Below, in pieces: positions 1 to 64,000 of a stretch of DNA of 64,000 nucleotides (the first letter of the stretch is position 1; every line of letters begins with the position of its first letter). Below the pieces are notes generated by a model. That model was not told where the DNA came from and did no database searches. It saw nothing but the letters and a program-made list of their open reading frames with translations. Made by a program: the position numbers and the translations under genes. The stretch covers positions 124,001 to 188,000 of the forward strand of contig CANMIS010000004.1 in NCBI GenBank assembly GCA_947498065.1. Direction: 5' to 3'. Source of the DNA: an uncultured Erythrobacter sp. (GTDB lineage Bacteria; Pseudomonadota; Alphaproteobacteria; Sphingomonadales; Sphingomonadaceae).

Positions 1-151
1 CGCGAAAGGCGCAGCCTTTGCCATGCTCGGCTCAAGCTCGCTCGCCGTGCTTGGCTTCTTCGTGGTGGTGCTGAACCTGCGCGAGATCAAAATTGCCGTC
101 GCGCCTGATGGCGAGGCGGAGCTCAATAAGCCCGATCGCCCCGCCCCTTAG
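1..151 (+). CDS. C-terminal end of an unknown membrane protein (partial)
   Basis: An open frame enters from the left edge (codons start at base 2) and stops at TAG 149-151. The visible tail of about 49 residues has one strongly hydrophobic stretch, a likely transmembrane helix, followed by a short polar, proline-rich end. It converges on gcvPB with only 10 bases between the stop codons. The family cannot be recognised from this fragment. Confidence 0.5.
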   Translation, partial: AKGAAFAMLGSSSLAVLGFFVVVLNLREIKIAVAPDGEAELNKPDRPAP

Positions 152-161
152 GCTCTACCGC

Positions 162-1733
162 TTAAGCTGAGGGCTCAGGATCCTGCCATGCCAGCTTCGG
201 TTTGCGCGCAGCCTGCGTCTCATCGAGCCTGCGGCGCGGCGCATAATATGGCGCCTGCTTCATGGTCTCGTCACCGGCCAGCGCGCGCTCTGTTACACTG
301 CGGAACGCTGTGATGAACTGATCAATGCTCGCTTTGCTTTCCGTCTCAGTCGGCTCGACCAGCATCGCGCCATGCACCACCAGCGGGAAGTATACGGTCA
401 TCGGGTGATAGCCCTCGTCGATCAGCGCTTTCGCCAGATCTTGCGTGGATAGGCCGCCACCAAAGTCCTTATCGCCAAACAACGCCTCGTGCATGCACGG
501 CCCGCTGTCTGCGAACGGCGCATGCAGGATGTCCTCCAGACTGCGCAGCACGTAATTCGCATTGAGCACCGCGTCTTCGGCGACCTGCTTTAGGCCGTCG
601 GCCCCGTGACTCAGCATATAGGTGAGCGCGCGGGTGAACATACCCATCTGGCCGTGGAACGCCGTCATCCGGCCAAAGCTCTGCCCGCGATGCTTGCGGC
701 CCTCTTCTTCGACCAGCTCATAGCTGTCGTCAGCAGTTTTGCGCACCACCGGCAGCGGGGCAAAGTCCTTCAGCGCTTCTGAGAACACCACCGGGCCAGA
801 GCCAGGACCACCGCCGCCATGCGGAGTGGAGAAGGTCTTGTGCAGATTGATGTGCATCGCATCCACGCCGAGATCGCCGGGCCGCACCCGACCGACAATC
901 GCGTTGAAATTCGCGCCGTCGCAATAGACATATCCGCCCACGGCATGGACCGCATCGGCAATCTCGCGGAAATCCTTTTCAAACAATCCGCAGGTGTTGG
1001 GATTGGTGATCATCACCGCTGCCACATCGGGCGCGAGCCGGGCTTTGATCGCCTCCAGATCCACGCGCCCTTCTGGGGTGGCGGGAATATCCTCCACCTT
1101 GTAGCCCGCAAAGGCAGCGGTCGCTGGGTTGGTGCCATGCGCGCTTTCCGGCACCAGCACGACTTGGCGTGCATCGCCGCGCGCGGTGTGCGCAGCGCGG
1201 ATCGCCAGGATACCGCACAGCTCGCCATGTGCGCCCGCTTTCGGGCTCATCGCGACGCCGGGCATGCCGGTCAGCTTCATGAGCCAATCGCCCAGCTCAT
1301 GGATCACTTGCAACGCGCCCTGCACCGATTGCTGCGGCGCAAGCGGGTGAATATCGGCAAAGCCCGGAAGCCGCGCGACTTTCTCATTAAGCCGCGGATT
1401 GTGCTTCATCGTGCAGCTGCCGAGCGGGAAGAAGCCCAGATCGATGCCGTAGTTTTGGCGGCTCAGTCGGGTGTAATGGCGGACCGTCTCTGGCTCGGTA
1501 AGCCCAACGAGACCAATTGGATCACTGCGATCGAACCCGCCTAGGCGGTTAGGCGCGTCGGGATCAATCTCCGGCAGATCAACGCCGGTTGTTTCAGCAT
1601 GGCCAATCTCAAAGATCAGCGGCTCTTCAAGCATCAAAGCACGGTTGCCGGTCGTCGTCGACGGGCCATTGTGCAGGCCGTCTTCGCTCACTTGCATCTC
1701 AGGCTTCCAGCCAGATTTGTTGGGCGCGTTCAT
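162..1733 (-). CDS. gcvPB: Glycine dehydrogenase (decarboxylating) subunit 2, P-protein beta half
   Basis: C-terminal half of a split P-protein of the glycine cleavage system, 523 residues. It holds the pyridoxal-phosphate site that decarboxylates glycine and passes the aminomethyl group to the lipoyl arm of GcvH in the cytoplasm. The PLP lysine is K299 in the motif [15 protein letters not shown], and the glycine-rich loop that follows is intact. Two-subunit P-proteins are common in Alphaproteobacteria and many other bacteria, whereas E. coli has one fused chain. The ATG overlaps the stop of gcvPA by four bases (ATGA), so the two are probably translationally coupled and made in equal amounts. 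It is the last gene of the riboswitch-controlled operon. Confidence 0.95.
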
Positions 1734-3094
1734 GACAGCACTCCTTCCAGCTCTTTCGCCAGTGTTTCGATGTCTTCCTCTGTCGTCGTTTCAGTCACCG
1801 CGACCAGCAGAGCATCCTCCAGCCCCGCAACGCCTGGATAGAGCCGGTCAAGCGAAACGCCGCCCAGAACGCCGCGATCAGCCAAGCTGCGCACAACGTC
1901 GCGCGCCGGCTTGCCGCCGAGTTGCAGGGTGAATTCGTTGAAGAAGGCGCTGTTGAGAAGGCTCACACCGGGGATTTGCTCTAGCCGGTCCGCCGCAATG
2001 CAAGCCAGGCGGTGGTTCTCAGCCGCCAGTTCGCGCAGGCCCTTTTCACCGAGCAAGGTCATGTGAACATTGAACGCCAGCGCGCACAGGCCGGAATTGG
2101 TGCAGATGTTGGAGGTCGCCTTCTCGCGGCGAATATGCTGCTCGCGCGTGGAGAGCGTCAGCACAAAACCGCGCTTGCCCTCTGCATCCGTGGTCTCACC
2201 GCACAGCCGGCCCGGCATTTGCCGTACATGCTTGGGATCGCGCACTGCGAACAGGCCGAGGTAAGGCCCGCCAAATTGCAAGCCAACACCGATAGACTGC
2301 CCCTCACCCACAACGATGTCCGCGCCCATCTCACCCGGCGATTTGATCGCGCCCAGCGCGACCGGTTCTGTGTTCACCACCACTAGCAAAGCGCCCTTAG
2401 CATGCGCGGCGTCAGCCAGTTCGGTGAGGTCGGAGATGCGGCCAAGGATGTCGGGATATTGCACCACCACACAGGCGGTGTCGTCATCGATCCGGCTGAT
2501 CAGACCAGCATTGTCTGGCTCGGTCTGAATCGCGGGCATCGCATCGGCGATGGTGTCGCCGGTAAACTGCGCCATGGTTTTGACGACCTGACTGTAATGC
2601 GGATGCAGCGCGCCTGATAGCACCGCGCGGTGGCGGCGGGTGACGCGGCCAGCCATCGCCACCGCTTCCCAGCATGCCGTGGAACCATCATACATCGAGG
2701 CATTGGCGACCGCGCAGCCATAGAGCCGCGAGACCTGGCTCTGAAACTCGAACAGCATTTGCAGCGTGCCCTGAGCAATCTCAGGCTGATACGGAGTGTA
2801 TGCGGTTAGGAACTCACCGCGTTGGATCACCGTATCGACGCTGGCGGGAACATGGTGCCGGTAAGCCCCCGCACCCAGGAAGAATGGCGCATCACCTGCC
2901 GCCAAATTCTTATTCGCGCGCGCTTTCATATGCCGCTCAACCGTCATTTCAGAGGCGTGCATCGGCAGCTCGCGAATCGGGCCATCAAGCTGTGCCACGG
3001 CGGGCACATCGACGAACAGATCATCGATCGAATTGGCACCAATTTTCGCCAGCATATCGGCGCGATCAGTGTCGGTGAGAGGCAGGTAACGCAT
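1730..3094 (-). CDS. gcvPA: Glycine dehydrogenase (decarboxylating) subunit 1, P-protein alpha half
   Basis: N-terminal half of the split P-protein, 454 residues from the ATG at 3094 (protein begins [11 protein letters not shown]). That start was chosen over an upstream in-frame one at 3148 because GGAG lies seven bases before it and the sequence from there matches the family's usual N-terminus. It is a PLP-fold subunit that lacks the PLP lysine and completes the active site together with GcvPB. It ends inside the gcvPB start codon (four-base overlap). About 87 bases separate it from gcvH, with nothing notable between. Confidence 0.93.
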
Positions 3095-3181
3095 TGAGTA
3101 TTCTCCAGGCCGCTTCGCTAACGGAAAAGCGGTATCCCACCGCGCCATCAGTTACGGCGCGGCGCGCAATTCAGATGCCGA

Positions 3182-3553
3182 TTAAAGACTGTCGACGAAG
3201 GTCTTATAGCCCTTGTCATCCATCAAGCCTTCCAGCTCTCCGGTGTCGCTGATCGTCAGGCGGAAAAACCAGCCCTCTTCCTCGGGCGAGGTGTTGACCA
3301 GTGCGGGCTCATCTTCGAGCGAGGAATTGGTCTCGGTCACTTCGCCGGTAATCGGCGCGTAGACATCGCTTGCCGCCTTAACGCTTTCGACCACAGCGGC
3401 CTCGCCGCCTTTGTCGACCATTGCGCCCACATCGGGCAATTCGACGAACACGATATCGCCCAATTGTTCCTGCGCATAATCGGTGATGCCAACCGTGGCG
3501 GTTTCGCCTTCGACATCAATCCATTCATGTTCATCGGTGAAATAACGCGGCAT
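3182..3553 (-). CDS. gcvH: Glycine cleavage system H protein
   Basis: Lipoyl carrier of the glycine cleavage system, 123 residues, the normal family length. The lipoylation lysine is K59 in ESVKAASD. The protein shuttles the aminomethyl intermediate from P-protein to T-protein and then to lipoamide dehydrogenase. It lies only 5 bases after the gcvT stop, so it is in the same transcript and under the glycine riboswitch. Confidence 0.96.
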   Translation of the reverse strand: MPRYFTDEHEWIDVEGETATVGITDYAQEQLGDIVFVELPDVGAMVDKGGEAAVVESVKAASDVYAPITGEVTETNSSLEDEPALVNTSPEEEGWFFRLTISDTGELEGLMDDKGYKTFVDSL

Positions 3554-3558
3554 TGTGA

Positions 3559-4749
3559 TCAGCTCCCTCGGTAATAATTATGGGGTACAAATGGCATGGG
3601 TGAAACGGTGGCGGAGAGGCGCTTTGACCGCACCTCAATCTCTAGTGTTTGGTTCTCGCCCGCATGGGCGGGATCGACATAGGCCATAGCAATCGGAGCC
3701 CCAAGCGTGGGCGAGAAACCGCCGCTGGTGACAACGCCAATTTCCTTAGTCCCGGCAAACACCTTGGCCCCTTCGCGCGCAGGCATGCGGCCATCGATCT
3801 TGAGGCCAATGCGCATTTTCGCAGGGCCATTCGCGATCTCGTTCTGGACGCGCACTGCTCCTAGAAAGCCGCCTTCGCTACGGCGACGCTTGTTAATTCC
3901 AAAGATCAGCCCCGCTTCAATCGGGCTGATTTCCGGCGATAGATCATGACCATACAGCGGAAGGCCAGCTTCCAAACGGAGGCTATCGCGCGCACCGAGG
4001 CCAATCGGGCGAACCTCTGGCTCCGCACACAGCAGGGTCGCGATCTCTTCTGCCGCCTCTGCGGGAATCGAGATTTCAAACCCGTCCTCGCCAGTGTAGC
4101 CAGCGCGGGCAATCGTCACCACATGCCCAGCGATCTCGAACCGGCCAAAGCGCATGAAGGTCAGATCAGACAGAGCATATTCGCCCGTCGCATGGCGTGC
4201 GAGCGCATCGACAGCCTTGGGTCCTTGCAATGCAAGCAGTGCATGCTCGTCCATGTGGTGCAGCGTAATTGCATCGGGCAGATGTTCGCGCAGATGGCCG
4301 ATGTCATCCCATTTGGTCGCGCCATTCACCACAAGATACAGATTACCCGGCCAGCGCGAGACCATCAGGTCATCGAGCACACCGCCATTTTCATCGAGCA
4401 GCAGAGAATAGCGCTGGCGCCCGAGTTTCAAGGTTGAAAGATCAATCGGCAAGATCGCTTCGACGGCCTCGTCGAGCCCTTCGCCTGACAGCAAGACCTG
4501 CCCCATGTGGCTCACATCGAACAAACCGGCGCTGGTCCGCGTCCATTCATGCTCTGCGACGATGCCGCCGCCCTCGCCCGTATATTGGATCGGCATTTCA
4601 TAGCCTGCGAACTCGACCATGCGCGCGCCCTGAGCCCGATGCCATGCGTCTAGCGGCAGCTGCCCAATGGGCGGCGCGCCATCTTCCATATCGTCAGTGG
4701 TTTGATCGTCGCTCAATATCAGTCCCCGCACAGGCGTGCGACGCTCCAC
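3559..4749 (-). CDS. gcvT: Glycine cleavage system T protein (aminomethyltransferase)
   Basis: Transfers the methylene group from lipoyl-bound aminomethyl to tetrahydrofolate, releasing ammonia. The frame is up to 396 residues. The conserved core begins near LDAWHRAQGARMVEFAGYEMP and runs through the folate-binding N-terminal and barrel C-terminal domains. The start is uncertain. GTG at 4749 gives the longest form. TTG at 4716 (protein SDDQTTDD...) has GGGGA seven bases upstream and is the most attractive by ribosome site. ATG at 4689 has no clear site. First gene of the gcvT-H-PA-PB operon, directly behind a tandem glycine riboswitch. Confidence 0.93.
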   Translation of the reverse strand: MERRTPVRGLILSDDQTTDDMEDGAPPIGQLPLDAWHRAQGARMVEFAGYEMPIQYTGEGGGIVAEHEWTRTSAGLFDVSHMGQVLLSGEGLDEAVEAILPIDLSTLKLGRQRYSLLLDENGGVLDDLMVSRWPGNLYLVVNGATKWDDIGHLREHLPDAITLHHMDEHALLALQGPKAVDALARHATGEYALSDLTFMRFGRFEIAGHVVTIARAGYTGEDGFEISIPAEAAEEIATLLCAEPEVRPIGLGARDSLRLEAGLPLYGHDLSPEISPIEAGLIFGINKRRRSEGGFLGAVRVQNEIANGPAKMRIGLKIDGRMPAREGAKVFAGTKEIGVVTSGGFSPTLGAPIAMAYVDPAHAGENQTLEIEVRSKRLSATVSPMPFVPHNYYRGS

Positions 4750-4771
4750 TATTGAAGCGCCGTGTCATCCT

Positions 4772-4985
4772 GCCCCCTCTGTCGGGAAACCTGAGAGCTT
4801 AGCTTAGCCTTGCCTTACGGCGCGGCGAGCCTTCCCCTTCGGTGGCCTTGCGAAAGCTCGCAAGAGCGCTTTCCAGAGTGCCCATTCCAGCGCGGTCCGT
4901 TTGCCTGAGAGTTTCCGGGGCGGTTGCTCCTTCGGCGCCTTGCCCGAATGCCTTGGAGGGCAAATCGGCCAAATCTCTCCCGCGA
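4772..4985 (-). ncRNA. Tandem glycine riboswitch
   Basis: Read on the minus strand, the leader of gcvT contains two glycine aptamer signatures in a row. The first has GCGGGAGAGA, then GCGCCGAAGGAGCAA, then GGAAACTCTCAGGCAA followed by ACGGACCGC. The second has ACCGAAGGGGAAGGC and AAGCTCTCAGGTTTCCCGACAGAGGGGG-type 3' sequence (key blocks CTCTCAGG and GACAGAGG). This is the classic gcvT motif in its two-aptamer arrangement and is expected to switch the downstream operon on when glycine is high. A possible promoter (TTGACG at 5042-5047, AACATG at 5019-5024 on the forward map, spacer 17) lies just upstream. The expression platform lies between 4772 and the gcvT start. Confidence 0.92.
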
Positions 4986-5091
4986 AAGATGCCAGAATCA
5001 CTTCTGACGGGCATGCGTCATGTTGCGCATGCGAAGGGGTGCGTCAATCTCCGCCAAGCATTATCCGGGAAAACGCGAAACAATCGTGCGA

Positions 5092-6303
5092 TCAGTTGGA
5101 GTTTTGCTCCGCGAGCAGCGCTTGAGCGCGCTTCATCAGGTCTTTTTCGCGCTGTGAGAACCCGCCCTCATCTTCGGCCCCTTGGCGCGGAGGAACAGCG
5201 GTGGTGAAGTAAGCTATTCCCGTGCCACCGACTGCGTCGAGCCACAGCCCTGAACGAAGACCATAGGCTTCACCTGCATGGCCAATGCGCGACAAACCGT
5301 CATCGAAGAGCCCATCGGAACACGTTTCTTGGGGGGCCTCAATCATTTGAACGCCAAGTCCGTAAACACAAAAGAACTCCTGTCCTGGCTCAGGTTTATG
5401 CATCATCGAAAAAATAAACATGCCAAGTGAGTCAAATGACAGGAAACTGTCGGTATGGCGTTTGGTCAATTCCTGCCCGATCTTGGCCAGATTCATCATT
5501 CCGATCCGCACCCCACCTTGGGGTGAGAAGATCGAGGCATTGGTTCCGGGAACGTAGCTATCGAGATCGCATGCAGTGCCCTCCTTCACGGGTACAGTGC
5601 AATTGGGCGGCAGATCACTTGGCTCATCGCGGGCGACTTCGCCAGTATCGCGGTAAAGCGTGACGGCACGGCTTGCCTGATCCTCGCTGCACCCAATCCA
5701 GTTGAGACATGCTTCGATGCCCAGCGGTGCAAACACAGTGCGCTCCACAATGCGGTCATATCGCTCACCCGTGGCCGCCTCGAGCACGGACGCCACAACA
5801 GGCGATCCGAGGTTCGCGTATTCAAACTGAGCCTCTCCAGGAGGACTCTCGGCATACCACGCCTCTGGCTCAGCAAGTTTCGCCTCCAGGCTTTCGTCGA
5901 GCGGGATCACATAGCCCGCATTGTCGCGCAGGCCGGATCGGTGGGACAGCAATTGCGCCAAAGTCACCTTGGCATCGGGGAAATTGGGCGAGCGAACCTG
6001 CCAGCCCAAATAGTCCGAAACATCCGCATCCAGATCGACCTTGCCCTCATCGACCAGCCGCAAGGTCGCCAGCGCCATGATCAGTTTGGAAATGCTGGCG
6101 ATGCGCACGGGGTCATTGGCTTCGACCGCCTCGCCCCTCTCCCGATTGCGCACGCCCTCGACAATCAGCGGCGTGATCGTCTCTCGATCGAACGCCACCA
6201 CCACCGTCGCGGGCGGCGGACCGGCGTCAATGTCCGGTATCGTCGTGCAGGCCGATGTCATCGGCAGAGCAAGGAGCAGCGGAGCAAGCAGTCGAGCATA
6301 CAT
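5092..6303 (-). CDS. Serine hydrolase of the beta-lactamase/EstB family, lipoprotein
   Basis: 403-residue protein of the class C beta-lactamase-like (Pfam Beta-lactamase) superfamily. The start at ATG 6303 gives a signal peptide MYARLLAPLLLALPMTSAC with a lipobox ending in C, so it is probably membrane anchored in the envelope. The catalytic SxxK is S70-I-S-K73, and a YAN motif (YANLGSP) matches the second catalytic motif. Members act as esterases, D-amino-acid peptidases or penicillin-binding-like hydrolases; the substrate cannot be told from sequence. A longer in-frame extension to 6501 would run into metH and lacks the signal peptide, so it was not used. Same strand as metH upstream, 31 bases after it. 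Confidence 0.8.
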   Translation of the reverse strand: MYARLLAPLLLALPMTSACTTIPDIDAGPPPATVVVAFDRETITPLIVEGVRNRERGEAVEANDPVRIASISKLIMALATLRLVDEGKVDLDADVSDYLGWQVRSPNFPDAKVTLAQLLSHRSGLRDNAGYVIPLDESLEAKLAEPEAWYAESPPGEAQFEYANLGSPVVASVLEAATGERYDRIVERTVFAPLGIEACLNWIGCSEDQASRAVTLYRDTGEVARDEPSDLPPNCTVPVKEGTACDLDSYVPGTNASIFSPQGGVRIGMMNLAKIGQELTKRHTDSFLSFDSLGMFIFSMMHKPEPGQEFFCVYGLGVQMIEAPQETCSDGLFDDGLSRIGHAGEAYGLRSGLWLDAVGGTGIAYFTTAVPPRQGAEDEGGFSQREKDLMKRAQALLAEQNSN

Positions 6304-6334
6304 GGCCCGAGCATTGCCGCTAAACCTCGCACAA

Positions 6335-8977
6335 TCAATCCAAATTAGGACGCAGCCAGCGTTCCGCCGTCGCGATATCAACCCCGCGCCGCGCTGCATA
6401 GTCTTCCAGCTGATCGCGCCCGACGCGCGCAACGCCGAAATATTGCGATTCCGGGTGCCCGAAATAGAAGCCTGAGACGGCCGCCGTCGGGTACATCGCA
6501 AAACTCTCGGTCAGCGTCAGGCCGACATTCTTCTCTGCTTCGAGCAGCTCAAAAAGGATCGGCTTAAGCGAGTGGTCCGGACACGCGGGATAGCCCGGCG
6601 CCGGGCGAATGCCGCGATATTGCTCTTTAATCAGCGCTTCATTGGTCAGCTGCTCACCGGGCGCATAGCCCCACAGATCGGTGCGCGTGTGCAGGTGCAA
6701 TCGCTCGGCAAAGGCCTCGGCAAACCGGTCCGCCAGCGCCTTCAGCAGGATATCGGAATAGTCATCCTTATCCGCTTGGAAGCGGGCCGAATACGGCTCA
6801 ATCCCGTGAATGCCGACCGCAAAGCCGCCGATCCAATCGCCATCGGGATCGATAAAGTCGGCAAGGCACATATTGGCCCGGTCGCGCGATTTCTTCACCT
6901 GCTGGCGCAAGAATGGCAGCGTCACATGCTCCTCACGCCGGACGCGGTGGATCGTCACGTCATCGCCGTCGCGCGCGCACGGCCAAAGGCCCGCAACGCC
7001 GCGCGCGGTCAGCCATTTTTCCGCAATGATCTGGTCGAGCATGGCGTTGGCATCGTCGAACAGCTGGCTGGCAGTTTCGCCGACCACGTCATCCGTCAGG
7101 ATCGCAGGATAATTGCCATGCAGCTCCCAAGCGCGGAAGAACGGCGTCCAATCGATATATTGCCTGAGGTCCGCCAGATCCCAATCGTCAAACACATGCA
7201 CCCCTGGATTGAGCGGCGGCGCGGGTTTGTCACTGAGGTAGGCATCGTAATAATTGGCCCGTGCATCTTCGAGAGACAGCAGCACGCTCGGCGTCTTGCC
7301 CGCCCGCGCTTCGCGAACCTTGGTGTATTCCCCGGCGGTGTCGCCAACGAAACCGTCGCGCTGGGTGTCAGACAGCAGCTTGCTCGCCACGCCAACCGCG
7401 CGGCTGGCATCAAGCACATGAATCACCGGGCCTTCGTAAGCCGGATCGATCTTCAGCGCGGTGTGAACCTTGCTGGTGGTCGCGCCGCCGATCAGCAGCG
7501 GCATTGTCATTTCCGCGCGCTGCATTTCTTCGGCCACGGTCACCATCTCATCAAGCGAGGGCGTAATCAGGCCGGATAGGCCGATCATATCAACATTGTT
7601 GTCGTTCGCCGTTTCCAAGATTTTCGGCCACGGCACCATCACGCCAAGGTCGATCACCTCATAGCCATTGCATTGCAGTACAACGCCAACGATGTTCTTA
7701 CCAATATCGTGCACGTCTCCCTTTACGGTCGCCATGATGATCTTGCCTTTGGCCTTACGCTCAGCCTCCGGCAGCAGATCCTTCTCAGCCTCGATAAACG
7801 GGATGAGATGCGCGACGGCCTTTTTCATAACGCGCGCGGACTTCACTACTTGCGGTAGGAACATTTTGCCGCTGCCAAACAGATCGCCAACGACATTCAT
7901 GCCGTCCATCAGCGGGCCTTCGATCACTTCAATCGGGCGGCCGCCGGCGTCGGCCGTGGCGCTGCGCATTTCCTCAGTATCATCGACGATATGCGCATCG
8001 ATCCCTTTGACCAGCGCATGTTCCAGCCGCTTGCGAACTTCCCAGCCGCGCCATTCCGCCGCCTGCTTATCGTCTTCCTTTGATTTGCCTTTGAAGCTTT
8101 CAGCCAGGTTGATCAGCCGCTCGGTCGCGCTGTCTTCGCCTTCCACCGGGCGCATCAGGATCACATCCTCGCACGCATCGCGCAGCACGGGATCAATCGT
8201 GTCATAGACATCCAATTGCCCAGCGTTGACGATCGCCATGTCGAGTCCCGCGGGGATAGCGTGATAGAGAAAGACAGAGTGCATCGCGCGGCGCACCGTC
8301 TCGTTGCCGCGAAAGCTGAATGAGAGGTTGGACAGCCCGCCGCTGGTCTTCACATGCGGGCACGCCGACTTGATCTCGCGCACGGCCTCGATGAAGTCGA
8401 GACCATAACGGTCATGCTCTTCAATGCCGGTGGCGACCGCGAAAACATTGGGATCAAAGATGATATCTTCCGGCGGAAAACCGATGCCGGTGAGCAGCTC
8501 GTAGGCGCGGCTGCAAATCTCAACCTTGCGCGCCTTAGTGTCCGCCTGGCCGGTCTCGTCAAACGCCATCACAACCACAGCTGCGCCGTAAGCCATGCAT
8601 TTGCGCGCTTGCTCCAGGAACGGCTCTTCGCCTTCCTTCATCGAAATTGAGTTCACAATCGGCTTGCCGGAAACGCATTTGAGACCAGCCTCGATCACCT
8701 CCCATTTGGAGCTGTCGATCATCACCGGAACGCGCGCGATGTCAGGCTCCGCCGCGATCAGTTTGAGGAACGTCGTCATGGCGTGGACCGCATCGAGCAG
8801 TCCCTCGTCCATATTGACGTCGATCACCTGCGCGCCGTTTTCGACCTGCTGCCGCGCGACCTCGACCGCCGCGGCGTAATCATCCGCCATGATGAGCTTC
8901 TTGAACCGGGCGCTGCCGGTGACATTGGTGCGCTCACCAACATTGATGAAACGGGCTGTGGAATTCTGCTGGCTCAT
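6335..8977 (-). CDS. metH: Methionine synthase, cobalamin-dependent, C-terminal part (folate, B12 and activation domains)
   Basis: 880 residues. It carries the pterin-binding domain at the N-terminus ([16 protein letters not shown]), the cap and B12-binding domain with the cobalt-ligand motif [11 protein letters not shown] (H423), and the AdoMet activation domain near the C-terminus ([20 protein letters not shown]). It lacks the homocysteine/zinc domain, which is encoded separately just upstream. Together the two chains equal one full MetH and methylate homocysteine with methyl-THF. The start at ATG 8977 overlaps the stop of the upstream gene by one base (TGATG). A much longer frame to 9145 would overlap that gene and was rejected. 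Confidence 0.95.
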
Positions 8978-10023
8978 CAGGCCGCTACCGTGAAGGGTTC
9001 GAGGCCAGCAAGCCGCATGGCCGTTTCGGGCGTGGGCACTTGGCGCGGGGCGAGACCTGCGACCGCATCGGCAATCGCCTGGATGTGCGCTGGTGAAGAC
9101 CCGCAGCACCCGCCCAGAATGTTGGCCTGACCGTGTTCCGCCCATTGCTTGACCAGACCAGCTGTGGTTTCTGGCATTTCGTCATATTCGCCTAGCTCAT
9201 TAGGCAGGCCGGCATTGGGATAAGCCATCAACAAGGTGTCGGCGATGCCCGAGAGAACCTGAACATGCGGGCGCAATTGATCCGCACCAAAGCTGCAATT
9301 GAGGCCGATGGTGATCGGATTGGCGTGGCGCACCGCATACCAGAATGCCTCGACCGTATGGCCGGACAAATTGCGGCCCGACAGATCGGTGAGCGTCATC
9401 GAAATCATCACTGGCACTTCGCGGCCCAGATCTGCTTCCAGCTGCTTCACCGCCATTATGCCTGCCTTGGCATTCAGCGTGTCGAACACGGTTTCGATCA
9501 GGATGAAGTCGCACCCACCCTCGATCAGAGCGGAGGCCTGTTCCTTGTAGACGGCGGTCAGCTCGTCAAAGTCAATCTCGCGAAAGCCGGGGTCTTCGAC
9601 ATCGGGGCTGAGCGACAGAGTCTTATTGGTCGGGCCAATTGCGCCTGCGACAAAGCGCGGACGGCCGTCTTTCGCCGCATATTCATCCGCCAATGCGCGG
9701 GCGATTTTGCCGCTGGCGATGTTGATCGCGGCCACCTGATCCTCGGCGGCGTAATCCGCTTGGCTGATCCGGTTGGCCGAGAATGTGTTGGTGGAGATCA
9801 CGTCCGATCCCGAATCCAAATAGCTGCGCGTGATGTCTTGAATCACATCGGGCCGTGTCAGGGCGAGAATGTCATTATTGCCCTTTTGATCGGCCTTAAG
9901 ACCCAGATCACCGGCATAGTCCTCTTCGGTCAGTTTGCGCTCCTGGATTTGCGTCCCGAACGCCCCGTCAAAGATCAGCACGCGCTCACCGGCTTGCTCC
10001 AAAAGAGCTTCCCGCGCTGTCAT
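8977..10023 (-). CDS. metH: Methionine synthase N-terminal part: homocysteine S-methyltransferase domain protein
   Basis: 348-residue stand-alone homocysteine-binding barrel of MetH (Pfam S-methyl_trans). The zinc-binding cysteines are visible in GLNCSFGAD and in GGCCGSS (C306/C307). It supplies activated homocysteine to the cobalamin subunit encoded next. Start ATG 10023 lies inside the metF stop (ATGA overlap). Splitting of MetH into two adjacent genes recurs in several alphaproteobacterial groups, so this is a natural arrangement and not a frameshift: the two frames are joined by a clean TGATG junction and each has an intact terminus. Confidence 0.93.
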
Positions 10024-10949
10024 GCCGCTTCTCCCACCGGACGCTTGCCGAGCATGTGGCAAATCGCATAACTCAGCTCCGCTCGGTTAAGCGTGTAAAA
10101 ATGGAACTGGCGCACACCGCCCGCATAAAGCTTGCGGCACAGCTCTGCGGCAATCGTTGCAGAGACCAGCTGGCGCGCAGCTGGGCGTTCGTCCAATCCG
10201 TCAAACAGGCCCTCCATCCAGCCGGGTATCGCCGTGCCGCACATGCCGGACATGCGCTGGACCGCAGCAAAGCTCATCACTGGCATAATGCCGGGCACAA
10301 TCTCGCCATTGATCCCGGCCGCCGCCGCCTTGTCGCGGAAGCGGAAGAAGCACTCTGGCTCGAAGAAGAACTGAGTGATGGCGCGGGTTGCGCCTGCCTC
10401 AAACTTCGCTTTCAAATTGTCGATATCGGCCTGCGCATCAGGGGAATCCGGGTGAACTTCAGGGTAAGCCGCAACGGATATCTCGAAATCGGCGACCTTC
10501 TTTAGACCCGCAATCAGCTCCACCGCATTGGCGTATCCACCGGGGTGCGGCGTGTATCCGCCCGCGTCCTCGGGCGGGTCTCCGCGCAAGGCAACGATAT
10601 GGCGAATGCCGCTTTCCCAATAATGCCGCGCCACCGCATCAACCTCTTCGCGGGTTGCGTTGACGCAGGTCAGGTGCGCAGCGGCTGGAATATTCGCTTC
10701 GTTCTGGATCCGCACGACTTGCTCATGGGTCCGCTCGCGCGTCGATCCACCGGCACCATAGGTCACCGAGACAAAGCGCGGCCCCAGCGGGGAGAGCGTG
10801 TCGACACTGCTCCACAAGGTCTCTGCCATCTTCTCCGATTTGGGCGGGAAGAATTCAAAGCTGATATCAATGTCGCCGGGCAATCCGGAGAAAAGCGGCG
10901 TATCCAAAGCCGTGCGCGCTTCATGCATTTGATCGAGGGTCGGGCTCAC
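10020..10949 (-). CDS. metF: Methylenetetrahydrofolate reductase
   Basis: 309-residue FAD-dependent reductase that makes the 5-methyl-THF used by MetH. Family signatures include ISFEFFPPKS near the N-terminus and HLTCVNATREEVD, with AQFFFEPECFFRF-like sequence in the second half. It overlaps its upstream neighbour (ArsR fusion) and downstream neighbour (metH N-part) by four bases each. All four genes are therefore tightly coupled on one transcript dedicated to the methyl branch of the methionine cycle. Confidence 0.95.
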   Translation of the reverse strand: MSPTLDQMHEARTALDTPLFSGLPGDIDISFEFFPPKSEKMAETLWSSVDTLSPLGPRFVSVTYGAGGSTRERTHEQVVRIQNEANIPAAAHLTCVNATREEVDAVARHYWESGIRHIVALRGDPPEDAGGYTPHPGGYANAVELIAGLKKVADFEISVAAYPEVHPDSPDAQADIDNLKAKFEAGATRAITQFFFEPECFFRFRDKAAAAGINGEIVPGIMPVMSFAAVQRMSGMCGTAIPGWMEGLFDGLDERPAARQLVSATIAAELCRKLYAGGVRQFHFYTLNRAELSYAICHMLGKRPVGEAA

Positions 10950-11932
10950 GCTGTGCGTTCCTTAGCGGGGGTTGAGAGAGGGTTGCTGCGGCGTTCGCCG
11001 AGCCAGATTTTCACGGTCAGCTGCTCACCATCGAGCGCTTGCGGCGCTTCGGGTTCAAAGCCTGCGTCAAACAAGAGGTCGCGCAATTGCGCATCGGAAA
11101 AGCCAAGGCGCGCATGGGCGTGGCGATCGCGCAATTCTTCGTGATTGTGCGCGGCAAAATCGACGATCGCGATGCGCCCGCCGGGCCGGGTGACCCGCGC
11201 TGCCTCCACCAGTGCAAGCGCAGGGTCTTGCACGAAATGGAGCACTTGATGGATCACAATGGTATCAAAGCTTGCAGCCGCAAAGGGCAGATCGCCGAGA
11301 TCACCCTGCACCAGTTCGATTTGCTCAGTAGGGAGATGTTGCAATTTGGCCCGCGCGATCCGCAGCATCTCAAGGCTCTTATCGAGCGCAACAATTCGAT
11401 CAGCGCTGCCCGCGAACAATTCCGCCATGCGACCTGTTCCCGTGCCGATATCGAGCAGCGTCCCAAGCGGCGCTTCGCCAAGAGCACGGGTCAAAGCCTT
11501 CTCGACCTCGCTGTCTGAACTGTGCAGGCGGCGCAGCTCATCCCATTCGCCGGCATGGCGCGCAAAGTAACCCTCGGCGGCCTCTTCCCGAGCGGTCCGG
11601 ATCGCGGCGAGTTTGCGCATATCTTCTGCGCAGGCCTGGCCAAAATCCTGATCTTCCACCTCAGCAATGGCGAGCAAGCGAGCAACCGCCTCAACCACAG
11701 GAGAGGCTTGCTCCGCCCCGCCCTGCATCCGCAAGAACACCCAGCTGCCCTCGCGCCGGCGCTCTGCCAGGCCTGCATCGCACAAGATCCCTACATGGCG
11801 AGAGACGCGCGGCTGGCTCTGCCCGAGCACCTGCGCGAGTTCGCCCACGGCCAATTCCATCGCCGAAAGCAGGCGCATAATGCGTAGCCGAGTGGGGTCG
11901 GCCAGCGCGCGGAAGATTGTGTCGATATTCAT
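10946..11932 (-). CDS. ArsR-family regulator fused to an AdoMet-dependent methyltransferase domain (SahR-like)
   Basis: 328 residues. Residues 1-90 are an ArsR winged helix (ADPTRLRIMRLL, then GQSQPRVSRHVGIL as recognition helix). Residues 140-270 are a class I methyltransferase with the AdoMet loop LLDIGTGTGRMAELF (159-173) and a second-motif region VQGDLGDLPFAAASFDTIV. It heads the metF-metH operon, and a palindrome sits within its own promoter. The likely role is a repressor that reads AdoMet or S-adenosylhomocysteine and controls the operon and itself, as known for SahR-type regulators. Whether the methyltransferase domain is a sensor or an enzyme is not evident. The predicted transcript start lies only about five bases before ATG, leaving no room for a ribosome site. 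Confidence 0.85.
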   Translation of the reverse strand: MNIDTIFRALADPTRLRIMRLLSAMELAVGELAQVLGQSQPRVSRHVGILCDAGLAERRREGSWVFLRMQGGAEQASPVVEAVARLLAIAEVEDQDFGQACAEDMRKLAAIRTAREEAAEGYFARHAGEWDELRRLHSSDSEVEKALTRALGEAPLGTLLDIGTGTGRMAELFAGSADRIVALDKSLEMLRIARAKLQHLPTEQIELVQGDLGDLPFAAASFDTIVIHQVLHFVQDPALALVEAARVTRPGGRIAIVDFAAHNHEELRDRHAHARLGFSDAQLRDLLFDAGFEPEAPQALDGEQLTVKIWLGERRSNPLSTPAKERTA

Positions 11933-11943
11933 CGTGAGGACAA

Positions 11944-11971
11944 CATATAAAGATATTTTTATATCTGTAAA
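11944..11971 (-). promoter_or_regulatory. Promoter and operator of the arsR-fusion/metF/metH operon
   Basis: On the minus strand TTTACA (11971-11966) and TATATG (11949-11944) are separated by 16 bases. The spacer holds the perfect palindrome AGATATAAAAATATCT (11951-11966; arms of 6, loop of 4). An AT-rich operator of this type placed between -35 and -10 would block RNA polymerase. The sequence resembles operators described for SahR. Binding by the adjacent ArsR fusion is an inference. Confidence 0.65.
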
Positions 11972-12086
11972 TGCACCAAGGTCATAGGAGTTAGCCCTTA
12001 GCTTCTCACCGTAACAACGCGCGGACTTGCATTCTGATCCGCCGGGCGCGAAACCCCCCGTTCGAAAACGTCAAAGGACGCGCAAA

Positions 12087-13991
12087 ATGAAGCTGGGTTG
12101 CTGCTATTATCCTGAACATTGGCCCGAGGATGTGTGGGCCGATGATGCGCGGCGCATGGCCGAAATGGGCCTGTCGCTGGTGCGGATCGGCGAATTTGCC
12201 TGGAGCCGGATTGAGCCGCAGCCGGGCAAGTTTGAGTGGGATTGGCTCGACCGGGCAATTGAAACCCTCGCCGATGCGGGCCTCAAAATCATCCTTGGCA
12301 CACCAACCGCGACGCCGCCCAAATGGCTGGTCGATCAAATCCCGGATATGGTGGCGATTGACGAACAAGGCCGCCCGCGCGGCTTTGGCTCGCGGCGACA
12401 TTACTGCTTCTCACACATGGGATACCGCGCCGAGAGCCGCCGGATCACCGCAGCCATGGCAGAGCGCTATGGCGCGCATCCCGCGATCACCATGTGGCAA
12501 ACCGACAATGAATATGGCTGTCACGACACGGTTTTGAGCTTCTCAGATGCCGCCGCTGAGCGTTTCCGCGAATGGCTCGCCGAGCGCTACGGCGATGTCG
12601 ATGCGCTGAATGCCGCGTGGGGCAATATGTTCTGGAGCATGGAATATCGCACCTTTACTGAGATCGATCCGCCGCACCTCACTGTAACCGAGGCGAACCC
12701 AGCGCATTGGCTCGACTACAGGCGATTTGCATCAGACGAAGTCGCCAGCTTCAACCGCGAGCAGACCGAAATCCTGCGCGCGGCATCGCCGGGCCGCGAT
12801 ATCACTCACAATTTCATGGGGTTCTTCACCGAGTTCGATCACTATGACGTCAGCCAGGATTTGGACGTCGCAACGTGGGATTCTTACCCGCTTGGTTTCC
12901 TCGAGCAATTCTGGTTCAGCGAAGACGAAAAGCACGAATTTCTGCGCCAAGGCCACCCCGATATCGCCGCCTTTCACCACGATCTGTATCGCGGCTGCAC
13001 GGGCGGGCGCTGGGGCGTGATGGAGCAGCAACCGGGCCCGGTGAACTGGGCGCGCTTCAATCCTGCGCCGCTGCCCGGAATGGTGGCGCTATGGACGCTG
13101 GAGGCGATGGCGCACGGGGCGGAATTCACCAGCTATTTCCGCTGGCGGCAGGCGCCTTTTGCGCAGGAGCAAATGCACGCTGGCCTGCTGAGGCCCGACA
13201 GCGAGGAAGCGCCAGCAGCAGACGAAGTGCGAGAAGCCGCAAGGGTGATTGCTGATATCGGCCCGCAAGATACCGCTCAAGCGCCTGTCGCTCTGGTGTT
13301 TTCTTATGAGGCGGCATGGGTTTGCGGTATTCAGCCGCAGGGAAAGAGTTTCCGCTATCTGGAGCTGGTGTACGAGCATTATTCCGCGCTGCGCCGCGCT
13401 GGGCTCGACGTCGATATTGTCTCGCCCGCCGCAGAGCTGACCGAATACAAAATGGTCGTCATCCCGACCCTGCCCATTGTGCCCGATGGCTTTGCGGAGA
13501 AGCTGGCAGCGCTTGAGTGCCCCGTGCTGATCGGGCCCCGTTCCGGCAGCAAGACAGAGAGCTTTTGCATTCCAGACAATCTAGCACCCGGCGCATTGCA
13601 AGAGCTGTTCGCGCTCAAAGTCACCCGCGCAGAAAGCATTCGCGATGGTGTGAGCGAGCCGGGTCAAGGCTTTGATATCACGCGCTGGCGCGAGGATATT
13701 GCCAGTGATTTAGAGCCTGAATTTGCCGATGCTGATGGCCGTGGCGTGGTCTACGAGCAAGATAATCGCCGCTATCTCTCCATCTGGCCGGATCGCGCTT
13801 TGCTTGATCAGCTTGTTGCACGCATGGCCAGCGAGGCGGGGGTTGCGCTCACAGCCCTGTCTGATGGCTTACGCACCCGGCGCAGCGCCTCACATATCTT
13901 CGCGTTCAACTATTCTAGCACGCCAGTCGTCTGGCCTGAAACCGGCGAAGAAATTGCGCCCGCAGGCTATGCGATCGCTCGCCGCGCATGA
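12087..13991 (+). CDS. Beta-galactosidase, glycoside hydrolase family 42
   Basis: 634 residues. It starts MKLGCCYYPEHWPEDVW at ATG 12087 with AAGGA about nine bases upstream; an in-frame extension to 12027 has no ribosome site. The GH42 acid/base is E142 in TDNEYG and the nucleophile is E313 in VMEQQPG, both intact. No signal peptide is seen, so it should act in the cytoplasm on imported galactosides, releasing galactose (or arabinose, as some family members do). It heads a four-gene plus-strand operon with an oxidoreductase, an aldo/keto reductase and a dioxygenase, suggesting oxidation or reduction of the freed sugar. Confidence 0.9.
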   Translation: MKLGCCYYPEHWPEDVWADDARRMAEMGLSLVRIGEFAWSRIEPQPGKFEWDWLDRAIETLADAGLKIILGTPTATPPKWLVDQIPDMVAIDEQGRPRGFGSRRHYCFSHMGYRAESRRITAAMAERYGAHPAITMWQTDNEYGCHDTVLSFSDAAAERFREWLAERYGDVDALNAAWGNMFWSMEYRTFTEIDPPHLTVTEANPAHWLDYRRFASDEVASFNREQTEILRAASPGRDITHNFMGFFTEFDHYDVSQDLDVATWDSYPLGFLEQFWFSEDEKHEFLRQGHPDIAAFHHDLYRGCTGGRWGVMEQQPGPVNWARFNPAPLPGMVALWTLEAMAHGAEFTSYFRWRQAPFAQEQMHAGLLRPDSEEAPAADEVREAARVIADIGPQDTAQAPVALVFSYEAAWVCGIQPQGKSFRYLELVYEHYSALRRAGLDVDIVSPAAELTEYKMVVIPTLPIVPDGFAEKLAALECPVLIGPRSGSKTESFCIPDNLAPGALQELFALKVTRAESIRDGVSEPGQGFDITRWREDIASDLEPEFADADGRGVVYEQDNRRYLSIWPDRALLDQLVARMASEAGVALTALSDGLRTRRSASHIFAFNYSSTPVVWPETGEEIAPAGYAIARRA

Positions 13992-14030
13992 TGACTTGCC
14001 ATTCCGCCGCCGCGCAGACATGAGCCAGCC

Positions 14031-15110
14031 ATGAGCACTGCACGCAAATACGCAATCATCGGATGCGGCATGATGGGCCGCGAGCATATGCAGAACCTCG
14101 CGCTGGTTTCCGGCGCGGAACTGGTCGCGATTGCTGATCCCGATGCCGGGTCACGCAGTGCCGCCGTTGCGCTCGCAAGCGAGCTCGGCCAGGCCATCAC
14201 CTGCCATGATGACAACGCCGCAATGCTGCGCGAGGCGAAGCCCGACGCCGTCATCATCGCATCGCCCAATTTCACTCATTACGACGTCGTTGCGCCTGTC
14301 ATGGAAGCGGGCTGCGCGGTGCTACTCGAAAAGCCAATGTGTACGAGCGTCGATGATGCAGAGGCGCTGGCCAAAGTCGCGCGCGACTATGAGGGGCTTT
14401 TCTGGGTTGGTCTCGAATACCGCTACATGCCGCCGGTCACGCGCTTTATTGAGCGGGTTCATGCTGGCGAGGCGGGCGATATCAAAATGCTCGCCATTCG
14501 CGAGCACCGCTTCCCATTCCTCGAAAAAGTCGGCGATTGGAACCGTTTCAACCGCAACACCGGCGGCACTCTGGTGGAAAAATGCTGCCACTTCTTCGAT
14601 CTAATGCGGCACATCCTGCGCGATGAGCCCGTGCGCGTGTTTGCCAGCGGCGCTCAAGACGTAAACCACCTCCATGAGACATATGGCGGCGAGACGCCGG
14701 ACATTATCGACAATGCCTTTGTCATGGTGAACTTCGCAGGCGGCGCGCGCGCCGTACTGGACCTGTGCATGTTTGCCGAAGGGTCTGAGCAGCAGGAAGA
14801 AATCAGCGCCGCCGGCCCCATTGGCAAGATGGAAGTGAAGCTGCCGCGCGGCCAAGTGATCTGGTCTCCGCGTGATAGGTCTGGCCCGCACCGCGAAACA
14901 GTCGACACGCCTGCCGATGCCCTCGCCGCTGGCGATCACCACGGGGCCACCTATTATCAGCTGCGCGATTTCCACGCGGCGCTGCTGAGCGGCGGCGAAC
15001 CGCTGATTACGGCTCGCGATGGCTATCGCTCGGTTGTCATCGGCGCTGCTGCCCAGCAAAGCATCGCCACCGGCCAGCCGGTCGAACTCAATTTCTCAGA
15101 CGAAGGTTAG
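14031..15110 (+). CDS. Gfo/Idh/MocA family NAD(P)-dependent oxidoreductase
   Basis: 359 residues with an N-terminal Rossmann motif (AIIGCGMMGREHM) and the family EKP motif (LLEKPM, near residue 100) followed by the larger substrate-binding half. Members oxidise or reduce sugars, sugar acids and inositols. Placed 39 bases after the GH42 gene and 3 bases before an aldo/keto reductase, it may act on the monosaccharide released by the galactosidase, for example as a galactose-type dehydrogenase. The substrate is a guess from context only. Confidence 0.8.
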   Translation: MSTARKYAIIGCGMMGREHMQNLALVSGAELVAIADPDAGSRSAAVALASELGQAITCHDDNAAMLREAKPDAVIIASPNFTHYDVVAPVMEAGCAVLLEKPMCTSVDDAEALAKVARDYEGLFWVGLEYRYMPPVTRFIERVHAGEAGDIKMLAIREHRFPFLEKVGDWNRFNRNTGGTLVEKCCHFFDLMRHILRDEPVRVFASGAQDVNHLHETYGGETPDIIDNAFVMVNFAGGARAVLDLCMFAEGSEQQEEISAAGPIGKMEVKLPRGQVIWSPRDRSGPHRETVDTPADALAAGDHHGATYYQLRDFHAALLSGGEPLITARDGYRSVVIGAAAQQSIATGQPVELNFSDEG

Positions 15111-15113
15111 ACT

Positions 15114-16067
15114 ATGCCGCAAATCATGCCCCCAATCGGCTTTGGCCTTTGGAAAATCCCGCGCGAAGACACGGCCGCAACCGTCGTGGAGGCGATCCGC
15201 GCAGGGTACCGTCATTTCGACAGCGCAGCGGATTACGGCAATGAGATTGAAACTGGCCAAGGCATTGCGCAGGCGATCTCTGAAGGTCTGGTGACTCGCG
15301 AAGAGCTGTGGATCACCTCTAAGCTGTGGAACACATTCCATGCGGCCGAACATGTCGAAGAAGCCTGCCGCAAGTCACTGGATGACCTCGGCGTCGAGCA
15401 GCTTGATCTCTACCTTATTCACTTCCCAATTGCGCTGGAATATGTGCTGATTGAGACGCGCTATCCGCCCGAATGGGTGCATGATCCCGCCGCCAATTCA
15501 GGCATGAAACTCGCCAAGGTTCCGCTGCACGCGACTTGGGCGGCGATGGAGGCTCTGGTCGACAAAGGCCTCGTGAAACAGATCGGCGTGTGCAATTACA
15601 ACACTGGCCTGATCCATGATTTGATGAGCTATGCCCGGATCGCACCAGCGATGCTGCAAGTGGAATCGCATCCGTTTCTGACGCAGGAGAAGCTGATCCG
15701 CTGCGCGGGCGCTTACGGCATTCCGGTCACCGCCTTTTCCCCGCTCGGCGCGCAAAGCTATTTCGAGCTCGACATGGCGCAAAAGGAAGAAAGCGTTCTC
15801 GGCTCTGCTCCCGTCATGGTGGCGGCTCAGGCGCATGGCAAAACGGCGGCGCAAGTGGTGCTGCGCTGGGGCGTGCAACGCGGCACGGCGGTGATCCCAA
15901 AGACCACCAAGCCGGAGCGGATGCGCGAGAACCTAGGCATTGATGATTTTGAATTGAGCCAAGTTGAAATGGCCGCGATCAGCGCGCTCAATCAAGATCG
16001 CCGATTCAACGATCCCGGCGTGTTCGCTGAGGCGGCGTTCGGCACCTTCCACCCGATTTACGATTGA
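15114..16067 (+). CDS. Aldo/keto reductase, xylose reductase-like
   Basis: 317-residue TIM-barrel AKR. The catalytic tetrad is visible: D36 and Y41 (DSAADYGNE), K70 (ITSKLWN) and H103 (YLIHFP). The end of the protein (RRFNDPGVFAE.AFGTFHPIYD) is typical of D-xylose reductase-like enzymes that reduce aldoses to alditols with NADPH. The gene is packed between the Gfo/Idh/MocA gene (3 bases) and the dioxygenase gene (7 bases), so it shares their transcript. Natural substrate unknown. Confidence 0.82.
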   Translation: MPQIMPPIGFGLWKIPREDTAATVVEAIRAGYRHFDSAADYGNEIETGQGIAQAISEGLVTREELWITSKLWNTFHAAEHVEEACRKSLDDLGVEQLDLYLIHFPIALEYVLIETRYPPEWVHDPAANSGMKLAKVPLHATWAAMEALVDKGLVKQIGVCNYNTGLIHDLMSYARIAPAMLQVESHPFLTQEKLIRCAGAYGIPVTAFSPLGAQSYFELDMAQKEESVLGSAPVMVAAQAHGKTAAQVVLRWGVQRGTAVIPKTTKPERMRENLGIDDFELSQVEMAAISALNQDRRFNDPGVFAEAAFGTFHPIYD

Positions 16068-16074
16068 GCGCGCG

Positions 16075-16992
16075 ATGAGTGACACCCCCGAATTCCCAGC
16101 CATCATAACCGGCGGCGGCGATCTTAGCGCGTTCATCGGCGCGAATAAGCCGGCGGTCGACGCCGCGCTGGATCGTGCTGGCGCCCTGCTGTTTCGCGGG
16201 TTCGATGTGCCAGATCCACTCGCCTTCGATGCAGCGATTGAGGCTTACGGTGAGGCTGGCTTCACCTATGAGGATTCGCTCTCGAATGCGGTGCGCACCA
16301 ATGTGACGCCGCGCGTTTTCACCGCCAATGAAGCGCCGCCAGAGACCGAGATTTTCCTGCATCACGAGATGGCGCAGACCCCGCTGTTTCCGGCGAAACT
16401 GTTTTTCTATTGCGAGATTGCGGCGGAAAGGGGCGGGGCGACGCCGCTGTGCCGGTCCGACTGGGTGCTCGATCAATTGCGCGCTGCCAATCCGGAATTC
16501 GTCGCGCGCGTCGAGGCCGAGGGCGTGCGCTACACCAATGTCATGCCGGGCCGCGACGATGCAGGCTCTGGCCAAGGGCGCAGCTGGCGCAGCACGCTGA
16601 GCGTGGCCGACCAAGCGGGCGCGGAGGCGCGGCTGTCAGAGCTCGGCTATTCATGGGAATGGCTGGAGGATGAAAGCCTGCGCGTCACCACGGCGGCTTT
16701 GCCTGCGGTGCGCGAACTCGCTGGTGGCGGCACCAGCTTCTTCAACCAGCTGATCGCCGCGTTCAGAGGCTGGGCTGACAGCCGCAACGATCCCAACCGC
16801 GCGATTACCTTTGGCGGCGGAGAGCCGATCACGCCGCAGGACATGGCCGATGCGATCCGCATTGCGGATGAGCTGACCCATGATCTGACCTGGGAGGCGG
16901 GCGATGTGGCTTTGCTCGACAATTATCAGGTGATGCATGGCCGGCGGCCATTCGCGGGCAAACGCCGGGTGCTGGCCTCTCTGATCGCCTAA
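16075..16992 (+). CDS. TauD/TfdA-family (SyrP-like) Fe(II)/2-oxoglutarate dioxygenase
   Basis: 305 residues from ATG 16075, seven bases after the aldo/keto reductase stop. The double-stranded beta-helix iron site appears as H96-x-E98 (LHHEMAQ) with H288 (MHGRRPF) and an arginine near 297 for 2-oxoglutarate. The carboxylate is Glu rather than the Asp of classical TauD, as in clavaminate synthase- and SyrP-like members. A dioxygenase at the end of a beta-galactosidase operon is unusual and its substrate cannot be predicted. It overlaps the convergent symporter gene by four bases. Confidence 0.75.
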   Translation: MSDTPEFPAIITGGGDLSAFIGANKPAVDAALDRAGALLFRGFDVPDPLAFDAAIEAYGEAGFTYEDSLSNAVRTNVTPRVFTANEAPPETEIFLHHEMAQTPLFPAKLFFYCEIAAERGGATPLCRSDWVLDQLRAANPEFVARVEAEGVRYTNVMPGRDDAGSGQGRSWRSTLSVADQAGAEARLSELGYSWEWLEDESLRVTTAALPAVRELAGGGTSFFNQLIAAFRGWADSRNDPNRAITFGGGEPITPQDMADAIRIADELTHDLTWEAGDVALLDNYQVMHGRRPFAGKRRVLASLIA

Positions 16993-18689
16993 GCGCTTCG
17001 GCGCGCAGCCATTCCCCAGACGCCAAGGTTCGCGATCACCAAAGCGCTGATCAGCAATCCGAACGCCGCGCCCGGCCCCGCGACCGACGCAAGCCCCAGC
17101 GGCGAGAACAGCAGGTAGGTCGCCACGACGCAGCTGAACAAGGTTACTGCCAGCGGCTTTGCAAAGCGCCACGGCGTCATATCGACCTGTTCCTTGCGGG
17201 TGAATTGCCACGCCTCTGCGCGCGGACGCAGCCAGCCGCAGGCCAGCATGATGCCAACCTCAATCCAGAACAGCACGGCATAGAGATGGATGAAGTGCAG
17301 CGTGATCACATCATCAAAGACGAAGCGGATGAGACCGTAGGTGACTACATGGAAGATGATCACCAGCTTCGCACCCAGCGCGGGAACGCGTGATGTGAAC
17401 AGGCCGACGATCACGATCACAACGGTCGGGATGTTGTAGAAACCAGTGAAGACCCGGATGAGCTGCCACAGCCCTTCTGGTGAGAAATAGAGCAGCGGCG
17501 CGACCACGAAGGAGAACAGCGCGATCACCAGGCTGGCGATCTTGGCGACCCGCACCAGTTCTGCATCGCTCGCCTCGCCGCCGCGCGAGGGCGCATAGAC
17601 GTCCAAGGCAAATAGGGTTGCAGCGGAATTGAGCAATGAATTGAAAGAGCTGAACACCGCGCCCAGCAGGACCGCGAGGAAGAAGCCGGACAGATAGACC
17701 GGCAAGACGTCGCGGATCAGCCGCGGATAGGCCTCGTCAATCGTACCCAGTCCGGGGCCATAAAGGTGGAACGCAATGACGCCGGGGATCATCATCATGA
17801 ACGGCACCAGTATCTTGAAGAAGCCGGAGAACAGCACGCCCTTTTGTCCCTCGGCAAGGCTCTGCGCGCCAAGCGTGCGCTGGATCACATATTGATTGGT
17901 GCACCAGTAAAAGAGGTTGGCGAAGATCATGCCGGTGAAGATCGTGCCGAACGGCGTTGGATCATCCGCTGCGCCAATCGCGTTCAGTTTCTCAGGGTTT
18001 TGCGTCGTGATTTGAGCCAGGCCATCACCAAAGCTGCCGCCGCCCAGGGCGATCAGGCCAAACACGGGCACAAGCACTCCGATGATGAGCAAGCCCACGC
18101 CATTGAGCGTGTCGGAAATCGCCACCGCGCGCAGGCCGCCAAAGATTGCATAGACCGCGCCGGTCACACCGATGGCAATCACCGTCATCACCAATGCCGG
18201 GAAGTACGCGAGACCGGTCAGCGTGGGCACATCGAACAACAGCAACACGGCGACCGAGCCGGAATAGAGCACGCTAGGGATCGTCACCAGGCCGTATCCG
18301 AGCATGAACAGCACCACCGACATGCGGCGGACCACCGGATCGAACCGGTCATTGAGGAATTGCGGCAGGGTGGTGAAAGCGCCCGCGAGATATTTTGGCA
18401 GGAATATGAGCGCCATCGCAATGGTCGCGACCGCCGCCGTCACCTCCCAGCCCATGCTCGACATGTTGTAGCCATAGGCAGAACCATTCAGCCCAATCAG
18501 CTGCTCTGCGGAAAGGTTGGTGAGCAGCAGGGAACCCACGATAAAGGTCGCGCCCAGCCCGCGCCCCGCGAGGAAATAGCCGTCTTTGGTATCAGCCGTC
18601 CCGCGCGTTTTCAGCCAGCTGATCCATCCGACCAGCGCCATAAAGAACACGCAGCTGAGCGCGGTGAAGAGCAGATTTCCTGGGCTCAC
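16989..18689 (-). CDS. Sodium/solute symporter (SSS family, sugar-transporter-like)
   Basis: 566 residues with about 14 hydrophobic segments. The family region GYFLAGRGL, the sodium-site stretch NLSAEQLIGLNGSAYGYNMSSMGWE and the long central block are SGLT/VcSGLT-like, so a sodium-coupled monosaccharide importer is likely. It starts at GTG 18689, overlapping the stop of the BciA-like gene by four bases (GTGA), and ends against the dioxygenase. Position opposite the GH42 operon suggests uptake of galactose or a related sugar; that substrate is inferred from context. Confidence 0.82.
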   Translation of the reverse strand: MSPGNLLFTALSCVFFMALVGWISWLKTRGTADTKDGYFLAGRGLGATFIVGSLLLTNLSAEQLIGLNGSAYGYNMSSMGWEVTAAVATIAMALIFLPKYLAGAFTTLPQFLNDRFDPVVRRMSVVLFMLGYGLVTIPSVLYSGSVAVLLLFDVPTLTGLAYFPALVMTVIAIGVTGAVYAIFGGLRAVAISDTLNGVGLLIIGVLVPVFGLIALGGGSFGDGLAQITTQNPEKLNAIGAADDPTPFGTIFTGMIFANLFYWCTNQYVIQRTLGAQSLAEGQKGVLFSGFFKILVPFMMMIPGVIAFHLYGPGLGTIDEAYPRLIRDVLPVYLSGFFLAVLLGAVFSSFNSLLNSAATLFALDVYAPSRGGEASDAELVRVAKIASLVIALFSFVVAPLLYFSPEGLWQLIRVFTGFYNIPTVVIVIVGLFTSRVPALGAKLVIIFHVVTYGLIRFVFDDVITLHFIHLYAVLFWIEVGIMLACGWLRPRAEAWQFTRKEQVDMTPWRFAKPLAVTLFSCVVATYLLFSPLGLASVAGPGAAFGLLISALVIANLGVWGMAARRSA

Positions 18690-19672
18690 TCGGCGGTTTC
18701 CAACAATTTGGCATAGTGATCGCGCAGGGTGTCTTCGCCGAATTCAGGTGTCATATCGGGATCATATTGGCCGGTTTTCGGGTCGAGCACCAGCATGCTT
18801 TCCGTCGCATAATAGCGCGCGATCCGGGCGTATTCGGCTTTTTCCGCGCACCAACTCGACCAACGCTCCCCAAGGGCAAACAGGCCTGCAAACACGCTCA
18901 TCATGCCAACCGGTACGCGCCGCACCTTGACCTCGCGGCCGAGCAACTCGCTTAGCATGGCGGCTTGGTCGAGCGGGCCAATTGCGGGGCCTGGCCCGCC
19001 GATCGGGAGGATGCGGTTGTGGCGCTCAGTGTCTGAGATGCAATCGGCTATGAAGCGCGCGAGGTCCGCGTCGCTGATCGGCTTACACCGGGTCAGCTCG
19101 CCATTGCCGAACACCATGAATGGCTTGCCTTTTTGTACGCCTTTAACTTGCCCAGACAGGGACTTGAAGAAGGCGGTTGGCCGGACGATTGAATAGGTGA
19201 GACCTGACGCGGCAAGCTCCGCTTCAAACCTCAGCTTCGCACGCTGGAATGCGAGCAGCGGCTTTTGCACGCAGATGGCCGACAGCAAGATGAAGTGCCG
19301 CGTCCCAGCAGCCTTCGCGGCCGCGAGGGCATACGAATTGGCTCTGTAATCAATGGCCTCAGCATCTTTCGCCGTGCCGCTGCGAGAGGCGAGGCATGAG
19401 ACGACTGCATCGAACGGACCGCCTTGGAAAAGGTCGCGTCCAATCGAATTAGGGTCAGTGACATCGCCAAAGCGGCATTCAGCGCCTGCTTGCTGGAGCT
19501 CTTGAACGATGGCATCTGCCACTGGTGAGCGCCGCAGAGCCGCGACCACTGCATGCCCATCAGACAACAAAGCAGCCACAACCGCCCGGCCAATCGTCCC
19601 GCTCGCACCCAGAACAAGCACACGCTTGCGTTCTGCTTCTTTGTTGTCTGATGGCAAAGGCGGCGCGGGCAA
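18686..19672 (-). CDS. bciA: NAD(P)-binding reductase resembling divinyl chlorophyllide a 8-vinyl-reductase (BciA)
   Basis: About 328 residues from TTG 19672 (a second TTG at 19657 is also possible). It has an N-terminal Rossmann motif VLVLGASGTIGRAVV and stretches characteristic of BciA/DVR: HFILLSAICVQKPLLAFQRAK, the IVRPTAFFKSLSGQV block, and YYATESMLVLD near the C-terminus. BciA reduces the C8 vinyl group during bacteriochlorophyll synthesis. No other photosynthesis gene is in the window, but bciA often lies apart from the photosynthesis cluster. It overlaps the symporter gene by four bases, an odd pairing. It could alternatively be a general atypical short-chain reductase; the motif match makes BciA the better reading. 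Confidence 0.72.
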   Translation of the reverse strand: MPAPPLPSDNKEAERKRVLVLGASGTIGRAVVAALLSDGHAVVAALRRSPVADAIVQELQQAGAECRFGDVTDPNSIGRDLFQGGPFDAVVSCLASRSGTAKDAEAIDYRANSYALAAAKAAGTRHFILLSAICVQKPLLAFQRAKLRFEAELAASGLTYSIVRPTAFFKSLSGQVKGVQKGKPFMVFGNGELTRCKPISDADLARFIADCISDTERHNRILPIGGPGPAIGPLDQAAMLSELLGREVKVRRVPVGMMSVFAGLFALGERWSSWCAEKAEYARIARYYATESMLVLDPKTGQYDPDMTPEFGEDTLRDHYAKLLETAE

Positions 19673-19809
19673 ATGTCCATCCCGGTGAGAATTGCGCCAC
19701 GCAGTCAGTAGCGAACTCGTCTCAGCGCCTAGTCACGTTCAATATCGGAAGGCGCCCGGAAAACCAAGCGCGGATCACCGGCCCAAATGCGCCGGGCCAT
19801 CAGGGCAAA

Positions 19810-21033
19810 TCAGCGCCCTTGTCTCAGCAGATCGCTGAACGAAATATCCGCGCGTAGCAGCACAGCGGCAGCGTCTGGCGTTACCGGCGATGCGGACGGG
19901 TTCACCACATATTGGAAGCTCGGCTGGAGGCTCAGCCAGTTGTTGACGGGCGCCCGGTAGGTCAGCTCAAACACTGTCTCTTGGTCTCGCGAGCGAACGG
20001 TTTCTTTGAACTCATCACTGACAATCGCTGTCGCAAAGGCTAGTCCAGCCTGATCCTCGTCGCGGCCCTTGAACGGGCCATTATAGGTCAATCCGCCTGA
20101 CAGAAACGCCCCGAAAGGGTTGAAACGTCCCTTGGCAATTCCGAAGCGAAAGAAGCCATCGAGGCCCTGATCATCACTAAATAACTCGGACACTATCCGG
20201 GTTTCACCGCGCAAATACCAACCGGCGTTTCCGCCATCCTGAGCGCCCGCAAAGGTCTCAAACTCGGCGGTGTAGCGCCAATGCCCAAACAGTAGCTTTG
20301 AGCTGTCCGTGGTCGCTTCCGCCTCCGCGATCAGCAGCGCGCCGTCGCCATTGCCGAGCTTGATCGCTGTGCGCCGCGGCCTCAATGGATCACCGGGCAC
20401 TCCGTCTAAAATGGCGGTGCGTATCTTAAGTCCGTCTAGCGGCTCCAGCTCCAGCCGCGCGGCCAGGCTGGTGACCGGAAAAATCGACGGTCCCGCTTCT
20501 CCAGTTTGCGAAATATCGGTGCCGATCCCATGCGGATTGGTGATGAACAATCCGCTCGCATCCAGCACGTCAAACTCTGAATTGAGGTCGTACAGGCCGA
20601 GCTTTAGCGAGGCGCTGTCACCGATTTCCTGATTAATCCAAAGCTCATAGAGGCGCACGGCCTCGTCCCCCGCCTCCAGGCTGCTAATCACTTGCGCGTC
20701 ACCGGTCAGATCGCTGAATGTCTCCCCATTGTTGTAGAGGCCCGAGGCGAGCAGCGTGGCTCCTCGCCACCCCGCTAGACGCTCAAGGTCGGCCTCCATG
20801 GCGATATCCAGATTACTCAAATAGCGCGTCCCGCTCGCCGCGCCGTCTGATACGGTGGTCAACACGTCGGAGGAATAGCTCGCCTCGATAAGGATCGGCG
20901 AACCTACGTCCTCTGTTTCGACTTCGGCACCTTGGCCGTCATCCTCAGCCGAAAGCGGGCTAGCAGCAAGGGCAAGACCGAGCATCCCCGCCCGCATGGC
21001 TAAGTAAGGCAACCTCAATTTTGGAGTGAGCAT
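19810..21033 (-). CDS. Carbohydrate-selective porin, OprB family
   Basis: 407 residues with a Sec signal peptide (cleavage near ASPLSAED) and alternating beta-strand pattern to a C-terminal strand. Family regions include the N-terminal block ending in DLNSEFDVLDASGLFITNPHGIG and the middle GLKIRTAILDGVPGDP. OprB porins pass mono- and oligosaccharides across the outer membrane. It lies 119 bases downstream of kdgK on the same strand, behind a strong hairpin, so it may be a separate unit or a reduced read-through product of the alginate operon. Confidence 0.82.
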   Translation of the reverse strand: MLTPKLRLPYLAMRAGMLGLALAASPLSAEDDGQGAEVETEDVGSPILIEASYSSDVLTTVSDGAASGTRYLSNLDIAMEADLERLAGWRGATLLASGLYNNGETFSDLTGDAQVISSLEAGDEAVRLYELWINQEIGDSASLKLGLYDLNSEFDVLDASGLFITNPHGIGTDISQTGEAGPSIFPVTSLAARLELEPLDGLKIRTAILDGVPGDPLRPRRTAIKLGNGDGALLIAEAEATTDSSKLLFGHWRYTAEFETFAGAQDGGNAGWYLRGETRIVSELFSDDQGLDGFFRFGIAKGRFNPFGAFLSGGLTYNGPFKGRDEDQAGLAFATAIVSDEFKETVRSRDQETVFELTYRAPVNNWLSLQPSFQYVVNPSASPVTPDAAAVLLRADISFSDLLRQGR

Positions 21034-21113
21034 GGGTGTTCCGTTTCATCATAGCCGCTGGGTCAATCAGCGCGATGATGAAGCGAAAACAGGTGAGGAT
21101 GTGATGCACCCCG

Positions 21114-21135
21114 CCCTAGGGTTTGTGCCCTAGGG
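21114..21135. terminator. Hairpin of two CCCTAGGG blocks between kdgK and the porin gene
   Basis: CCCTAGGG at 21114-21121 and again at 21128-21135 flank the six-base loop TTTGTG, giving an eight-pair stem on either strand. No run of T follows on the minus strand, so it may weaken or process the kdgK transcript rather than end it as a classical Rho-independent terminator. Confidence 0.4.
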
Positions 21136-21152
21136 GTCGGCTGAGACTAGTG

Positions 21153-22184
21153 CTAGCGCACCACCCGCCCTGATCCGTCGCCGGACATCAGCTTCTCAAC
21201 CTCAGGCACGGTCACGCGGTTAAAGTCCCCCATGATCGTGTGCTTGAGCGCGGATGCCGCAACTGCGAACTCCAGGCTTTGCTGGCGGTCTTCATAGGCA
21301 TTGAGGCCATAGATCAGCGCTGAGGCAAAGCTATCACCACCGCCAACGCGGTCGACAATATCGGTCAGCGCGTATTTTTTCGACAGCATGAAGCCGTCAC
21401 TGCGCGTGCGCAGACAGGCCGACCAATTGTTGCGATCCGCGCTCAGGCTCTCGCGCAGAGTGATCGCAATCGTGTGCATATTGGGATAGATGTCGAGCAC
21501 CTTCTGCCCCAGCGCTTCATACTTCTTGGTATCAAGCTCACCGCTTTCGACATCGACATCGACAGTGATGTCGAGCGATTTTTGGCAGTCTTCCTCGTTC
21601 GCAATGCCAACATCGACATATTTGACGAGCTCGCGCATCACTTCCGGCGCGCTCTTGCCATACTTCCACAGCTTGCCGCGGAAGTTGAAGTCGCACGAGA
21701 CGGTGACGCCCGCCTCTTTCGCGGCCTTCACGCAGGCCATCGACAGGTCCGCCGCTGACTGGCTGAGCGCAGGGGTGATCCCGGTGATGTGGAGCCACTT
21801 GGCACCCTTGAAGATCACCGGCCAATCAAATTCGTCCATGCCCGCATCGCAGATCGAGGAACCTGCGCGGTCATAGACAACCTTGGAGGGGCGCTGGTTG
21901 GACCCCGTCTCCAGGAAATAGATCCCCACCCGGTCGCCAGAGCGGCTGATATGCGCGGTATCTACGCCGAATTTGCGCAGCTCCATAATCGCATTTTCGC
22001 CGATATCATTGTCCGGCAGTGCGCTCACGAACCCGGCATCAAGGCCGTAGTTCGATAGCGCCACAGCGACATTTGCTTCGCCGCCGCCAAAGGTCGCCTC
22101 AAAGCCAGGCGACTGGAAAAAGCGCTCATGCCCCGGCGTTTTCAGCCGCAGCATGATCTCACCAAATGATAGAAATTGCGTCAT
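21153..22184 (-). CDS. kdgK: 2-keto-3-deoxygluconate kinase, PfkB family
   Basis: 343 residues from ATG 22184. PfkB ribokinase fold: N-terminal [23 protein letters not shown] substrate region and the C-terminal anion-hole/catalytic motif [20 protein letters not shown]. It phosphorylates KDG to KDPG, the last alginate-specific step before aldolase cleavage. Final gene of the PL6-PL17-kdgF-MFS-reductase-kdgK operon, 43 bases after the reductase. A TTG start at 22199 is possible but weaker. The KDPG aldolase gene is not in the window. Confidence 0.92.
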
Positions 22185-22227
22185 GGGGAGGAGATCCAAA
22201 TCCTAGGGTATCTAAGGGTTCGCTCGC

Positions 22228-22980
22228 TTACGAGAAAGCGAGGCCGCCATTGATGTCGATGTTCGCGCCCGTGATGAACGAGGCATCCTCAGAGGCGAGA
22301 TAGGTGACCGCATCGGCGGTTTCTTCCGCGCGGCCCTGACGGCGCAGAGGTGTGGAGTTGGCCACATTCTCGCGCGCTGCATCAGGCGTGAACTTATCGT
22401 GGAACGTGGTCGCGATCATGCCGGGGCACAGCGCGTTGACGCGAATGCCTTGCGGGCCGAGTTCTTTGGCGAGGCCGCGGGTCATTGTCATCACCGCACC
22501 CTTTGATGTGGCATAAGCGATGGCGCCGCCGCCGCCGCCATCACGGCCAGCAAGCGATGCAAGGTTCACGATTGCACTGCCTTCACCCATGAACGGCACA
22601 GCCGCTTTACAAGCGAGGAAAGTCGAGGTGGTGTTAAGCTGCATGACGAAGTTGAAGAACTCTTCGTCCATCTCGCCCAGCGTCTTGCGCGCGACCAGGC
22701 CGCCCGCATTGTTCACCAGGATATGGATCGCATCGCCAAATGCCTCACGAGTGGCCGCGATCAAAGCATCCACATCGGCTGCCTTGGTCACGTCCGCCTT
22801 CACCTTGATGCCTTTACCGCCAGCGGTTTCAATCTCTGCAATCGTCGCATCCGCGTCTTTCTCATTGCTGTTGTAGTTCACAACAACATGCGCGCCTTCA
22901 CTGGCGAGCTTCACACAAATGGCGCGTCCGATATCGCGGCTGCCCCCGGTTACCACTGCAACTTTGCCTGCAAATTTCAT
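22228..22980 (-). CDS. Short-chain dehydrogenase, probable DEH (4-deoxy-L-erythro-5-hexoseulose uronate) reductase
   Basis: 250-residue classical SDR. Cofactor motif TGGSRDIGRA at 11-20, NNAGG at 90-94, catalytic S142, Y156 and K160. In alginate utilisation loci this position is filled by DehR, which reduces DEH to 2-keto-3-deoxygluconate, and context (kdgF, alginate lyases, kdgK) strongly supports that role. Cofactor preference (NADH or NADPH) cannot be read with confidence. Spacing is 39 bases after the MFS gene and 43 bases before kdgK. Confidence 0.85.
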   Translation of the reverse strand: MKFAGKVAVVTGGSRDIGRAICVKLASEGAHVVVNYNSNEKDADATIAEIETAGGKGIKVKADVTKAADVDALIAATREAFGDAIHILVNNAGGLVARKTLGEMDEEFFNFVMQLNTTSTFLACKAAVPFMGEGSAIVNLASLAGRDGGGGGAIAYATSKGAVMTMTRGLAKELGPQGIRVNALCPGMIATTFHDKFTPDAARENVANSTPLRRQGRAEETADAVTYLASEDASFITGANIDINGGLAFS

Positions 22981-23019
22981 TGTGTTTTCGTCCTATTTCT
23001 GGGGAGGAGAAAGCGGCGT

Positions 23020-24294
23020 TTAAGCCGTCTTCGGTTTGAGAGGTTTGATGTCTGGGCACAAAATGAACACCGAGAGCACCGTCATGATCGCCAGCCCGGC
23101 GCCAACCACAAAGGCCGGCGTGTAGCTGTTCACTGTGATGACCGGGATCAGGAAGTTGAGCCCAACCACAGCCAATTTCGCGGCTGTCCCGGCGAAGCCG
23201 GCAAGCGAGCCCACAGACTTACCGCTGTAGAAATCGCTCGGCAGGGTTTGGATATTGCCAACCGCCGTTTGGAAGCCAAACAGGATCACCGCCATCAACA
23301 TCACCGCGAACAGCGGCGTGCTGGCCTGAGTGGTCGCAAGCAGAGACAGGAGCATGATCACCCCGCCCAGCGCGATCACGGTTTTGCGAGTGCGATTGAC
23401 CGTCCAGCCAGCCTTGATCCGATTGCCGGCAAGCAAGCCGCCAAACCATGCGCCGAACATCGCGCCGACATAGGGGATCCATGCGTAGACCGCGATTTCT
23501 TCCACACCGAAACCGTAGGTTTTGAAGAGGTAGATCGGCAGCCAACCAACGAACAGCCACCAGATCGGATCGAGGAAGAACGAGGCCATGATCACGCCCC
23601 AGCTTTCCTTGCGGCTGAGGATTTCCCCGGTGTCAGGTGCGTAGTCTGCGACCTCATTGGTCTCGACATTGCGCTGTCCGGTCAGGATGTATTCTCGTTC
23701 TTCGTCGCTGATCCACGGGTGCGCATCGGGGCCGCTTTTGTAGATGATCAGCCACGGCACCAGCCACAGGAAACCAAGCGCGCCTATTGCAACGAATGTC
23801 GCCTGCCAGCTACCAAGCCAGACGAACAACACCCCGATAATTGGTGCCGAGACAATGCCGCCAATCGCAGCGCCAGAATTGAAAATGCCCTGTGCAAGCG
23901 CCCGCTCGTTAATCGGGAACCATTCGGCATTGGCTTTGGTTGCGCCAGGCCAGTTGCCCGCCTCCGACACGCCAAGCAGCGCGCGGAAAATCGCAAAGCT
24001 GGTGAGCCCGGTGGCAACCGCATGGAGCATGGTTGCCGCCGACCAGACAACGATCGAGAGGACAAAACCCAGGCGGGTTCCGATCCAGTCAAAAATCTTG
24101 CCGAAGATCGATTGCCCGAACGCATAAGCGAAGGTGAAGACATTGAGGATGATGGCATAATCAAGCTCAGTGAGCTCGAGCTCTTTGGATATCTCGGGCC
24201 ACAAGAAGCCCAAGGCGCCGCGGTCGATGTAGTTTATGACCGTCGCAACCGCGACGAGCACAACGATGACATATCTCAAATTGCCTTTGAGCAT
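23020..24294 (-). CDS. MFS transporter, anion:cation symporter (hexuronate transporter) type
   Basis: 424 residues with 12 predicted membrane helices. Signatures of the ACS family are NYIDRGALGFLWPEI in helix 1 and RALLGVSEAGNWPGATKANAEWFP, as in ExuT/GudP-type uronate transporters. It should carry DEH or unsaturated uronate across the inner membrane. Starts two bases after the... kdgF stop on the same transcript (gap 2), which ties it to alginate monomer uptake. Confidence 0.88.
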   Translation of the reverse strand: MLKGNLRYVIVVLVAVATVINYIDRGALGFLWPEISKELELTELDYAIILNVFTFAYAFGQSIFGKIFDWIGTRLGFVLSIVVWSAATMLHAVATGLTSFAIFRALLGVSEAGNWPGATKANAEWFPINERALAQGIFNSGAAIGGIVSAPIIGVLFVWLGSWQATFVAIGALGFLWLVPWLIIYKSGPDAHPWISDEEREYILTGQRNVETNEVADYAPDTGEILSRKESWGVIMASFFLDPIWWLFVGWLPIYLFKTYGFGVEEIAVYAWIPYVGAMFGAWFGGLLAGNRIKAGWTVNRTRKTVIALGGVIMLLSLLATTQASTPLFAVMLMAVILFGFQTAVGNIQTLPSDFYSGKSVGSLAGFAGTAAKLAVVGLNFLIPVITVNSYTPAFVVGAGLAIMTVLSVFILCPDIKPLKPKTA

Positions 24295-24296
24295 GA

Positions 24297-24659
24297 TCAG
24301 GCCCCCTCACTCAAAAAATCTTCGCGCAGCGGGCTGAAGGTGTCGATTAAAACGCCCGCCTCCAGACACACTGCGCCGTGGTCAAGATGCGGCGCGATGT
24401 AGAAGCAGTCGCCCGCCTCAAGCACGCGTTTCTCGCCGTCGATGAACACCTCGAACTTGCCGCTTTCGACATAGCTTGATTGGCTGTGAGGGTGCGCGTG
24501 GACCTGGCCCACGGCGCCTTCCTCAAACCACACCCGAACGATCATGATCTCTGGGCCGTAGCCCAGAATTTGGCGGGTGATCCCGTCTCCCAGATCCTCT
24601 TTGGGTGTATCTTTTGCGACCACAAAGGGCGGGCTTGCCGCGTTCATCACACTTGCCAT
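24297..24659 (-). CDS. kdgF: KdgF-type cupin, unsaturated uronate linearisation
   Basis: 120-residue single-domain cupin. Metal-binding cluster VHAHPHSQ (H54, H56, H58, Q60) and H94 in HLDHG. KdgF converts 4,5-unsaturated uronate monomers from lyases to the open ketouronate DEH. The start at ATG 24659 has GAGG about ten bases upstream; an extension to 24710 would overlap the lyase gene. It lies two bases after the PL17 stop and two before the MFS gene. Confidence 0.92.
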   Translation of the reverse strand: MASVMNAASPPFVVAKDTPKEDLGDGITRQILGYGPEIMIVRVWFEEGAVGQVHAHPHSQSSYVESGKFEVFIDGEKRVLEAGDCFYIAPHLDHGAVCLEAGVLIDTFSPLREDFLSEGA

Positions 24660-24661
24660 CT

Positions 24662-26860
24662 CTAGCTTTCCTCCCCCTTGAGAGGGATCACAGCGGCAAA
24701 GCCGCTCCATGCGATCGTCTCTCCCTCAAGCACGACCGAATGGGCCGCCTGCGCGTCTTTGTTGTGCGAGACAGCGATCGCGAAACGCTGTCCGGTTTTA
24801 AGAGTGATCTCGACCAGGTCTTTCCCATCGACATGGGCATGCTGCATTCCCGCAATGCGGCTGCGGCTGGAGACGGTCTGTTCCGCTGCGCCGTCATAGC
24901 TGCCGTGGCTTTCCAGCAGCGCAGCAATACTGACAGTGCCGGTCGGGCGGTTCGCACGCAGCATGATCAAAGGCTCGCGGCGCAGGTTGAAATTGGGATC
25001 ATTCGCCCCGCTCTCGCCCAGCACCACGTCGAGCGCTCCATCCGCAGCAAACCGGTAAGTGTAAAACCGGCCATCAAGCAGCCACGTGAGCGCGCCCTTG
25101 CCGTCGCGCTCCTGAGCAATCGCATCGGCCCAAATGTGCTGATAGCCATTTGCCTCGCCCAGAACTGGGCGCGCGGCGGTGAAATTCTGCGCCGCCAGAT
25201 CATGCTCCATGATGTGCCCGCTGTAATGCAGCGGCAGATCATAGAGATGCGGTTCGCCACTCTCGCCGCGCGTCAGATCGAGCACAATTGGGGCTTCGAG
25301 ACCGGGAATATCCGGCATCACAATGGTGCGAGTGAGTGTGACACCATCGTAAGCGGTATCAATGCGGGCGCTGCTAACCTGCAGGCCTGGCGCATCGGAG
25401 AAATAGAGCTGGGTCGGCGCGTTCTGATTGCCGATCTTGACCTGGCCATCAAAGTGGCTGCGCTCATCCACGACCAAAGTGTTGTGAGCGACGGTAGACT
25501 TCGCCCAGCTGGTGTTTTCCGGCAGGTAGCGCCCGCCCTCTTTCGCCTCGATATTGAGGAAGCGCGCCGCGCCGTAATCGCGGATCACTTCGATGCCATT
25601 GTCGTAGAGCTGCCATCCGAGCTTGTCGAAATGACCGTGCCCCAGGCCTTGCGAGGTGTTCTTAGCGATCAGCACGGTGGATGGCTCGCCATTGGTATTC
25701 ATCGGCCCTTGCCTCAGGATCGCCAAAGCGCCCTCATCGCCCTCCGGTCCATCACCGAACAGCATGGAACGGAACGGGAATGGCTCAGCCTTGCCCGCAG
25801 CCAAATCCCGCGCGACCAGACGCCCATTTTTGCTCAGGATTGTGCGATCTTGAAACTCGGCAATCGACAGCAGCGAAGGATCGCCAGTTTGCGCATAGGC
25901 GATTGCGACCCCGTGATAGAGCTCGTCGGTCTTCAGGCTCTTATCGCGGATCGCATCGTTGAACGGGAAGAAGAACCCGCCGTAGCTCAGCTGAACGGTG
26001 GTGCGCAGCGCCTTCAGCAAGATGCCGTCGCGGTGCTCCCAAATTTTCTGCTCGGGATCATTGCGCTCAATCGCGTCGGCAAAGACCATGAACGGCATCA
26101 GCGCATAACGCTGATAATAAGGCCCTTCGTTGTAATAGCCCTCGGGCGAGAACAGCAGCTCTGTCTGGCGCAGAAAGCCGACCTTGCCGCTCTTGTCCGA
26201 GCCCTTGAGCGCGCGGTCGACCATGTCTCGATCGCCGAGCAGATATCCGGTCATGCCAACGCCGGCGGTCGCCCAGGTCGCATGGTTGTGAATTCGGTCG
26301 AAGGTCGCTTGCGATTCAACCGAGAGAAAATGGGCCGCGCGGCGGAACACGTCATTGTCGATCCGCTCACGGTCGGCATCGCTCAGCGTGTCGCGGATAT
26401 CGCCGTAACCCTGCACTGAGTGCACCAGCCACACAGCGTCGTTGAGCACTTGCCAGAAAATCCGACCAGGGCCCTGATTTTTACGCGCTGGGTGCTCGCC
26501 AAGCGTCGGGTAGAGATCCGCATAACCGAGCAACATATCGCGGGCGTAATCAGCATAGGCCTGCTCGCCCGTGATCTGAAACAATTGCCCGGCGAGATAG
26601 ATCGCCTTGTAATTGCGCTTATGCTGTTCGTGCGTGTAGCCGCCGCCGGGATCCTTAGGCTGAGGCATGACCACGCCCTGCTCCATCATCTGATCAACGA
26701 AGCTGCGCGCCCGGTCCAGTTCGGCCTTGTAAAGCGGCGGCAAGTCCGAGACCGCCGCAGCTCCCCCAAGCGCGGCGGTCTCGTCTTGAGCAGCGGCATA
26801 GGCCGGCTGCGTGAGCGTAGTGCAGGCAATGGCTGCGGCTAGGCAAAAGGCGCGCTTCAT
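24662..26860 (-). CDS. Oligo-alginate lyase, polysaccharide lyase family 17
   Basis: 732 residues with signal peptide (MKRAFCLAAAIACTT..., cleavage near AYAAAQ), so periplasmic. An (alpha/alpha) toroid N-terminal alginate lyase domain holds the N192-H193 pair (RIHNHATWATAG) and the tyrosine-rich EGYYNEGPYYQRY near 241-252; a heparinase II/III-like beta-sheet C-terminal domain follows. This matches exolytic PL17 enzymes that release unsaturated monomer from alginate oligomers. It overlaps the PL6 gene by four bases upstream and is followed after two bases by kdgF, which handles its product. Confidence 0.93.
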   Translation of the reverse strand: MKRAFCLAAAIACTTLTQPAYAAAQDETAALGGAAAVSDLPPLYKAELDRARSFVDQMMEQGVVMPQPKDPGGGYTHEQHKRNYKAIYLAGQLFQITGEQAYADYARDMLLGYADLYPTLGEHPARKNQGPGRIFWQVLNDAVWLVHSVQGYGDIRDTLSDADRERIDNDVFRRAAHFLSVESQATFDRIHNHATWATAGVGMTGYLLGDRDMVDRALKGSDKSGKVGFLRQTELLFSPEGYYNEGPYYQRYALMPFMVFADAIERNDPEQKIWEHRDGILLKALRTTVQLSYGGFFFPFNDAIRDKSLKTDELYHGVAIAYAQTGDPSLLSIAEFQDRTILSKNGRLVARDLAAGKAEPFPFRSMLFGDGPEGDEGALAILRQGPMNTNGEPSTVLIAKNTSQGLGHGHFDKLGWQLYDNGIEVIRDYGAARFLNIEAKEGGRYLPENTSWAKSTVAHNTLVVDERSHFDGQVKIGNQNAPTQLYFSDAPGLQVSSARIDTAYDGVTLTRTIVMPDIPGLEAPIVLDLTRGESGEPHLYDLPLHYSGHIMEHDLAAQNFTAARPVLGEANGYQHIWADAIAQERDGKGALTWLLDGRFYTYRFAADGALDVVLGESGANDPNFNLRREPLIMLRANRPTGTVSIAALLESHGSYDGAAEQTVSSRSRIAGMQHAHVDGKDLVEITLKTGQRFAIAVSHNKDAQAAHSVVLEGETIAWSGFAAVIPLKGEES

Positions 26861-29136
26861 TCGCTGCCTCCCGCGTCAAAGATATTCCCGGCCAGCTTGG
26901 CGCGGTGATCGCCCTCAAAATTGAGCTCTTCCAGAACCAATTGCGGCGTGTTCGAAAACGCGTTTTGGGTGATCGCGGTCTTCGGCGTGCCAACCGTGTG
27001 AACCACCCGGAACGGGGCTGATCCAGCCACAGCGTTGCGGGCCACATCGGCGATCTGAACCCCGTGCAAATTCACCGAAGCCACTGAGCCATTGGTCACG
27101 GCCTTGCCGACGTTCACCAGATTGTTGCCTGAGATATTGACGAACGGGCCAAAGGTGCTCTCGTCACGGCCGCCGCGATAGACATTGGCAATCGCGCCGC
27201 CAACATTGGCAAAATTGCTGTTCGTAATGTCGAGATATTCGACATTGTACTGTCCGAAATCTTCGGTTTCTGCCGCAGCGGATACGACCGTACCCGTGAT
27301 ATCGGCAAAATTGCTGTTGCGGATCGTCACGCGGTCCGCGAGCGCGCTTTTGCCAAGGGTCAGGACGTTGAACGACTTGTTGACCACCAGGCCGCGCACA
27401 GACACGCCGTCCATCTCAATCCGCATATTCGACTGAATCGGGAAAGTGGTGGTGCGGATGACCGAATTGCCTACCGAGTCCGGGGCAAGTTCGCCATCAA
27501 TCACAAGATTGCTGAGTTGCAGATTGCCGCCTTCGCGCAGCTCAATCAGAGATGGCCGCGTGAACAGGATACGCGGTGGCTCCGCGCCTTCCTCAAACGC
27601 GCCGCGAATGGCGATTGTTTTGCCAAGCGGGATGGAGCGATCGACAGTGTAATCGCCGCTGCTCAGCTGCAAGACATCGCCATCTTCGGCGGCCATTGCA
27701 GCCTCTGCGAGGGTGCCCTCGCCCGGATGGACTTTGATGACGCGGCCAGAGGAACCAAAGGCAAGCTCATCGCCCGGCTTTGGATACCATTGCGCGCCAA
27801 CCTGATCGAGTGAGACGACCTTAAGATCGCGCGGTGCGCCCAGCGTCTTAAGCTCTGGATCGGCAGGATAGAGCAAACCGTTTTCGGCGCGCCCCATTGC
27901 GACCGGCGCGTGGTCAATCTTCACTGCCAATTGCTCTTCGACCTCGCCTTGCGCAACGCGGTTGCCGCTGAACGCAATGCCAGAGATATCGTCGTAGACC
28001 TCGAGGAATGACTGTCCCTCAAGACCGCTCAGCAGATTGTTTGCAAAGGTGGAATTGCTTGGCGGAGCCGAACGCTCTTCATCCGCGCCGACATTGAAGC
28101 CAACCCGCGCGCTGTCGACGATCGTGTTATTCTCGATCCGGGCGCCCTCAACCTCAACATAGCGATTGACCGGCGAATTGGGCACACCATTCATGATCGC
28201 GAGCGCACTGGAAAATGCCGTCCCGCGCAGCCCCTCCATGTAATTGCCGCGTACCGTCTGACCGCGATTGATCACGCGGATACCGCCGGTGTAATCCTTG
28301 CCATGCCCCATGAAGACATTGCCCTCGACGACATTGTTGTCGCCATGCCTGAGGGTGAGCGTGCCGCGCGAGCGCAGGAACAGATTGCCGCGAAAGACAT
28401 TTCCGCCGGACTTGGACGAGATGATCTCCACCTCGCCATCGGTGCGGTCAAACACATTGTAAGCGACCAATGTGTTGGAGTTGAACATCGAGTATTTGCT
28501 CGTCCCGATGCGCAGCGTCTCGCCGCCGTTCGAGCCGAGTACCGGGCGCGGACCGAAGTAATTGTATTCGATCCGGTGGTTGTTCTCGCGGCTTTCCTCG
28601 CTGTCGAGCCGCACCGCCAGGGTCACGCCTTTGTTGGTCTTGCCAACCATATGATTGTGATCGAAACGGTTGTTTGAGCCGTAAATGCCGACCCAGTAAT
28701 CGGATTCGTAGCGGTCCGGTTTGCTGAAATTGTCGATCACCACTTCGGTGACGCGGCTGTTGCGCGAGACGTCCTTTTTCGTGCGGCGGAAAGAGATCAC
28801 CTCGCCGCGCGGGCTGTAGCCGTCTTTGAAAACGAGGCCAGTTACGAGAATATGCTCGCCGCCAATGCGCAGGCTAGACTGGCCGGTGAGGAACACCTTG
28901 CCCGCTTCTTCAGAGATCACGGTAATGGGCTTGCCCGGCTTACCCTTGCCGGTGATCACCAGCTCAAAGTCGCGCCATTCGCCATTGGCCAGGATGATGA
29001 CATCGCCCGCCTCAATATCCTTGAGGGCATGGGCATATTCGTTCTGATTTCGGACAAAGTGGTTTTCTGCGAGTGCGGGGACTGACCCCAGGCACACAGC
29101 AAACACCACAAGGCACAGCCTCGACAACATCCCCAA
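26857..29136 (-). CDS. Alginate lyase, polysaccharide lyase family 6, two-domain
   Basis: 759 residues with signal peptide (cleavage near PALAEN). Parallel beta-helix of the chondroitinase B/PL6 class. Catalytic pair K242 (EIISSKSGG) and R263 (LTLRHGDNN), 21 residues apart as in characterised PL6 enzymes; acidic calcium ligands in NGGETLRIG and TDGEVEII. The second half is another right-handed helix, as in the longer PL6 subfamily 1 enzymes. Acts on polymer or oligomer in the periplasm or outside. First gene of the alginate operon, with a well-formed promoter upstream. Confidence 0.93.
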   Translation of the reverse strand: MGMLSRLCLVVFAVCLGSVPALAENHFVRNQNEYAHALKDIEAGDVIILANGEWRDFELVITGKGKPGKPITVISEEAGKVFLTGQSSLRIGGEHILVTGLVFKDGYSPRGEVISFRRTKKDVSRNSRVTEVVIDNFSKPDRYESDYWVGIYGSNNRFDHNHMVGKTNKGVTLAVRLDSEESRENNHRIEYNYFGPRPVLGSNGGETLRIGTSKYSMFNSNTLVAYNVFDRTDGEVEIISSKSGGNVFRGNLFLRSRGTLTLRHGDNNVVEGNVFMGHGKDYTGGIRVINRGQTVRGNYMEGLRGTAFSSALAIMNGVPNSPVNRYVEVEGARIENNTIVDSARVGFNVGADEERSAPPSNSTFANNLLSGLEGQSFLEVYDDISGIAFSGNRVAQGEVEEQLAVKIDHAPVAMGRAENGLLYPADPELKTLGAPRDLKVVSLDQVGAQWYPKPGDELAFGSSGRVIKVHPGEGTLAEAAMAAEDGDVLQLSSGDYTVDRSIPLGKTIAIRGAFEEGAEPPRILFTRPSLIELREGGNLQLSNLVIDGELAPDSVGNSVIRTTTFPIQSNMRIEMDGVSVRGLVVNKSFNVLTLGKSALADRVTIRNSNFADITGTVVSAAAETEDFGQYNVEYLDITNSNFANVGGAIANVYRGGRDESTFGPFVNISGNNLVNVGKAVTNGSVASVNLHGVQIADVARNAVAGSAPFRVVHTVGTPKTAITQNAFSNTPQLVLEELNFEGDHRAKLAGNIFDAGGSE

Positions 29137-29163
29137 AACTCTCCCGTCCTCTTATTGAGTGTG

Positions 29164-29236
29164 ACTATAAGGAGAGTCGAACGCCTGTCAATCAATCTGG
29201 CATGTTAGAAATAGATTTTTTGTAATACCAATTGGT
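29164..29236 (-). promoter_or_regulatory. Promoter and upstream element of the PL6 alginate operon
   Basis: Minus-strand TTGACA (29191-29186) and TATAGT (29169-29164) are 16 bases apart. Upstream lies ACCAATTGGTAT, containing the perfect palindrome ACCAATTGGT (29227-29236). The GGTAT of this element begins exactly 38 bases before TTGACA, as at both receptor promoters. The site is centred near -73 relative to the expected transcript start. Confidence 0.75.
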
Positions 29237-29977
29237 TTAGCCGATTTTGGCTGATGCCAAAAAGCGCTCGCGGCTCTGATTGGCCTGCTGCTGGACCTCT
29301 TCCAAAGCCTGCCTTTCGGTGGCCTCCAGCATCGCCTCAAGCAGGCGGTGGAAGTGCTCTCGCATCGCCGCCCGGGCGCCGGCTGGATCGCGATCTTTCA
29401 ACGCATCGAACACCGCTCGGTGTTCCTCGGTGCGCGATTCCGCATCGTGCACGCACACGGCCTCATAGGTCGATTTAACTGCCGGAATTTCCTCACGCAT
29501 CCGCCACAAGGACGTGATCGTGTGAACCATCGCGGCGTTATTGGAAGCCTCTGCGATGGTCAGGTGAAATTGCTCATCAGCCTCGTTCGCTTCTTCTTCG
29601 CTGCCATGGCGCATTTGCTCAATCAGTACCTCAAGCTTGGCGATACCTTCATCAGAGATATTGTGAGCAGCGAGCGCGGCGGATTCGGATTCGACGAGCA
29701 AGCGCGCCTCAGTCACCTCAAAGGCGCTGGCGTTGGGCAAAGCCTCACCCAAAGCGGGCGGATTTTCACTGACATAGACACCGGAGCCGGTCTTGATTTC
29801 CAGCTTGCCAATCGCTTGCAGCGCGATCTCAGCCTCGCGGATGGTCACCCTGCTAACACCAAGCTTTTCAGCCAGTTCGCGTTCACCAGGCAACCGGGTC
29901 CCGGGCGGGTAAGCGCCTTGGTCGATTAGCTCTGCGATTTGCTCCGCAACGGCCTGAAAAAGTCTCTTGCTGCTCAT
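29237..29977 (-). CDS. GntR-family regulator, FadR subfamily (FCD domain)
   Basis: 246 residues. N-terminal winged helix (GTRLPGERELAEKLGVSRVTIREAEIALQ, residues 26-54, with the typical GSGVYV turn) and an all-helical FCD ligand-binding domain (residues 90-225) that in this family binds uronates or other small acids. It lies between the PL6 operon and the first TonB receptor, all on one strand, so it is the obvious candidate regulator of alginate use. A copy of the shared ATTGGTAT element overlaps its probable -10, suggesting self-control. Confidence 0.9.
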   Translation of the reverse strand: MSSKRLFQAVAEQIAELIDQGAYPPGTRLPGERELAEKLGVSRVTIREAEIALQAIGKLEIKTGSGVYVSENPPALGEALPNASAFEVTEARLLVESESAALAAHNISDEGIAKLEVLIEQMRHGSEEEANEADEQFHLTIAEASNNAAMVHTITSLWRMREEIPAVKSTYEAVCVHDAESRTEEHRAVFDALKDRDPAGARAAMREHFHRLLEAMLEATERQALEEVQQQANQSRERFLASAKIG

Positions 29978-30010
29978 TGGTGCTGGTTACTCCGCGATGG
30001 ACGGGACAGT

Positions 30011-30023
30011 TCTATACCAATTT
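30011..30023 (-). promoter_or_regulatory. ATTGGTAT element overlapping the probable gntR -10 box
   Basis: On the minus strand AAATTGGTATAGA includes the TATAGA -10-like box (30016-30011) inside the same AATTGGTAT element found upstream of the alginate promoters. No good -35 lies at normal distance. Unlike the three structural promoters, here the element would sit on the core promoter, fitting repression. Confidence 0.5.
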
Positions 30024-30059
30024 CCCTAGTCGATTTGCCTTCCTAATTCCAGTTAGGTC

Positions 30060-30098
30060 GCTGGCCGCCAATTATTGCTCCAATTATCGGCGGCCAGC
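30060..30098. terminator. Hairpin after the first TonB receptor gene
   Basis: GCTGGCCGCC (30060-30069) pairs with GGCGGCCAGC (30089-30098), a ten-pair GC-rich stem with an AT-rich loop, five bases beyond the receptor stop codon. There is no T run, so it may protect or end the receptor transcript before the gntR promoter. Confidence 0.5.
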
Positions 30099-30103
30099 CA
30101 AGC

Positions 30104-33100
30104 TTAGAATTTGAAACGAACGCCCGCAAAATAGCGCGGTCCGTAAACCTGGATCGCCCCAAAATCATCCGGCGCTCCGCGGAAATTGGTACGCGGTTCG
30201 TTGAACAGGTTGATGCCTTCCAGAGTGAACTTCACATTGTTGTTGAGCTCATAGGAAATCCGAGCTTCAAACACGCTGACATCGTCAACCGTCCGGATCC
30301 GGCCCGGCGTCGAGATGAACTGCTGGAAATAGCTGCTGCGATATTTGTAGACGCCCTGAAGGTCGAACGGGCCGATTTCGTAATAGGCCTGAGCCGCAAG
30401 CACGTGCTTGGAAAAACCAAACAGATTGGTCGGCGGGATCAGGCCATTGCTGGTCGTGCTCGTGCCATCCGCATTCACCGTAGTGATCGCGCCCAGTGCA
30501 TCGTCCTCAAACTCAAAGTTTGAATCGGCGTAGTTGTAGCTGATCTTGAAACCGAGCCCATCGAGCGGTGCCGGCAGATAGCTGAAGCGGTGGGCCGCAG
30601 TAACCTCAATACCGTAGATCGTGCTGGTTTCGTCAGTCGTGTTGACCGATGTCACTGGCAGGGCAATGTTCTGGCCTTCGATATTGAAGGTTTCCAAGAC
30701 GCTGACCGTTTCAAACCCGCCATTGAAGCTCTTGTAGTAAGCATTGAAGGCGAGGATCGTATCGTCATTCGGATACCATTCGAGGCCCGCATCGACATTC
30801 CATGACAGCAGCGGGTCCGTCGCCGGGTTGCCCGTCGCGTTCACGCTGTCCACACCGCCGGTGATAGCCTGCTGCGCAGAGGTGAACTCGTCATTGTTGG
30901 TGTTGAACGTCCGGCCATTGCCGAGATCCGATGGATCGGGGCGTGACAGCGCGCGGTAGACCGCAAACCGGCCGAGCAGGTCAGGCTGAAATTCTGCAAC
31001 GAGGTTCAGGCTTGGCAGAAACTCGGTGTACGAAGCCTCCGACAAGTTGCTGACCAGCGTTGATGTGTCCTGGACCAATTGGAACTCATCGGCCGAGTCC
31101 GGATCAGTCGGGTCAGCGGGCGTAAACTCAACCGACAGATCTGAGCGGAAACCGCGCGTGGCGATATCAGTCCCAACCACCCGCAGGCCCAGGTTACCGC
31201 GAACAGGAGTGTCACCCCATTCACTGTCGAAATTGGCCTGAGCATAGGCGGCCCAACTGCGCTCGGTCACATCGGTGTTATCGATGGAGTCGAAATCACC
31301 AGTTGGGAAAATGACGTTCCCGTCGCTGTCGAACTCCAAGCCCGATGGATCTTCACGCTCGAGTACCCGCGCGATGCAGCGCGCGTCGAAAGTGGCGAAT
31401 GTGTTTGATGTGCCGATCACATTGCCCGCCAGATCAACATTGGTGATCAACGGGTTGCCGCCAGAGATCGACGAGAGAAAGCCAGTTTCCGGGAAGGCCG
31501 TGCGGCATTCCTGGTTGGCAATAAACAATGCGCCAGAGCCATCGGTGTCATTGTAGGTGTTCTCAAATCGGCTGTTGCCGTTTTGAGCGCCTGGCACGTC
31601 GCGGTAGATGAGCTCTTGATAGCGCAAACCCGCTTCAATCGAGCTGAAGAAGCCGTCCATTTCATATTCGACATCTCCGCGCATCGCCCAGACGCTGTTA
31701 AAGCGGTCCTGCTCCAGATCGGCGCGCAGGCGGGGATCGTTGGCAAACAATGTGTAGTCGGTGACGTCGAAGTTCTGAGTAAAGAAGTTCAGACCCTGCG
31801 AGCCGTTCTGACGGATCAAAACAGCGGTTTCAACGCGGTCATCCGTCCCGTTTGTCCGGCCAGCATTCGGCGTCTGATCGCTTTCAAACGCCTCTGGGAA
31901 GAACGGATTGCCGTCGGCATCGGTGTTGCCAAAAATGCTCTCGCCATCCTCGGTGCGGAAGCGGATTTGCACCGCCTCTTCAACGCGGCGTGTTTGCGAA
32001 TAAGAGCCATCAAGCGAGAAGCGCAGACGGTCGGTTGCCTGCACGTCGATCGACAGACCGCCGCCGTAATACTCCTCGTCGCGCTCGAGATATTCGCTGA
32101 CCGCTTCGATGCGCTGCTCGTTCGTGAACTGGCGCAGAGCCCCGCTTTCGGTGACGATCAGATCGAAGTCGAGGCGGTTGGGATCGCCCGGGCCGTCAAT
32201 TCGGCGGCCTTCAGCAAAGTTCAAATCGCTGCGCTGCTCGCGGAAAAGGCGGGTGGAATATTGGAAGTCGGCGTTGATATCGACATTCGGGCTTGGCTTG
32301 TACTGGATCGCGCCAAAGAAGGAATCGCGCGTGTCATCCGTGATGTTTGAACGCAGCGCATAGCTGTTGCGGGCGATCAGGAACGGCAGGTTGACGCTGC
32401 CATCGCGCAGACCAGCGATTGTGCTGCCACTGGTGTCGCAATTGCCATCATCAAACACACCATCGCTGGTCGTGCTTGGATCAATCACACAGGCACGGAT
32501 GGTGTTTGAGACATTGGCCTCTTGCTCAGGATTGGTCGTATCATTGCGCGAGAACCCAAGCGAAATGCCAAGTTCGCCGTCGCCTAGCTGATACTGATCA
32601 ACATAGCTCAGCGTGCCGCGATAGCCGAACTTTTGGAAGCGCTGGTCCGCATCAATATCCAGATTGTCCGGGTTGATGTTGAGCTTGAAATCGCCCTGAA
32701 TGCGCTGTTTGCCGTAATCGAGCGGCTTGATCGTTTCGAGCACGATCTGCCCGGCAACACCGCCTTCGATGTAGCTGGCGGCCTGCGTCTTATAGATGCC
32801 GACCTTGCTGAACAATTCCGATGGGAACTGGCTGAAGTTTACTGAGCGATCGCCGCTACCATTGGTGGCAACGCGGCCGTTGATAACGGTAGAGCTTAGG
32901 AAAGGACCAAGACCCCGGATCGAGATTTCAGTCGCGCCGCCTTGCTCGCGGTGAGAGCCAGCACCGGTCAGCGTTTCAAGCGCCTCACCGATGGACAGCG
33001 CGGGAATATCACCAATTTCATCCGCTGAGAGCGCATCGAACACCTCGATGGAATTGCGCTTTTCTTCGATCGAACCCTGGATGGTCGCCCGGATGCCAGA

Positions 33101-33256
33101 GACGATAATCTCGCCCTCACCCTCTTCGACGCTTTCAGGCTCTTCTGCGTCCTGAGCGATTGCCGGAACCGAAGCCAAAGCCGTGCCCGCAAGCAATGCC
33201 GCAATTGAAAATGAAATACGCAGTGATCCGCGTGAGCTGTTCTCACGAAATGCCAT
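30104..33256 (-). CDS. TonB-dependent receptor, probable alginate oligosaccharide importer (first copy)
   Basis: 1050 residues from ATG 33256, preceded by GGGAGGGG. Signal peptide ends near VPAIAQDA; a TonB-box-like EIIVSGI follows, then the plug domain (IRGLGPFLSSTVINGR) and a large 22-strand barrel ending in RYFAGVRFKF. Size and N-terminal pattern fit the Xanthomonas/Caulobacter-type receptors used for carbohydrates. Shares promoter architecture with the second receptor and the PL6 operon, so the likely cargo is alginate oligomers. An in-frame extension to 33316 has no signal peptide and covers the promoter. Confidence 0.88.
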   Translation of the reverse strand: MAFRENSSRGSLRISFSIAALLAGTALASVPAIAQDAEEPESVEEGEGEIIVSGIRATIQGSIEEKRNSIEVFDALSADEIGDIPALSIGEALETLTGAGSHREQGGATEISIRGLGPFLSSTVINGRVATNGSGDRSVNFSQFPSELFSKVGIYKTQAASYIEGGVAGQIVLETIKPLDYGKQRIQGDFKLNINPDNLDIDADQRFQKFGYRGTLSYVDQYQLGDGELGISLGFSRNDTTNPEQEANVSNTIRACVIDPSTTSDGVFDDGNCDTSGSTIAGLRDGSVNLPFLIARNSYALRSNITDDTRDSFFGAIQYKPSPNVDINADFQYSTRLFREQRSDLNFAEGRRIDGPGDPNRLDFDLIVTESGALRQFTNEQRIEAVSEYLERDEEYYGGGLSIDVQATDRLRFSLDGSYSQTRRVEEAVQIRFRTEDGESIFGNTDADGNPFFPEAFESDQTPNAGRTNGTDDRVETAVLIRQNGSQGLNFFTQNFDVTDYTLFANDPRLRADLEQDRFNSVWAMRGDVEYEMDGFFSSIEAGLRYQELIYRDVPGAQNGNSRFENTYNDTDGSGALFIANQECRTAFPETGFLSSISGGNPLITNVDLAGNVIGTSNTFATFDARCIARVLEREDPSGLEFDSDGNVIFPTGDFDSIDNTDVTERSWAAYAQANFDSEWGDTPVRGNLGLRVVGTDIATRGFRSDLSVEFTPADPTDPDSADEFQLVQDTSTLVSNLSEASYTEFLPSLNLVAEFQPDLLGRFAVYRALSRPDPSDLGNGRTFNTNNDEFTSAQQAITGGVDSVNATGNPATDPLLSWNVDAGLEWYPNDDTILAFNAYYKSFNGGFETVSVLETFNIEGQNIALPVTSVNTTDETSTIYGIEVTAAHRFSYLPAPLDGLGFKISYNYADSNFEFEDDALGAITTVNADGTSTTSNGLIPPTNLFGFSKHVLAAQAYYEIGPFDLQGVYKYRSSYFQQFISTPGRIRTVDDVSVFEARISYELNNNVKFTLEGINLFNEPRTNFRGAPDDFGAIQVYGPRYFAGVRFKF

Positions 33257-33288
33257 GATACCCCTCCCAAGGTGGTCTGTCTGAGGCG

Positions 33289-33360
33289 AGGGTAGAGGGC
33301 AGGACCGCGATGTCAACCGTTAGATCAGACCATTTTATTGATTTCTGTCATACCAATTTG
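33289..33360 (-). promoter_or_regulatory. Promoter and upstream element of the first TonB receptor
   Basis: Minus-strand TTGACA (33316-33311) and TACCCT (33294-33289), spacer 16. Upstream is the 20-base block ATTTCTGTCATACCAATTTG (forward map, 33341-33360), identical to one before the second receptor. GGTAT begins 38 bases before TTGACA. Confidence 0.75.
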
Positions 33361-33392
33361 CTGCGTTGTCTGCAGGTCACATAATACAAATC

Positions 33393-33517
33393 AGGCGCCA
33401 CCGGGGAGACGGTGACGCCTGTTGTGCCTAGACCGCCCGCTTACGGGCGATCTGCAAGAGACTTCCTTGGCTAGATCCAGATGCCAATCAGGAATAGCAT
33501 CTGCGATCCGGCCAAGG
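33393..33517. terminator. Three successive hairpins downstream of the second TonB receptor
   Basis: Between the second receptor's stop (33539) and the first receptor's promoter lie three inverted repeats. 33465-33517 has CCTTGGC, GATC and CAGATGC arms pairing with GCATCTG, GATC and GCCAAGG. 33434-33449 is CGCCCG-CTTA-CGGGCG. 33393-33420 has AGGCG-CACC pairing with GGTG-CGCCT, followed on the minus strand by GATTTGTATTAT. The last is the best terminator candidate; the first could stabilise the receptor mRNA. Confidence 0.55.
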
Positions 33518-33538
33518 GAGCTATGGTAAGCCTCGCTG

Positions 33539-36500
33539 TTACAGCTTCAGCGTCGCGCCAAATGTGATCCGGCGATCTGGCAGACCCTGGAAGCACAGCA
33601 GCGCACCTTCGTTCACGCAGCGCTGCTCAATTTTCGACTTCGTCAGGTTCACACCTTCGACCCCGATGTTGAGATAATCGGTCACATCATAGGTGATGCT
33701 GGCGTTGAGCTGCCCCCGCGCCTCCGTCACAGTCGGGAAACCGAGCGTCGAGTTGAGCGACGCGCCGCCGGCTGTATCCAGCGTACGGAAGGCGTCGCGC
33801 CATGTGTAACGCGCACGGGCCGAGATGCCGTATTTCTCGTAATAAAGCGTTGCGTTGTAAGCATGCTCCGAGAAGTCGAGCAGACCCTGAACCGCAGTGA
33901 CCGGCACGGCGATGTTTGGATTGATCGCTTGAAAGATATCTTCGCCGCGGCCCGAGTTTTCGTTGGTCGCCTCACCGCCACCAAAGTCTTGGTAGGTGTA
34001 GTTGGCAAGGATGCCGAAGCCTGAGGCAAAGCCCAATGTGTCCTCAAATTGCGAAAGGTCATATTGGAACGCGATCTCGACGCCGGTTTGCGTGGTGTTC
34101 GCCGTATCGTTGATGATCGTTTGCAGCGGCACGCACAGGCCGTTGCCAGGCACAGGCGACAGAACATTGCGATCCGGAACCGGGTTGAAGATACCGCCTC
34201 CTTCACATGGGTCGGTGATATCGCGGAAGCCATTGGCGTCCTCAACTGCATCTTCCACTTGGGTCACGAACAGGTTCGTGCGGTCCTTGTGGAAGAAGCC
34301 AATGCTGATCAGCGATGATGGCGCAAAGTACCATGAGAGCGAGGCATCGAACGATTGCACCGTTTCTGGCGCAAGGTTCGGATTGCCCAATGCCACAGCG
34401 TTGTTTGGTCCGGTTGGGAACGACACCGACAGCGAGAGGTCGTTAAAGTCAGGACGGTTGATGTCCTCGGTGTAGCTGGCGCGGAACACCAGATCATCGG
34501 TGAGGTCTGCGATCACGTTCACACGTGGCAAAATCTCATTGTAATTGCCCGAAGACGTAACCGGCGAAGCAATTCCACCCGCAACCGCATTACCGAAGGA
34601 GTCGATCTGGGTATCGACCCAACGAAGGCCAACATTGCCGCGTACCACGCCGAATTCGAAATTGGCCTGAGCATAGAAGGCATGCGTTTGCTCTTCGATA
34701 CGGAACGACGCGGCAAGGTTACCGGAGGCAGTTGGATCCAAATCCCTTAGCAAACGTCCGCCATTGGCGATTGCCGCTTGCCCGCCTGGTGTTGCATCCA
34801 GTGCGGCTTGCAGCTGGGCAAACACCGCTTCCCGATCAGAGAACGAGCGGTTTGGATCGACAACGACAAAGTTGCGGAACGCCAGCTCTCGGCCGTCAAA
34901 CGCGCCAAAATTGCTTGGCCCTGGAACAATCAGATCGGCAAAAGTCGAGCCGCTTGGGCTGTTAGCGATTGCGCCGGTACCAAAGGTTGAGCGCAGCTGA
35001 TCAAACTGAGTTGAACTGTCATTGTAACGATAGCCCGCATCCACCGATGTGATCACGCCAAGGATATCTTCCAGATCAAGCGTAGTGTCGATGCGGAAGG
35101 CATCTTCTTTGTTTTGCGTGCGATTGTTGCTGTTCGTGACCGCGTCTAGCACCGTGTTGGCCGGGTCGAGCAATTGCTCAACGGTCGGCGCAAATGGCGA
35201 GGCAAAATCAATCCCGAATGTCAGCGCGCCATTACGCAAATCGTAGATGAACGGAACGCTGTTATCATTGCTGCTGCCGTCGAGCGGGGTCAGCGGATTG
35301 GGGTTGATGAAGTTAAGCGTGGTACTCAGGTTCGGGTTCGACGAATCCGAGGTAGAGCGCGACAGCTCAACCCGCGTGCTGAGACGGCCGGTTTCGAACT
35401 CAGTACCAAAGCGATAAAGCTCGCTCTTGGTTACGCGCGCGCCAGTGTCGCTTGAAAAGCGCAGGTTTGGATCGTCATCATCGCGGGCCAGGTTTGGCTG
35501 GATTGTGCCAAACAAAGCAGCCTCGATGCTACCGAGAGCAACCCCATCAAGCGAACCAAAGTTGACCGTCTCAAAACCATCAGGAACGTTTACGGTATCG
35601 ACCGCACTCACGCCGGAGGCCTGAATGCGCGAGCTGTCCTGGCGCCGCTCTTGATCATTGTAGATCGTGTCGAAGAAGAACATCAGATTGTCGCTCGGAG
35701 CCCATTCGAGCGAGCCCGCGAAGTTGATCGTCTCAAACTCAAAATTCTCGCGCTCCTGATTGAGGAACTGAATGTTGAGGAATGGGAAATCCGGGCCCGG
35801 CGCACCCGCTGCGGTTACCGCTTGGCCTGCATTGATCAGGTTATCGCGGTCAACGCGCGGACGGAAAGAGGTCGCCTCTTGCTCCGAGTAACTCGCGCTC
35901 AGAACGATACCGATCTCGCCAGCGCCGGTATCCCAAACATTGCCGAAGCTACCCGAAAGGCGCGGCGTAATGCTGTCCGACAGCTCACTGTATTCGCCCT
36001 GCGCGCGGAAGCTCAAAATACGGTCAGAAATGTCGAGCGGACGAATGGTGCGCAGATTGACGGTACCGCCAACAGACCCCTCGATCGTGTCTGCAGTTGG
36101 CGCCTTGATCACCTCAACCGAGGCGATGATCGCCGGGTTGATATCTTCAAAGCTGATGCCGCCGCGGCCCGTGCCCGCCGCAACGGTCTTGACCCCGTTG
36201 ATCAGAACCTGGTTGTCGTTCGTACCGCGAATTTGAACACCGGTACCGACACCAGCGGTCCGAGTGATCTGAACACCGGTGACGTTCTCAAGAACCTCAG
36301 CAAGGTTTTGGTCAGGCAGCTTACCAATGTCTTCCGCCTGAATCACCTCAACCAGACTGTCCGCATTGCGCTTTTCATTGAGCGCGCTTTGCAGCGAGCT
36401 GCGAATGCCGGTGACGATAATTGTATTTTCTTCTTCAGCAGATTCGGGCGCCGCCGAATCTTGTGCCAACGCAGCGCTCGGCGCGAAGGCCATGATCGCC

Positions 36501-36574
36501 GAACCAGCCATCAACCCTGCAAAAAGCCGCGATTTTTTTGAAGACTGCACCTCAGCGGTAAGCCGATAACCCAT
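33539..36574 (-). CDS. TonB-dependent receptor, probable alginate oligosaccharide importer (second copy)
   Basis: 1011 residues. Signal peptide ends near AALAQDS; TonB-box-like NTIIVTGIRSSLQSAL, plug motifs LPDQNLAEVLENVTGVQI and GVQIRGTNDNQVLINGV, and a C-terminal barrel strand RRITFGATLKL. This is the typical TonB receptor form of Caulobacter/Xanthomonas for plant and algal glycans. It is distinct in sequence from the first receptor, so the pair probably differs in ligand size or type. Ribosome site GGGAGAGAG lies just before ATG 36574. Confidence 0.9.
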   Translation of the reverse strand: MGYRLTAEVQSSKKSRLFAGLMAGSAIMAFAPSAALAQDSAAPESAEEENTIIVTGIRSSLQSALNEKRNADSLVEVIQAEDIGKLPDQNLAEVLENVTGVQITRTAGVGTGVQIRGTNDNQVLINGVKTVAAGTGRGGISFEDINPAIIASVEVIKAPTADTIEGSVGGTVNLRTIRPLDISDRILSFRAQGEYSELSDSITPRLSGSFGNVWDTGAGEIGIVLSASYSEQEATSFRPRVDRDNLINAGQAVTAAGAPGPDFPFLNIQFLNQERENFEFETINFAGSLEWAPSDNLMFFFDTIYNDQERRQDSSRIQASGVSAVDTVNVPDGFETVNFGSLDGVALGSIEAALFGTIQPNLARDDDDPNLRFSSDTGARVTKSELYRFGTEFETGRLSTRVELSRSTSDSSNPNLSTTLNFINPNPLTPLDGSSNDNSVPFIYDLRNGALTFGIDFASPFAPTVEQLLDPANTVLDAVTNSNNRTQNKEDAFRIDTTLDLEDILGVITSVDAGYRYNDSSTQFDQLRSTFGTGAIANSPSGSTFADLIVPGPSNFGAFDGRELAFRNFVVVDPNRSFSDREAVFAQLQAALDATPGGQAAIANGGRLLRDLDPTASGNLAASFRIEEQTHAFYAQANFEFGVVRGNVGLRWVDTQIDSFGNAVAGGIASPVTSSGNYNEILPRVNVIADLTDDLVFRASYTEDINRPDFNDLSLSVSFPTGPNNAVALGNPNLAPETVQSFDASLSWYFAPSSLISIGFFHKDRTNLFVTQVEDAVEDANGFRDITDPCEGGGIFNPVPDRNVLSPVPGNGLCVPLQTIINDTANTTQTGVEIAFQYDLSQFEDTLGFASGFGILANYTYQDFGGGEATNENSGRGEDIFQAINPNIAVPVTAVQGLLDFSEHAYNATLYYEKYGISARARYTWRDAFRTLDTAGGASLNSTLGFPTVTEARGQLNASITYDVTDYLNIGVEGVNLTKSKIEQRCVNEGALLCFQGLPDRRITFGATLKL

Positions 36575-36611
36575 AACTCTCTCCCGTGAACTCTTTTGGT
36601 TATTGGGGGCC

Positions 36612-36686
36612 GTTGTATATTGGCATGATCCGATGTCAACCTATTGGACAAGCCTGTTGATCAATTTCTGTCATACCAATTTGGTA
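36612..36686 (-). promoter_or_regulatory. Promoter and upstream element of the second TonB receptor
   Basis: Minus-strand TTGACA (36639-36634) with TACAAC 16 bases further (36617-36612). Upstream is the palindrome TACCAA-T-TTGGTA (36674-36686) within the same 20-base block (36664-36683) found before the first receptor. GGTAT begins 38 bases before TTGACA. The rest of the stretch to the tRNA (36687-36867) shows no convincing gene. Confidence 0.75.
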
Positions 36687-36867
36687 AGGCGACTTATCAC
36701 TACGTCTTGCCCCGCAGCATGCAAGGCTGGGCAATGAGCATGGTCTTCAATCGGCTCGCGAGGCAATTTCGGAGAATTGACACAGAACTCATGCGCCTCC
36801 ACCAGACGCCGCGAACGGAAGTGCCGCTTCTTAACGAGCGCCTAGAAGTACGATGAAACTGAAGTGG

Positions 36868-36943
36868 TGGTGCCGCTTAGAGGACTCGAACCTCTGACCC
36901 CATCATTACGAATGATGTGCTCTACCACCTGAGCTAAAGCGGC
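36868..36943 (-). tRNA. tRNA-Thr (anticodon CGT)
   Basis: 76 bases on the minus strand, starting GCCGCTTTAGCTCAG and ending AAGCGGCACCA with encoded CCA. Acceptor arms GCCGCTT/AAGCGGC pair, the anticodon stem is CATCA/TGATG with loop TTCGTAA, and the T arm has GGTTCGAGTCC. Reads ACG codons. Confidence 0.95.
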
Positions 36944-36997
36944 GCCGGTGGGTGATAGTGGTGAACCACCCAAATATGCATCTTCCCAACAGAAAGA

Positions 36998-37072
36998 TGG
37001 AGGCCCGAGCCGGAATCGAACCGGCGTACACGGATTTGCAATCCGCTGCGTCACCACTCCGCCATCGGGCCA
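36998..37072 (-). tRNA. tRNA-Cys (anticodon GCA)
   Basis: 75 bases on the minus strand, starting TGGCCCGATGGCGGAG and ending CTCGGGCCTCCA with encoded CCA. Anticodon loop TTGCAAA gives GCA. T arm GGTTCGATTCC. It lies 54 bases upstream of tRNA-Thr on the same strand. Confidence 0.95.
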
Positions 37073-37211
37073 ACCCCTTTGGTCTTACGACCTGCGGAGC
37101 GCGCGCACTAGCGATTCGTGGCGGCAAAGGCAATGCACCTTGTGCCTCTATCGCGAAGGCAGCGACTTTCCGTAAGGGCAATCTGGACGCAGGCGCTTTC
37201 GCGCGGCAGAG

Positions 37212-38000
37212 ATGAGCGCCATGACTATTGCGAGCCTTCTTGAACCGATCACCGGCAAGCCCGGCCCCGCCCGCCTGGAACATGCCAGCGACTGGATGCA
37301 GGGGCGCACCCTATATGGCGGCGCATCGGCGCTGGTCGGATACACGATGGCGGTGCGCGCTTTTCCCGATCTGCCACCGCTGAGGGCCGCGCAAATCGGC
37401 TTTGTGGCGCCGATCGGTGAAGAGGTGGAGCTTAAGGCTGAAATCATCCGCGAGGGGCGCAATGTCACTCAGGTGCGCAGCGAAATCCTGAGCGGCGGAA
37501 AGGTGGCGCTCACCGGATTCTGGCTGTTCGGCACCAGCCGCGATCCCAATGCGCAGCGCCCCTCTAGTCCGCCAGACAATTGGCCCGGCGCACCAGAGGA
37601 AGCCGCACAGGCAATGGCCGGGCAGGCACCGGCCTTCATCCAAAACAATTTCGATGTCCGCTTTGGCCAGGCCAAAGGCAAGGATCACGGCGCGACCGTG
37701 CGCCGGTGGGCCCGGCTGACCGAAGACCATAGCCTCGATACGGTCAGCCAATTGGTGCTGATGGGGGATGTGATGCCGCCGGGTGCGATGCGGATTATGC
37801 AGCGCATGGGGCCGATCAGTTCGATCAACTGGTCGTTCAATGTGCTGGAGCCAGAGGCGAACAATCCTGATGGCTGGTATCTGGCCGAAAACGCCAGTCA
37901 GCACGCCGACAATGGCTATTCCTCAGAGCGCTTGCGGATGTGGAACAGTGAAGGCCGGCAGATGCTCGACGGGCTGCAATGTGTCGCCGTGTTTGGCTAG
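37212..38000 (+). CDS. Acyl-CoA thioesterase family protein (double hotdog fold)
   Basis: 262 residues resembling the TesB-like/4HBT_3 thioesterase family. The N-terminal hotdog includes the GRTLYGGASALVGY helix region, and the C-terminal hotdog includes SIDTVSQ-like LTEDHSLDTVSQLVLMGD and the SINWSFNVLEP strand. It would hydrolyse acyl-CoA esters in the cytoplasm. A second ATG at 37221 is equally possible. It points toward the crotonase gene, which may be functionally related (acyl-CoA metabolism). Confidence 0.75.
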   Translation: MSAMTIASLLEPITGKPGPARLEHASDWMQGRTLYGGASALVGYTMAVRAFPDLPPLRAAQIGFVAPIGEEVELKAEIIREGRNVTQVRSEILSGGKVALTGFWLFGTSRDPNAQRPSSPPDNWPGAPEEAAQAMAGQAPAFIQNNFDVRFGQAKGKDHGATVRRWARLTEDHSLDTVSQLVLMGDVMPPGAMRIMQRMGPISSINWSFNVLEPEANNPDGWYLAENASQHADNGYSSERLRMWNSEGRQMLDGLQCVAVFG

Positions 38001-38030
38001 CGAAGCAGGCGAATTAAGCCGCCGCCAAAT

Positions 38031-38849
38031 TCACACGTCGTCGAAATTGGCTCTGCGTTTTTCCATGCCAGCCATCACCGCCTCGACCTGATTTTTGGTG
38101 CGCATGATGCCGTGCTGCTCGATGCTTTCCTCCATCAGGATCGTATCGGTGTCATTCTCCAGCATACCCGCTTGCAGCCGCTTGGCCGCGCGGATTGCAT
38201 GGGGATTGCGACCCGCAATCTCGCTCGCAATCAGAGTGGCGCGTGCGACGGGATCTTCGTCAACGTGGGTCGCCAAGCCTAGCTCATGCGCCTCCGCCCC
38301 GGAAAACTCGCGATTGGTGTAAATAAGTTCGCGCAAGACATCATCGCGGACCAGCCCGCGCCATAGGGCATAGCCGCCCATGTCTGGTACAAGGCCCCAT
38401 TTCAGCTCCATGATCGCCATGCGCGTGTCGGGATGGACCACGCGAATATCCGCGCCGCTGGCAATTTGCAGGCCGCCGCCAAAGCACACACCGTGAACCG
38501 CCGCGATCACCGGTACAGGAAGCTTGCGCCATTGCATCGCCACCTGCTGAAACTTGTTGGCATTGCCATAGGTCCGCTCGGTCAGCTCCGGCTCATCCGG
38601 GCTAGGCGGGCGCGAGAAATTCGACAGGTCGAGCCCCGCGCAAAACGCGCGTCCTTCGCCCGAGAGGACGACAGCGCGAAGGCCCTTCATCCGCTGCAGC
38701 TGGCTACTCGCTTCGATGATCCGCTGAAACATCTCTGGATCAAGCGCATTCATTTTATCGCCGCGGGTAAAGCGCACCTGCGCCACCCCGTCATCACCTA
38801 GCTCAATCGCAATGCGATCGTTGGAAGTCATCACAGCAGCTTCGGACAT
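38031..38849 (-). CDS. Crotonase-family protein (enoyl-CoA hydratase/isomerase)
   Basis: 272 residues from ATG 38849 with GAGGGAA upstream. Crotonase oxyanion-hole motifs are GRAFCAGLDLSNF and AVHGVCFGGGLQIASGADIR, followed by MAIMELKWGLVPDMGG. The catalytic acid position near the latter differs among subfamilies, so hydratase or isomerase activity cannot be chosen. Same strand as the winged-helix gene, 86 bases downstream of it. Confidence 0.85.
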   Translation of the reverse strand: MSEAAVMTSNDRIAIELGDDGVAQVRFTRGDKMNALDPEMFQRIIEASSQLQRMKGLRAVVLSGEGRAFCAGLDLSNFSRPPSPDEPELTERTYGNANKFQQVAMQWRKLPVPVIAAVHGVCFGGGLQIASGADIRVVHPDTRMAIMELKWGLVPDMGGYALWRGLVRDDVLRELIYTNREFSGAEAHELGLATHVDEDPVARATLIASEIAGRNPHAIRAAKRLQAGMLENDTDTILMEESIEQHGIMRTKNQVEAVMAGMEKRRANFDDV

Positions 38850-38935
38850 TGTATTTTCCCTCAAGGCGTTGGAGACCGATATTCCGCCTCATCTGCCCAA
38901 AGACTGCCGCAAGGCGCACGCCAAGTCCAGCTACC

Positions 38936-39385
38936 TTAGCGTTTGTCGTTAACTTCGCTTTCGTCCTGACTTTCGGCTTCCGCCTCATCAGGCTCCTGCG
39001 CCTCTTTGGAGAACTTAAACACGCCGGGTTCGGCAGGGACATCGAGGAAATAGCCGCGATTTTCATCCGTTACCAAGATATGCGCCAGATCGAAGCCCGC
39101 CAGTTTTGACCGAACGCGCGCGACGTGAACGGCGACGCTATTGGTCTCCGGTTCGTACATGATACGCCAAACGTCGGCGAGCAATTGCTCTCGCGACAAT
39201 GTAACACGCGGCTCTTCTGCGAGGCGCCAAAGCAGCTCAAACTCACGTGGGTGCAAGCCCAGCCAGCGGTCTTCGACCCGGCCATCGCGGTGAAAAAGAT
39301 CAAGCGTCACGTCGCCAGCCTCACGAAAACGCGGGATCAACGCATCGCCATCTGGCACTAAATTATAGGCAGCGATCGAGCTCAA
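38936..39385 (-). CDS. Stand-alone OmpR/PhoB-type winged-helix protein
   Basis: 149 residues. A Trans_reg_C domain fills residues 25-110 (GLHPREFELLWRLAEEP, SREQLLADVWRIMYEPETNSVAVHVARVRSKLAG, then the wing RGYFLDVP), but there is no receiver domain. The C-terminal 30 residues are very acidic (EAEAESQDESEVND). Start TTG 39385 was chosen because GGAGG lies five bases upstream; TTG 39397 is in frame but overlaps that site. No kinase is adjacent, so control of its activity must be other than phosphorelay. Confidence 0.75.
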   Translation of the reverse strand: MSSIAAYNLVPDGDALIPRFREAGDVTLDLFHRDGRVEDRWLGLHPREFELLWRLAEEPRVTLSREQLLADVWRIMYEPETNSVAVHVARVRSKLAGFDLAHILVTDENRGYFLDVPAEPGVFKFSKEAQEPDEAEAESQDESEVNDKR

Positions 39386-39694
39386 GGCCCCCTCCAAGAT
39401 GCATTACCAAATGCTGCGAACTCGCCCTTGGTTGGGCGTGAACACAGAAAAGGCGAAGTATAAACGCCATCAACTATTTCCAGGTATGTTCAATATTATG
39501 CATCTAAAAGGGGCGTGGAATGAATTCGTTCCCGGATTCAAATTAGTAATTTGTAAACCCTATTTGCATCAATCGCTTAGATATCTTGCCGATGCAATAT
39601 TTCGGACAAGAACAGCAAATTACCGGTGCAAATCCCGCTCTATGAGCGACTTGCCGCAACTATCCGCACAATGAATAGCCGCCATAATTGAGGT
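39386..39694. other. AT-rich intergenic stretch between two regulator genes
   Basis: About 300 bases, clearly richer in A and T than its surroundings. It holds a widely spaced inverted repeat TTGCATC (39564-39570) and GATGCAA (39591-39597). It is upstream of the winged-helix gene and downstream of the LuxR-type gene (both minus strand). A 91-codon open frame on the plus strand (39399-39674) has no ribosome site or recognisable motif and is probably chance. Confidence 0.5.
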
Positions 39695-40153
39695 CTAAGC
39701 GCTGACGTCCATAACATCGCTGAGCGCCTGAGCTGCTGTCAGCGCAAGTATAACGGCGAGCAGGACGCCAAAAGCAATCCCAACTACTGCCGCTAGGCGA
39801 GCCAGCACCCCGTAGCGGCCATCAAAAATGCCGAGCGAGACCTTGTGTTCTCCAGCACCGGGGAAACCCATCTGCCCAGGAAATTGGACCGGACCGATGA
39901 ACGGCTTCGGCTCTGAATTACTCTCACCTGATCCCGGCTCAGTGCTCTTTGGCTTAGTCGCGCGATATTTCTCCACCAGCTCATTCAGGCTGCCGGCTTC
40001 ATAGACGTCTTTCAGCGCACGGATATGTTGGTTGATGCGGGTCTCAGAAACCCCCATTTCCTGAGCGATAACCTTAATCGGCACGCGCCGATCAATCCGC
40101 TCGATAACGTCCCGCTGCCGGTCGGTTAATGGCCGTGGGTCGGCGGATGGCAT
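39695..40153 (-). CDS. LuxR-type helix-turn-helix protein with a C-terminal membrane anchor
   Basis: 152 residues. The HTH is at the N-terminus (LTDRQRDVIERIDRRVPIKVIAQEMGVSETRINQHIRALKDVY, residues 8-50), an unphosphorylatable LuxR_C-like domain with no receiver. A polar linker of about 50 residues follows, then a hydrophobic segment (LAAVVGIAFGVLLAVILALTAAQAL, about 118-143). A DNA-binding domain tethered to the inner membrane is implied. Target and signal unknown. Confidence 0.72.
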   Translation of the reverse strand: MPSADPRPLTDRQRDVIERIDRRVPIKVIAQEMGVSETRINQHIRALKDVYEAGSLNELVEKYRATKPKSTEPGSGESNSEPKPFIGPVQFPGQMGFPGAGEHKVSLGIFDGRYGVLARLAAVVGIAFGVLLAVILALTAAQALSDVMDVSA

Positions 40154-40252
40154 ATGCCTCTCCTTAACTCGGCAGTGCTTTTGCGAACAACGCTCGCCAA
40201 GCCATTTCGCTCCGAACCAAACTCAACAATTCTGCTTCGAACCACCATCATT

Positions 40253-41452
40253 TTACGAAGCGCCAGTGTTGAGCCCCAGAGAGGCAAAATATTTCTTAAT
40301 GTTTCGAGCCGCTTGCCGCAGCCTTTGTTCATTTTCGACCATCGCAATGCGAACGAAGCCTTCGCCTTCCTCGCCGTAACCGACACCGGGTGCGACAGCG
40401 ACTTCCGCCTCGGTCAGCAATTTCTTGGAAAACTCAAGACTGCCCATTTCCGCCAGCGCTGGCGGCAATGGCGCCCAAGCGAACATCGACGCGGATGGCG
40501 AGGGAATGTCCCAGCCCGCCCGGCCGAATGCCTCCACCATCACATCGCGGCGTTTGCGGTAAAGGTTGCGATTGCTCTCGACGATGTCCTGCGGGCCATT
40601 GAGCGCCGCGCAAGCCGCCGCCTGAATCGGCGTGAACGCGCCGTAATCGAGATATGATTTCACCCGGGTCAGGGCGGCAATCAACTGCTTGTTGCCGACT
40701 GCAAAGCCCATGCGCCAGCCAGCCATCGAATAGGTCTTGGACATGCTGGTAAATTCAACCGCGACGTCTTTCGCTCCCTTCACTTGCATGATCGAAGGGG
40801 TCGGATTGTCGTCATAATACAGTTCTGAATAGGCAAGGTCGGACAAGACCCACACCTTGTTCTCGCGCGCCCACGCGACCAGCCGCTCATAGAACGCAAG
40901 GTCAACGACTTCAGCGGTTGGGTTTGACGGATAGCTCACCACCAGCACGCTGGGACGCGGCACGGTGAAGTTCATCGCGCTTTCGAGCGAGCGCCAATAA
41001 TCCTCGTCCGGCGTCGTCGGGATTGCTCGGATCGTTGCCCCGGCAATGATGAAGCCAAAGGTGTGGATCGGATAGGATGGATTGGGCGCGAGCACCACGT
41101 CACCCGGCGCGGTGATCGCATTGGCGAGGCTTCCCAACCCCTCTTTAGAGCCCATGGTAACGACGACTTCGCTCTCTGGATCGAGATTGACCCCAAAGCG
41201 GCGACCATAATAATTGGCCTGAGCTTTACGCAGGCCCGGAATACCCTTGGACTGCGAATAGCCATGCGCATTGGGCTTTGCAGCGACCTCGCACAATTTG
41301 TCGATTACGTGCTGGGGCGGAGGCTGATCGGGATTCCCCATACCCAAATCAATAATATCTTTACCTGCCGAGCGCGCCTCGTGACGCATCGCGTTAACTT
41401 CGGCGATTACGTACGGCGGCAGCCGCTTCATACGGTAAAATTGGTCGTTCAT
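40253..41452 (-). CDS. PLP-dependent aminotransferase, AlaC-like (class I/II)
   Basis: 399 residues from ATG 41452 with AGGGA upstream. PLP lysine in SMSKTYSMAGWRMGFAVG; other class I motifs are GMGNPDQPP, YSQSKGIPGLR and SYPSNPTAEV. The overall sequence is closest in type to glutamate-pyruvate (alanine) aminotransferase AlaC and related branched enzymes. It lies 99 bases upstream of the LuxR-type gene on the same strand. Confidence 0.82.
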   Translation of the reverse strand: MNDQFYRMKRLPPYVIAEVNAMRHEARSAGKDIIDLGMGNPDQPPPQHVIDKLCEVAAKPNAHGYSQSKGIPGLRKAQANYYGRRFGVNLDPESEVVVTMGSKEGLGSLANAITAPGDVVLAPNPSYPIHTFGFIIAGATIRAIPTTPDEDYWRSLESAMNFTVPRPSVLVVSYPSNPTAEVVDLAFYERLVAWARENKVWVLSDLAYSELYYDDNPTPSIMQVKGAKDVAVEFTSMSKTYSMAGWRMGFAVGNKQLIAALTRVKSYLDYGAFTPIQAAACAALNGPQDIVESNRNLYRKRRDVMVEAFGRAGWDIPSPSASMFAWAPLPPALAEMGSLEFSKKLLTEAEVAVAPGVGYGEEGEGFVRIAMVENEQRLRQAARNIKKYFASLGLNTGAS

Positions 41453-41609
41453 TGCGATCCCTACCCAGTTTCGCGCAATCATCATAGCAACAGGCGCACG
41501 AATCAGTTTAGGCGATTAACGGTCGAAGTGGGAAGGCAATTTCGCTATTCTGCTGGGGAACCTCGGGAAACCCCGTATGTTGGGTTGGGAAAGCGGAGCA
41601 TAAACAGCC

Positions 41610-43553
41610 ATGTCAAAAGATGATCTCACCAGCACATTCCTAGGGGGCGGTGAACCATTCCGCGCTTTTTTCGATATGCAGGGCGAGGCAATGCGTGAGA
41701 TGTTCTCGCAAGGGGCTGATAGCGGCGCGCCGGGCGCAGGCGGCGATAACGGCGGGGGCTTGTTCAGCAAAGCGCCCTCCGCTGGTGAGCTCGCCGAATG
41801 GGGCAAGGCCAGTGCGGAGCTGCAAAAGATGTGGCTCGAATTTGCCGCCCATCAAGCCAGTGAAACCGCCAAGAAGGTAACCCAAGGCAGCAATCCGCTG
41901 GATCCAGCACAGTGGATGCTGATGACGCAAAGCCTGCTGAAGCAAGCGCCAACTAATCCGCTGGAGGCTCCAGCCAAGCTAGCTCAGGAATCGCTGCAAT
42001 TGTGGCAGGGCGTGCTCGGCCGCTTTGTTGCGCCGATGACGAGCGGCGGCGCGGCTGCGTCTGAAGGCGAGCTGCAACTGCCACGCAAAGACCGCCGCTT
42101 TGCTGATCCGGCCTGGAGCGAGCATCCCGCCTTTGCTCTGCTGCACCAGACCTATCTGATGTTGGCGGAGCATTTCCAAACTACCGTCAAATCAATGAAA
42201 GGCGTCGACAAGGAAAAGCGCCGCCAATTGGAATTCGCTGTCACCGCTCTGGCGGAGGCGATGAGCCCGGACAATTTCCTGCTCACCAATCCAGTTGTGA
42301 TGAAACGCACGGTTGAGACGCGCGGGCAAAATCTGGTGCGCGGGATGAAGCACCTCATCACCGATCTTAAGCGCGGGCAGCTGACCCACACCGATGCCAA
42401 TGCCTTTACCCTGGGCGAAAACCTGGCGGCGAGCCCCGGCAAGGTCGTGCACGAGACCGATCTGTTTCAGCTGATCCAATACAGCCCATCGACGAAGGAC
42501 GCCTATGACGTGCCGCTGGTGATCTTCCCGCCGTGGATCAACCGGTTCTACATCCTCGATCTGACGCCGAAGAAGAGCTTCATCAAATGGGCCGTCGATC
42601 AGGGGCTCACGGTCTTCGTGGTCAGCTGGAAATCTGCTGACGAGAGCATGGGCGAGGTTGTATGGGACGATTACATCCGCTCGCAACTTAAAGCGATTGA
42701 TCTGGTAAGAGAGCGCCTGTCGGTGCCCGCAGTGCACACCATCGGTTACTGCGTGGCTGGCACGACGCTGGCCGCGACATTGGCGCTGCTGGAGCGGCGG
42801 GGCGAGGCGGACAAGGTCAAGTCAGCGACCTTCTTCACCGCGCAAGTCGACTTTGAGAAGAGCGGAGAGCTTAAGCACTTCATCAAAGAGAGCCATTTGG
42901 AGATGATCGATACGCTCTCACCCAAGGGCTATCTCGATGGGCGCTATCTTGCCGCGACGTTTAACGCGCTGCGCGGCAAGGATCTGATCTGGAACTACGT
43001 GGTCAACAATTACCTGCTGGGTGAGGACTACCCAGCCTTTGACCTGCTGCATTGGAACGGCGATGTCACCAATCTGCCGTCCAAATGGCACAATGACTAT
43101 CTGCGCGACCTTTACCGCGACAACAAGCTGGTGGTGCCCGATGCCTTATCAGCCGACGGCACGCCGATTGATCTGACGCAGGTAAAAACGCCCAGCTTTG
43201 TCCAAGCGGGCAAAGAGGATCACATCGCGCCGGCGGAGAGCGTATGGCGCCTGACCGAGCATTTCAGCGGTCCGCTGGAATTCCTGCTCGCGGGATCCGG
43301 GCACATCGCTGGCGTGGTGAATCCTCCGGCGGCGGGCAAATACCAATATTGGCTGGGCGACAGCAAAGCGGGATCACTCAAAGCCTTCGTCGAAGGGGCC
43401 GAGGAGCATCCGGGCAGCTGGTGGCCGCATTGGCTCAGCTGGCTGGAGAAGCAGGCGCCGGAAAAAGTGCCCGTAAAAGGGAAGCGCAAGCCCGGCGGGC
43501 GCGGTGACACGGTCATCGAAGATGCACCGGGACGCTATGTCAAAACCCGCTAA
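41610..43553 (+). CDS. phaC: Class I poly(3-hydroxyalkanoate) synthase
   Basis: 647 residues, typical for class I PhaC. The catalytic triad is visible as C381 (GYCVAGT, the lipase-box-like nucleophile), D537 (GKEDHIAP) and H565 (SGHIAGVVNPP). It polymerises hydroxyacyl-CoA into storage granules in the cytoplasm. The N-terminal 100 residues are the variable region, followed by the PhaC N-terminal and alpha/beta hydrolase domains. A phasin gene follows 108 bases downstream with its own promoter. Confidence 0.95.
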   Translation: MSKDDLTSTFLGGGEPFRAFFDMQGEAMREMFSQGADSGAPGAGGDNGGGLFSKAPSAGELAEWGKASAELQKMWLEFAAHQASETAKKVTQGSNPLDPAQWMLMTQSLLKQAPTNPLEAPAKLAQESLQLWQGVLGRFVAPMTSGGAAASEGELQLPRKDRRFADPAWSEHPAFALLHQTYLMLAEHFQTTVKSMKGVDKEKRRQLEFAVTALAEAMSPDNFLLTNPVVMKRTVETRGQNLVRGMKHLITDLKRGQLTHTDANAFTLGENLAASPGKVVHETDLFQLIQYSPSTKDAYDVPLVIFPPWINRFYILDLTPKKSFIKWAVDQGLTVFVVSWKSADESMGEVVWDDYIRSQLKAIDLVRERLSVPAVHTIGYCVAGTTLAATLALLERRGEADKVKSATFFTAQVDFEKSGELKHFIKESHLEMIDTLSPKGYLDGRYLAATFNALRGKDLIWNYVVNNYLLGEDYPAFDLLHWNGDVTNLPSKWHNDYLRDLYRDNKLVVPDALSADGTPIDLTQVKTPSFVQAGKEDHIAPAESVWRLTEHFSGPLEFLLAGSGHIAGVVNPPAAGKYQYWLGDSKAGSLKAFVEGAEEHPGSWWPHWLSWLEKQAPEKVPVKGKRKPGGRGDTVIEDAPGRYVKTR

Positions 43554-43583
43554 ATCTCTGCTTTAGAGCCATTTAATCGCTTA

Positions 43584-43644
43584 TTGTGCACTGCACAAAA
43601 AATACTTGACTTCGCAGTTGCAATCACTATTTTGTGCAGTGCAA
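43584..43644 (+). promoter_or_regulatory. Phasin promoter flanked by two TGCA-palindrome operators (PhaR-like)
   Basis: TTGACT (43606-43611) and TATTTT (43628-43633) are 16 bases apart. TTGTGCA-C-TGCACAA (43584-43598) lies just upstream of -35, and TTGTGCAGTGCAA (43632-43644) overlaps the -10 and transcript start. PhaR regulators of PHA granules are known to bind TGC-rich palindromes of this kind. The placement predicts repression that is relieved when PhaR moves to granules. No phaR gene is in the window. Confidence 0.7.
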
Positions 43645-43661
43645 CATAAAGTGAGGTTACT

Positions 43662-44489
43662 ATGGCTACTAACGCCCCATCCAAGATTGATGCTGCTGCT
43701 GAGAAGGCATATGCCGAAGCTGCTGCACAGAAGACTGTAAGCGAAAAGGCTGTCGAGAAGGCAGTTGACGCTGACGCGCCGAAGCCTGCCCCAAAGGCAG
43801 CCGCCGTGAAAAAAGCGGTTGCAGCTCCTGCTGCTAAGAAGACTGCCGCGAAAAAGGCACCTGCCAAGAAAAAGGCAGCCGCCAAGAAGACCGCTGCGAA
43901 GAAGAAGCCAGCGGCGCGCAAGGCAGCCCCTAAGAAGGTTGCCGCTAAAAAGACCGCTGCGAAGAAGCCTGCTGCCAAGAAGGCACCAGCGAAAGCCGCA
44001 GCGAAGACCACAGAGACCAATCCAGTCATCAAACTGAAGGACACCATCATGGCCACTGCCAAGAACACCAACATCACCGCAACCGCCAAAGAACTGGCTG
44101 CTGACGTGCAAACCCGCGTAAAGACCGCCGCTGCTAAGGGCACTGAGCTCGCAAGCGAAGTTGGCGAGTTCAACAAAGCGAACGTCGATGCCGTCGTTGA
44201 ATCAGGCAAGATCCTGTTTGCTGGCATGCAAGACATGGGCCGCGAGCAAGTTGAAACCGGCAAGACCGTTGTTGAAACCGTCACCGAAGACGTGAAGAAA
44301 ATGACCTCTGTTAAGTCGCCAACCGAACTGATGCAGATGCAGGGCGAACTCGCTCGCCGCAACTTCGACGCGGTTGTTTCTTACGGCTCGAAGCGCACCG
44401 AAGCATGGGTGAAGCTCTACAACGAAGCATTCGCACCAATCTCGAACCGCGTTAGCGTAGCTGCTGAGAAAGTCTCGAAAGCTGCCTAA
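43662..44489 (+). CDS. Phasin with an N-terminal lysine/alanine-rich, histone-H1-like region
   Basis: 275 residues. Residues 30-125 are almost entirely Ala, Lys and Pro in repeated AAKK-type units (KKTAAKK, KKPAAKKAPAK), like the nucleoid-binding tail of PhaF or histone H1. Residues 130-275 form a helical phasin_2 domain (GTELASEVGEFNKANVDAVVESGKI ... AWVKLYNEAFAPISNRV), which coats PHA granules. The order is reversed compared with Pseudomonas PhaF, where the basic tail is C-terminal. The role is probably granule surface protein with attachment to DNA. Ribosome site GTGAGG lies before ATG 43662. Confidence 0.85.
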   Translation: MATNAPSKIDAAAEKAYAEAAAQKTVSEKAVEKAVDADAPKPAPKAAAVKKAVAAPAAKKTAAKKAPAKKKAAAKKTAAKKKPAARKAAPKKVAAKKTAAKKPAAKKAPAKAAAKTTETNPVIKLKDTIMATAKNTNITATAKELAADVQTRVKTAAAKGTELASEVGEFNKANVDAVVESGKILFAGMQDMGREQVETGKTVVETVTEDVKKMTSVKSPTELMQMQGELARRNFDAVVSYGSKRTEAWVKLYNEAFAPISNRVSVAAEKVSKAA

Positions 44490-44505
44490 TTCGAATATTC
44501 GAATT
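44488..44505. repeat. Perfect 18-base palindrome at the phasin stop codon
   Basis: AATTCGAATATTCGAATT is its own reverse complement and begins on the last two bases of the phasin stop codon. It may be a weak hairpin or a protein-binding site; function unknown. Confidence 0.5.
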
Positions 44506-44575
44506 TGAACAAAGAGCTTTTCAGAGCCGGCCTCTCCACTCTCCCAACTGGCTCTCGAAAACGCGCGAAAGCGCC

Positions 44576-44618
44576 GGGCCGGATAGACCATCATGGTTTG
44601 TCCGGCCCCTTTGTTTTT
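44576..44618 (+). terminator. Rho-independent terminator after the phasin gene
   Basis: GGGCCGGA (44576-44583) pairs with TCCGGCCC (44601-44608), with an inner ACCAT/ATGGT pairing, followed by CTTTGTTTTT. A clean strong terminator 87 bases after the phasin stop. Confidence 0.85.
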
Positions 44619-44751
44619 GGGCAACAAATTGCGCAAGCCCGCGCCGCAAATGCGCCGAAAACGCGCTGCAATCAGGCAAATCGCCTTGGTAAAACCTTAA
44701 GGTTGCGTATGGCACCTTGCAGATGGACCAACCTTTCCGATATTGCACATC

Positions 44752-45162
44752 ATGATGACTGACACTCTGCTTCTCACCCTCAGCGATGCGACCACACCTC
44801 TATTGCTGCCGCCATTGTCGGCTGGCGATGACGGTGCAGGCGGCAATGATAGCGATGATGGGTCGGACAGCGAAGTTGGTGTCGCGACCAAAACCCGCAC
44901 AAAGCCAAAGAAGCCCAGCCAATACAAAGTGCTGCTGCTGAATGATGATTACACCCCGATGGAATTCGTGGTGATGGTGCTGAAGCGGTTCTTCTCGATG
45001 GATTTGGAGCAGGCGACGCGCGTGATGCTGCATGTGCATCAAAAAGGCGTCGGCGTGTGCGGGATCTTCCCCTATGAAGTGGCCGAGACGAAGGTCAATC
45101 AGGTGATGGATTTTGCCAAGCAGAACCAGCACCCCCTGCAATGCACGCTCGAAAAAGCGTGA
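44752..45162 (+). CDS. clpS: ATP-dependent Clp protease adaptor ClpS
   Basis: 136 residues from ATG 44752 (or 135 from 44755). The ClpS core occupies residues 50-136: [48 protein letters not shown], with the N-degron pocket residues (NDD, M and H region) intact. It delivers N-end-rule substrates to ClpAP. The N-terminal extension of about 45 residues is longer than usual and includes an acidic Gly/Asp/Ser run ([17 protein letters not shown]). Confidence 0.93.
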
Positions 45163-45201
45163 GCTTAGCGCAGGCCTTAAAGCGCGCAGCCCGCTAAGCT
45201 G

Positions 45202-45708
45202 GTGCGGCAGCCCCACCATCCACAGCCCGATCCCGTCGGCGAAAATCAGGAAAGCGTGTGGGATTACCCGCGCCCGGCGATTGCCCAGCCGACCACCCGC
45301 CGGATCGCTATTGTGCATCGCGGTGTTACATTGGCCGATACGACAGCGGCTTTCCGCACGCTCGAGACCAGTCACCCGCCGACCTATTACCTGCCGCAAG
45401 CAGACATTGCGATGGAGCATTTCAGCCCCAATCCGCGCCGCTCGCTATGCGAGTGGAAGGGGCAAGCGAACTATTGGGATGTCACCATCGGCGATCAGCG
45501 CTTGGAAGCGGCAGCATGGTCATACCCCTCGCCCACGCCCGCATTTGAGACAATCGCGGGCTATCTCGCTTTCTATCCAGACTTCTTCGACCAATGCCTG
45601 GTCGATGGCGAACAGATCACACCGCAGCCTGGCGGGTTCTATGGCGGCTGGATCAGCCAATATGAAGCTGGCCCGTTCAAAGGCATCCCCGGCAGCCGCT
45701 TCTGGTGA
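45202..45708 (+). CDS. DUF427 domain protein
   Basis: 168 residues from GTG 45202, or 150 from GTG 45256, which has AGGA four bases upstream and would begin MWDYPRP, the usual start of this family. The DUF427 domain is recognisable in VHRGVTLADTTAAFRTLETSHPPTYYLP and CEWKGQANYWDV. The molecular function of the family is not established; it folds as a small beta-tent domain. Placed between clpS and lptF without obvious link. Confidence 0.8.
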   Translation: MRQPHHPQPDPVGENQESVWDYPRPAIAQPTTRRIAIVHRGVTLADTTAAFRTLETSHPPTYYLPQADIAMEHFSPNPRRSLCEWKGQANYWDVTIGDQRLEAAAWSYPSPTPAFETIAGYLAFYPDFFDQCLVDGEQITPQPGGFYGGWISQYEAGPFKGIPGSRFW

Positions 45709-45904
45709 GCTTGCTTTCGCTAAGGCAGGCCCCGCTGCCTCACCCCGCCAGTCAGAAGCCATACATCCACCGCGCTTACGCATACGGCAGATGACCCCGG
45801 TCAAAAACCTCGCTATGGGCCTTGATAAGACACCGCTTCGCCTGGGCGATTGCCCCCGCGAACGCCCCGCGCAACCTTTGGATGTGAAAGCCAGCTAAGC
45901 TCCC

Positions 45905-47152
45905 GTGCTCAACGCCTTTCCCAGTATTGACCGATATATCTTCCGGCTGGTGGTGTTTCCAATGCTGGGCGTGTTTGCCCTCGCCGCTTCGCTGCTGATG
46001 CTCGACAAAATGCTGCGATTGTTCGATTTCGTCGCGGTAGAAGGCGGCCCGATCGGCGTTGTTTTCAAGATGCTGGGCGCGCTGATCCCGGAATATGCCA
46101 GCCTTGCGATCCCACTGGGCTTGCTGCTCGGCATTCTGCTCGCTTTCCGAAAGCTCGCGACCTCTAGCGAGCTCGATGTGATGCGCGCCGTCGGCCTCAG
46201 CTATTGGCGGCTGCTGCGCGTTCCCTATGCGATCACCTGCGTGCTGGTGGCGATCAATGTCGCGCTGGTGTTCTATGTCCAGCCGATCAGCCGATATTAT
46301 TACGAACAGATGGAATTTGAGCTGCGCTCTGGCGCGCTGGGCGCATCGATTAAGGTGGGCGAATTCAACACTCTGGCCGACCGTATGGCTTTGCGGATTG
46401 AGGAAAGCGAAGACGAAGGGCGGCGTTTGATCGGCATCTTTGCTCGCGTCTCCAACTCGCAGAATCAAGTGCTGTCAATCAGCGCGCGTGAAGGCGCGTT
46501 TCTGGCGACCAGCGATGATCCCAACACCATCATCCTGCGCCTGTCCGAAGGCACCATCGTCCAAGACACCGGCAGCGAGACCCCGCGCGTCCTATCCTTT
46601 AGCCGCCATGACCTGCCCATAGACCTGCCCGCGATTGAGGAGTTCCGCGCGCGCGGTGATGCGGAGCGAGAATATATCCTGCCCGAATTGCTCAGGATCG
46701 GCTGGTCGGATGACAATGTCGCAGAGCTGGACCGCGATGCCAGCCAGGCAAGCTTTCACTTCCGATTGGTGGAGGTGGTGATGATGTTCCTGATGCCGCT
46801 GCTAGCGGTGGCATTGGCGATCCCGCCCAAACGATCAACCAGCGCGCTTGGCGTGTTCGTATCGATCGTGATGGTGGTCGCTTATCACAAGATCAATCAA
46901 TATGGCGAAGACATCGCGACGCTGGGCCGGATTGATCCGATCATCGCCTTGTGGGGCCCGTTTGTGGTGTTCGCCGCGCTGATCCTATGGATGTATTACC
47001 GCGTCGCCCAGGTGCCCGGCGGGCAAGCAATTGGCGCGCTGGAAACCGGCACCGCCAAAATCGGCAAGGGACTGCGCAAGCTGTTTGACCGGCGCAAGCC
47101 GCACCGGCTGCGCGGGCCCGATCCTGACCCGCAAGCCTCGCCAGCGGAATAG
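45905..47152 (+). CDS. lptF: LPS export ABC transporter permease LptF
   Basis: 415 residues, starting at GTG 45905. Six membrane helices with a large periplasmic beta-jellyroll domain between helices 3 and 4; conserved GLLLGILLAFRKLATSSELDVMRAVG is the LptB coupling region. With LptG and LptB2 it extracts LPS from the inner membrane and pushes it toward LptC/LptA. The gap of about 196 bases before it shows no gene. Confidence 0.92.
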   Translation: MLNAFPSIDRYIFRLVVFPMLGVFALAASLLMLDKMLRLFDFVAVEGGPIGVVFKMLGALIPEYASLAIPLGLLLGILLAFRKLATSSELDVMRAVGLSYWRLLRVPYAITCVLVAINVALVFYVQPISRYYYEQMEFELRSGALGASIKVGEFNTLADRMALRIEESEDEGRRLIGIFARVSNSQNQVLSISAREGAFLATSDDPNTIILRLSEGTIVQDTGSETPRVLSFSRHDLPIDLPAIEEFRARGDAEREYILPELLRIGWSDDNVAELDRDASQASFHFRLVEVVMMFLMPLLAVALAIPPKRSTSALGVFVSIVMVVAYHKINQYGEDIATLGRIDPIIALWGPFVVFAALILWMYYRVAQVPGGQAIGALETGTAKIGKGLRKLFDRRKPHRLRGPDPDPQASPAE

Positions 47153-47170
47153 GCAGGGTATAGCCTCACC

Positions 47171-48268
47171 ATGCAGCTCGACTTTTTCCCTTCGCGTACC
47201 CTCACGCTCTATCTGGCGAAGATGTTCATCGTGCGGATCCTTGCGGTCCTGGTGATGCTGGTGCTTGTGCTGATGATGCTCGACCTGCTGTCGAACAGCG
47301 GCGACATTCTGGCGGTGCCCGGCAATGGGGATAGTGAGGTTTGGAAGTATGCAAGCCTGCGCATTCCTCAGCTCATATCGCGCTTCCTGCCCTACTCCGT
47401 GCTGCTCGCGACGCTGATCACCTTGGTCACGCTCAACCAGAACAGCGAGGTCGTGGCGATGAAGGCCGCTGGCCTTTCCGCGCACCAAGTGCTCTCACCG
47501 CTGCTGCTCACAGCCGCACTGGTATCGCTCATCAGCTTTGGCTTTCACGACCGCGTCGTGACCCGCGCAACCGCCACTCTCAAAGCATGGGAGGCGGCCG
47601 ATTATGGCCCGGTCCCAGAGGCTTCTAATGTGAAGGCCAACGTCTATCTCACCGACGGCTCCAGCATTTTGTCCGCCGCCAGCCTCAGCGGCACGGGCGA
47701 GCAAATCACCATGACCAATGTCACTTGGTATGAACGCGCGCCCGGCGGCATCATCCGCCAACAGGTCCGCGCCCCGCGCGCCGTCTATGCCAGCCCCGGC
47801 TGGAAGCTGGAGAATCCGGTTCGTTTTGAAGTGGGCAGCGCAGACAGCCAGCCACTCGACAGCCTGACCGTCGGAGCAGGTATCTCGCCGGAAAGGATTG
47901 GCTTGGAATCTGTCGATCCAGAGGCGCTGTCTTTCTTTGAGCTGTCCGAGACTATCGACGCCTATGAAGCCGCTGGCAGACGCACCTCAGAGATGAAGGC
48001 TAAGTGGTGGCACAAATTGTCCGGGCCATTGTCGGCGTTTCTAATGCCGCTGCTAGGCGCAATCGCCGCCTTTGGCCTCGCCCGGTCAGGGCAATTGTTC
48101 GTGCGCGCGATCATCGGCATGGGTCTGGGCTTTGCCTATTTCGTGGTCGACAATGCCGCGCTGGCGATGGGCAGCTTTGGCGGGTATCCGCCGTTCCTCG
48201 CCGCATGGGCGCCGTTCTTCCTGTTCTTCCTTGTGGGTGAGACTGTCCTCATTCGGACCGAGGAATGA
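47171..48268 (+). CDS. lptG: LPS export ABC transporter permease LptG
   Basis: 365 residues. Partner permease of LptF with the same six-helix plan and a periplasmic domain at about 130-250; coupling region TLNQNSEVVAMKAAGLSAHQV. It lies 18 bases after lptF, and its stop overlaps the following acetyltransferase start by four bases. Presence of both permeases is consistent with LPS, or the glycosphingolipid/LPS mix of Sphingomonadales. Confidence 0.92.
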   Translation: MQLDFFPSRTLTLYLAKMFIVRILAVLVMLVLVLMMLDLLSNSGDILAVPGNGDSEVWKYASLRIPQLISRFLPYSVLLATLITLVTLNQNSEVVAMKAAGLSAHQVLSPLLLTAALVSLISFGFHDRVVTRATATLKAWEAADYGPVPEASNVKANVYLTDGSSILSAASLSGTGEQITMTNVTWYERAPGGIIRQQVRAPRAVYASPGWKLENPVRFEVGSADSQPLDSLTVGAGISPERIGLESVDPEALSFFELSETIDAYEAAGRRTSEMKAKWWHKLSGPLSAFLMPLLGAIAAFGLARSGQLFVRAIIGMGLGFAYFVVDNAALAMGSFGGYPPFLAAWAPFFLFFLVGETVLIRTEE

Positions 48269-48783
48269 GCGGGTTTTCCATTCGCCTCTCGCGCAAAGAG
48301 GATGCTGAACACTTCTTTCGTGTCGAAGACGATGCGGCGGAACTGCTGAGACAGGCGCCTGAGCTTGCGGGCATTCCGATCCCGCCAACATCCAGCGTCG
48401 AGCACCACATCAAAGCGATAGCGCATGGACGCTCACTCACCGCGGTGGCTGGGGAAGAGATTGTCGGCTTTGCTGAGGCGGGCCCAGTCCGCAGGGAACT
48501 GCATTTGCATGAGCTCAGCGTATCACGAAAACACCAACGGAAAGGGATTGGTGCAACCCTGCTCGGCGCTTTGAAGATTGATGCGCGCAATTCCGGCTTC
48601 AGAGCGATCACGCTCAATACGTTTCGCGAGATCGCATGGAACGCGCCATTTTACGCGCGGCATGGATTTGTCGAAGTGGAGAACTTTGAAGGGCGTCCGC
48701 ATTTGGCTGAATCGCTGGAGGGTGCCGTCGTTTTGGGCATTCCTGCCGAGAGCCGCTGCGCAATGATCCATTTCCTCGATTGA
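48265..48783 (+). CDS. GNAT-family N-acetyltransferase
   Basis: 172 residues. Acetyl-CoA binding signature ELSVSRKHQRKGIGATLL (V-x5-RGxG/A type) and the following ITLNTFREIAWNAPFYARHGF motif. Starts in an ATGA overlap with lptG, so it is cotranscribed. Substrate unknown. Confidence 0.85.
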   Translation: MSGFSIRLSRKEDAEHFFRVEDDAAELLRQAPELAGIPIPPTSSVEHHIKAIAHGRSLTAVAGEEIVGFAEAGPVRRELHLHELSVSRKHQRKGIGATLLGALKIDARNSGFRAITLNTFREIAWNAPFYARHGFVEVENFEGRPHLAESLEGAVVLGIPAESRCAMIHFLD

Positions 48784-48892
48784 TTGCCTACGCGGTGGCG
48801 CATGCGCCCTCGCAGCAACGCTCTGCCGCAAGCTGGTTTGAACACGCCCGCCTTCCCGCCTAGGCTTAGCGCCAAGCCTTGGGAGGACGAAC

Positions 48893-49240
48893 ATGAAGTG
48901 CATTAAACTTATCGGCGCATTGGGCACGGCCGCGCTGCTGTCAGCCTGCGGCAATCGCAGCGATGAAACCGCCGAGGCCTCGCGCGAATTGATCCCTCTT
49001 GAGGATGTCGATGCGTCGACCGATGAAGAGATGGCCCTCGGCGTGGACGCTGAGGATGCGGTGGATGGCAGCGAAGGGAGCGGCAACGACAATGATGCGA
49101 CGTCAGACCTCAATATCACCAGCGGGCCAGATTACGGCGGAGACGCAGCGAGCGGATCTGACACAATGATCCGCGGCGAAAGCTCGCAAGCCATCGATCC
49201 CAAAGCGTCCAAACTGATAAAGGCTGACCCAGCGCAGTAA
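48893..49240 (+). CDS. Small acidic lipoprotein, unknown function
   Basis: 115 residues. Signal peptide with lipobox LLSAC at about 15-19, then a low-complexity acidic region rich in D, E, G and S with no recognisable domain. GGGAGGA lies just before ATG. It is probably attached to the inner leaflet of the outer membrane. Function unknown. Confidence 0.65.
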   Translation: MKCIKLIGALGTAALLSACGNRSDETAEASRELIPLEDVDASTDEEMALGVDAEDAVDGSEGSGNDNDATSDLNITSGPDYGGDAASGSDTMIRGESSQAIDPKASKLIKADPAQ

Positions 49241-49256
49241 GCCAAGCCAAGTCCGC

Positions 49257-50354
49257 TCAGCGCATCATAGTGCTGCGCGCGATCCGGCCAACCAGCGGCA
49301 GCAGCCCTGGATGGTTGGCGCCGGAATAGGTTGAGCCTGCACCAAACTCTGCCACCAAGCGCCGATGCGCCTCTGGCAGGTCGTGATAGGGCATGGACGG
49401 CATTAGGTGGTGCAGCGCGTGATAGCGCAGACCAACAGGTGCCCAAACCTCTGCAATCGGACCGGGCGGCGGGACATTCACGCTATCGAGAAACTGCGCG
49501 GTGACCGTCATCGGTTCGCCCTCATTCTCCCACAAATGCGCCACCAATGTGCGCAGCTGGTTAAGAACCGCCGTCAGCGACAGGATCGCCAGCGCAATCA
49601 GCAGCGGACGCCAGCCGAGGAACTGAGTGCTGGCGAGCAGCGCCCATGACCAGACGAACACGCCCGCCTCTTGCCATTTCACCTGGCGAGACAACTCGCC
49701 CTTGGGCGGCTTGCGGCGGAAATCGGGATTGATCGACAGCGCAGAAAACCGCTCCCACACAAAGGTGCGAACCGGCGGGATAATCGCGCCCAGTGGCACA
49801 AGGATCGCCGCGCGCACGATCAGAGCAATCGGCGCAAGAAATGCGACCAGCACAAAGGCGGGCAGGCTCCACGGCTTCATCAGCGCGAGCGGCAGATACT
49901 CGGGATCTTCAATCGTGCCGTAGCGCGTGCGGGTGTGGTGGATCGTGTGCACGCCCTCATACATAAAGCTGGGGGTCAGCAGCGGGATACCGACCAGCAG
50001 GTTCCAGCCCTTGCGAAACCCGGGCAGCGCATCGCGGTGGATATGGGTGAGCTCGTGGATGAACATCAGCGAGCGGTACAGCGCCAGGGCCGCGATCAGA
50101 CCGAACACGATTGAAAGCGCCAAATTGCCTGACAAGATCGCGCCCGCAATGCCCGCATATCCGACACCAGTCGAAATCAGCATGTCGGGCCAATAAAGCC
50201 CGGCGCGCGCTTCGCCCAAATCCTTGGTCAGATCGCGCGCGGCGCGCAGCATATCTTTGTCGTCGCTCGTCTGGAACTGCGCACGCGTGGGCACACCAGC
50301 GGTCTCGCCGGGCGCGCCCTTAGCAGGGACAAGAGGTTGCTCAATCATCGTCAT
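49257..50354 (-). CDS. Membrane fatty acid desaturase family protein
   Basis: 365 residues with four or more membrane helices and the three histidine boxes of the family: HELTHIH, HTIHHTRTRYG and HALHHLMP. Diiron enzyme that desaturates or hydroxylates an acyl chain or a carotenoid-type lipid in the inner membrane; the exact substrate is unknown. Starts ATG 50354 or 50348. Divergent from the GNAT-like gene, with about 145 bases between. Confidence 0.85.
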   Translation of the reverse strand: MTMIEQPLVPAKGAPGETAGVPTRAQFQTSDDKDMLRAARDLTKDLGEARAGLYWPDMLISTGVGYAGIAGAILSGNLALSIVFGLIAALALYRSLMFIHELTHIHRDALPGFRKGWNLLVGIPLLTPSFMYEGVHTIHHTRTRYGTIEDPEYLPLALMKPWSLPAFVLVAFLAPIALIVRAAILVPLGAIIPPVRTFVWERFSALSINPDFRRKPPKGELSRQVKWQEAGVFVWSWALLASTQFLGWRPLLIALAILSLTAVLNQLRTLVAHLWENEGEPMTVTAQFLDSVNVPPPGPIAEVWAPVGLRYHALHHLMPSMPYHDLPEAHRRLVAEFGAGSTYSGANHPGLLPLVGRIARSTMMR

Positions 50355-50499
50355 TACGGTGCTTTCAATTCCGCCATTTAGGCGATCTTACCGGCGAGGA
50401 CAAACGCATCCTGTTGGCAAGAGTGATCGATTCTCTTGCGCGTTGGCCGTTGCCGGGACAAACAGACGCCTTGGCAATGGACTGAACAAGGCGATCTGC

Positions 50500-51660
50500 G
50501 TGACCAATGCGCAAATAAGCATCGAAGCGGTAACCGACAAGCGCGGACGCGCGCAATTCGTTGATTTGGGGCGTGAATTTGCAGCATCTGTCCCGCATCA
50601 TGTCCCGCAATTGCGCTCTGAATTGCTGGAACTGATCAATCCGGACAAAAACCCGTTTTTCAAGCACGGGAAGGCGCAATTGTTCATTGCCCACCGCGAT
50701 GGAAAAATGGTCGGGCGCATTTCGGCGCAGGTGGATGAACTGGCGCTGGCCATGCCCGCCGAGCAGGGTTTTGGCCCGGGAACCGGCATGTTCGGATATT
50801 TCGATGCGGCTGACCAGCAGGTGGGATCGGCACTGCTGGAAAAGGCGCAAAGCTGGCTCGCGGAGCAAGGCATGACGCGCGTGCTTGGCCCAATCTCTAT
50901 GGCTATGTGGGAAGAGCCCGGGCTGCTGGTGAGCGGCCATGACCATTCGCCGATGATCATGATGGGCCATCATCCCGCGCACTATCAAGGCTGGATCGAA
51001 GGCGCTGGCTACACCCGCGTCAAGACGCTCTACACCTATGATCTCGACATCACGAAAGACTTCCCGCCTCTGGTGCAGCGGATCGTGAAATCGGGCAAAC
51101 GCAACGAGCGGATCACCATTCGCCGCGTCGACAAATCCAATTGGGACCGGGATGCAGGGATCGTGCTGTCGATCCTCAATGATGCCTGGTCGGACAATTG
51201 GGGCTTCACCCCCTTCACCCCGGAGGAGGTCGCCTATGCGGGCAAGAAGCTGAAGACGATCATCTTTGAGCCGCTCAATATGATCGCCGAGGTCGAGGGC
51301 AAGCCGGTGGCCTTTATGCTGACCTTCCCGGACATCAACGATGTGCTGGACAAGATTGATGGCAAGCTGCTGCCGTTTGGCTGGTTCCACATGCTGCGCT
51401 GGCTGCGCGGACCGCGCGGTTCAGGCATGCGGGTACCGCTGATGGGCGTCCTAAAAGAGGTGCAGAACTCGCGGCTGGCAAGCCAGCTGGCGTTTATGAT
51501 GATCAACGAGATCCGCGAGAGCGCTTACACCACCTTTGCCTCCAAACGGGCGGAGATCGGCTGGATCCTGGAAGACAATCAGGGAATGGTCGCGATTGCG
51601 GACACAATCCAGGCTCAGATCAACCGCGAATATGCGATCTATGAAAAGCCGCTGGTGTAG
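50500..51660 (+). CDS. GNAT-like protein of unknown substrate
   Basis: 386 residues from GTG 50500 (VTNAQISIEAV). A longer frame to 50224 would cross the divergent desaturase gene and was not used. The protein has an N-terminal acyltransferase-like region (HRDGKMVGRISAQVDE, GFGPGTGMFGYFDAAD) and a C-terminal second acyltransferase-like half (WDRDAGIVLSILNDAWSDNWGFTPF...). Such proteins occur widely in Alphaproteobacteria without assigned function. Often mis-annotated as a pyrophosphohydrolase. Confidence 0.7.
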   Translation: MTNAQISIEAVTDKRGRAQFVDLGREFAASVPHHVPQLRSELLELINPDKNPFFKHGKAQLFIAHRDGKMVGRISAQVDELALAMPAEQGFGPGTGMFGYFDAADQQVGSALLEKAQSWLAEQGMTRVLGPISMAMWEEPGLLVSGHDHSPMIMMGHHPAHYQGWIEGAGYTRVKTLYTYDLDITKDFPPLVQRIVKSGKRNERITIRRVDKSNWDRDAGIVLSILNDAWSDNWGFTPFTPEEVAYAGKKLKTIIFEPLNMIAEVEGKPVAFMLTFPDINDVLDKIDGKLLPFGWFHMLRWLRGPRGSGMRVPLMGVLKEVQNSRLASQLAFMMINEIRESAYTTFASKRAEIGWILEDNQGMVAIADTIQAQINREYAIYEKPLV

Positions 51661-51756
51661 GGTCTAGCCGGCGCATTACACCTTGCAGACTGTAACGGAT
51701 GCGCCAATCTGTTCGTAAGACCATTTGTCGCTATCTCGTTCAGCCAAGGGTGAAGC

Positions 51757-52188
51757 ATGCTCTCATTTAGCAAAGGCAAAACCGCACCAGCCCGCCTGCC
51801 TCGGCGCGTTTTGGTGGTTGAAGATCACGCTGAGCATGGCCGCGTGCTGGAGGAAGCCTTAATCCAAGAGGGCGTGGACGAGGTGAATATTTGCCCCTCG
51901 ACAGCATGCTCGCTGGAGCGGCTGCGCTCTGGATCTTTCGATGCGATCATCCTCGATGTGCATCTGGCGGACAGTGACATGGGCTGGGAAATTGCAGAAC
52001 TGGTGGATGCGGTCGGCGGCGATGCCACCCGGATCATTTTTCAAACCGATGATCCCACCGAAATCCCGCCAGCTATCCAGAAACTCGGCCCTGTTCTCAC
52101 CAAACCCTATGGCCCTGATGACCTCATCGCGATGCTGAAGACGGCGCCGCGATTGGGTCTATTTGACCGGCTCCGCCGCAAGAGCTGA
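51757..52188 (+). CDS. Single-domain response regulator
   Basis: 143 residues, receiver domain only: acidic pair E22-D23, phosphoacceptor D67 (IILDVHL) and K116 (LTKPYG). A short positively charged N-terminus precedes the domain. Receiver-only proteins near PhyR loci can tune phosphate flow to the general stress response, which fits its place 350 bases upstream of phyR. No output domain. Confidence 0.85.
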   Translation: MLSFSKGKTAPARLPRRVLVVEDHAEHGRVLEEALIQEGVDEVNICPSTACSLERLRSGSFDAIILDVHLADSDMGWEIAELVDAVGGDATRIIFQTDDPTEIPPAIQKLGPVLTKPYGPDDLIAMLKTAPRLGLFDRLRRKS

Positions 52189-52540
52189 TCCCAGCAAGGC
52201 TCTGGCCCGATACGAAAAAAGGCCTCCACTCGGGTGAGTGAAGGCCTTGGGATCGTATCACCAACCGCTTGGACGGGAGGGGGGTCTCGGCGGTGATACA
52301 GACAAAATGCACCGCCCAAGCTCTGGTTCCCGCTGACTTCAAAATTTTTTCGATTATTTAACTCCATATCGGAGCAAACCGAGGTTGGCCTTTGCTCAGG
52401 CTGCCCTGAAAAGATGCCCGGCGTCCGCATGACGCCCGTTGCAACCAAGCAGAGGCGCGCCGCGTAACTGTAAGCAAGCTATAGAATAGGCGCTCCAAAT
52501 CGTTATAGGGATGCGCACATCCTCGAATGAAAGCGAACCA
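52189..52540. other. Intergenic region before phyR with dense secondary structure
   Basis: About 350 bases without a conserved gene. It holds the inverted repeats of the candidate minus-strand RNA (52209-52259 and 52289-52316) and the leader of phyR. A 22-codon frame (GTG 52293 to TAA) preceded by GGGAGGGGGG is present on the plus strand but is not convincing. Confidence 0.5.
52215..52380 (-). ncRNA. Candidate small RNA antisense to the phyR upstream region
   Basis: On the minus strand there is first a stem GGCGGTG/CACCGCC (52316-52289), then an unpaired C-rich stretch containing CCCCCCTCCC (52284-52275), an anti-ribosome-site-like motif. Then comes a terminator stem AAGGCCT-CACTC paired with GAGTG-AGGCCTT (52248-52219) followed by a run of T. 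The T run exists only on the minus strand and no minus-strand protein gene precedes it, so the terminator needs another owner. The 5' end is a guess. Confidence 0.4.
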
Positions 52541-53335
52541 ATGCCACTTGGCCAAGACATTGCCACTAACCTTCCTTACCTGCGGCGCTATGCCCGGGCG
52601 CTGACCGGCGCGCAGGCGACAGGCGACGCGTTCGTGCGCGCCACATTGGAAGCGGCGCTGGCCGATGAGACGCTAAAAAAATCGCTCGAAGGCGGCCGGG
52701 TCGCTTTGTACGCAGCCTTCAACAAGGTCTGGTCGAGCGCCTATATGGAAGTCGCCAATGACGAAGCGCCCGCCGGCGAACATGAGGCAGCGGCCAAAGC
52801 GCGGCTGGATGCGATCACGCCGCTCAACCGTCAGGCTTTGCTGCTCACAACGCTAGAAGACTTCACCCCTGCACAAGCAGCTCAAATCATGGAGCTGGAG
52901 CCTGCCGACGTTGAAAAGCTGGTGCAAGAGGCGGTGAGTGAAATTGACCGTGAGACCAGCACGGACGTGCTGATCATCGAAGACGAGCCGCTGATCTCAA
53001 TGCAGCTTGAGGATCTCGTCAAATCGCTGGGTCACACAATCTGCGGAACTGCCGCCACCCGCACGCAAGCGCGCGAAATTATCGCTGAGAAAACACCGGG
53101 ATTGGTGCTGGCCGATATTCAATTGGCCGATGGCTCATCGGGTCTTGATGCCGTCGATGACATTCTGGCGATTGGCGATGTGCCGGTGATCTTCATCACC
53201 GCATATCCAGAGCGGCTGCTGACCGGTGACCGGCCAGAGCCGACCTATCTGGTGACAAAGCCATTTGAGGAACGCACTGTTAGCGCGGCAGTCAGCCAGG
53301 CTTTGTTCTTCGGCTCCAGCAAGCCGCTCGACTAA
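52541..53335 (+). CDS. phyR: PhyR, anti-anti-sigma response regulator of the general stress response
   Basis: 264 residues from ATG 52541, the usual PhyR start (MPLGQDIATNLPYLRRYARALTG). Residues 1-135 are a sigma-factor-like domain (region 2 and 4 mimic), and residues 142-260 are a receiver with D192 as phosphoacceptor, T220 and K240. When phosphorylated, PhyR binds NepR and frees EcfG. Convergent with the kinase gene, 25 bases between stops. Confidence 0.95.
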   Translation: MPLGQDIATNLPYLRRYARALTGAQATGDAFVRATLEAALADETLKKSLEGGRVALYAAFNKVWSSAYMEVANDEAPAGEHEAAAKARLDAITPLNRQALLLTTLEDFTPAQAAQIMELEPADVEKLVQEAVSEIDRETSTDVLIIEDEPLISMQLEDLVKSLGHTICGTAATRTQAREIIAEKTPGLVLADIQLADGSSGLDAVDDILAIGDVPVIFITAYPERLLTGDRPEPTYLVTKPFEERTVSAAVSQALFFGSSKPLD

Positions 53336-53360
53336 TTTCCTCAAGATAGCGAGCGGGCAA

Positions 53361-54884
53361 TCAGCCCTCTGGTTGATCGCGCAATTGAAACTCGCCTGCG
53401 GGGCGAACCGGCACGCGCAGAGCGCAGCGCACGCCAGCAGTGTCGAATTGCAAATCAACCGGATGCCGCAATTCGTGGGCGACGATCTTTTGGATTAGCT
53501 CAGTGCCAAATCCGCGCCCGCGCGCCTCGCTCACCTCTGGTCCGCCCGCCTCCAGCCATTCCACCTCGGCCAAGTCCGGCTCTATCAATGACCATGTGAT
53601 CGACACCCGACCCGCATCGGCGCTCAGCGCGCCATATTTGGCCGCATTGGTGGCAAGCTCGTGGATCGCCTGGCCAAACGTCAGCGCATCATTGGGCGCA
53701 AGCTCGACATCGGGCCCCTCGATCTCAATTTCGTGCTCTCTCGCTGCGCTCACGTGCGCCAGCTCTGCTTTCACGACAGAGGCGATCGGCGTGGTTCCCC
53801 ATTCCGAATTGGTCAGCAGATCATGGGTTGCAGAAAGCGCCCTGATCCGGCCAGCCAGCCCTTCCGCAAAATCATCGAGATTGTCCGCCCGGCGCCGCGT
53901 CAGCGACAGTAGGGAGAGGACATTTGCAAGCGTGTTTTTGACCCGGTGATTAAGCTCGCGGGTGAGCGAATTGCGGATTGAGTGCTGCTCTTCGAAGAAT
54001 TCAAGGCGCGCATTGTCCTTCGCCATTTGCCGGGTCAGGATCCGGGCAAGCGCGGCAAGCAAGACGGCCACCGATAGGCCGAGCAGCAGGGTGACCACAG
54101 ACAATGGGGTCAGCAAAGCAGGCGTCGGCGCGGCGACTTCCAACCGCATAGCGCGACCGGCGACCTGCACCGGGTTTGTCATAACATTGGTGGTGGGGGC
54201 GGTGGACGAACGTTCCGCCAGTAAAGCGGCCTGATCATCTGCCCCATCAAGCAGGCGCACGGTCAGGTCGTTTTCAACCGCTAAATCCAAGGCCGATGAT
54301 AGGAACATATTCGCATTGAAAGCGCGGTGGACGAAGCCTTTAAGCGCACCTTCCTCTTGCACCGGCATCACAATCAGAAAGGCGGGCGCTTCGACACCCT
54401 CAGTGACCGCAAACATCGTCTTGCCAGAGGCTGAGGGTGCGCCGCTGGCCCGAACCGCCGCCGCAGTTTGCTGAAGTGCTGGGCTCACTCTCTCATCAAC
54501 GTTCTCAAGATCGGTGAGCGGCAGCCAATCCATCCGTCCCGCCCCGGGCACTTCGAAATCACCCTCCATCTCGGCGCTGAATTGTTGGAGCAAGTCAGGC
54601 GTGGCCCGGTCGCTGCTCGACAGCACAACCGCGCCTGCGTGCATGTAAGACACAGCAACATAGGCTTCATGGCTCAGCTCAGAAGCGATCGATGCCGTAA
54701 TTTTGCGGGTCTGCACACTCTCGCTGTGACGCGCGCTCGCTTCAATCGCGAACACGCTGAGCAAGGTAACCGCAGAAATGGCGATGAAAATAAGTGCGGG
54801 CACGGCGCTCGGATAGGCAATCAGCCATTGCCGAATTCCCCCGAGTGATACCGTGTCTTTTTGTTTAGATGCCTTTGCGTGCAT
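53361..54884 (-). CDS. HWE/HisKA_2-type membrane sensor histidine kinase, probable PhyR kinase
   Basis: 507 residues. Membrane helix 26-48, a periplasmic CHASE-like sensor domain (49-255), second helix about 260-282, H-box with H313 in LNHRVKNTLANVLS, and an ATPase domain with HELATNAAKYGAL plus the WLE tripeptide typical of HWE kinases. By family and location it is the PhyK-type kinase that phosphorylates PhyR. Its promoter is shared, in opposite direction, with nepR-ecfG. Confidence 0.88.
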   Translation of the reverse strand: MHAKASKQKDTVSLGGIRQWLIAYPSAVPALIFIAISAVTLLSVFAIEASARHSESVQTRKITASIASELSHEAYVAVSYMHAGAVVLSSSDRATPDLLQQFSAEMEGDFEVPGAGRMDWLPLTDLENVDERVSPALQQTAAAVRASGAPSASGKTMFAVTEGVEAPAFLIVMPVQEEGALKGFVHRAFNANMFLSSALDLAVENDLTVRLLDGADDQAALLAERSSTAPTTNVMTNPVQVAGRAMRLEVAAPTPALLTPLSVVTLLLGLSVAVLLAALARILTRQMAKDNARLEFFEEQHSIRNSLTRELNHRVKNTLANVLSLLSLTRRRADNLDDFAEGLAGRIRALSATHDLLTNSEWGTTPIASVVKAELAHVSAAREHEIEIEGPDVELAPNDALTFGQAIHELATNAAKYGALSADAGRVSITWSLIEPDLAEVEWLEAGGPEVSEARGRGFGTELIQKIVAHELRHPVDLQFDTAGVRCALRVPVRPAGEFQLRDQPEG

Positions 54885-54914
54885 CAGTCCAAGCTCTTAT
54901 GTGTCAGTGGCAAG

Positions 54915-54941
54915 GGAACAATACATAGGCCGTATCGTTCC
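54915..54941. promoter_or_regulatory. Symmetric EcfG-type promoter between kinase and nepR-ecfG
   Basis: Plus strand: GGAAC (54915-54919), 16 bases, CGTT (54936-54939), an exact match to the EcfG consensus, reading toward nepR-ecfG. Minus strand: GGAAC (54941-54937), 16 bases, TGTT (54920-54917), one base from consensus, reading toward the kinase gene at 54884. The two overlap because the element is a near-palindrome (GGGAAC...GTTCCC). Confidence 0.85.
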
Positions 54942-55023
54942 CAAATTGATACGTAGTAATGCCGCCGATATGGCGGAACATGCCGGTGCCTTTCGCCTGC
55001 TGTGGAGTATATCAGGATCAATT

Positions 55024-55233
55024 ATGGCCTCGGGTAAAGAAACATCGCCGACTGACGCAGCGGCGCAAAACACAAAAAGCGCGAAAGCCGCGGACCAACC
55101 GCAATGGGCCGACGGGCTTAAGCAGTTGTACGATTCCGTGGTCGAAGAACCGCTGCCTGACAGCTTTAAGGATCTGCTGTCTCAGCTGGATGCCGCCGAC
55201 GCAGATGATGCCAACCAGAATGGGAATGGCTAA
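55024..55233 (+). CDS. nepR: NepR anti-sigma factor
   Basis: 69 residues from ATG 55024, preceded by AGGAT. NepR core WADGLKQLYDSVVEEPLPDSFKDLLSQLD forms the two helices that clamp EcfG or phospho-PhyR. A longer frame to 54853 would overlap the promoter and was rejected. Its stop overlaps the ecfG start by one base (TAATG), giving coupled synthesis of the anti-sigma and sigma pair. Confidence 0.93.
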   Translation: MASGKETSPTDAAAQNTKSAKAADQPQWADGLKQLYDSVVEEPLPDSFKDLLSQLDAADADDANQNGNG

Positions 55234-55844
55234 TGTCGGTCGAGACCCGCAGTCCTTCAGAAAAAGCCGATTTTAAGCGCGAGCTGACCGAGGTAGTTCC
55301 GCATTTGCGCGCCTTTGCGCGCGGCCTGTGCGGCCGTCCCGACATGGCCGATGATCTCGTTCAGGAGACGCTGCTGAAGGCATGGGCCGCGCAGGAACGG
55401 TTTGAACCGGGCACATCCATGCGCGCCTGGACTTTTGTGATCCTGCGCAATGCCTATCTCACCGATATGCGGCGCAACCGTTTTCGCGGTGATTATGATG
55501 AGACGGTGGCAGAACGGATTTTGACTGCGCCCGCCGGACAGGAGGAACCGATCCACCTGTCCGACATGCACCGCGCGCTGCTGACGCTGCCGCCGGAACG
55601 GCGCGAGGCCTTGCTATTGGTCGGCGCGGGCGGGTTCTCTTACGAGGAAGCTGCGCAAATATGCGGCTGCGCCGTCGGCACAATCAAAAGCCGCGTGGGC
55701 CGCGCCCGCTCCACGCTCAACGACATGCTGGCGGAGGGCAATATTCCGCAACGCTCAATCGAGGATGAGACCGCGCATCGCGCCATCCTTGAAGAACTGG
55801 ATGATGTTGCCGCTGGCAATGGCGAAACCGCGAAGATCGACTAA
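55233..55844 (+). CDS. ecfG: EcfG, general stress response sigma factor (ECF15 group)
   Basis: 203 residues. Sigma region 2 (residues 20-85, LCGRPDMADDLVQETLLKAW and the RAWTFVILRNAYLTDMRR promoter-melting segment) and region 4 (about 110-165, LPPERREALLLVGAGGFSYEEAAQICGCAVGTIKSRVGRAR). It drives GGAAC-N16-CGTT promoters, including the one in front of its own operon, giving positive feedback. Normally held by NepR. Confidence 0.94.
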   Translation: MSVETRSPSEKADFKRELTEVVPHLRAFARGLCGRPDMADDLVQETLLKAWAAQERFEPGTSMRAWTFVILRNAYLTDMRRNRFRGDYDETVAERILTAPAGQEEPIHLSDMHRALLTLPPERREALLLVGAGGFSYEEAAQICGCAVGTIKSRVGRARSTLNDMLAEGNIPQRSIEDETAHRAILEELDDVAAGNGETAKID

Positions 55845-55972
55845 TTCCGGCGAATTGCTTGCGCCTGCCCCATACGCGCCTAACGGCCTAAAATCTCAAC
55901 TTCGCACATCCGGCGCTTGGCGCGGCTTTGCAGTCCTGCAATAAGGCCAGCGACCGACTGGAATTGCCTGAA

Positions 55973-57157
55973 ATGACGAGCGAAACACCCGATCCAAACG
56001 CGAGCGAGCCGAGCGTCACCCCTGCGTCCAGCAGGCGGCTGGCCTTTGCCGAGCAGGAAGTGCGTCTGGTGTCGGCGCTGGTCTTGCTCATCGGGATTGG
56101 CCTGTTCCTCGCCCTGCCATTTGTTCTGTCGATTGGTTCGGTGGTGTTCCTGCCGCTGGTCACAGCGATATTGCTCACCATCCTGCTGTCGCCGCTGGCG
56201 GACAGAATGGCGCGGATCGGCCTGCCTAATGTGCTTGCATCCTTGGGCTCACTACTAGCATTCTTAGCCGTCGTGCTGCTCGCGCTCGCGCTGGTGCTTC
56301 AGCCTGCCCTCGCCCTGTTCGACACACTGCCTGCCATTACCGAGCAAGTTGGCGCGCGCTTTGCGGAGCTGCGCGATCAGTTCGAATGGCTCGCAATCAT
56401 CAACCGCGAGCTGGGCGAATTGCTGGGCGAATCTGGCACCCGCGAAGTTGTGCTCGCCACCCCTACACTGCTCGAACAGATTGCCTGGTCGACCCCCAGC
56501 GTGTTGATCGAGGTTTTGATCACTCTGCTAATGACGTTCTTCATGATTGAGGCGCGCGTGCGGCTGAGGCGGCACCTGCTGTTTGATCGCTCCAGCTTTG
56601 GCTCCAGCGTGAAGGCCGCGCGGGTGCTGCGCGAGGTTCAGGACCGGGTCGCCGCCTATATTCTCACCGTTGGCTTCATCAACGCTTGCGTCGGCGTGGT
56701 TGTCGCGCTGGGCGCATGGGCGCTGGGTGTGGAGGCGCCGATCATGTGGGGCGGGCTCGCCGCGATCCTCAATTTCGTGCCCTATATCGGGCCAATCGCG
56801 ATGGCCGCCCTGCTGGGTATGTTTGGCATCGGCACCGCAGACACTGTGTTCCTCGGACTGGTCCCGGTCACCGCTTACATCGTGCTGCACACGGTGGAGG
56901 CGAATGTCGTCACGCCATCCATTCTGGGCGCGCGCTTCACCATGAACCCGGTGATGATCTTACTTGCCCTGTCCTATTTCACGTGGATCTGGGGCGTGCC
57001 GGGCGCACTGCTATCGGTGCCAATCCTGCTGACGCTCACCGCTCTGTTCGACCATATCGGCCGCCCCAATCTGATCGGCTTTGTGTTTGGCGAGCCTCTG
57101 TTTGGCAGCGAGCTGTTCAACCGCGGGCTTGAAGAGGAAGCCGGCCCAGCGGGCTAG
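55973..57157 (+). CDS. AI-2E/PerM family transporter
   Basis: 394 residues from ATG 55973. About eight membrane helices, with the family block GVVVALGAWALGVEAPIMWGGLAAILNFVPYIGPI and the C-terminal EANVVTPSILGARFTMNPVMI. The family contains both the AI-2 exporter TqsA and permeases with other roles, so substrate is open. It follows ecfG on the same strand after about 128 bases. Confidence 0.85.
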   Translation: MTSETPDPNASEPSVTPASSRRLAFAEQEVRLVSALVLLIGIGLFLALPFVLSIGSVVFLPLVTAILLTILLSPLADRMARIGLPNVLASLGSLLAFLAVVLLALALVLQPALALFDTLPAITEQVGARFAELRDQFEWLAIINRELGELLGESGTREVVLATPTLLEQIAWSTPSVLIEVLITLLMTFFMIEARVRLRRHLLFDRSSFGSSVKAARVLREVQDRVAAYILTVGFINACVGVVVALGAWALGVEAPIMWGGLAAILNFVPYIGPIAMAALLGMFGIGTADTVFLGLVPVTAYIVLHTVEANVVTPSILGARFTMNPVMILLALSYFTWIWGVPGALLSVPILLTLTALFDHIGRPNLIGFVFGEPLFGSELFNRGLEEEAGPAG

Positions 57158-57169
57158 CCGCGCAAGCCT

Positions 57170-58477
57170 TCAATCCTTGGACCGGTCCACCGTGCTGGTC
57201 ACCGCCACGTTCATCGTGACATTGGCCAAAGTGCGCATGATATCGGGCAGCATTTCCACCGCCACCAGCAAAGCTAGCGGCTCAATGGGGACGCCCATGG
57301 CGAGCGCAATCGGACCAATCGACACCACGAAACTGATCGAGCCGGGCAGGCTGACAGAGCCGATGGAGATGATCACCGCCACGCCAATACCGATCAGCAT
57401 CAGCGGCCAGGACACCTCGATCCCCGCCAGGCTCGCGACATAGAGCGCCACCGCCATATTCATCGCCACGCTGGTCGCGCGGAAAATCGCCACCGCCAGC
57501 GGCAGGACAAACTCGCTGGTTTCCTCTCGCAAGTTCAGGCGCGCCGCGCTGTCGAGCATGGCCGGCAGGCTGGCGAGCGAGCTTTGGGTTGAGACTGCGA
57601 CAGCCTGGGCCGGCAGCACCGCTTTCGCAAAGCGCAGCGGGCTGACCCCGCCCAGCGCCCATGCCATCAAATAAGCGAGTACCAGGATGAAACCGCCCAT
57701 TGCGGAGACGACCAGAATGTAATGCGCCAGCGTCGCAAACGCGCCCCCGCCGCTTTTGAGGCCCACTCCAAAGGCGAGAGCAAACACGCCGAGCGGCGCG
57801 ATCCACAGCACCCAGCCGATGATCATCAGCATTGTGTTGGCCAGCGCATGGAAAAAGCCGAGCATCCGCTCGCTCTGATCCTTCGGCAGGCGCGTCACAG
57901 CGACCGCAAAGAGAGCGAAGAATATGGTGAGCGGCAGCATTGCCGTTTCCGCCGCGGCGGCGATGATATTAGGCGCGATCAGCGAGGCCAGAAAATCCAG
58001 CACACCGGGCACTTGCTGCTCACCATCGGGCACGGCCGCCAAAAATCCGCTCGCGCTGTCAGGGATCGGCAGAGCGCCAAGCACGATCGGCATCATCAGA
58101 GCAGTGAACAATCCGCCCGCAATCAGCACCGCAAACACAAGCGCCAAGAACCGCCGCGCCGCCGCGCCCGCCCGCGCCGCCTCGGCCATTTGCGCAATGC
58201 CCAGCACCAGCAGCGCCGCAACCAGCGGAATGATCGTCATCTGCAGCGCCCGCAGCCACAGACTGCCGGTCAGCGCGATAATCTGCTGAAGCCAGTCAGC
58301 GATCCCGCCGCCCGCCAGAACCATGCCCAGCAGCAAGCCTGCGACCAGCCCGGCAAATGTCAGCGCCACTGGCAGACGGATAGAGGCCAGCTCGTAACGC
58401 TGCCCGCTCGTGGCTGCTGCGCTTTGGCCTTCAACTTCGCTCAAATTCTGTCCCCTTTGGGCCTTGCGCCCTTCCAT
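57170..58477 (-). CDS. Dicarboxylate/amino acid:cation symporter (DAACS family)
   Basis: 435 residues from ATG 58477. The GltPh-type plan with eight helices and two re-entrant loops is recognisable: SLWLRALQMTIIPLVAALLVLG, the serine-rich loop AVSTQSSLASLPAML, and the NMAVALYVASLAG and SVSLPGSISFVVSIGPIAL blocks. Likely substrates are C4-dicarboxylates or glutamate/aspartate. An in-frame extension to 58699 would overlap glmM and was not used. Confidence 0.82.
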   Translation of the reverse strand: MEGRKAQRGQNLSEVEGQSAAATSGQRYELASIRLPVALTFAGLVAGLLLGMVLAGGGIADWLQQIIALTGSLWLRALQMTIIPLVAALLVLGIAQMAEAARAGAAARRFLALVFAVLIAGGLFTALMMPIVLGALPIPDSASGFLAAVPDGEQQVPGVLDFLASLIAPNIIAAAAETAMLPLTIFFALFAVAVTRLPKDQSERMLGFFHALANTMLMIIGWVLWIAPLGVFALAFGVGLKSGGGAFATLAHYILVVSAMGGFILVLAYLMAWALGGVSPLRFAKAVLPAQAVAVSTQSSLASLPAMLDSAARLNLREETSEFVLPLAVAIFRATSVAMNMAVALYVASLAGIEVSWPLMLIGIGVAVIISIGSVSLPGSISFVVSIGPIALAMGVPIEPLALLVAVEMLPDIMRTLANVTMNVAVTSTVDRSKD

Positions 58478-58570
58478 TCGTGCGATAACCGCGCCAGAAG
58501 CGCCTGACAAATCGGCTTTTGCCCCGCGCACATTCGCAGCGGCGCTTTCATGGAGAGAACAGAAACAGCC

Positions 58571-59908
58571 ATGGCACGCAAATTCTTCGGCACAGACGGC
58601 ATCCGTGGCCGCACGAACAGCGATGTAATGACATCGCAAATGGCGATGAAAGTGGGACAGGCAGCGGGCGCTCACTTCATGCGCGGCAAGCACCGCCACC
58701 GGGTTGTGATCGGCAAGGATACGCGCCTGTCCGGCTATATGATTGAAAGCGCGCTGGTCGCAGGCTTCACCAGTGTCGGCATGGATGTGATCATGACCGG
58801 CCCAATCCCGACCCCAGCGATCGCGCTGCTGACCCGCGAAATGCGCGCCGACCTGGGCGTGATGATTTCAGCCAGCCACAACCCTTATGAAGACAATGGC
58901 GTCAAACTGTTCGGCCCGGACGGCTTTAAGCTGTCCGACGAGGACGAAATGCAGATCGAGAAGCTGCTCGATATGGAACCGGCGCTGGTCGATGCCCCGC
59001 AAATTGGGCGCGCGCGGCGGATCGAGGATGCCCGCGGGCGCTATATCCACGCGGTCAAGCAGTCGGTCTCTGACGAGGTCAGCTTTGACGGGCTGAAGGT
59101 TGTGGTCGATTGCGCCAATGGCGCGGCTTATGAAGTGGCTCCATCAGCGATTTGGGAACTCGGCGCACAGGTCATAACGGTCGGCGTTGACCCCAATGGC
59201 ACCAATATCAATGACGGCGTCGGCTCCACCGCGATTGAGGCACTGCAAGCCAAAGTCGTTGAGGAACAGGCGCATATCGGCATCGCTTTGGATGGCGATG
59301 CAGACCGGCTGATTGTCGTGGACGAGAAAGGCCGCGCGGTTGATGGCGACCAGATTATGGCTCTGATCGCGACCCGCATGCACGAAAAGGGCGCGCTGAC
59401 CGGCGGCGGCGTGGTGGCCACTGTCATGTCCAATCTGGGGCTAGAGCGGCACCTGCAATCGCACGGTCTCACGCTGGAGCGGACCAAGGTCGGTGATCGC
59501 TATGTGCTGGAGCGCATGAAAGAGGGCGGCTTTAATGTCGGCGGCGAGCAATCGGGTCATATGATCCTGCTCGATCACGCAACCACCGGCGATGGCACAG
59601 TTGCCGCGCTGCGCGTGCTCGCCAGCCTGGTGCGCGCTGATAAGCCGGCCAGCGAACTGCTGCATGTGTTCGATCCGGTCCCGCAATTGCTCAAAAACGT
59701 GCGCTATTCCGGCGGAAAGCCGTTGGAGAACGACGCCGTTAAACAGGTAATCAGCGAGGCTGAAACGGAGCTGGAAGGCAAAGGTCGGCTGGTTATCCGC
59801 CCATCCGGCACCGAGCCGGTGATCCGCGTGATGGCGGAGGGCGACGACAGCGCCCAAGTCGAGGCCGTGGTGGACCGCATTTGCGACGCCGTGCGCGCCG
59901 CCGCATAA
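58571..59908 (+). CDS. glmM: Phosphoglucosamine mutase
   Basis: 445 residues, the exact family length. Phosphoserine S102 in [12 protein letters not shown], metal loop DGDADR (in [10 protein letters not shown]), sugar-binding GGEQSGH and phosphate-binding RPSGTEP near the C-terminus are all intact. Converts glucosamine-6-P to glucosamine-1-P for peptidoglycan and LPS. Divergent from the symporter gene, 93 bases apart. Confidence 0.97.
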
Positions 59909-59931
59909 GCCTCAGCCAGGAGGAAAAGACC

Positions 59932-60156
59932 ATGCTGGAAATGCGCCCCGATTGCGAGAAATGCGGCACTGACTTGCCCGCCGAGGCACCCGGCGCGTTC
60001 ATCTGCAGCTTTGAATGCACATTCTGCGCTGAATGCGCCGACGCGCAGGATGATCAATGCCCCAATTGCGGCGGCGAATTGATGGACCGGCCCACCCGCG
60101 CAAAGGCTCTGCACGCAAAATATCCGCCCAGCACGGAGCGCAAGTTTAAAGGATGA
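59932..60156 (+). CDS. DUF1272-type small zinc-binding protein
   Basis: 74 residues with a strong ribosome site CAGGAGG before ATG 59932. Four CxxC-like cysteine pairs (CEKC, CSFEC/CTFCAEC, CPNC) suggest a double zinc-ribbon, as in DUF1272 proteins of unknown function. It lies 23 bases after glmM and overlaps thiD by four bases, so it is in the same transcript. Confidence 0.85.
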   Translation: MLEMRPDCEKCGTDLPAEAPGAFICSFECTFCAECADAQDDQCPNCGGELMDRPTRAKALHAKYPPSTERKFKG

Positions 60157-60971
60157 ACGAGAACACACCGCCTGTCCCGCCGCGCATTCTGGCGATTGCC
60201 GGGTCCGATTCCTCCGGCGGCGCAGGCATTCAGGCCGATATCAAAACCATCACCATGCTGGGCGGCTATGCGATGACCGCCATTACCGCGGCGACCGCGC
60301 AAAACAGCGTTGGTGTGCAGGCGATCATGCCACTGTCTGGAGACTTTGTCGCCAAGCAGATCACCAGCTGCATCAACGATATCGGTGTCGATGCGATCAA
60401 GATCGGCATGCTGCATGATGCCGACATTATCGCCCATGTGGCAGGCGCGCTGGAGCTGGTCGACAGCCTGGTGCCGGTGGTGCTGGACCCGGTTATGGTT
60501 GCAACCTCCGGGGCGACCCTGATCGCGGATGAGGCGATTGAGATCATGCGTGAACGGCTGTTCCCGCGCGCCACCATCATCACCCCAAACTTGCCAGAGC
60601 TAGAGCATCTGGTCCGCCGCAATCTTGGCGACACGCGCCTGATCGAAGGCGCAGCCGAAGAGCTGATCCGGGCCCATGGCTGCGACGTGCTGGCGAAAGG
60701 CGGGCACACAGAGGACGCGCGCATTATCGATATTCTGGTGCGCTCTGGCGAAGTGCCCAAGCACTTTGCCCAAGCCAAGATCGACACCCCCCACACGCAC
60801 GGCACCGGCTGCACTCTGTCATCCGCCATTGCGGTGCTGCTGGGCCACGGCCAGCCGCTCGAAAGCGCGGTCCGGCTGGGCCAGAGCTTTGTCCGACAAG
60901 CCATCGAAGCCGCGCCGGGGTATGGTCTTGGAAATGGGCCGCTCGGTCATCAGGCGGTGCGCAGCCTATGA
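60153..60971 (+). CDS. thiD: Hydroxymethylpyrimidine/phosphomethylpyrimidine kinase
   Basis: 272 residues, ribokinase fold. Signatures: ILAIAGSDSSGGAGIQADIKTI, the DPVMVATSG segment and the C-terminal THGTGCTLSSAIA anion hole. Phosphorylates HMP and HMP-P for thiamine synthesis. Starts in an ATGA overlap with the DUF1272 gene and ends in an overlap with the desaturase gene. No other thi gene is present in the window. Confidence 0.95.
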   Translation: MNENTPPVPPRILAIAGSDSSGGAGIQADIKTITMLGGYAMTAITAATAQNSVGVQAIMPLSGDFVAKQITSCINDIGVDAIKIGMLHDADIIAHVAGALELVDSLVPVVLDPVMVATSGATLIADEAIEIMRERLFPRATIITPNLPELEHLVRRNLGDTRLIEGAAEELIRAHGCDVLAKGGHTEDARIIDILVRSGEVPKHFAQAKIDTPHTHGTGCTLSSAIAVLLGHGQPLESAVRLGQSFVRQAIEAAPGYGLGNGPLGHQAVRSL

Positions 60972-61864
60972 TGGAGCCGGTCATCCGAGTGGATGGCCGC
61001 GAAGCCGACCCAATGCGGGGCCGCGTGCGGATCGATTGGCCAAAGGCTCTGTGGAACGCTGGCATGCTGGGCGGAACATTGGCTGCGCTGTTTATGGCGA
61101 GCCTACCCGCCATCGCACTGTTCCTTGGGCTCACTTATTTTACGCTGCTGATCGGTCACAGTGTCGGCATGCACCGGATGATGATCCACCGGACCTTCAA
61201 AGCCCCCAAATGGCTCGCCAGAACGCTGATTTACATCGGCACAATAGTCGGTGTTTCTGGCCCATCCGGGATCATCCGCATTCACGACACCAGAGATTGG
61301 GCGCAGCGCGAGCCGCAATGCCACGACTTCTTCGCGCATCGCCGTTCATTAGCTCAGGATCTCGCGTGGAACCTGTTTTGCAAATTTGAATTTGAGCGCC
61401 CTCCCAAGGTAACAATCGAGCCTGAAATCGCCGCAGATCCGTTCTACCGACTGCTCGATGCGACTTGGCGATTGCACCAAATCCCGCTCGCCATCGCCCT
61501 CTATTGGACAGGCGGCTGGGCCTTTGCTCTCTGGGGCGTCTGCGCCCGCGTGTTCGTGAGCACGGCAGGCCATTGGACCATCACCTACTTCTGCCACAAC
61601 CCCGGCCCAGGCCGCTGGCTAGTGCGCGATGCGGGCATTCAAGCCTCCAACCTGCCGGGCCTTGGCCTGCTCACCTATGGCGAGTGCTGGCACAACAATC
61701 ACCACGCTTTTCCCGAGTCCGCACGGATCGGCATTGAGCCAGGACAGGCCGATCCGGGCTGGTGGGTGATCGCCAATTTGGAACGCCTAGGCCTAGCCCA
61801 TGACGTCGGAGCCCCGCGCGAGCACGACGGCCGCGAAGACTTGGTTGAGCGAAATAGTGCGTGA
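60968..61864 (+). CDS. Acyl-CoA desaturase-like membrane protein with altered second histidine box
   Basis: 298 residues. The first box (HSVGMHRMMIHR) and last box (ECWHNNHHAFP) of the delta-9 desaturase family are present. At the place of the usual HRxHH box the protein reads IRIHDTRDWAQRE, with a further HDFFAHR after it. The family is right, but either it uses a different set of ligands or its activity differs from classical stearoyl-type enzymes. It overlaps thiD by four bases. Confidence 0.78.
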   Translation: MMEPVIRVDGREADPMRGRVRIDWPKALWNAGMLGGTLAALFMASLPAIALFLGLTYFTLLIGHSVGMHRMMIHRTFKAPKWLARTLIYIGTIVGVSGPSGIIRIHDTRDWAQREPQCHDFFAHRRSLAQDLAWNLFCKFEFERPPKVTIEPEIAADPFYRLLDATWRLHQIPLAIALYWTGGWAFALWGVCARVFVSTAGHWTITYFCHNPGPGRWLVRDAGIQASNLPGLGLLTYGECWHNNHHAFPESARIGIEPGQADPGWWVIANLERLGLAHDVGAPREHDGREDLVERNSA

Positions 61865-61892
61865 TGCGCTGCCCGTAGGCCGCATCATCCCC

Positions 61893-62765
61893 CTAGCGTT
61901 TAAGCTCGTAAAAGTCGGAGATATGCGACCACGCTTCATCGGCGGTTTCGCACCAATGGAACAGCTCGAGGTCTTTCTTTGAAATCGTGCCTTCCTCGGC
62001 GATCGCTTCAAAATTGACCACCCGGTTCCAGAAATCCTTGCCGAACAGCAGGATCGGAATGGGCTGCATCTTGCCGGTCTGGATCAGCGTCAGCAGTTCG
62101 AAGAACTCATCAAATGTACCAAACCCGCCCGGGAACACCGCAACCGCCCGCGCGCGCATCAGGAAGTGCATTTTGCGCAGTGCGAAATAGTGGAAATTGA
62201 GGCTGAGATAGGGCGTCACATAGGAATTGGGCGCTTGCTCATGCGGCAAAATGATATTCAGCCCAATCGATTCAGCCCCGGCATCCGAGGCCCCGCGATT
62301 GGCCGCTTCCATGATCGACGGGCCGCCGCCAGAGCACACAACAAACTGCCGCTTGCCGTCTTCCACGATCCCTTTTTCCGAGACCATTTTGGCAAGCTTA
62401 TGCGCCTCGGTGTAATATTTCGACTTTGCCGCCAGGCTGGCTGCGACCTTCTGCTCATATTCGCTGCCGTTCTTGGCCGCCTCAACCTTCGCGTCCGCTT
62501 CTTCAGGTGAAGGAATTCGCGCCGATCCATACATCACCAGAGTGGAGCCAACGCGCGCCTCGTCGAGCAGCATTTCCGGCTTCAAAAGCTCCAGCTGGAA
62601 ACGCACCGGGCGCAGCTCATCACGCAGCATGAAATCAACATCGCGAAACGCCAGCTTATAAGCGGGATGCTCTGTCTGAGGTGTGTGGTCAGGCGCTTCT
62701 TCAGCGAAGCGGGTTTCCTGCTCTGCGCGGTAAAACTTGCGATCTGTGAGGTCTTTTTCAGTCAT
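61893..62765 (-). CDS. LOG-family protein (lysine-decarboxylase-like Rossmann protein)
   Basis: 290 residues from ATG 62765. Motif PGGFGTFDEFFE (PGGxGTxxE) and SGGGPSIMEAANRGA mark the LOG/TIGR00730 fold, whose members hydrolyse cytokinin or other nucleoside monophosphates. The N-terminal ninety residues are an extension seen in the longer bacterial group. The frame extends to 62972 but the upstream part overlaps the next gene's start region. Confidence 0.82.
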   Translation of the reverse strand: MTEKDLTDRKFYRAEQETRFAEEAPDHTPQTEHPAYKLAFRDVDFMLRDELRPVRFQLELLKPEMLLDEARVGSTLVMYGSARIPSPEEADAKVEAAKNGSEYEQKVAASLAAKSKYYTEAHKLAKMVSEKGIVEDGKRQFVVCSGGGPSIMEAANRGASDAGAESIGLNIILPHEQAPNSYVTPYLSLNFHYFALRKMHFLMRARAVAVFPGGFGTFDEFFELLTLIQTGKMQPIPILLFGKDFWNRVVNFEAIAEEGTISKKDLELFHWCETADEAWSHISDFYELKR

Positions 62766-62886
62766 ATCAACGCCCTTAGGCGCACAGCCCAGCGCGGGCA
62801 AGGACGCAGCCAAAAGTTGGCGCGCAAGAAATGGCCACTTTGATTGGGTAAGCCGCTCAGCTAGACGAAAGCTCACCTGACGGAGC

Positions 62887-63537
62887 ATGCAATTGATCGC
62901 CCACCTACATTTCGCGCCCCTTGCAAAAGCGTTTGGAGTAACGGCAGGTTCAGCCTGCCTGCTTTCTGCCAACGTCGCGACCGTTCAAATTCCCGCTGAG
63001 CAAGCAGAGGCACTTCAGCGCTTTAAGTTGGACACTGACTACGCCTGCCAAACAACCGCAAACGGCCTTCAAGGATGCTGGGACGTGCCAGTGTGTGCAA
63101 GGCTTGGCGATACGTCACGCCGGACAATTATCGAGTTTACCGCGGGCGGCTTCTTCCTGAGCCACAATGTGCAGTACAACAGCGCCGGCTGCAACGATGG
63201 GGATGTCATGTTCGTGCAAACTCAAACCCCGCCGGATGAGTGGGAGATGATGTACAAGGTAATGGATCGCAAGCTCAGCTCTGGCGGACGAACGATGATC
63301 TACCAGGACATATTCTTCACAAGCCGTGCACGCGCGATGACAGGCGAGACGCTGGGCTTTAAGATCGAGGCTGGGCAATTGTGCTTCTTGCCATCACAAA
63401 TCACGCCGAACGGCTTCACCACTCTGAGCGATGGGCTGCTCGGCAAATGGCAGTATGAGGAAGAATACTTCTTCAGCGGGCAGCATTTGCAAGACATGAC
63501 AGCATGCCTCTCGAGGTCCGCCCCTGCCAGCGGCTAG
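62887..63537 (+). CDS. Hypothetical secreted protein
   Basis: 216 residues. A hydrophobic N-terminal segment (about 14-30) could be a signal peptide or anchor. The remainder is rich in aromatic residues and contains several cysteines (CQTTANGLQGCW, CARLG, CNDGD), which suggests disulfides in the periplasm. No known domain recognised. Divergent from the LOG-family gene. Confidence 0.55.
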   Translation: MQLIAHLHFAPLAKAFGVTAGSACLLSANVATVQIPAEQAEALQRFKLDTDYACQTTANGLQGCWDVPVCARLGDTSRRTIIEFTAGGFFLSHNVQYNSAGCNDGDVMFVQTQTPPDEWEMMYKVMDRKLSSGGRTMIYQDIFFTSRARAMTGETLGFKIEAGQLCFLPSQITPNGFTTLSDGLLGKWQYEEEYFFSGQHLQDMTACLSRSAPASG

Positions 63538-63648
63538 CCAGAGTCCCCCCGCCACGCCACGCCGCTTGCTCTAAGGCGCGCTATCCGTTAGTTTTCTTTT
63601 CAGGTCCTCGCGAGAACACGCGCGCGAGAGGAAAAGAAAGAGTTGAGT

Positions 63649-64000
63649 ATGGCGGATCTGTCTCCGCCGGACGGTTTTAAAAAGGCTGGCAGAAAAAGGG
63701 GACGCAAGTCCGGTAAAGTAGCCGATTTTCGCTACAAACGCGCCCACCAGCCCAATGAAAGCAGTCACCCCGCCCATGGTCGGCCGGGTGCACATTCACG
63801 CGGCAAAAACGCGGGCGGACGCTCGCATCGCCCCAATGAGGCCTATGCTGCGCTCGACCTTGGCACCAACAATTGCCGGCTGCTGATTGCGCGGCCTTCG
63901 GGCAAGGATTTCACCGTCATTGACGCGTTCAGCCGAGTGGTGAAGCTTGGCGAGGATCTCGCCAGCACTGGCCGCCTGTCTGATGAGGCGATGGACCGCG
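63649..64000 (+). CDS. Ppx/GppA family phosphatase, N-terminal part (cut by window end)
   Basis: Frame from ATG 63649 (GAGAGGAAAAG upstream) runs off the right edge after 117 codons. The exopolyphosphatase/pppGpp phosphatase nucleotide-binding start YAALDLGTNNCRLLIARP appears only after about 67 residues. The stretch before it is basic and rich in R, K, H, G and N, an extension not found in E. coli Ppx or GppA. Acts on polyphosphate or (p)ppGpp. Confidence 0.85.
   Translation, partial: MADLSPPDGFKKAGRKRGRKSGKVADFRYKRAHQPNESSHPAHGRPGAHSRGKNAGGRSHRPNEAYAALDLGTNNCRLLIARPSGKDFTVIDAFSRVVKLGEDLASTGRLSDEAMDR

Follow-up and report, generated by a model that had tools for sequence, protein, structure and literature searches.

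The alginate locus of an uncultured Erythrobacter sp. raises the question of which protein reads a sequence element placed at one exact distance from the −35 box of three promoters, and whether this protein acts as an activator or a repressor of the genes. The locus was analyzed within a window of 64,000 nucleotides, to which the coordinates below refer unless a locus of another genome is named. The array of sites, its spacing, its conservation in relatives and its co-occurrence with the neighbouring gntR gene were read directly from the DNA. The identification of the adjacent FadR-type GntR as the probable reader of a phased site array at the alginate promoters is well supported. Concerning the sign of control, activation is the leading reading over repression; its support is modest and we hold it with middling confidence.

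The alginate locus lies on the minus strand, as do all the features listed here, and gntR sits between the first receptor gene and the lyases. The second TonB-dependent receptor is encoded at 33539..36574, the first at 30104..33256, gntR at 29237..29977 and a PL6-type lyase (Pfam Chondroitinase B) at 26857..29130. The ATG starts of the PL6 lyase and the first receptor were placed by eye; for the latter, the ATG at 33256 is preceded by a ribosome-binding-like stretch, and the TTG start given in the ORF list (33316) is the −35 box itself (33311-33316). The PL6 lyase gene heads a cluster of genes with a common direction, which also encode a PL17-like lyase, an MFS transporter, an SDR, a PfkB kinase that resembles KDG kinases and an OprB porin. 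The cluster probably forms one operon. Its promoter lies directly 3′ of the gntR stop codon. Genes for tRNA-Thr (CGT) and tRNA-Cys (GCA) were found at 36868-37071, immediately 5′ of the second receptor promoter.

As first described, GGTAT starts at 29229, 33354 and 36677, in each case TTGACA begins 38 bases further on (29191, 33316 and 36639), and −10-like boxes follow 16 bases past TTGACA: TATAGT at PL6, TACCCT at the first receptor and TACAAC at the second. GGTAT belongs to a distal site of the general form TTGGTATKACARA. At PL6, the distal site AATTGGTATTACAAA (29219..29233) is followed by a proximal site of which the right half ATGCCAGA is kept (29196..29209), the −35 box TTGACA (29186..29191) in the context ATTGATTGACA and, after the 16-base spacer, the −10 box TATAGT (29164..29169). 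The first receptor promoter carries the distal site AATTGGTATGACAGA (33344..33358), a proximal half-site GGTCTGA (33325..33331) with its start 15 bases ahead of the −35 box, GG plus TTGACA (33311..33318), where a possible third half-site overlaps the −35 box, and the weak −10 box TACCCT (33289..33294). The distal site AATTGGTATGACAGA is also found at the second receptor promoter (36667..36681), together with an imperfect proximal half-site GGCTTG (36649..36654), again starting 15 bases before the −35 box, GG plus TTGACA (36634..36641) and the weak −10 box TACAAC (36612..36617), upstream of which ATGCCAA occurs in the −35/−10 spacer. Since GGTAT is the left half only, the centre of the distal site, put near −73 in the preliminary description, would instead lie near −68; this position, and −45 for the proximal site, assume a transcription start 7 bases after the −10 box.

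Could such a layout be a product of chance, or its spacing the relic of a promoter duplication? Both are very improbable. The pattern GGTATN{28,38}TTGACA has three matches in the window against 0.05 expected, and three were reached in none of 100 shuffles. A search of the whole 3.2 Mb genome with TTGGTAT-N33-TTGACA returned, at 0 mismatches, exactly these three elements and no further ones. Two other places, with one mismatch to the composite, lie inside open frames of 425 and 316 codons and were discarded; the assessment covered matches with at most one mismatch, for the 15-mer as well. Duplication would account for the 20-base block CAAATTGGTATGACAGAAAT common to both receptor promoters, for the 57/100 aligned positions that these two share and for the 54/100 shared by the PL6 and second-receptor promoters, whereas the PL6 and first-receptor promoters share only 41/100. 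Moreover, in 37 receptor promoters the flanks and spacers are at an identity of 0.26-0.35, near background, and the sites stay (distal 0.82, proximal 0.64, GG plus −35 box 0.93, the values 0.82 and 0.93 being raised by selection because the search required the distal 7-mer and TTGAC). Shuffles, relatives and the background-level identity outside the sites strongly disfavour both explanations.

The spacing is held in relatives. From named genomes 28 loci were gathered, of which 26 encode close GntR homologues (76-100% identity) and two, L057 and L058, weak partial matches that were excluded from the set. The 26 loci come mostly from Erythrobacter, Altererythrobacter and kin, with one from Sphingosinicella, and the element again precedes the same genes, including cases in which the second receptor is encoded on the other strand. 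Among the 64 promoters placed by script in these loci, TTGAC lies 37-39 bases after the best distal match in 59 (44 at 38, 9 at 37 and 6 at 39 bases); the best match was taken with no spacing condition, using a distal matrix trained on a set of 66 promoters. Three of these 59 have poor distal matches, namely the PL6 promoter of L042 and the first-receptor promoters of L045 and L056. The five off-spacing promoters all precede the first receptor (L043, L044, L048, L049 and L050), and a degraded GG at 37 is retained, as judged by eye, in L043, L048 and L050. The L049 promoter (4982-5030) has 46 instead of 38 bases from the distal site to TTGACT. The set of 66 non-redundant promoters has one promoter at 36, 12 at 37, 46 at 38 and 7 at 39 bases, a spread bounded by the search, which required TTGAC to be preceded, at a distance of 35 to 41 bases, by a distal-like 7-mer. 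Four of 80 script matches were dropped before counting: those of L038 and L055 are coding, the former matching PL17 and the latter lying within the receptor gene, and those of L096 and L105 match no window protein and fall within open frames of 493 and 415 codons.

The proximal site, whose GG starts 15 bases before TTGAC, had been overlooked in the preliminary description. Of the 46 receptor promoters, 30 have its left half GG[TC][AC]T at −15, and of the 20 PL6 promoters, 12 have its right half A[TG][AG]CC at −12; no neighbouring register of either half reaches 2 in these promoters. In the rows with no search condition on the halves, the counts are 24/40 (receptor) and 11/17 (PL6); by the strict test, neither half was found in 15/46 receptor and 6/20 PL6 promoters. 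The left half is kept at receptor promoters as AGGTATG, PL6 promoters of the close clade keep the right half CATGCCAGA, and a proximal palindrome, TTTTGGCATACCAAA or TTTGGCATGCCAAA, is present in four loci (L049, L051, L052 and L054). The distal site lies 22-24 bases upstream of the proximal one (21 once). Since the proximal site is fixed at 15 and the distal offset varies, the rigid distance belongs to the proximal site, and the distal one has about 1 base of slack. At the first-receptor promoter of three loci (L043 6650-6697, L048 6645-6692 and L045 6635-6681), the distal site has GGACT, not GGTAT; there the proximal site reads GGACT (L043, L048) or GGTCT (L045), in an unchanged register. 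This alteration in step suggests that one protein reads both sites.

The product of gntR has an N-terminal GntR wHTH domain (PF00392, 70 bits) and a C-terminal FCD domain (PF07729, 89 bits), both above cut-off. Its nearest NCBIfam models are ExuR, the best, LldR, also near, and UxuR, the third, all below cut-off; with 125 of 396 bits for ExuR and 107.5 of 442 bits for UxuR, it does not qualify as an ortholog of either by the curated equivalog cut-offs. The operator consensus of the FadR subfamily is TKGT-N2/3-ACMA, with N3 for ExuR and N2 for UxuR (Suvorova et al., 2015, PMC4494728). The distal site, TGGT-ATK-ACAR, matches this consensus; the proximal site does so in part only, as half-sites or as a palindrome, which in L051, L052 and L054 has C for the last T of TKGT. 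By its domains and, at the distal site, by the operator consensus, GntR is a member of the FadR subfamily.

The preliminary description had named either the adjacent GntR or another factor as the reader of the element. Co-occurrence, the FadR-type consensus and a site upstream of gntR in some species argue for the former. The strict composite pattern was found in 19 of 298 family genomes (0 with the reversed control) and gntR, at E up to 1e-60, in 32 of the 298; both are present together in 17 genomes (Fisher p 4e-17, genomes being treated as independent). One of the two strict-pattern genomes outside these 17 shows the C-terminal tail of gntR beside the array, and the other has a single match inside an open frame. 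That another factor reads the array, GntR being merely a neighbour, is improbable in view of this near confinement to gntR genomes, of the FadR consensus in the distal site and of the palindromes TTTGGCATGCCAAA and TTTTGGCATACCAAA at the proximal site in four loci. Nevertheless, the strict pattern is absent in 15 of the 32 gntR genomes (11 with homologues of 52-62% identity and 4 of 73-82%), five of which have a relaxed array (L075, L078, L081, L084 and L087), and GGACT at one receptor promoter of L043, L045 and L048 is not accompanied by a second close GntR copy, none being detected at E 1e-15 in six genomes; both observations would fit a separate factor.

A fourth ATTGGTAT, missed in the preliminary description, is found at 30014-30021, with its end 36 bases before the gntR ATG. 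It forms part of a single site AAATTGGTATAG (30012..30023) near the likely transcription start of gntR. TTGGYATAG occurs 32-47 bases before the ATG in 17 of 39 distinct gntR upstream regions of homologues with at least 70% identity and is absent in 22; among homologues below 70% identity, it was present in one of 19 upstream regions. The site nearly always comes just after a TAGG-type −10-like stretch. This suggests autorepression by GntR in some species, exerted through one site at the inferred transcription start, and the TATAG inside the site could be read as a −10 itself. In L077, a full array (2484-2524, minus strand) lies about 250 bases upstream of gntR, whose product is 64% identical. 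In L104, a full array (around 1501-1546) precedes the gene for a 61% identical receptor; the same genome has another GntR, 47% identical, some 3 kb away.

The bases around the −35 box bear on the sign of control. G stands two bases before the box in 65/66 promoters; GGTTGAC is present in 44 of 46 receptor promoters, and GG precedes TTGAC in 5 of 20 PL6 promoters. Five distant PL6 promoters (L075, L078, L081, L084 and L087) read ATTGGTTGAC; in the close clade, GA takes the place of GG before −35. In a rough control, which took both strands of whole loci with coding sequence included, 14 of 196 other TTGACW in the 26 loci were preceded by GG and 24 by GA. Only two TTGACA/TATWNT promoter matches exist in the own genome, the PL6 promoter among them, too few for a better promoter control. 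Downstream of −35, half-sites show a mild excess at receptor promoters (18 versus 9.1 in shuffles, with 3/500 as high) and none at PL6 promoters (3 versus 3.9). The −35 box may lie inside a third half-site, GGTTGAC; with GG before TTGAC commoner than in the control, an operator that extends over −35 would be in keeping with repression.

According to this alternative, which is possible though less likely than activation, cooperative GntR dimers on tandem sites, the last covering −35 (GGTTGAC), would block sigma until an alginate monomer releases GntR. It had been argued that a repressor site would not need a constant phase, but the argument fails if the −35 box is part of the operator: the constant distance would then come from site-to-site geometry, and spacing alone does not decide against a repressor. 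Besides the GG at receptor promoters, repression would agree with ATTGGTTGAC at the five distant PL6 promoters, the half-site excess downstream of −35 at receptor promoters, −35 boxes that are perfect or nearly so, the good PL6 core promoter, the site of gntR near its likely start and the habit of the family, most FadR-type regulators being repressors. It agrees less well with a strongest site that is the farthest from the core promoter, with weak −10 boxes at the receptors and with GA instead of GG at close-clade PL6 promoters. The spacings of 23 and 13 bases are also unlike the close repeats of NanR (8-9 bases), and GntR is without a long N-terminal extension, its Pfam domain beginning at residue 8.

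Activation by GntR is the reading that we prefer. Both main sites lie upstream of −35, which counts for activation, and they do so at a fixed helical phase, as is characteristic of class I and class II activators. The strong distal site, the weaker proximal one and the poor receptor −10 boxes (3/6 matches to TATAAT in 32/46) favour it modestly. PL6 promoters, with good −35 and −10 boxes (5/6 matches at −10 in 9/20), may need little help, which argues against it. The fixed phase had been taken as the mark of a class I activator; the constant spacing stands and is conserved, yet the conclusion is weaker than claimed, as there are two phased sites and maybe a third. That GntR reads the phased array and activates the alginate genes is a proposal whose chances we consider evenly balanced. 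One GntR dimer would occupy the strong distal site TTGGTATKACARA, centred near −68, and a second the weaker proximal site, 15 bases before −35 and centred near −45, and a third half-site possibly extends over the −35 box. In the most likely scenario, GntR with an alginate breakdown product bound would fill the proximal site next to sigma and, from there, activate the PL6 lyase operon and both receptor genes. In some species, it would also act as a repressor of gntR, bound to the single site at the transcription start. GntR binding, the ligand, the transcription start and the sign of control are inferred.

Together, the lyase operon and the two receptor genes, joined in some species by gntR, would form a compact, strongly conserved regulon of Erythrobacter-like bacteria with alginate genes. 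Its phase-locked layout makes the question of activator versus repressor testable for FadR-type regulators. In addition, a constant distance to −35 can arise if the −35 box may belong to the operator, which calls for caution when the sign of control is derived from motifs. Among the literature matches listed, which covered open-licence papers, no title or abstract dealt with this regulon, and nothing on the AlgO operator was found among them; where alginate, Erythrobacter and GntR came together, the one mention of GntR only cited the paper on AusR.

ExuR and UxuR of E. coli, hexuronate regulators of the FadR subfamily with the palindrome AAATTGGTATACCAATTT, are the best and third NCBIfam models and share the TKGT/ACMA consensus with the sites described here. 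By contrast, GntR falls far below their ortholog cut-offs, and its tandem sites are phased with −35. AusR of Zobellia galactanivorans is described in a review as a GntR regulator and repressor of alginate genes (PMC8286568), a precedent for repression; it comes from a flavobacterium and is likened to GntR by description only. E. coli FadR is reported to repress some genes and activate others, with an activator site at fabA that overlaps −40, and to lose its activator role upon release by its ligand (PMC3462791). Such a release would have the wrong sense for induction by alginate and counts against activation. At fabA and fabB the site of FadR lies near −40, as far as described, whereas the sites here lie near −45 and −68. 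Activation of fabA by FadR is nonetheless a precedent for activation, as is GlcC, an activator, and GlcR, a repressor, is one for the opposite sign (PMC11323563 for GlcC and GlcR). For NanR, published work describes GntR-type dimers on tandem GGTATA repeats, with a required spacing and a (GGTATA)3 operator, which favours the repressor alternative, and it places the sites downstream of the polymerase site and makes cooperativity dependent on an N-terminal extension (PMC8012715). An array of NanR type was rejected for the alginate promoters: the repeats lie upstream of the −35 box and on it, at distances of 23 and 13 bases from one another, and the wHTH match of GntR starts at residue 8 instead of behind a 32-residue N-terminal extension.

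As far as these descriptions go, none of FadR, GlcC/GlcR, NanR and AusR has the layout found here. Activators of AraC and LysR type combine a strong upstream anchor with a weak site beside −35, and the array resembles this combination, although the protein families are unrelated. A positional switch is conceivable on these lines, if unlikely: an anchor dimer at −68 and the rigid site at −45 would control a half-site fused to −35, and the ligand would decide whether GntR recruits polymerase or covers the −35 box. If this were true, the alginate promoters would show the GntR equivalent of the AraC arrangement, conserved throughout a bacterial family.
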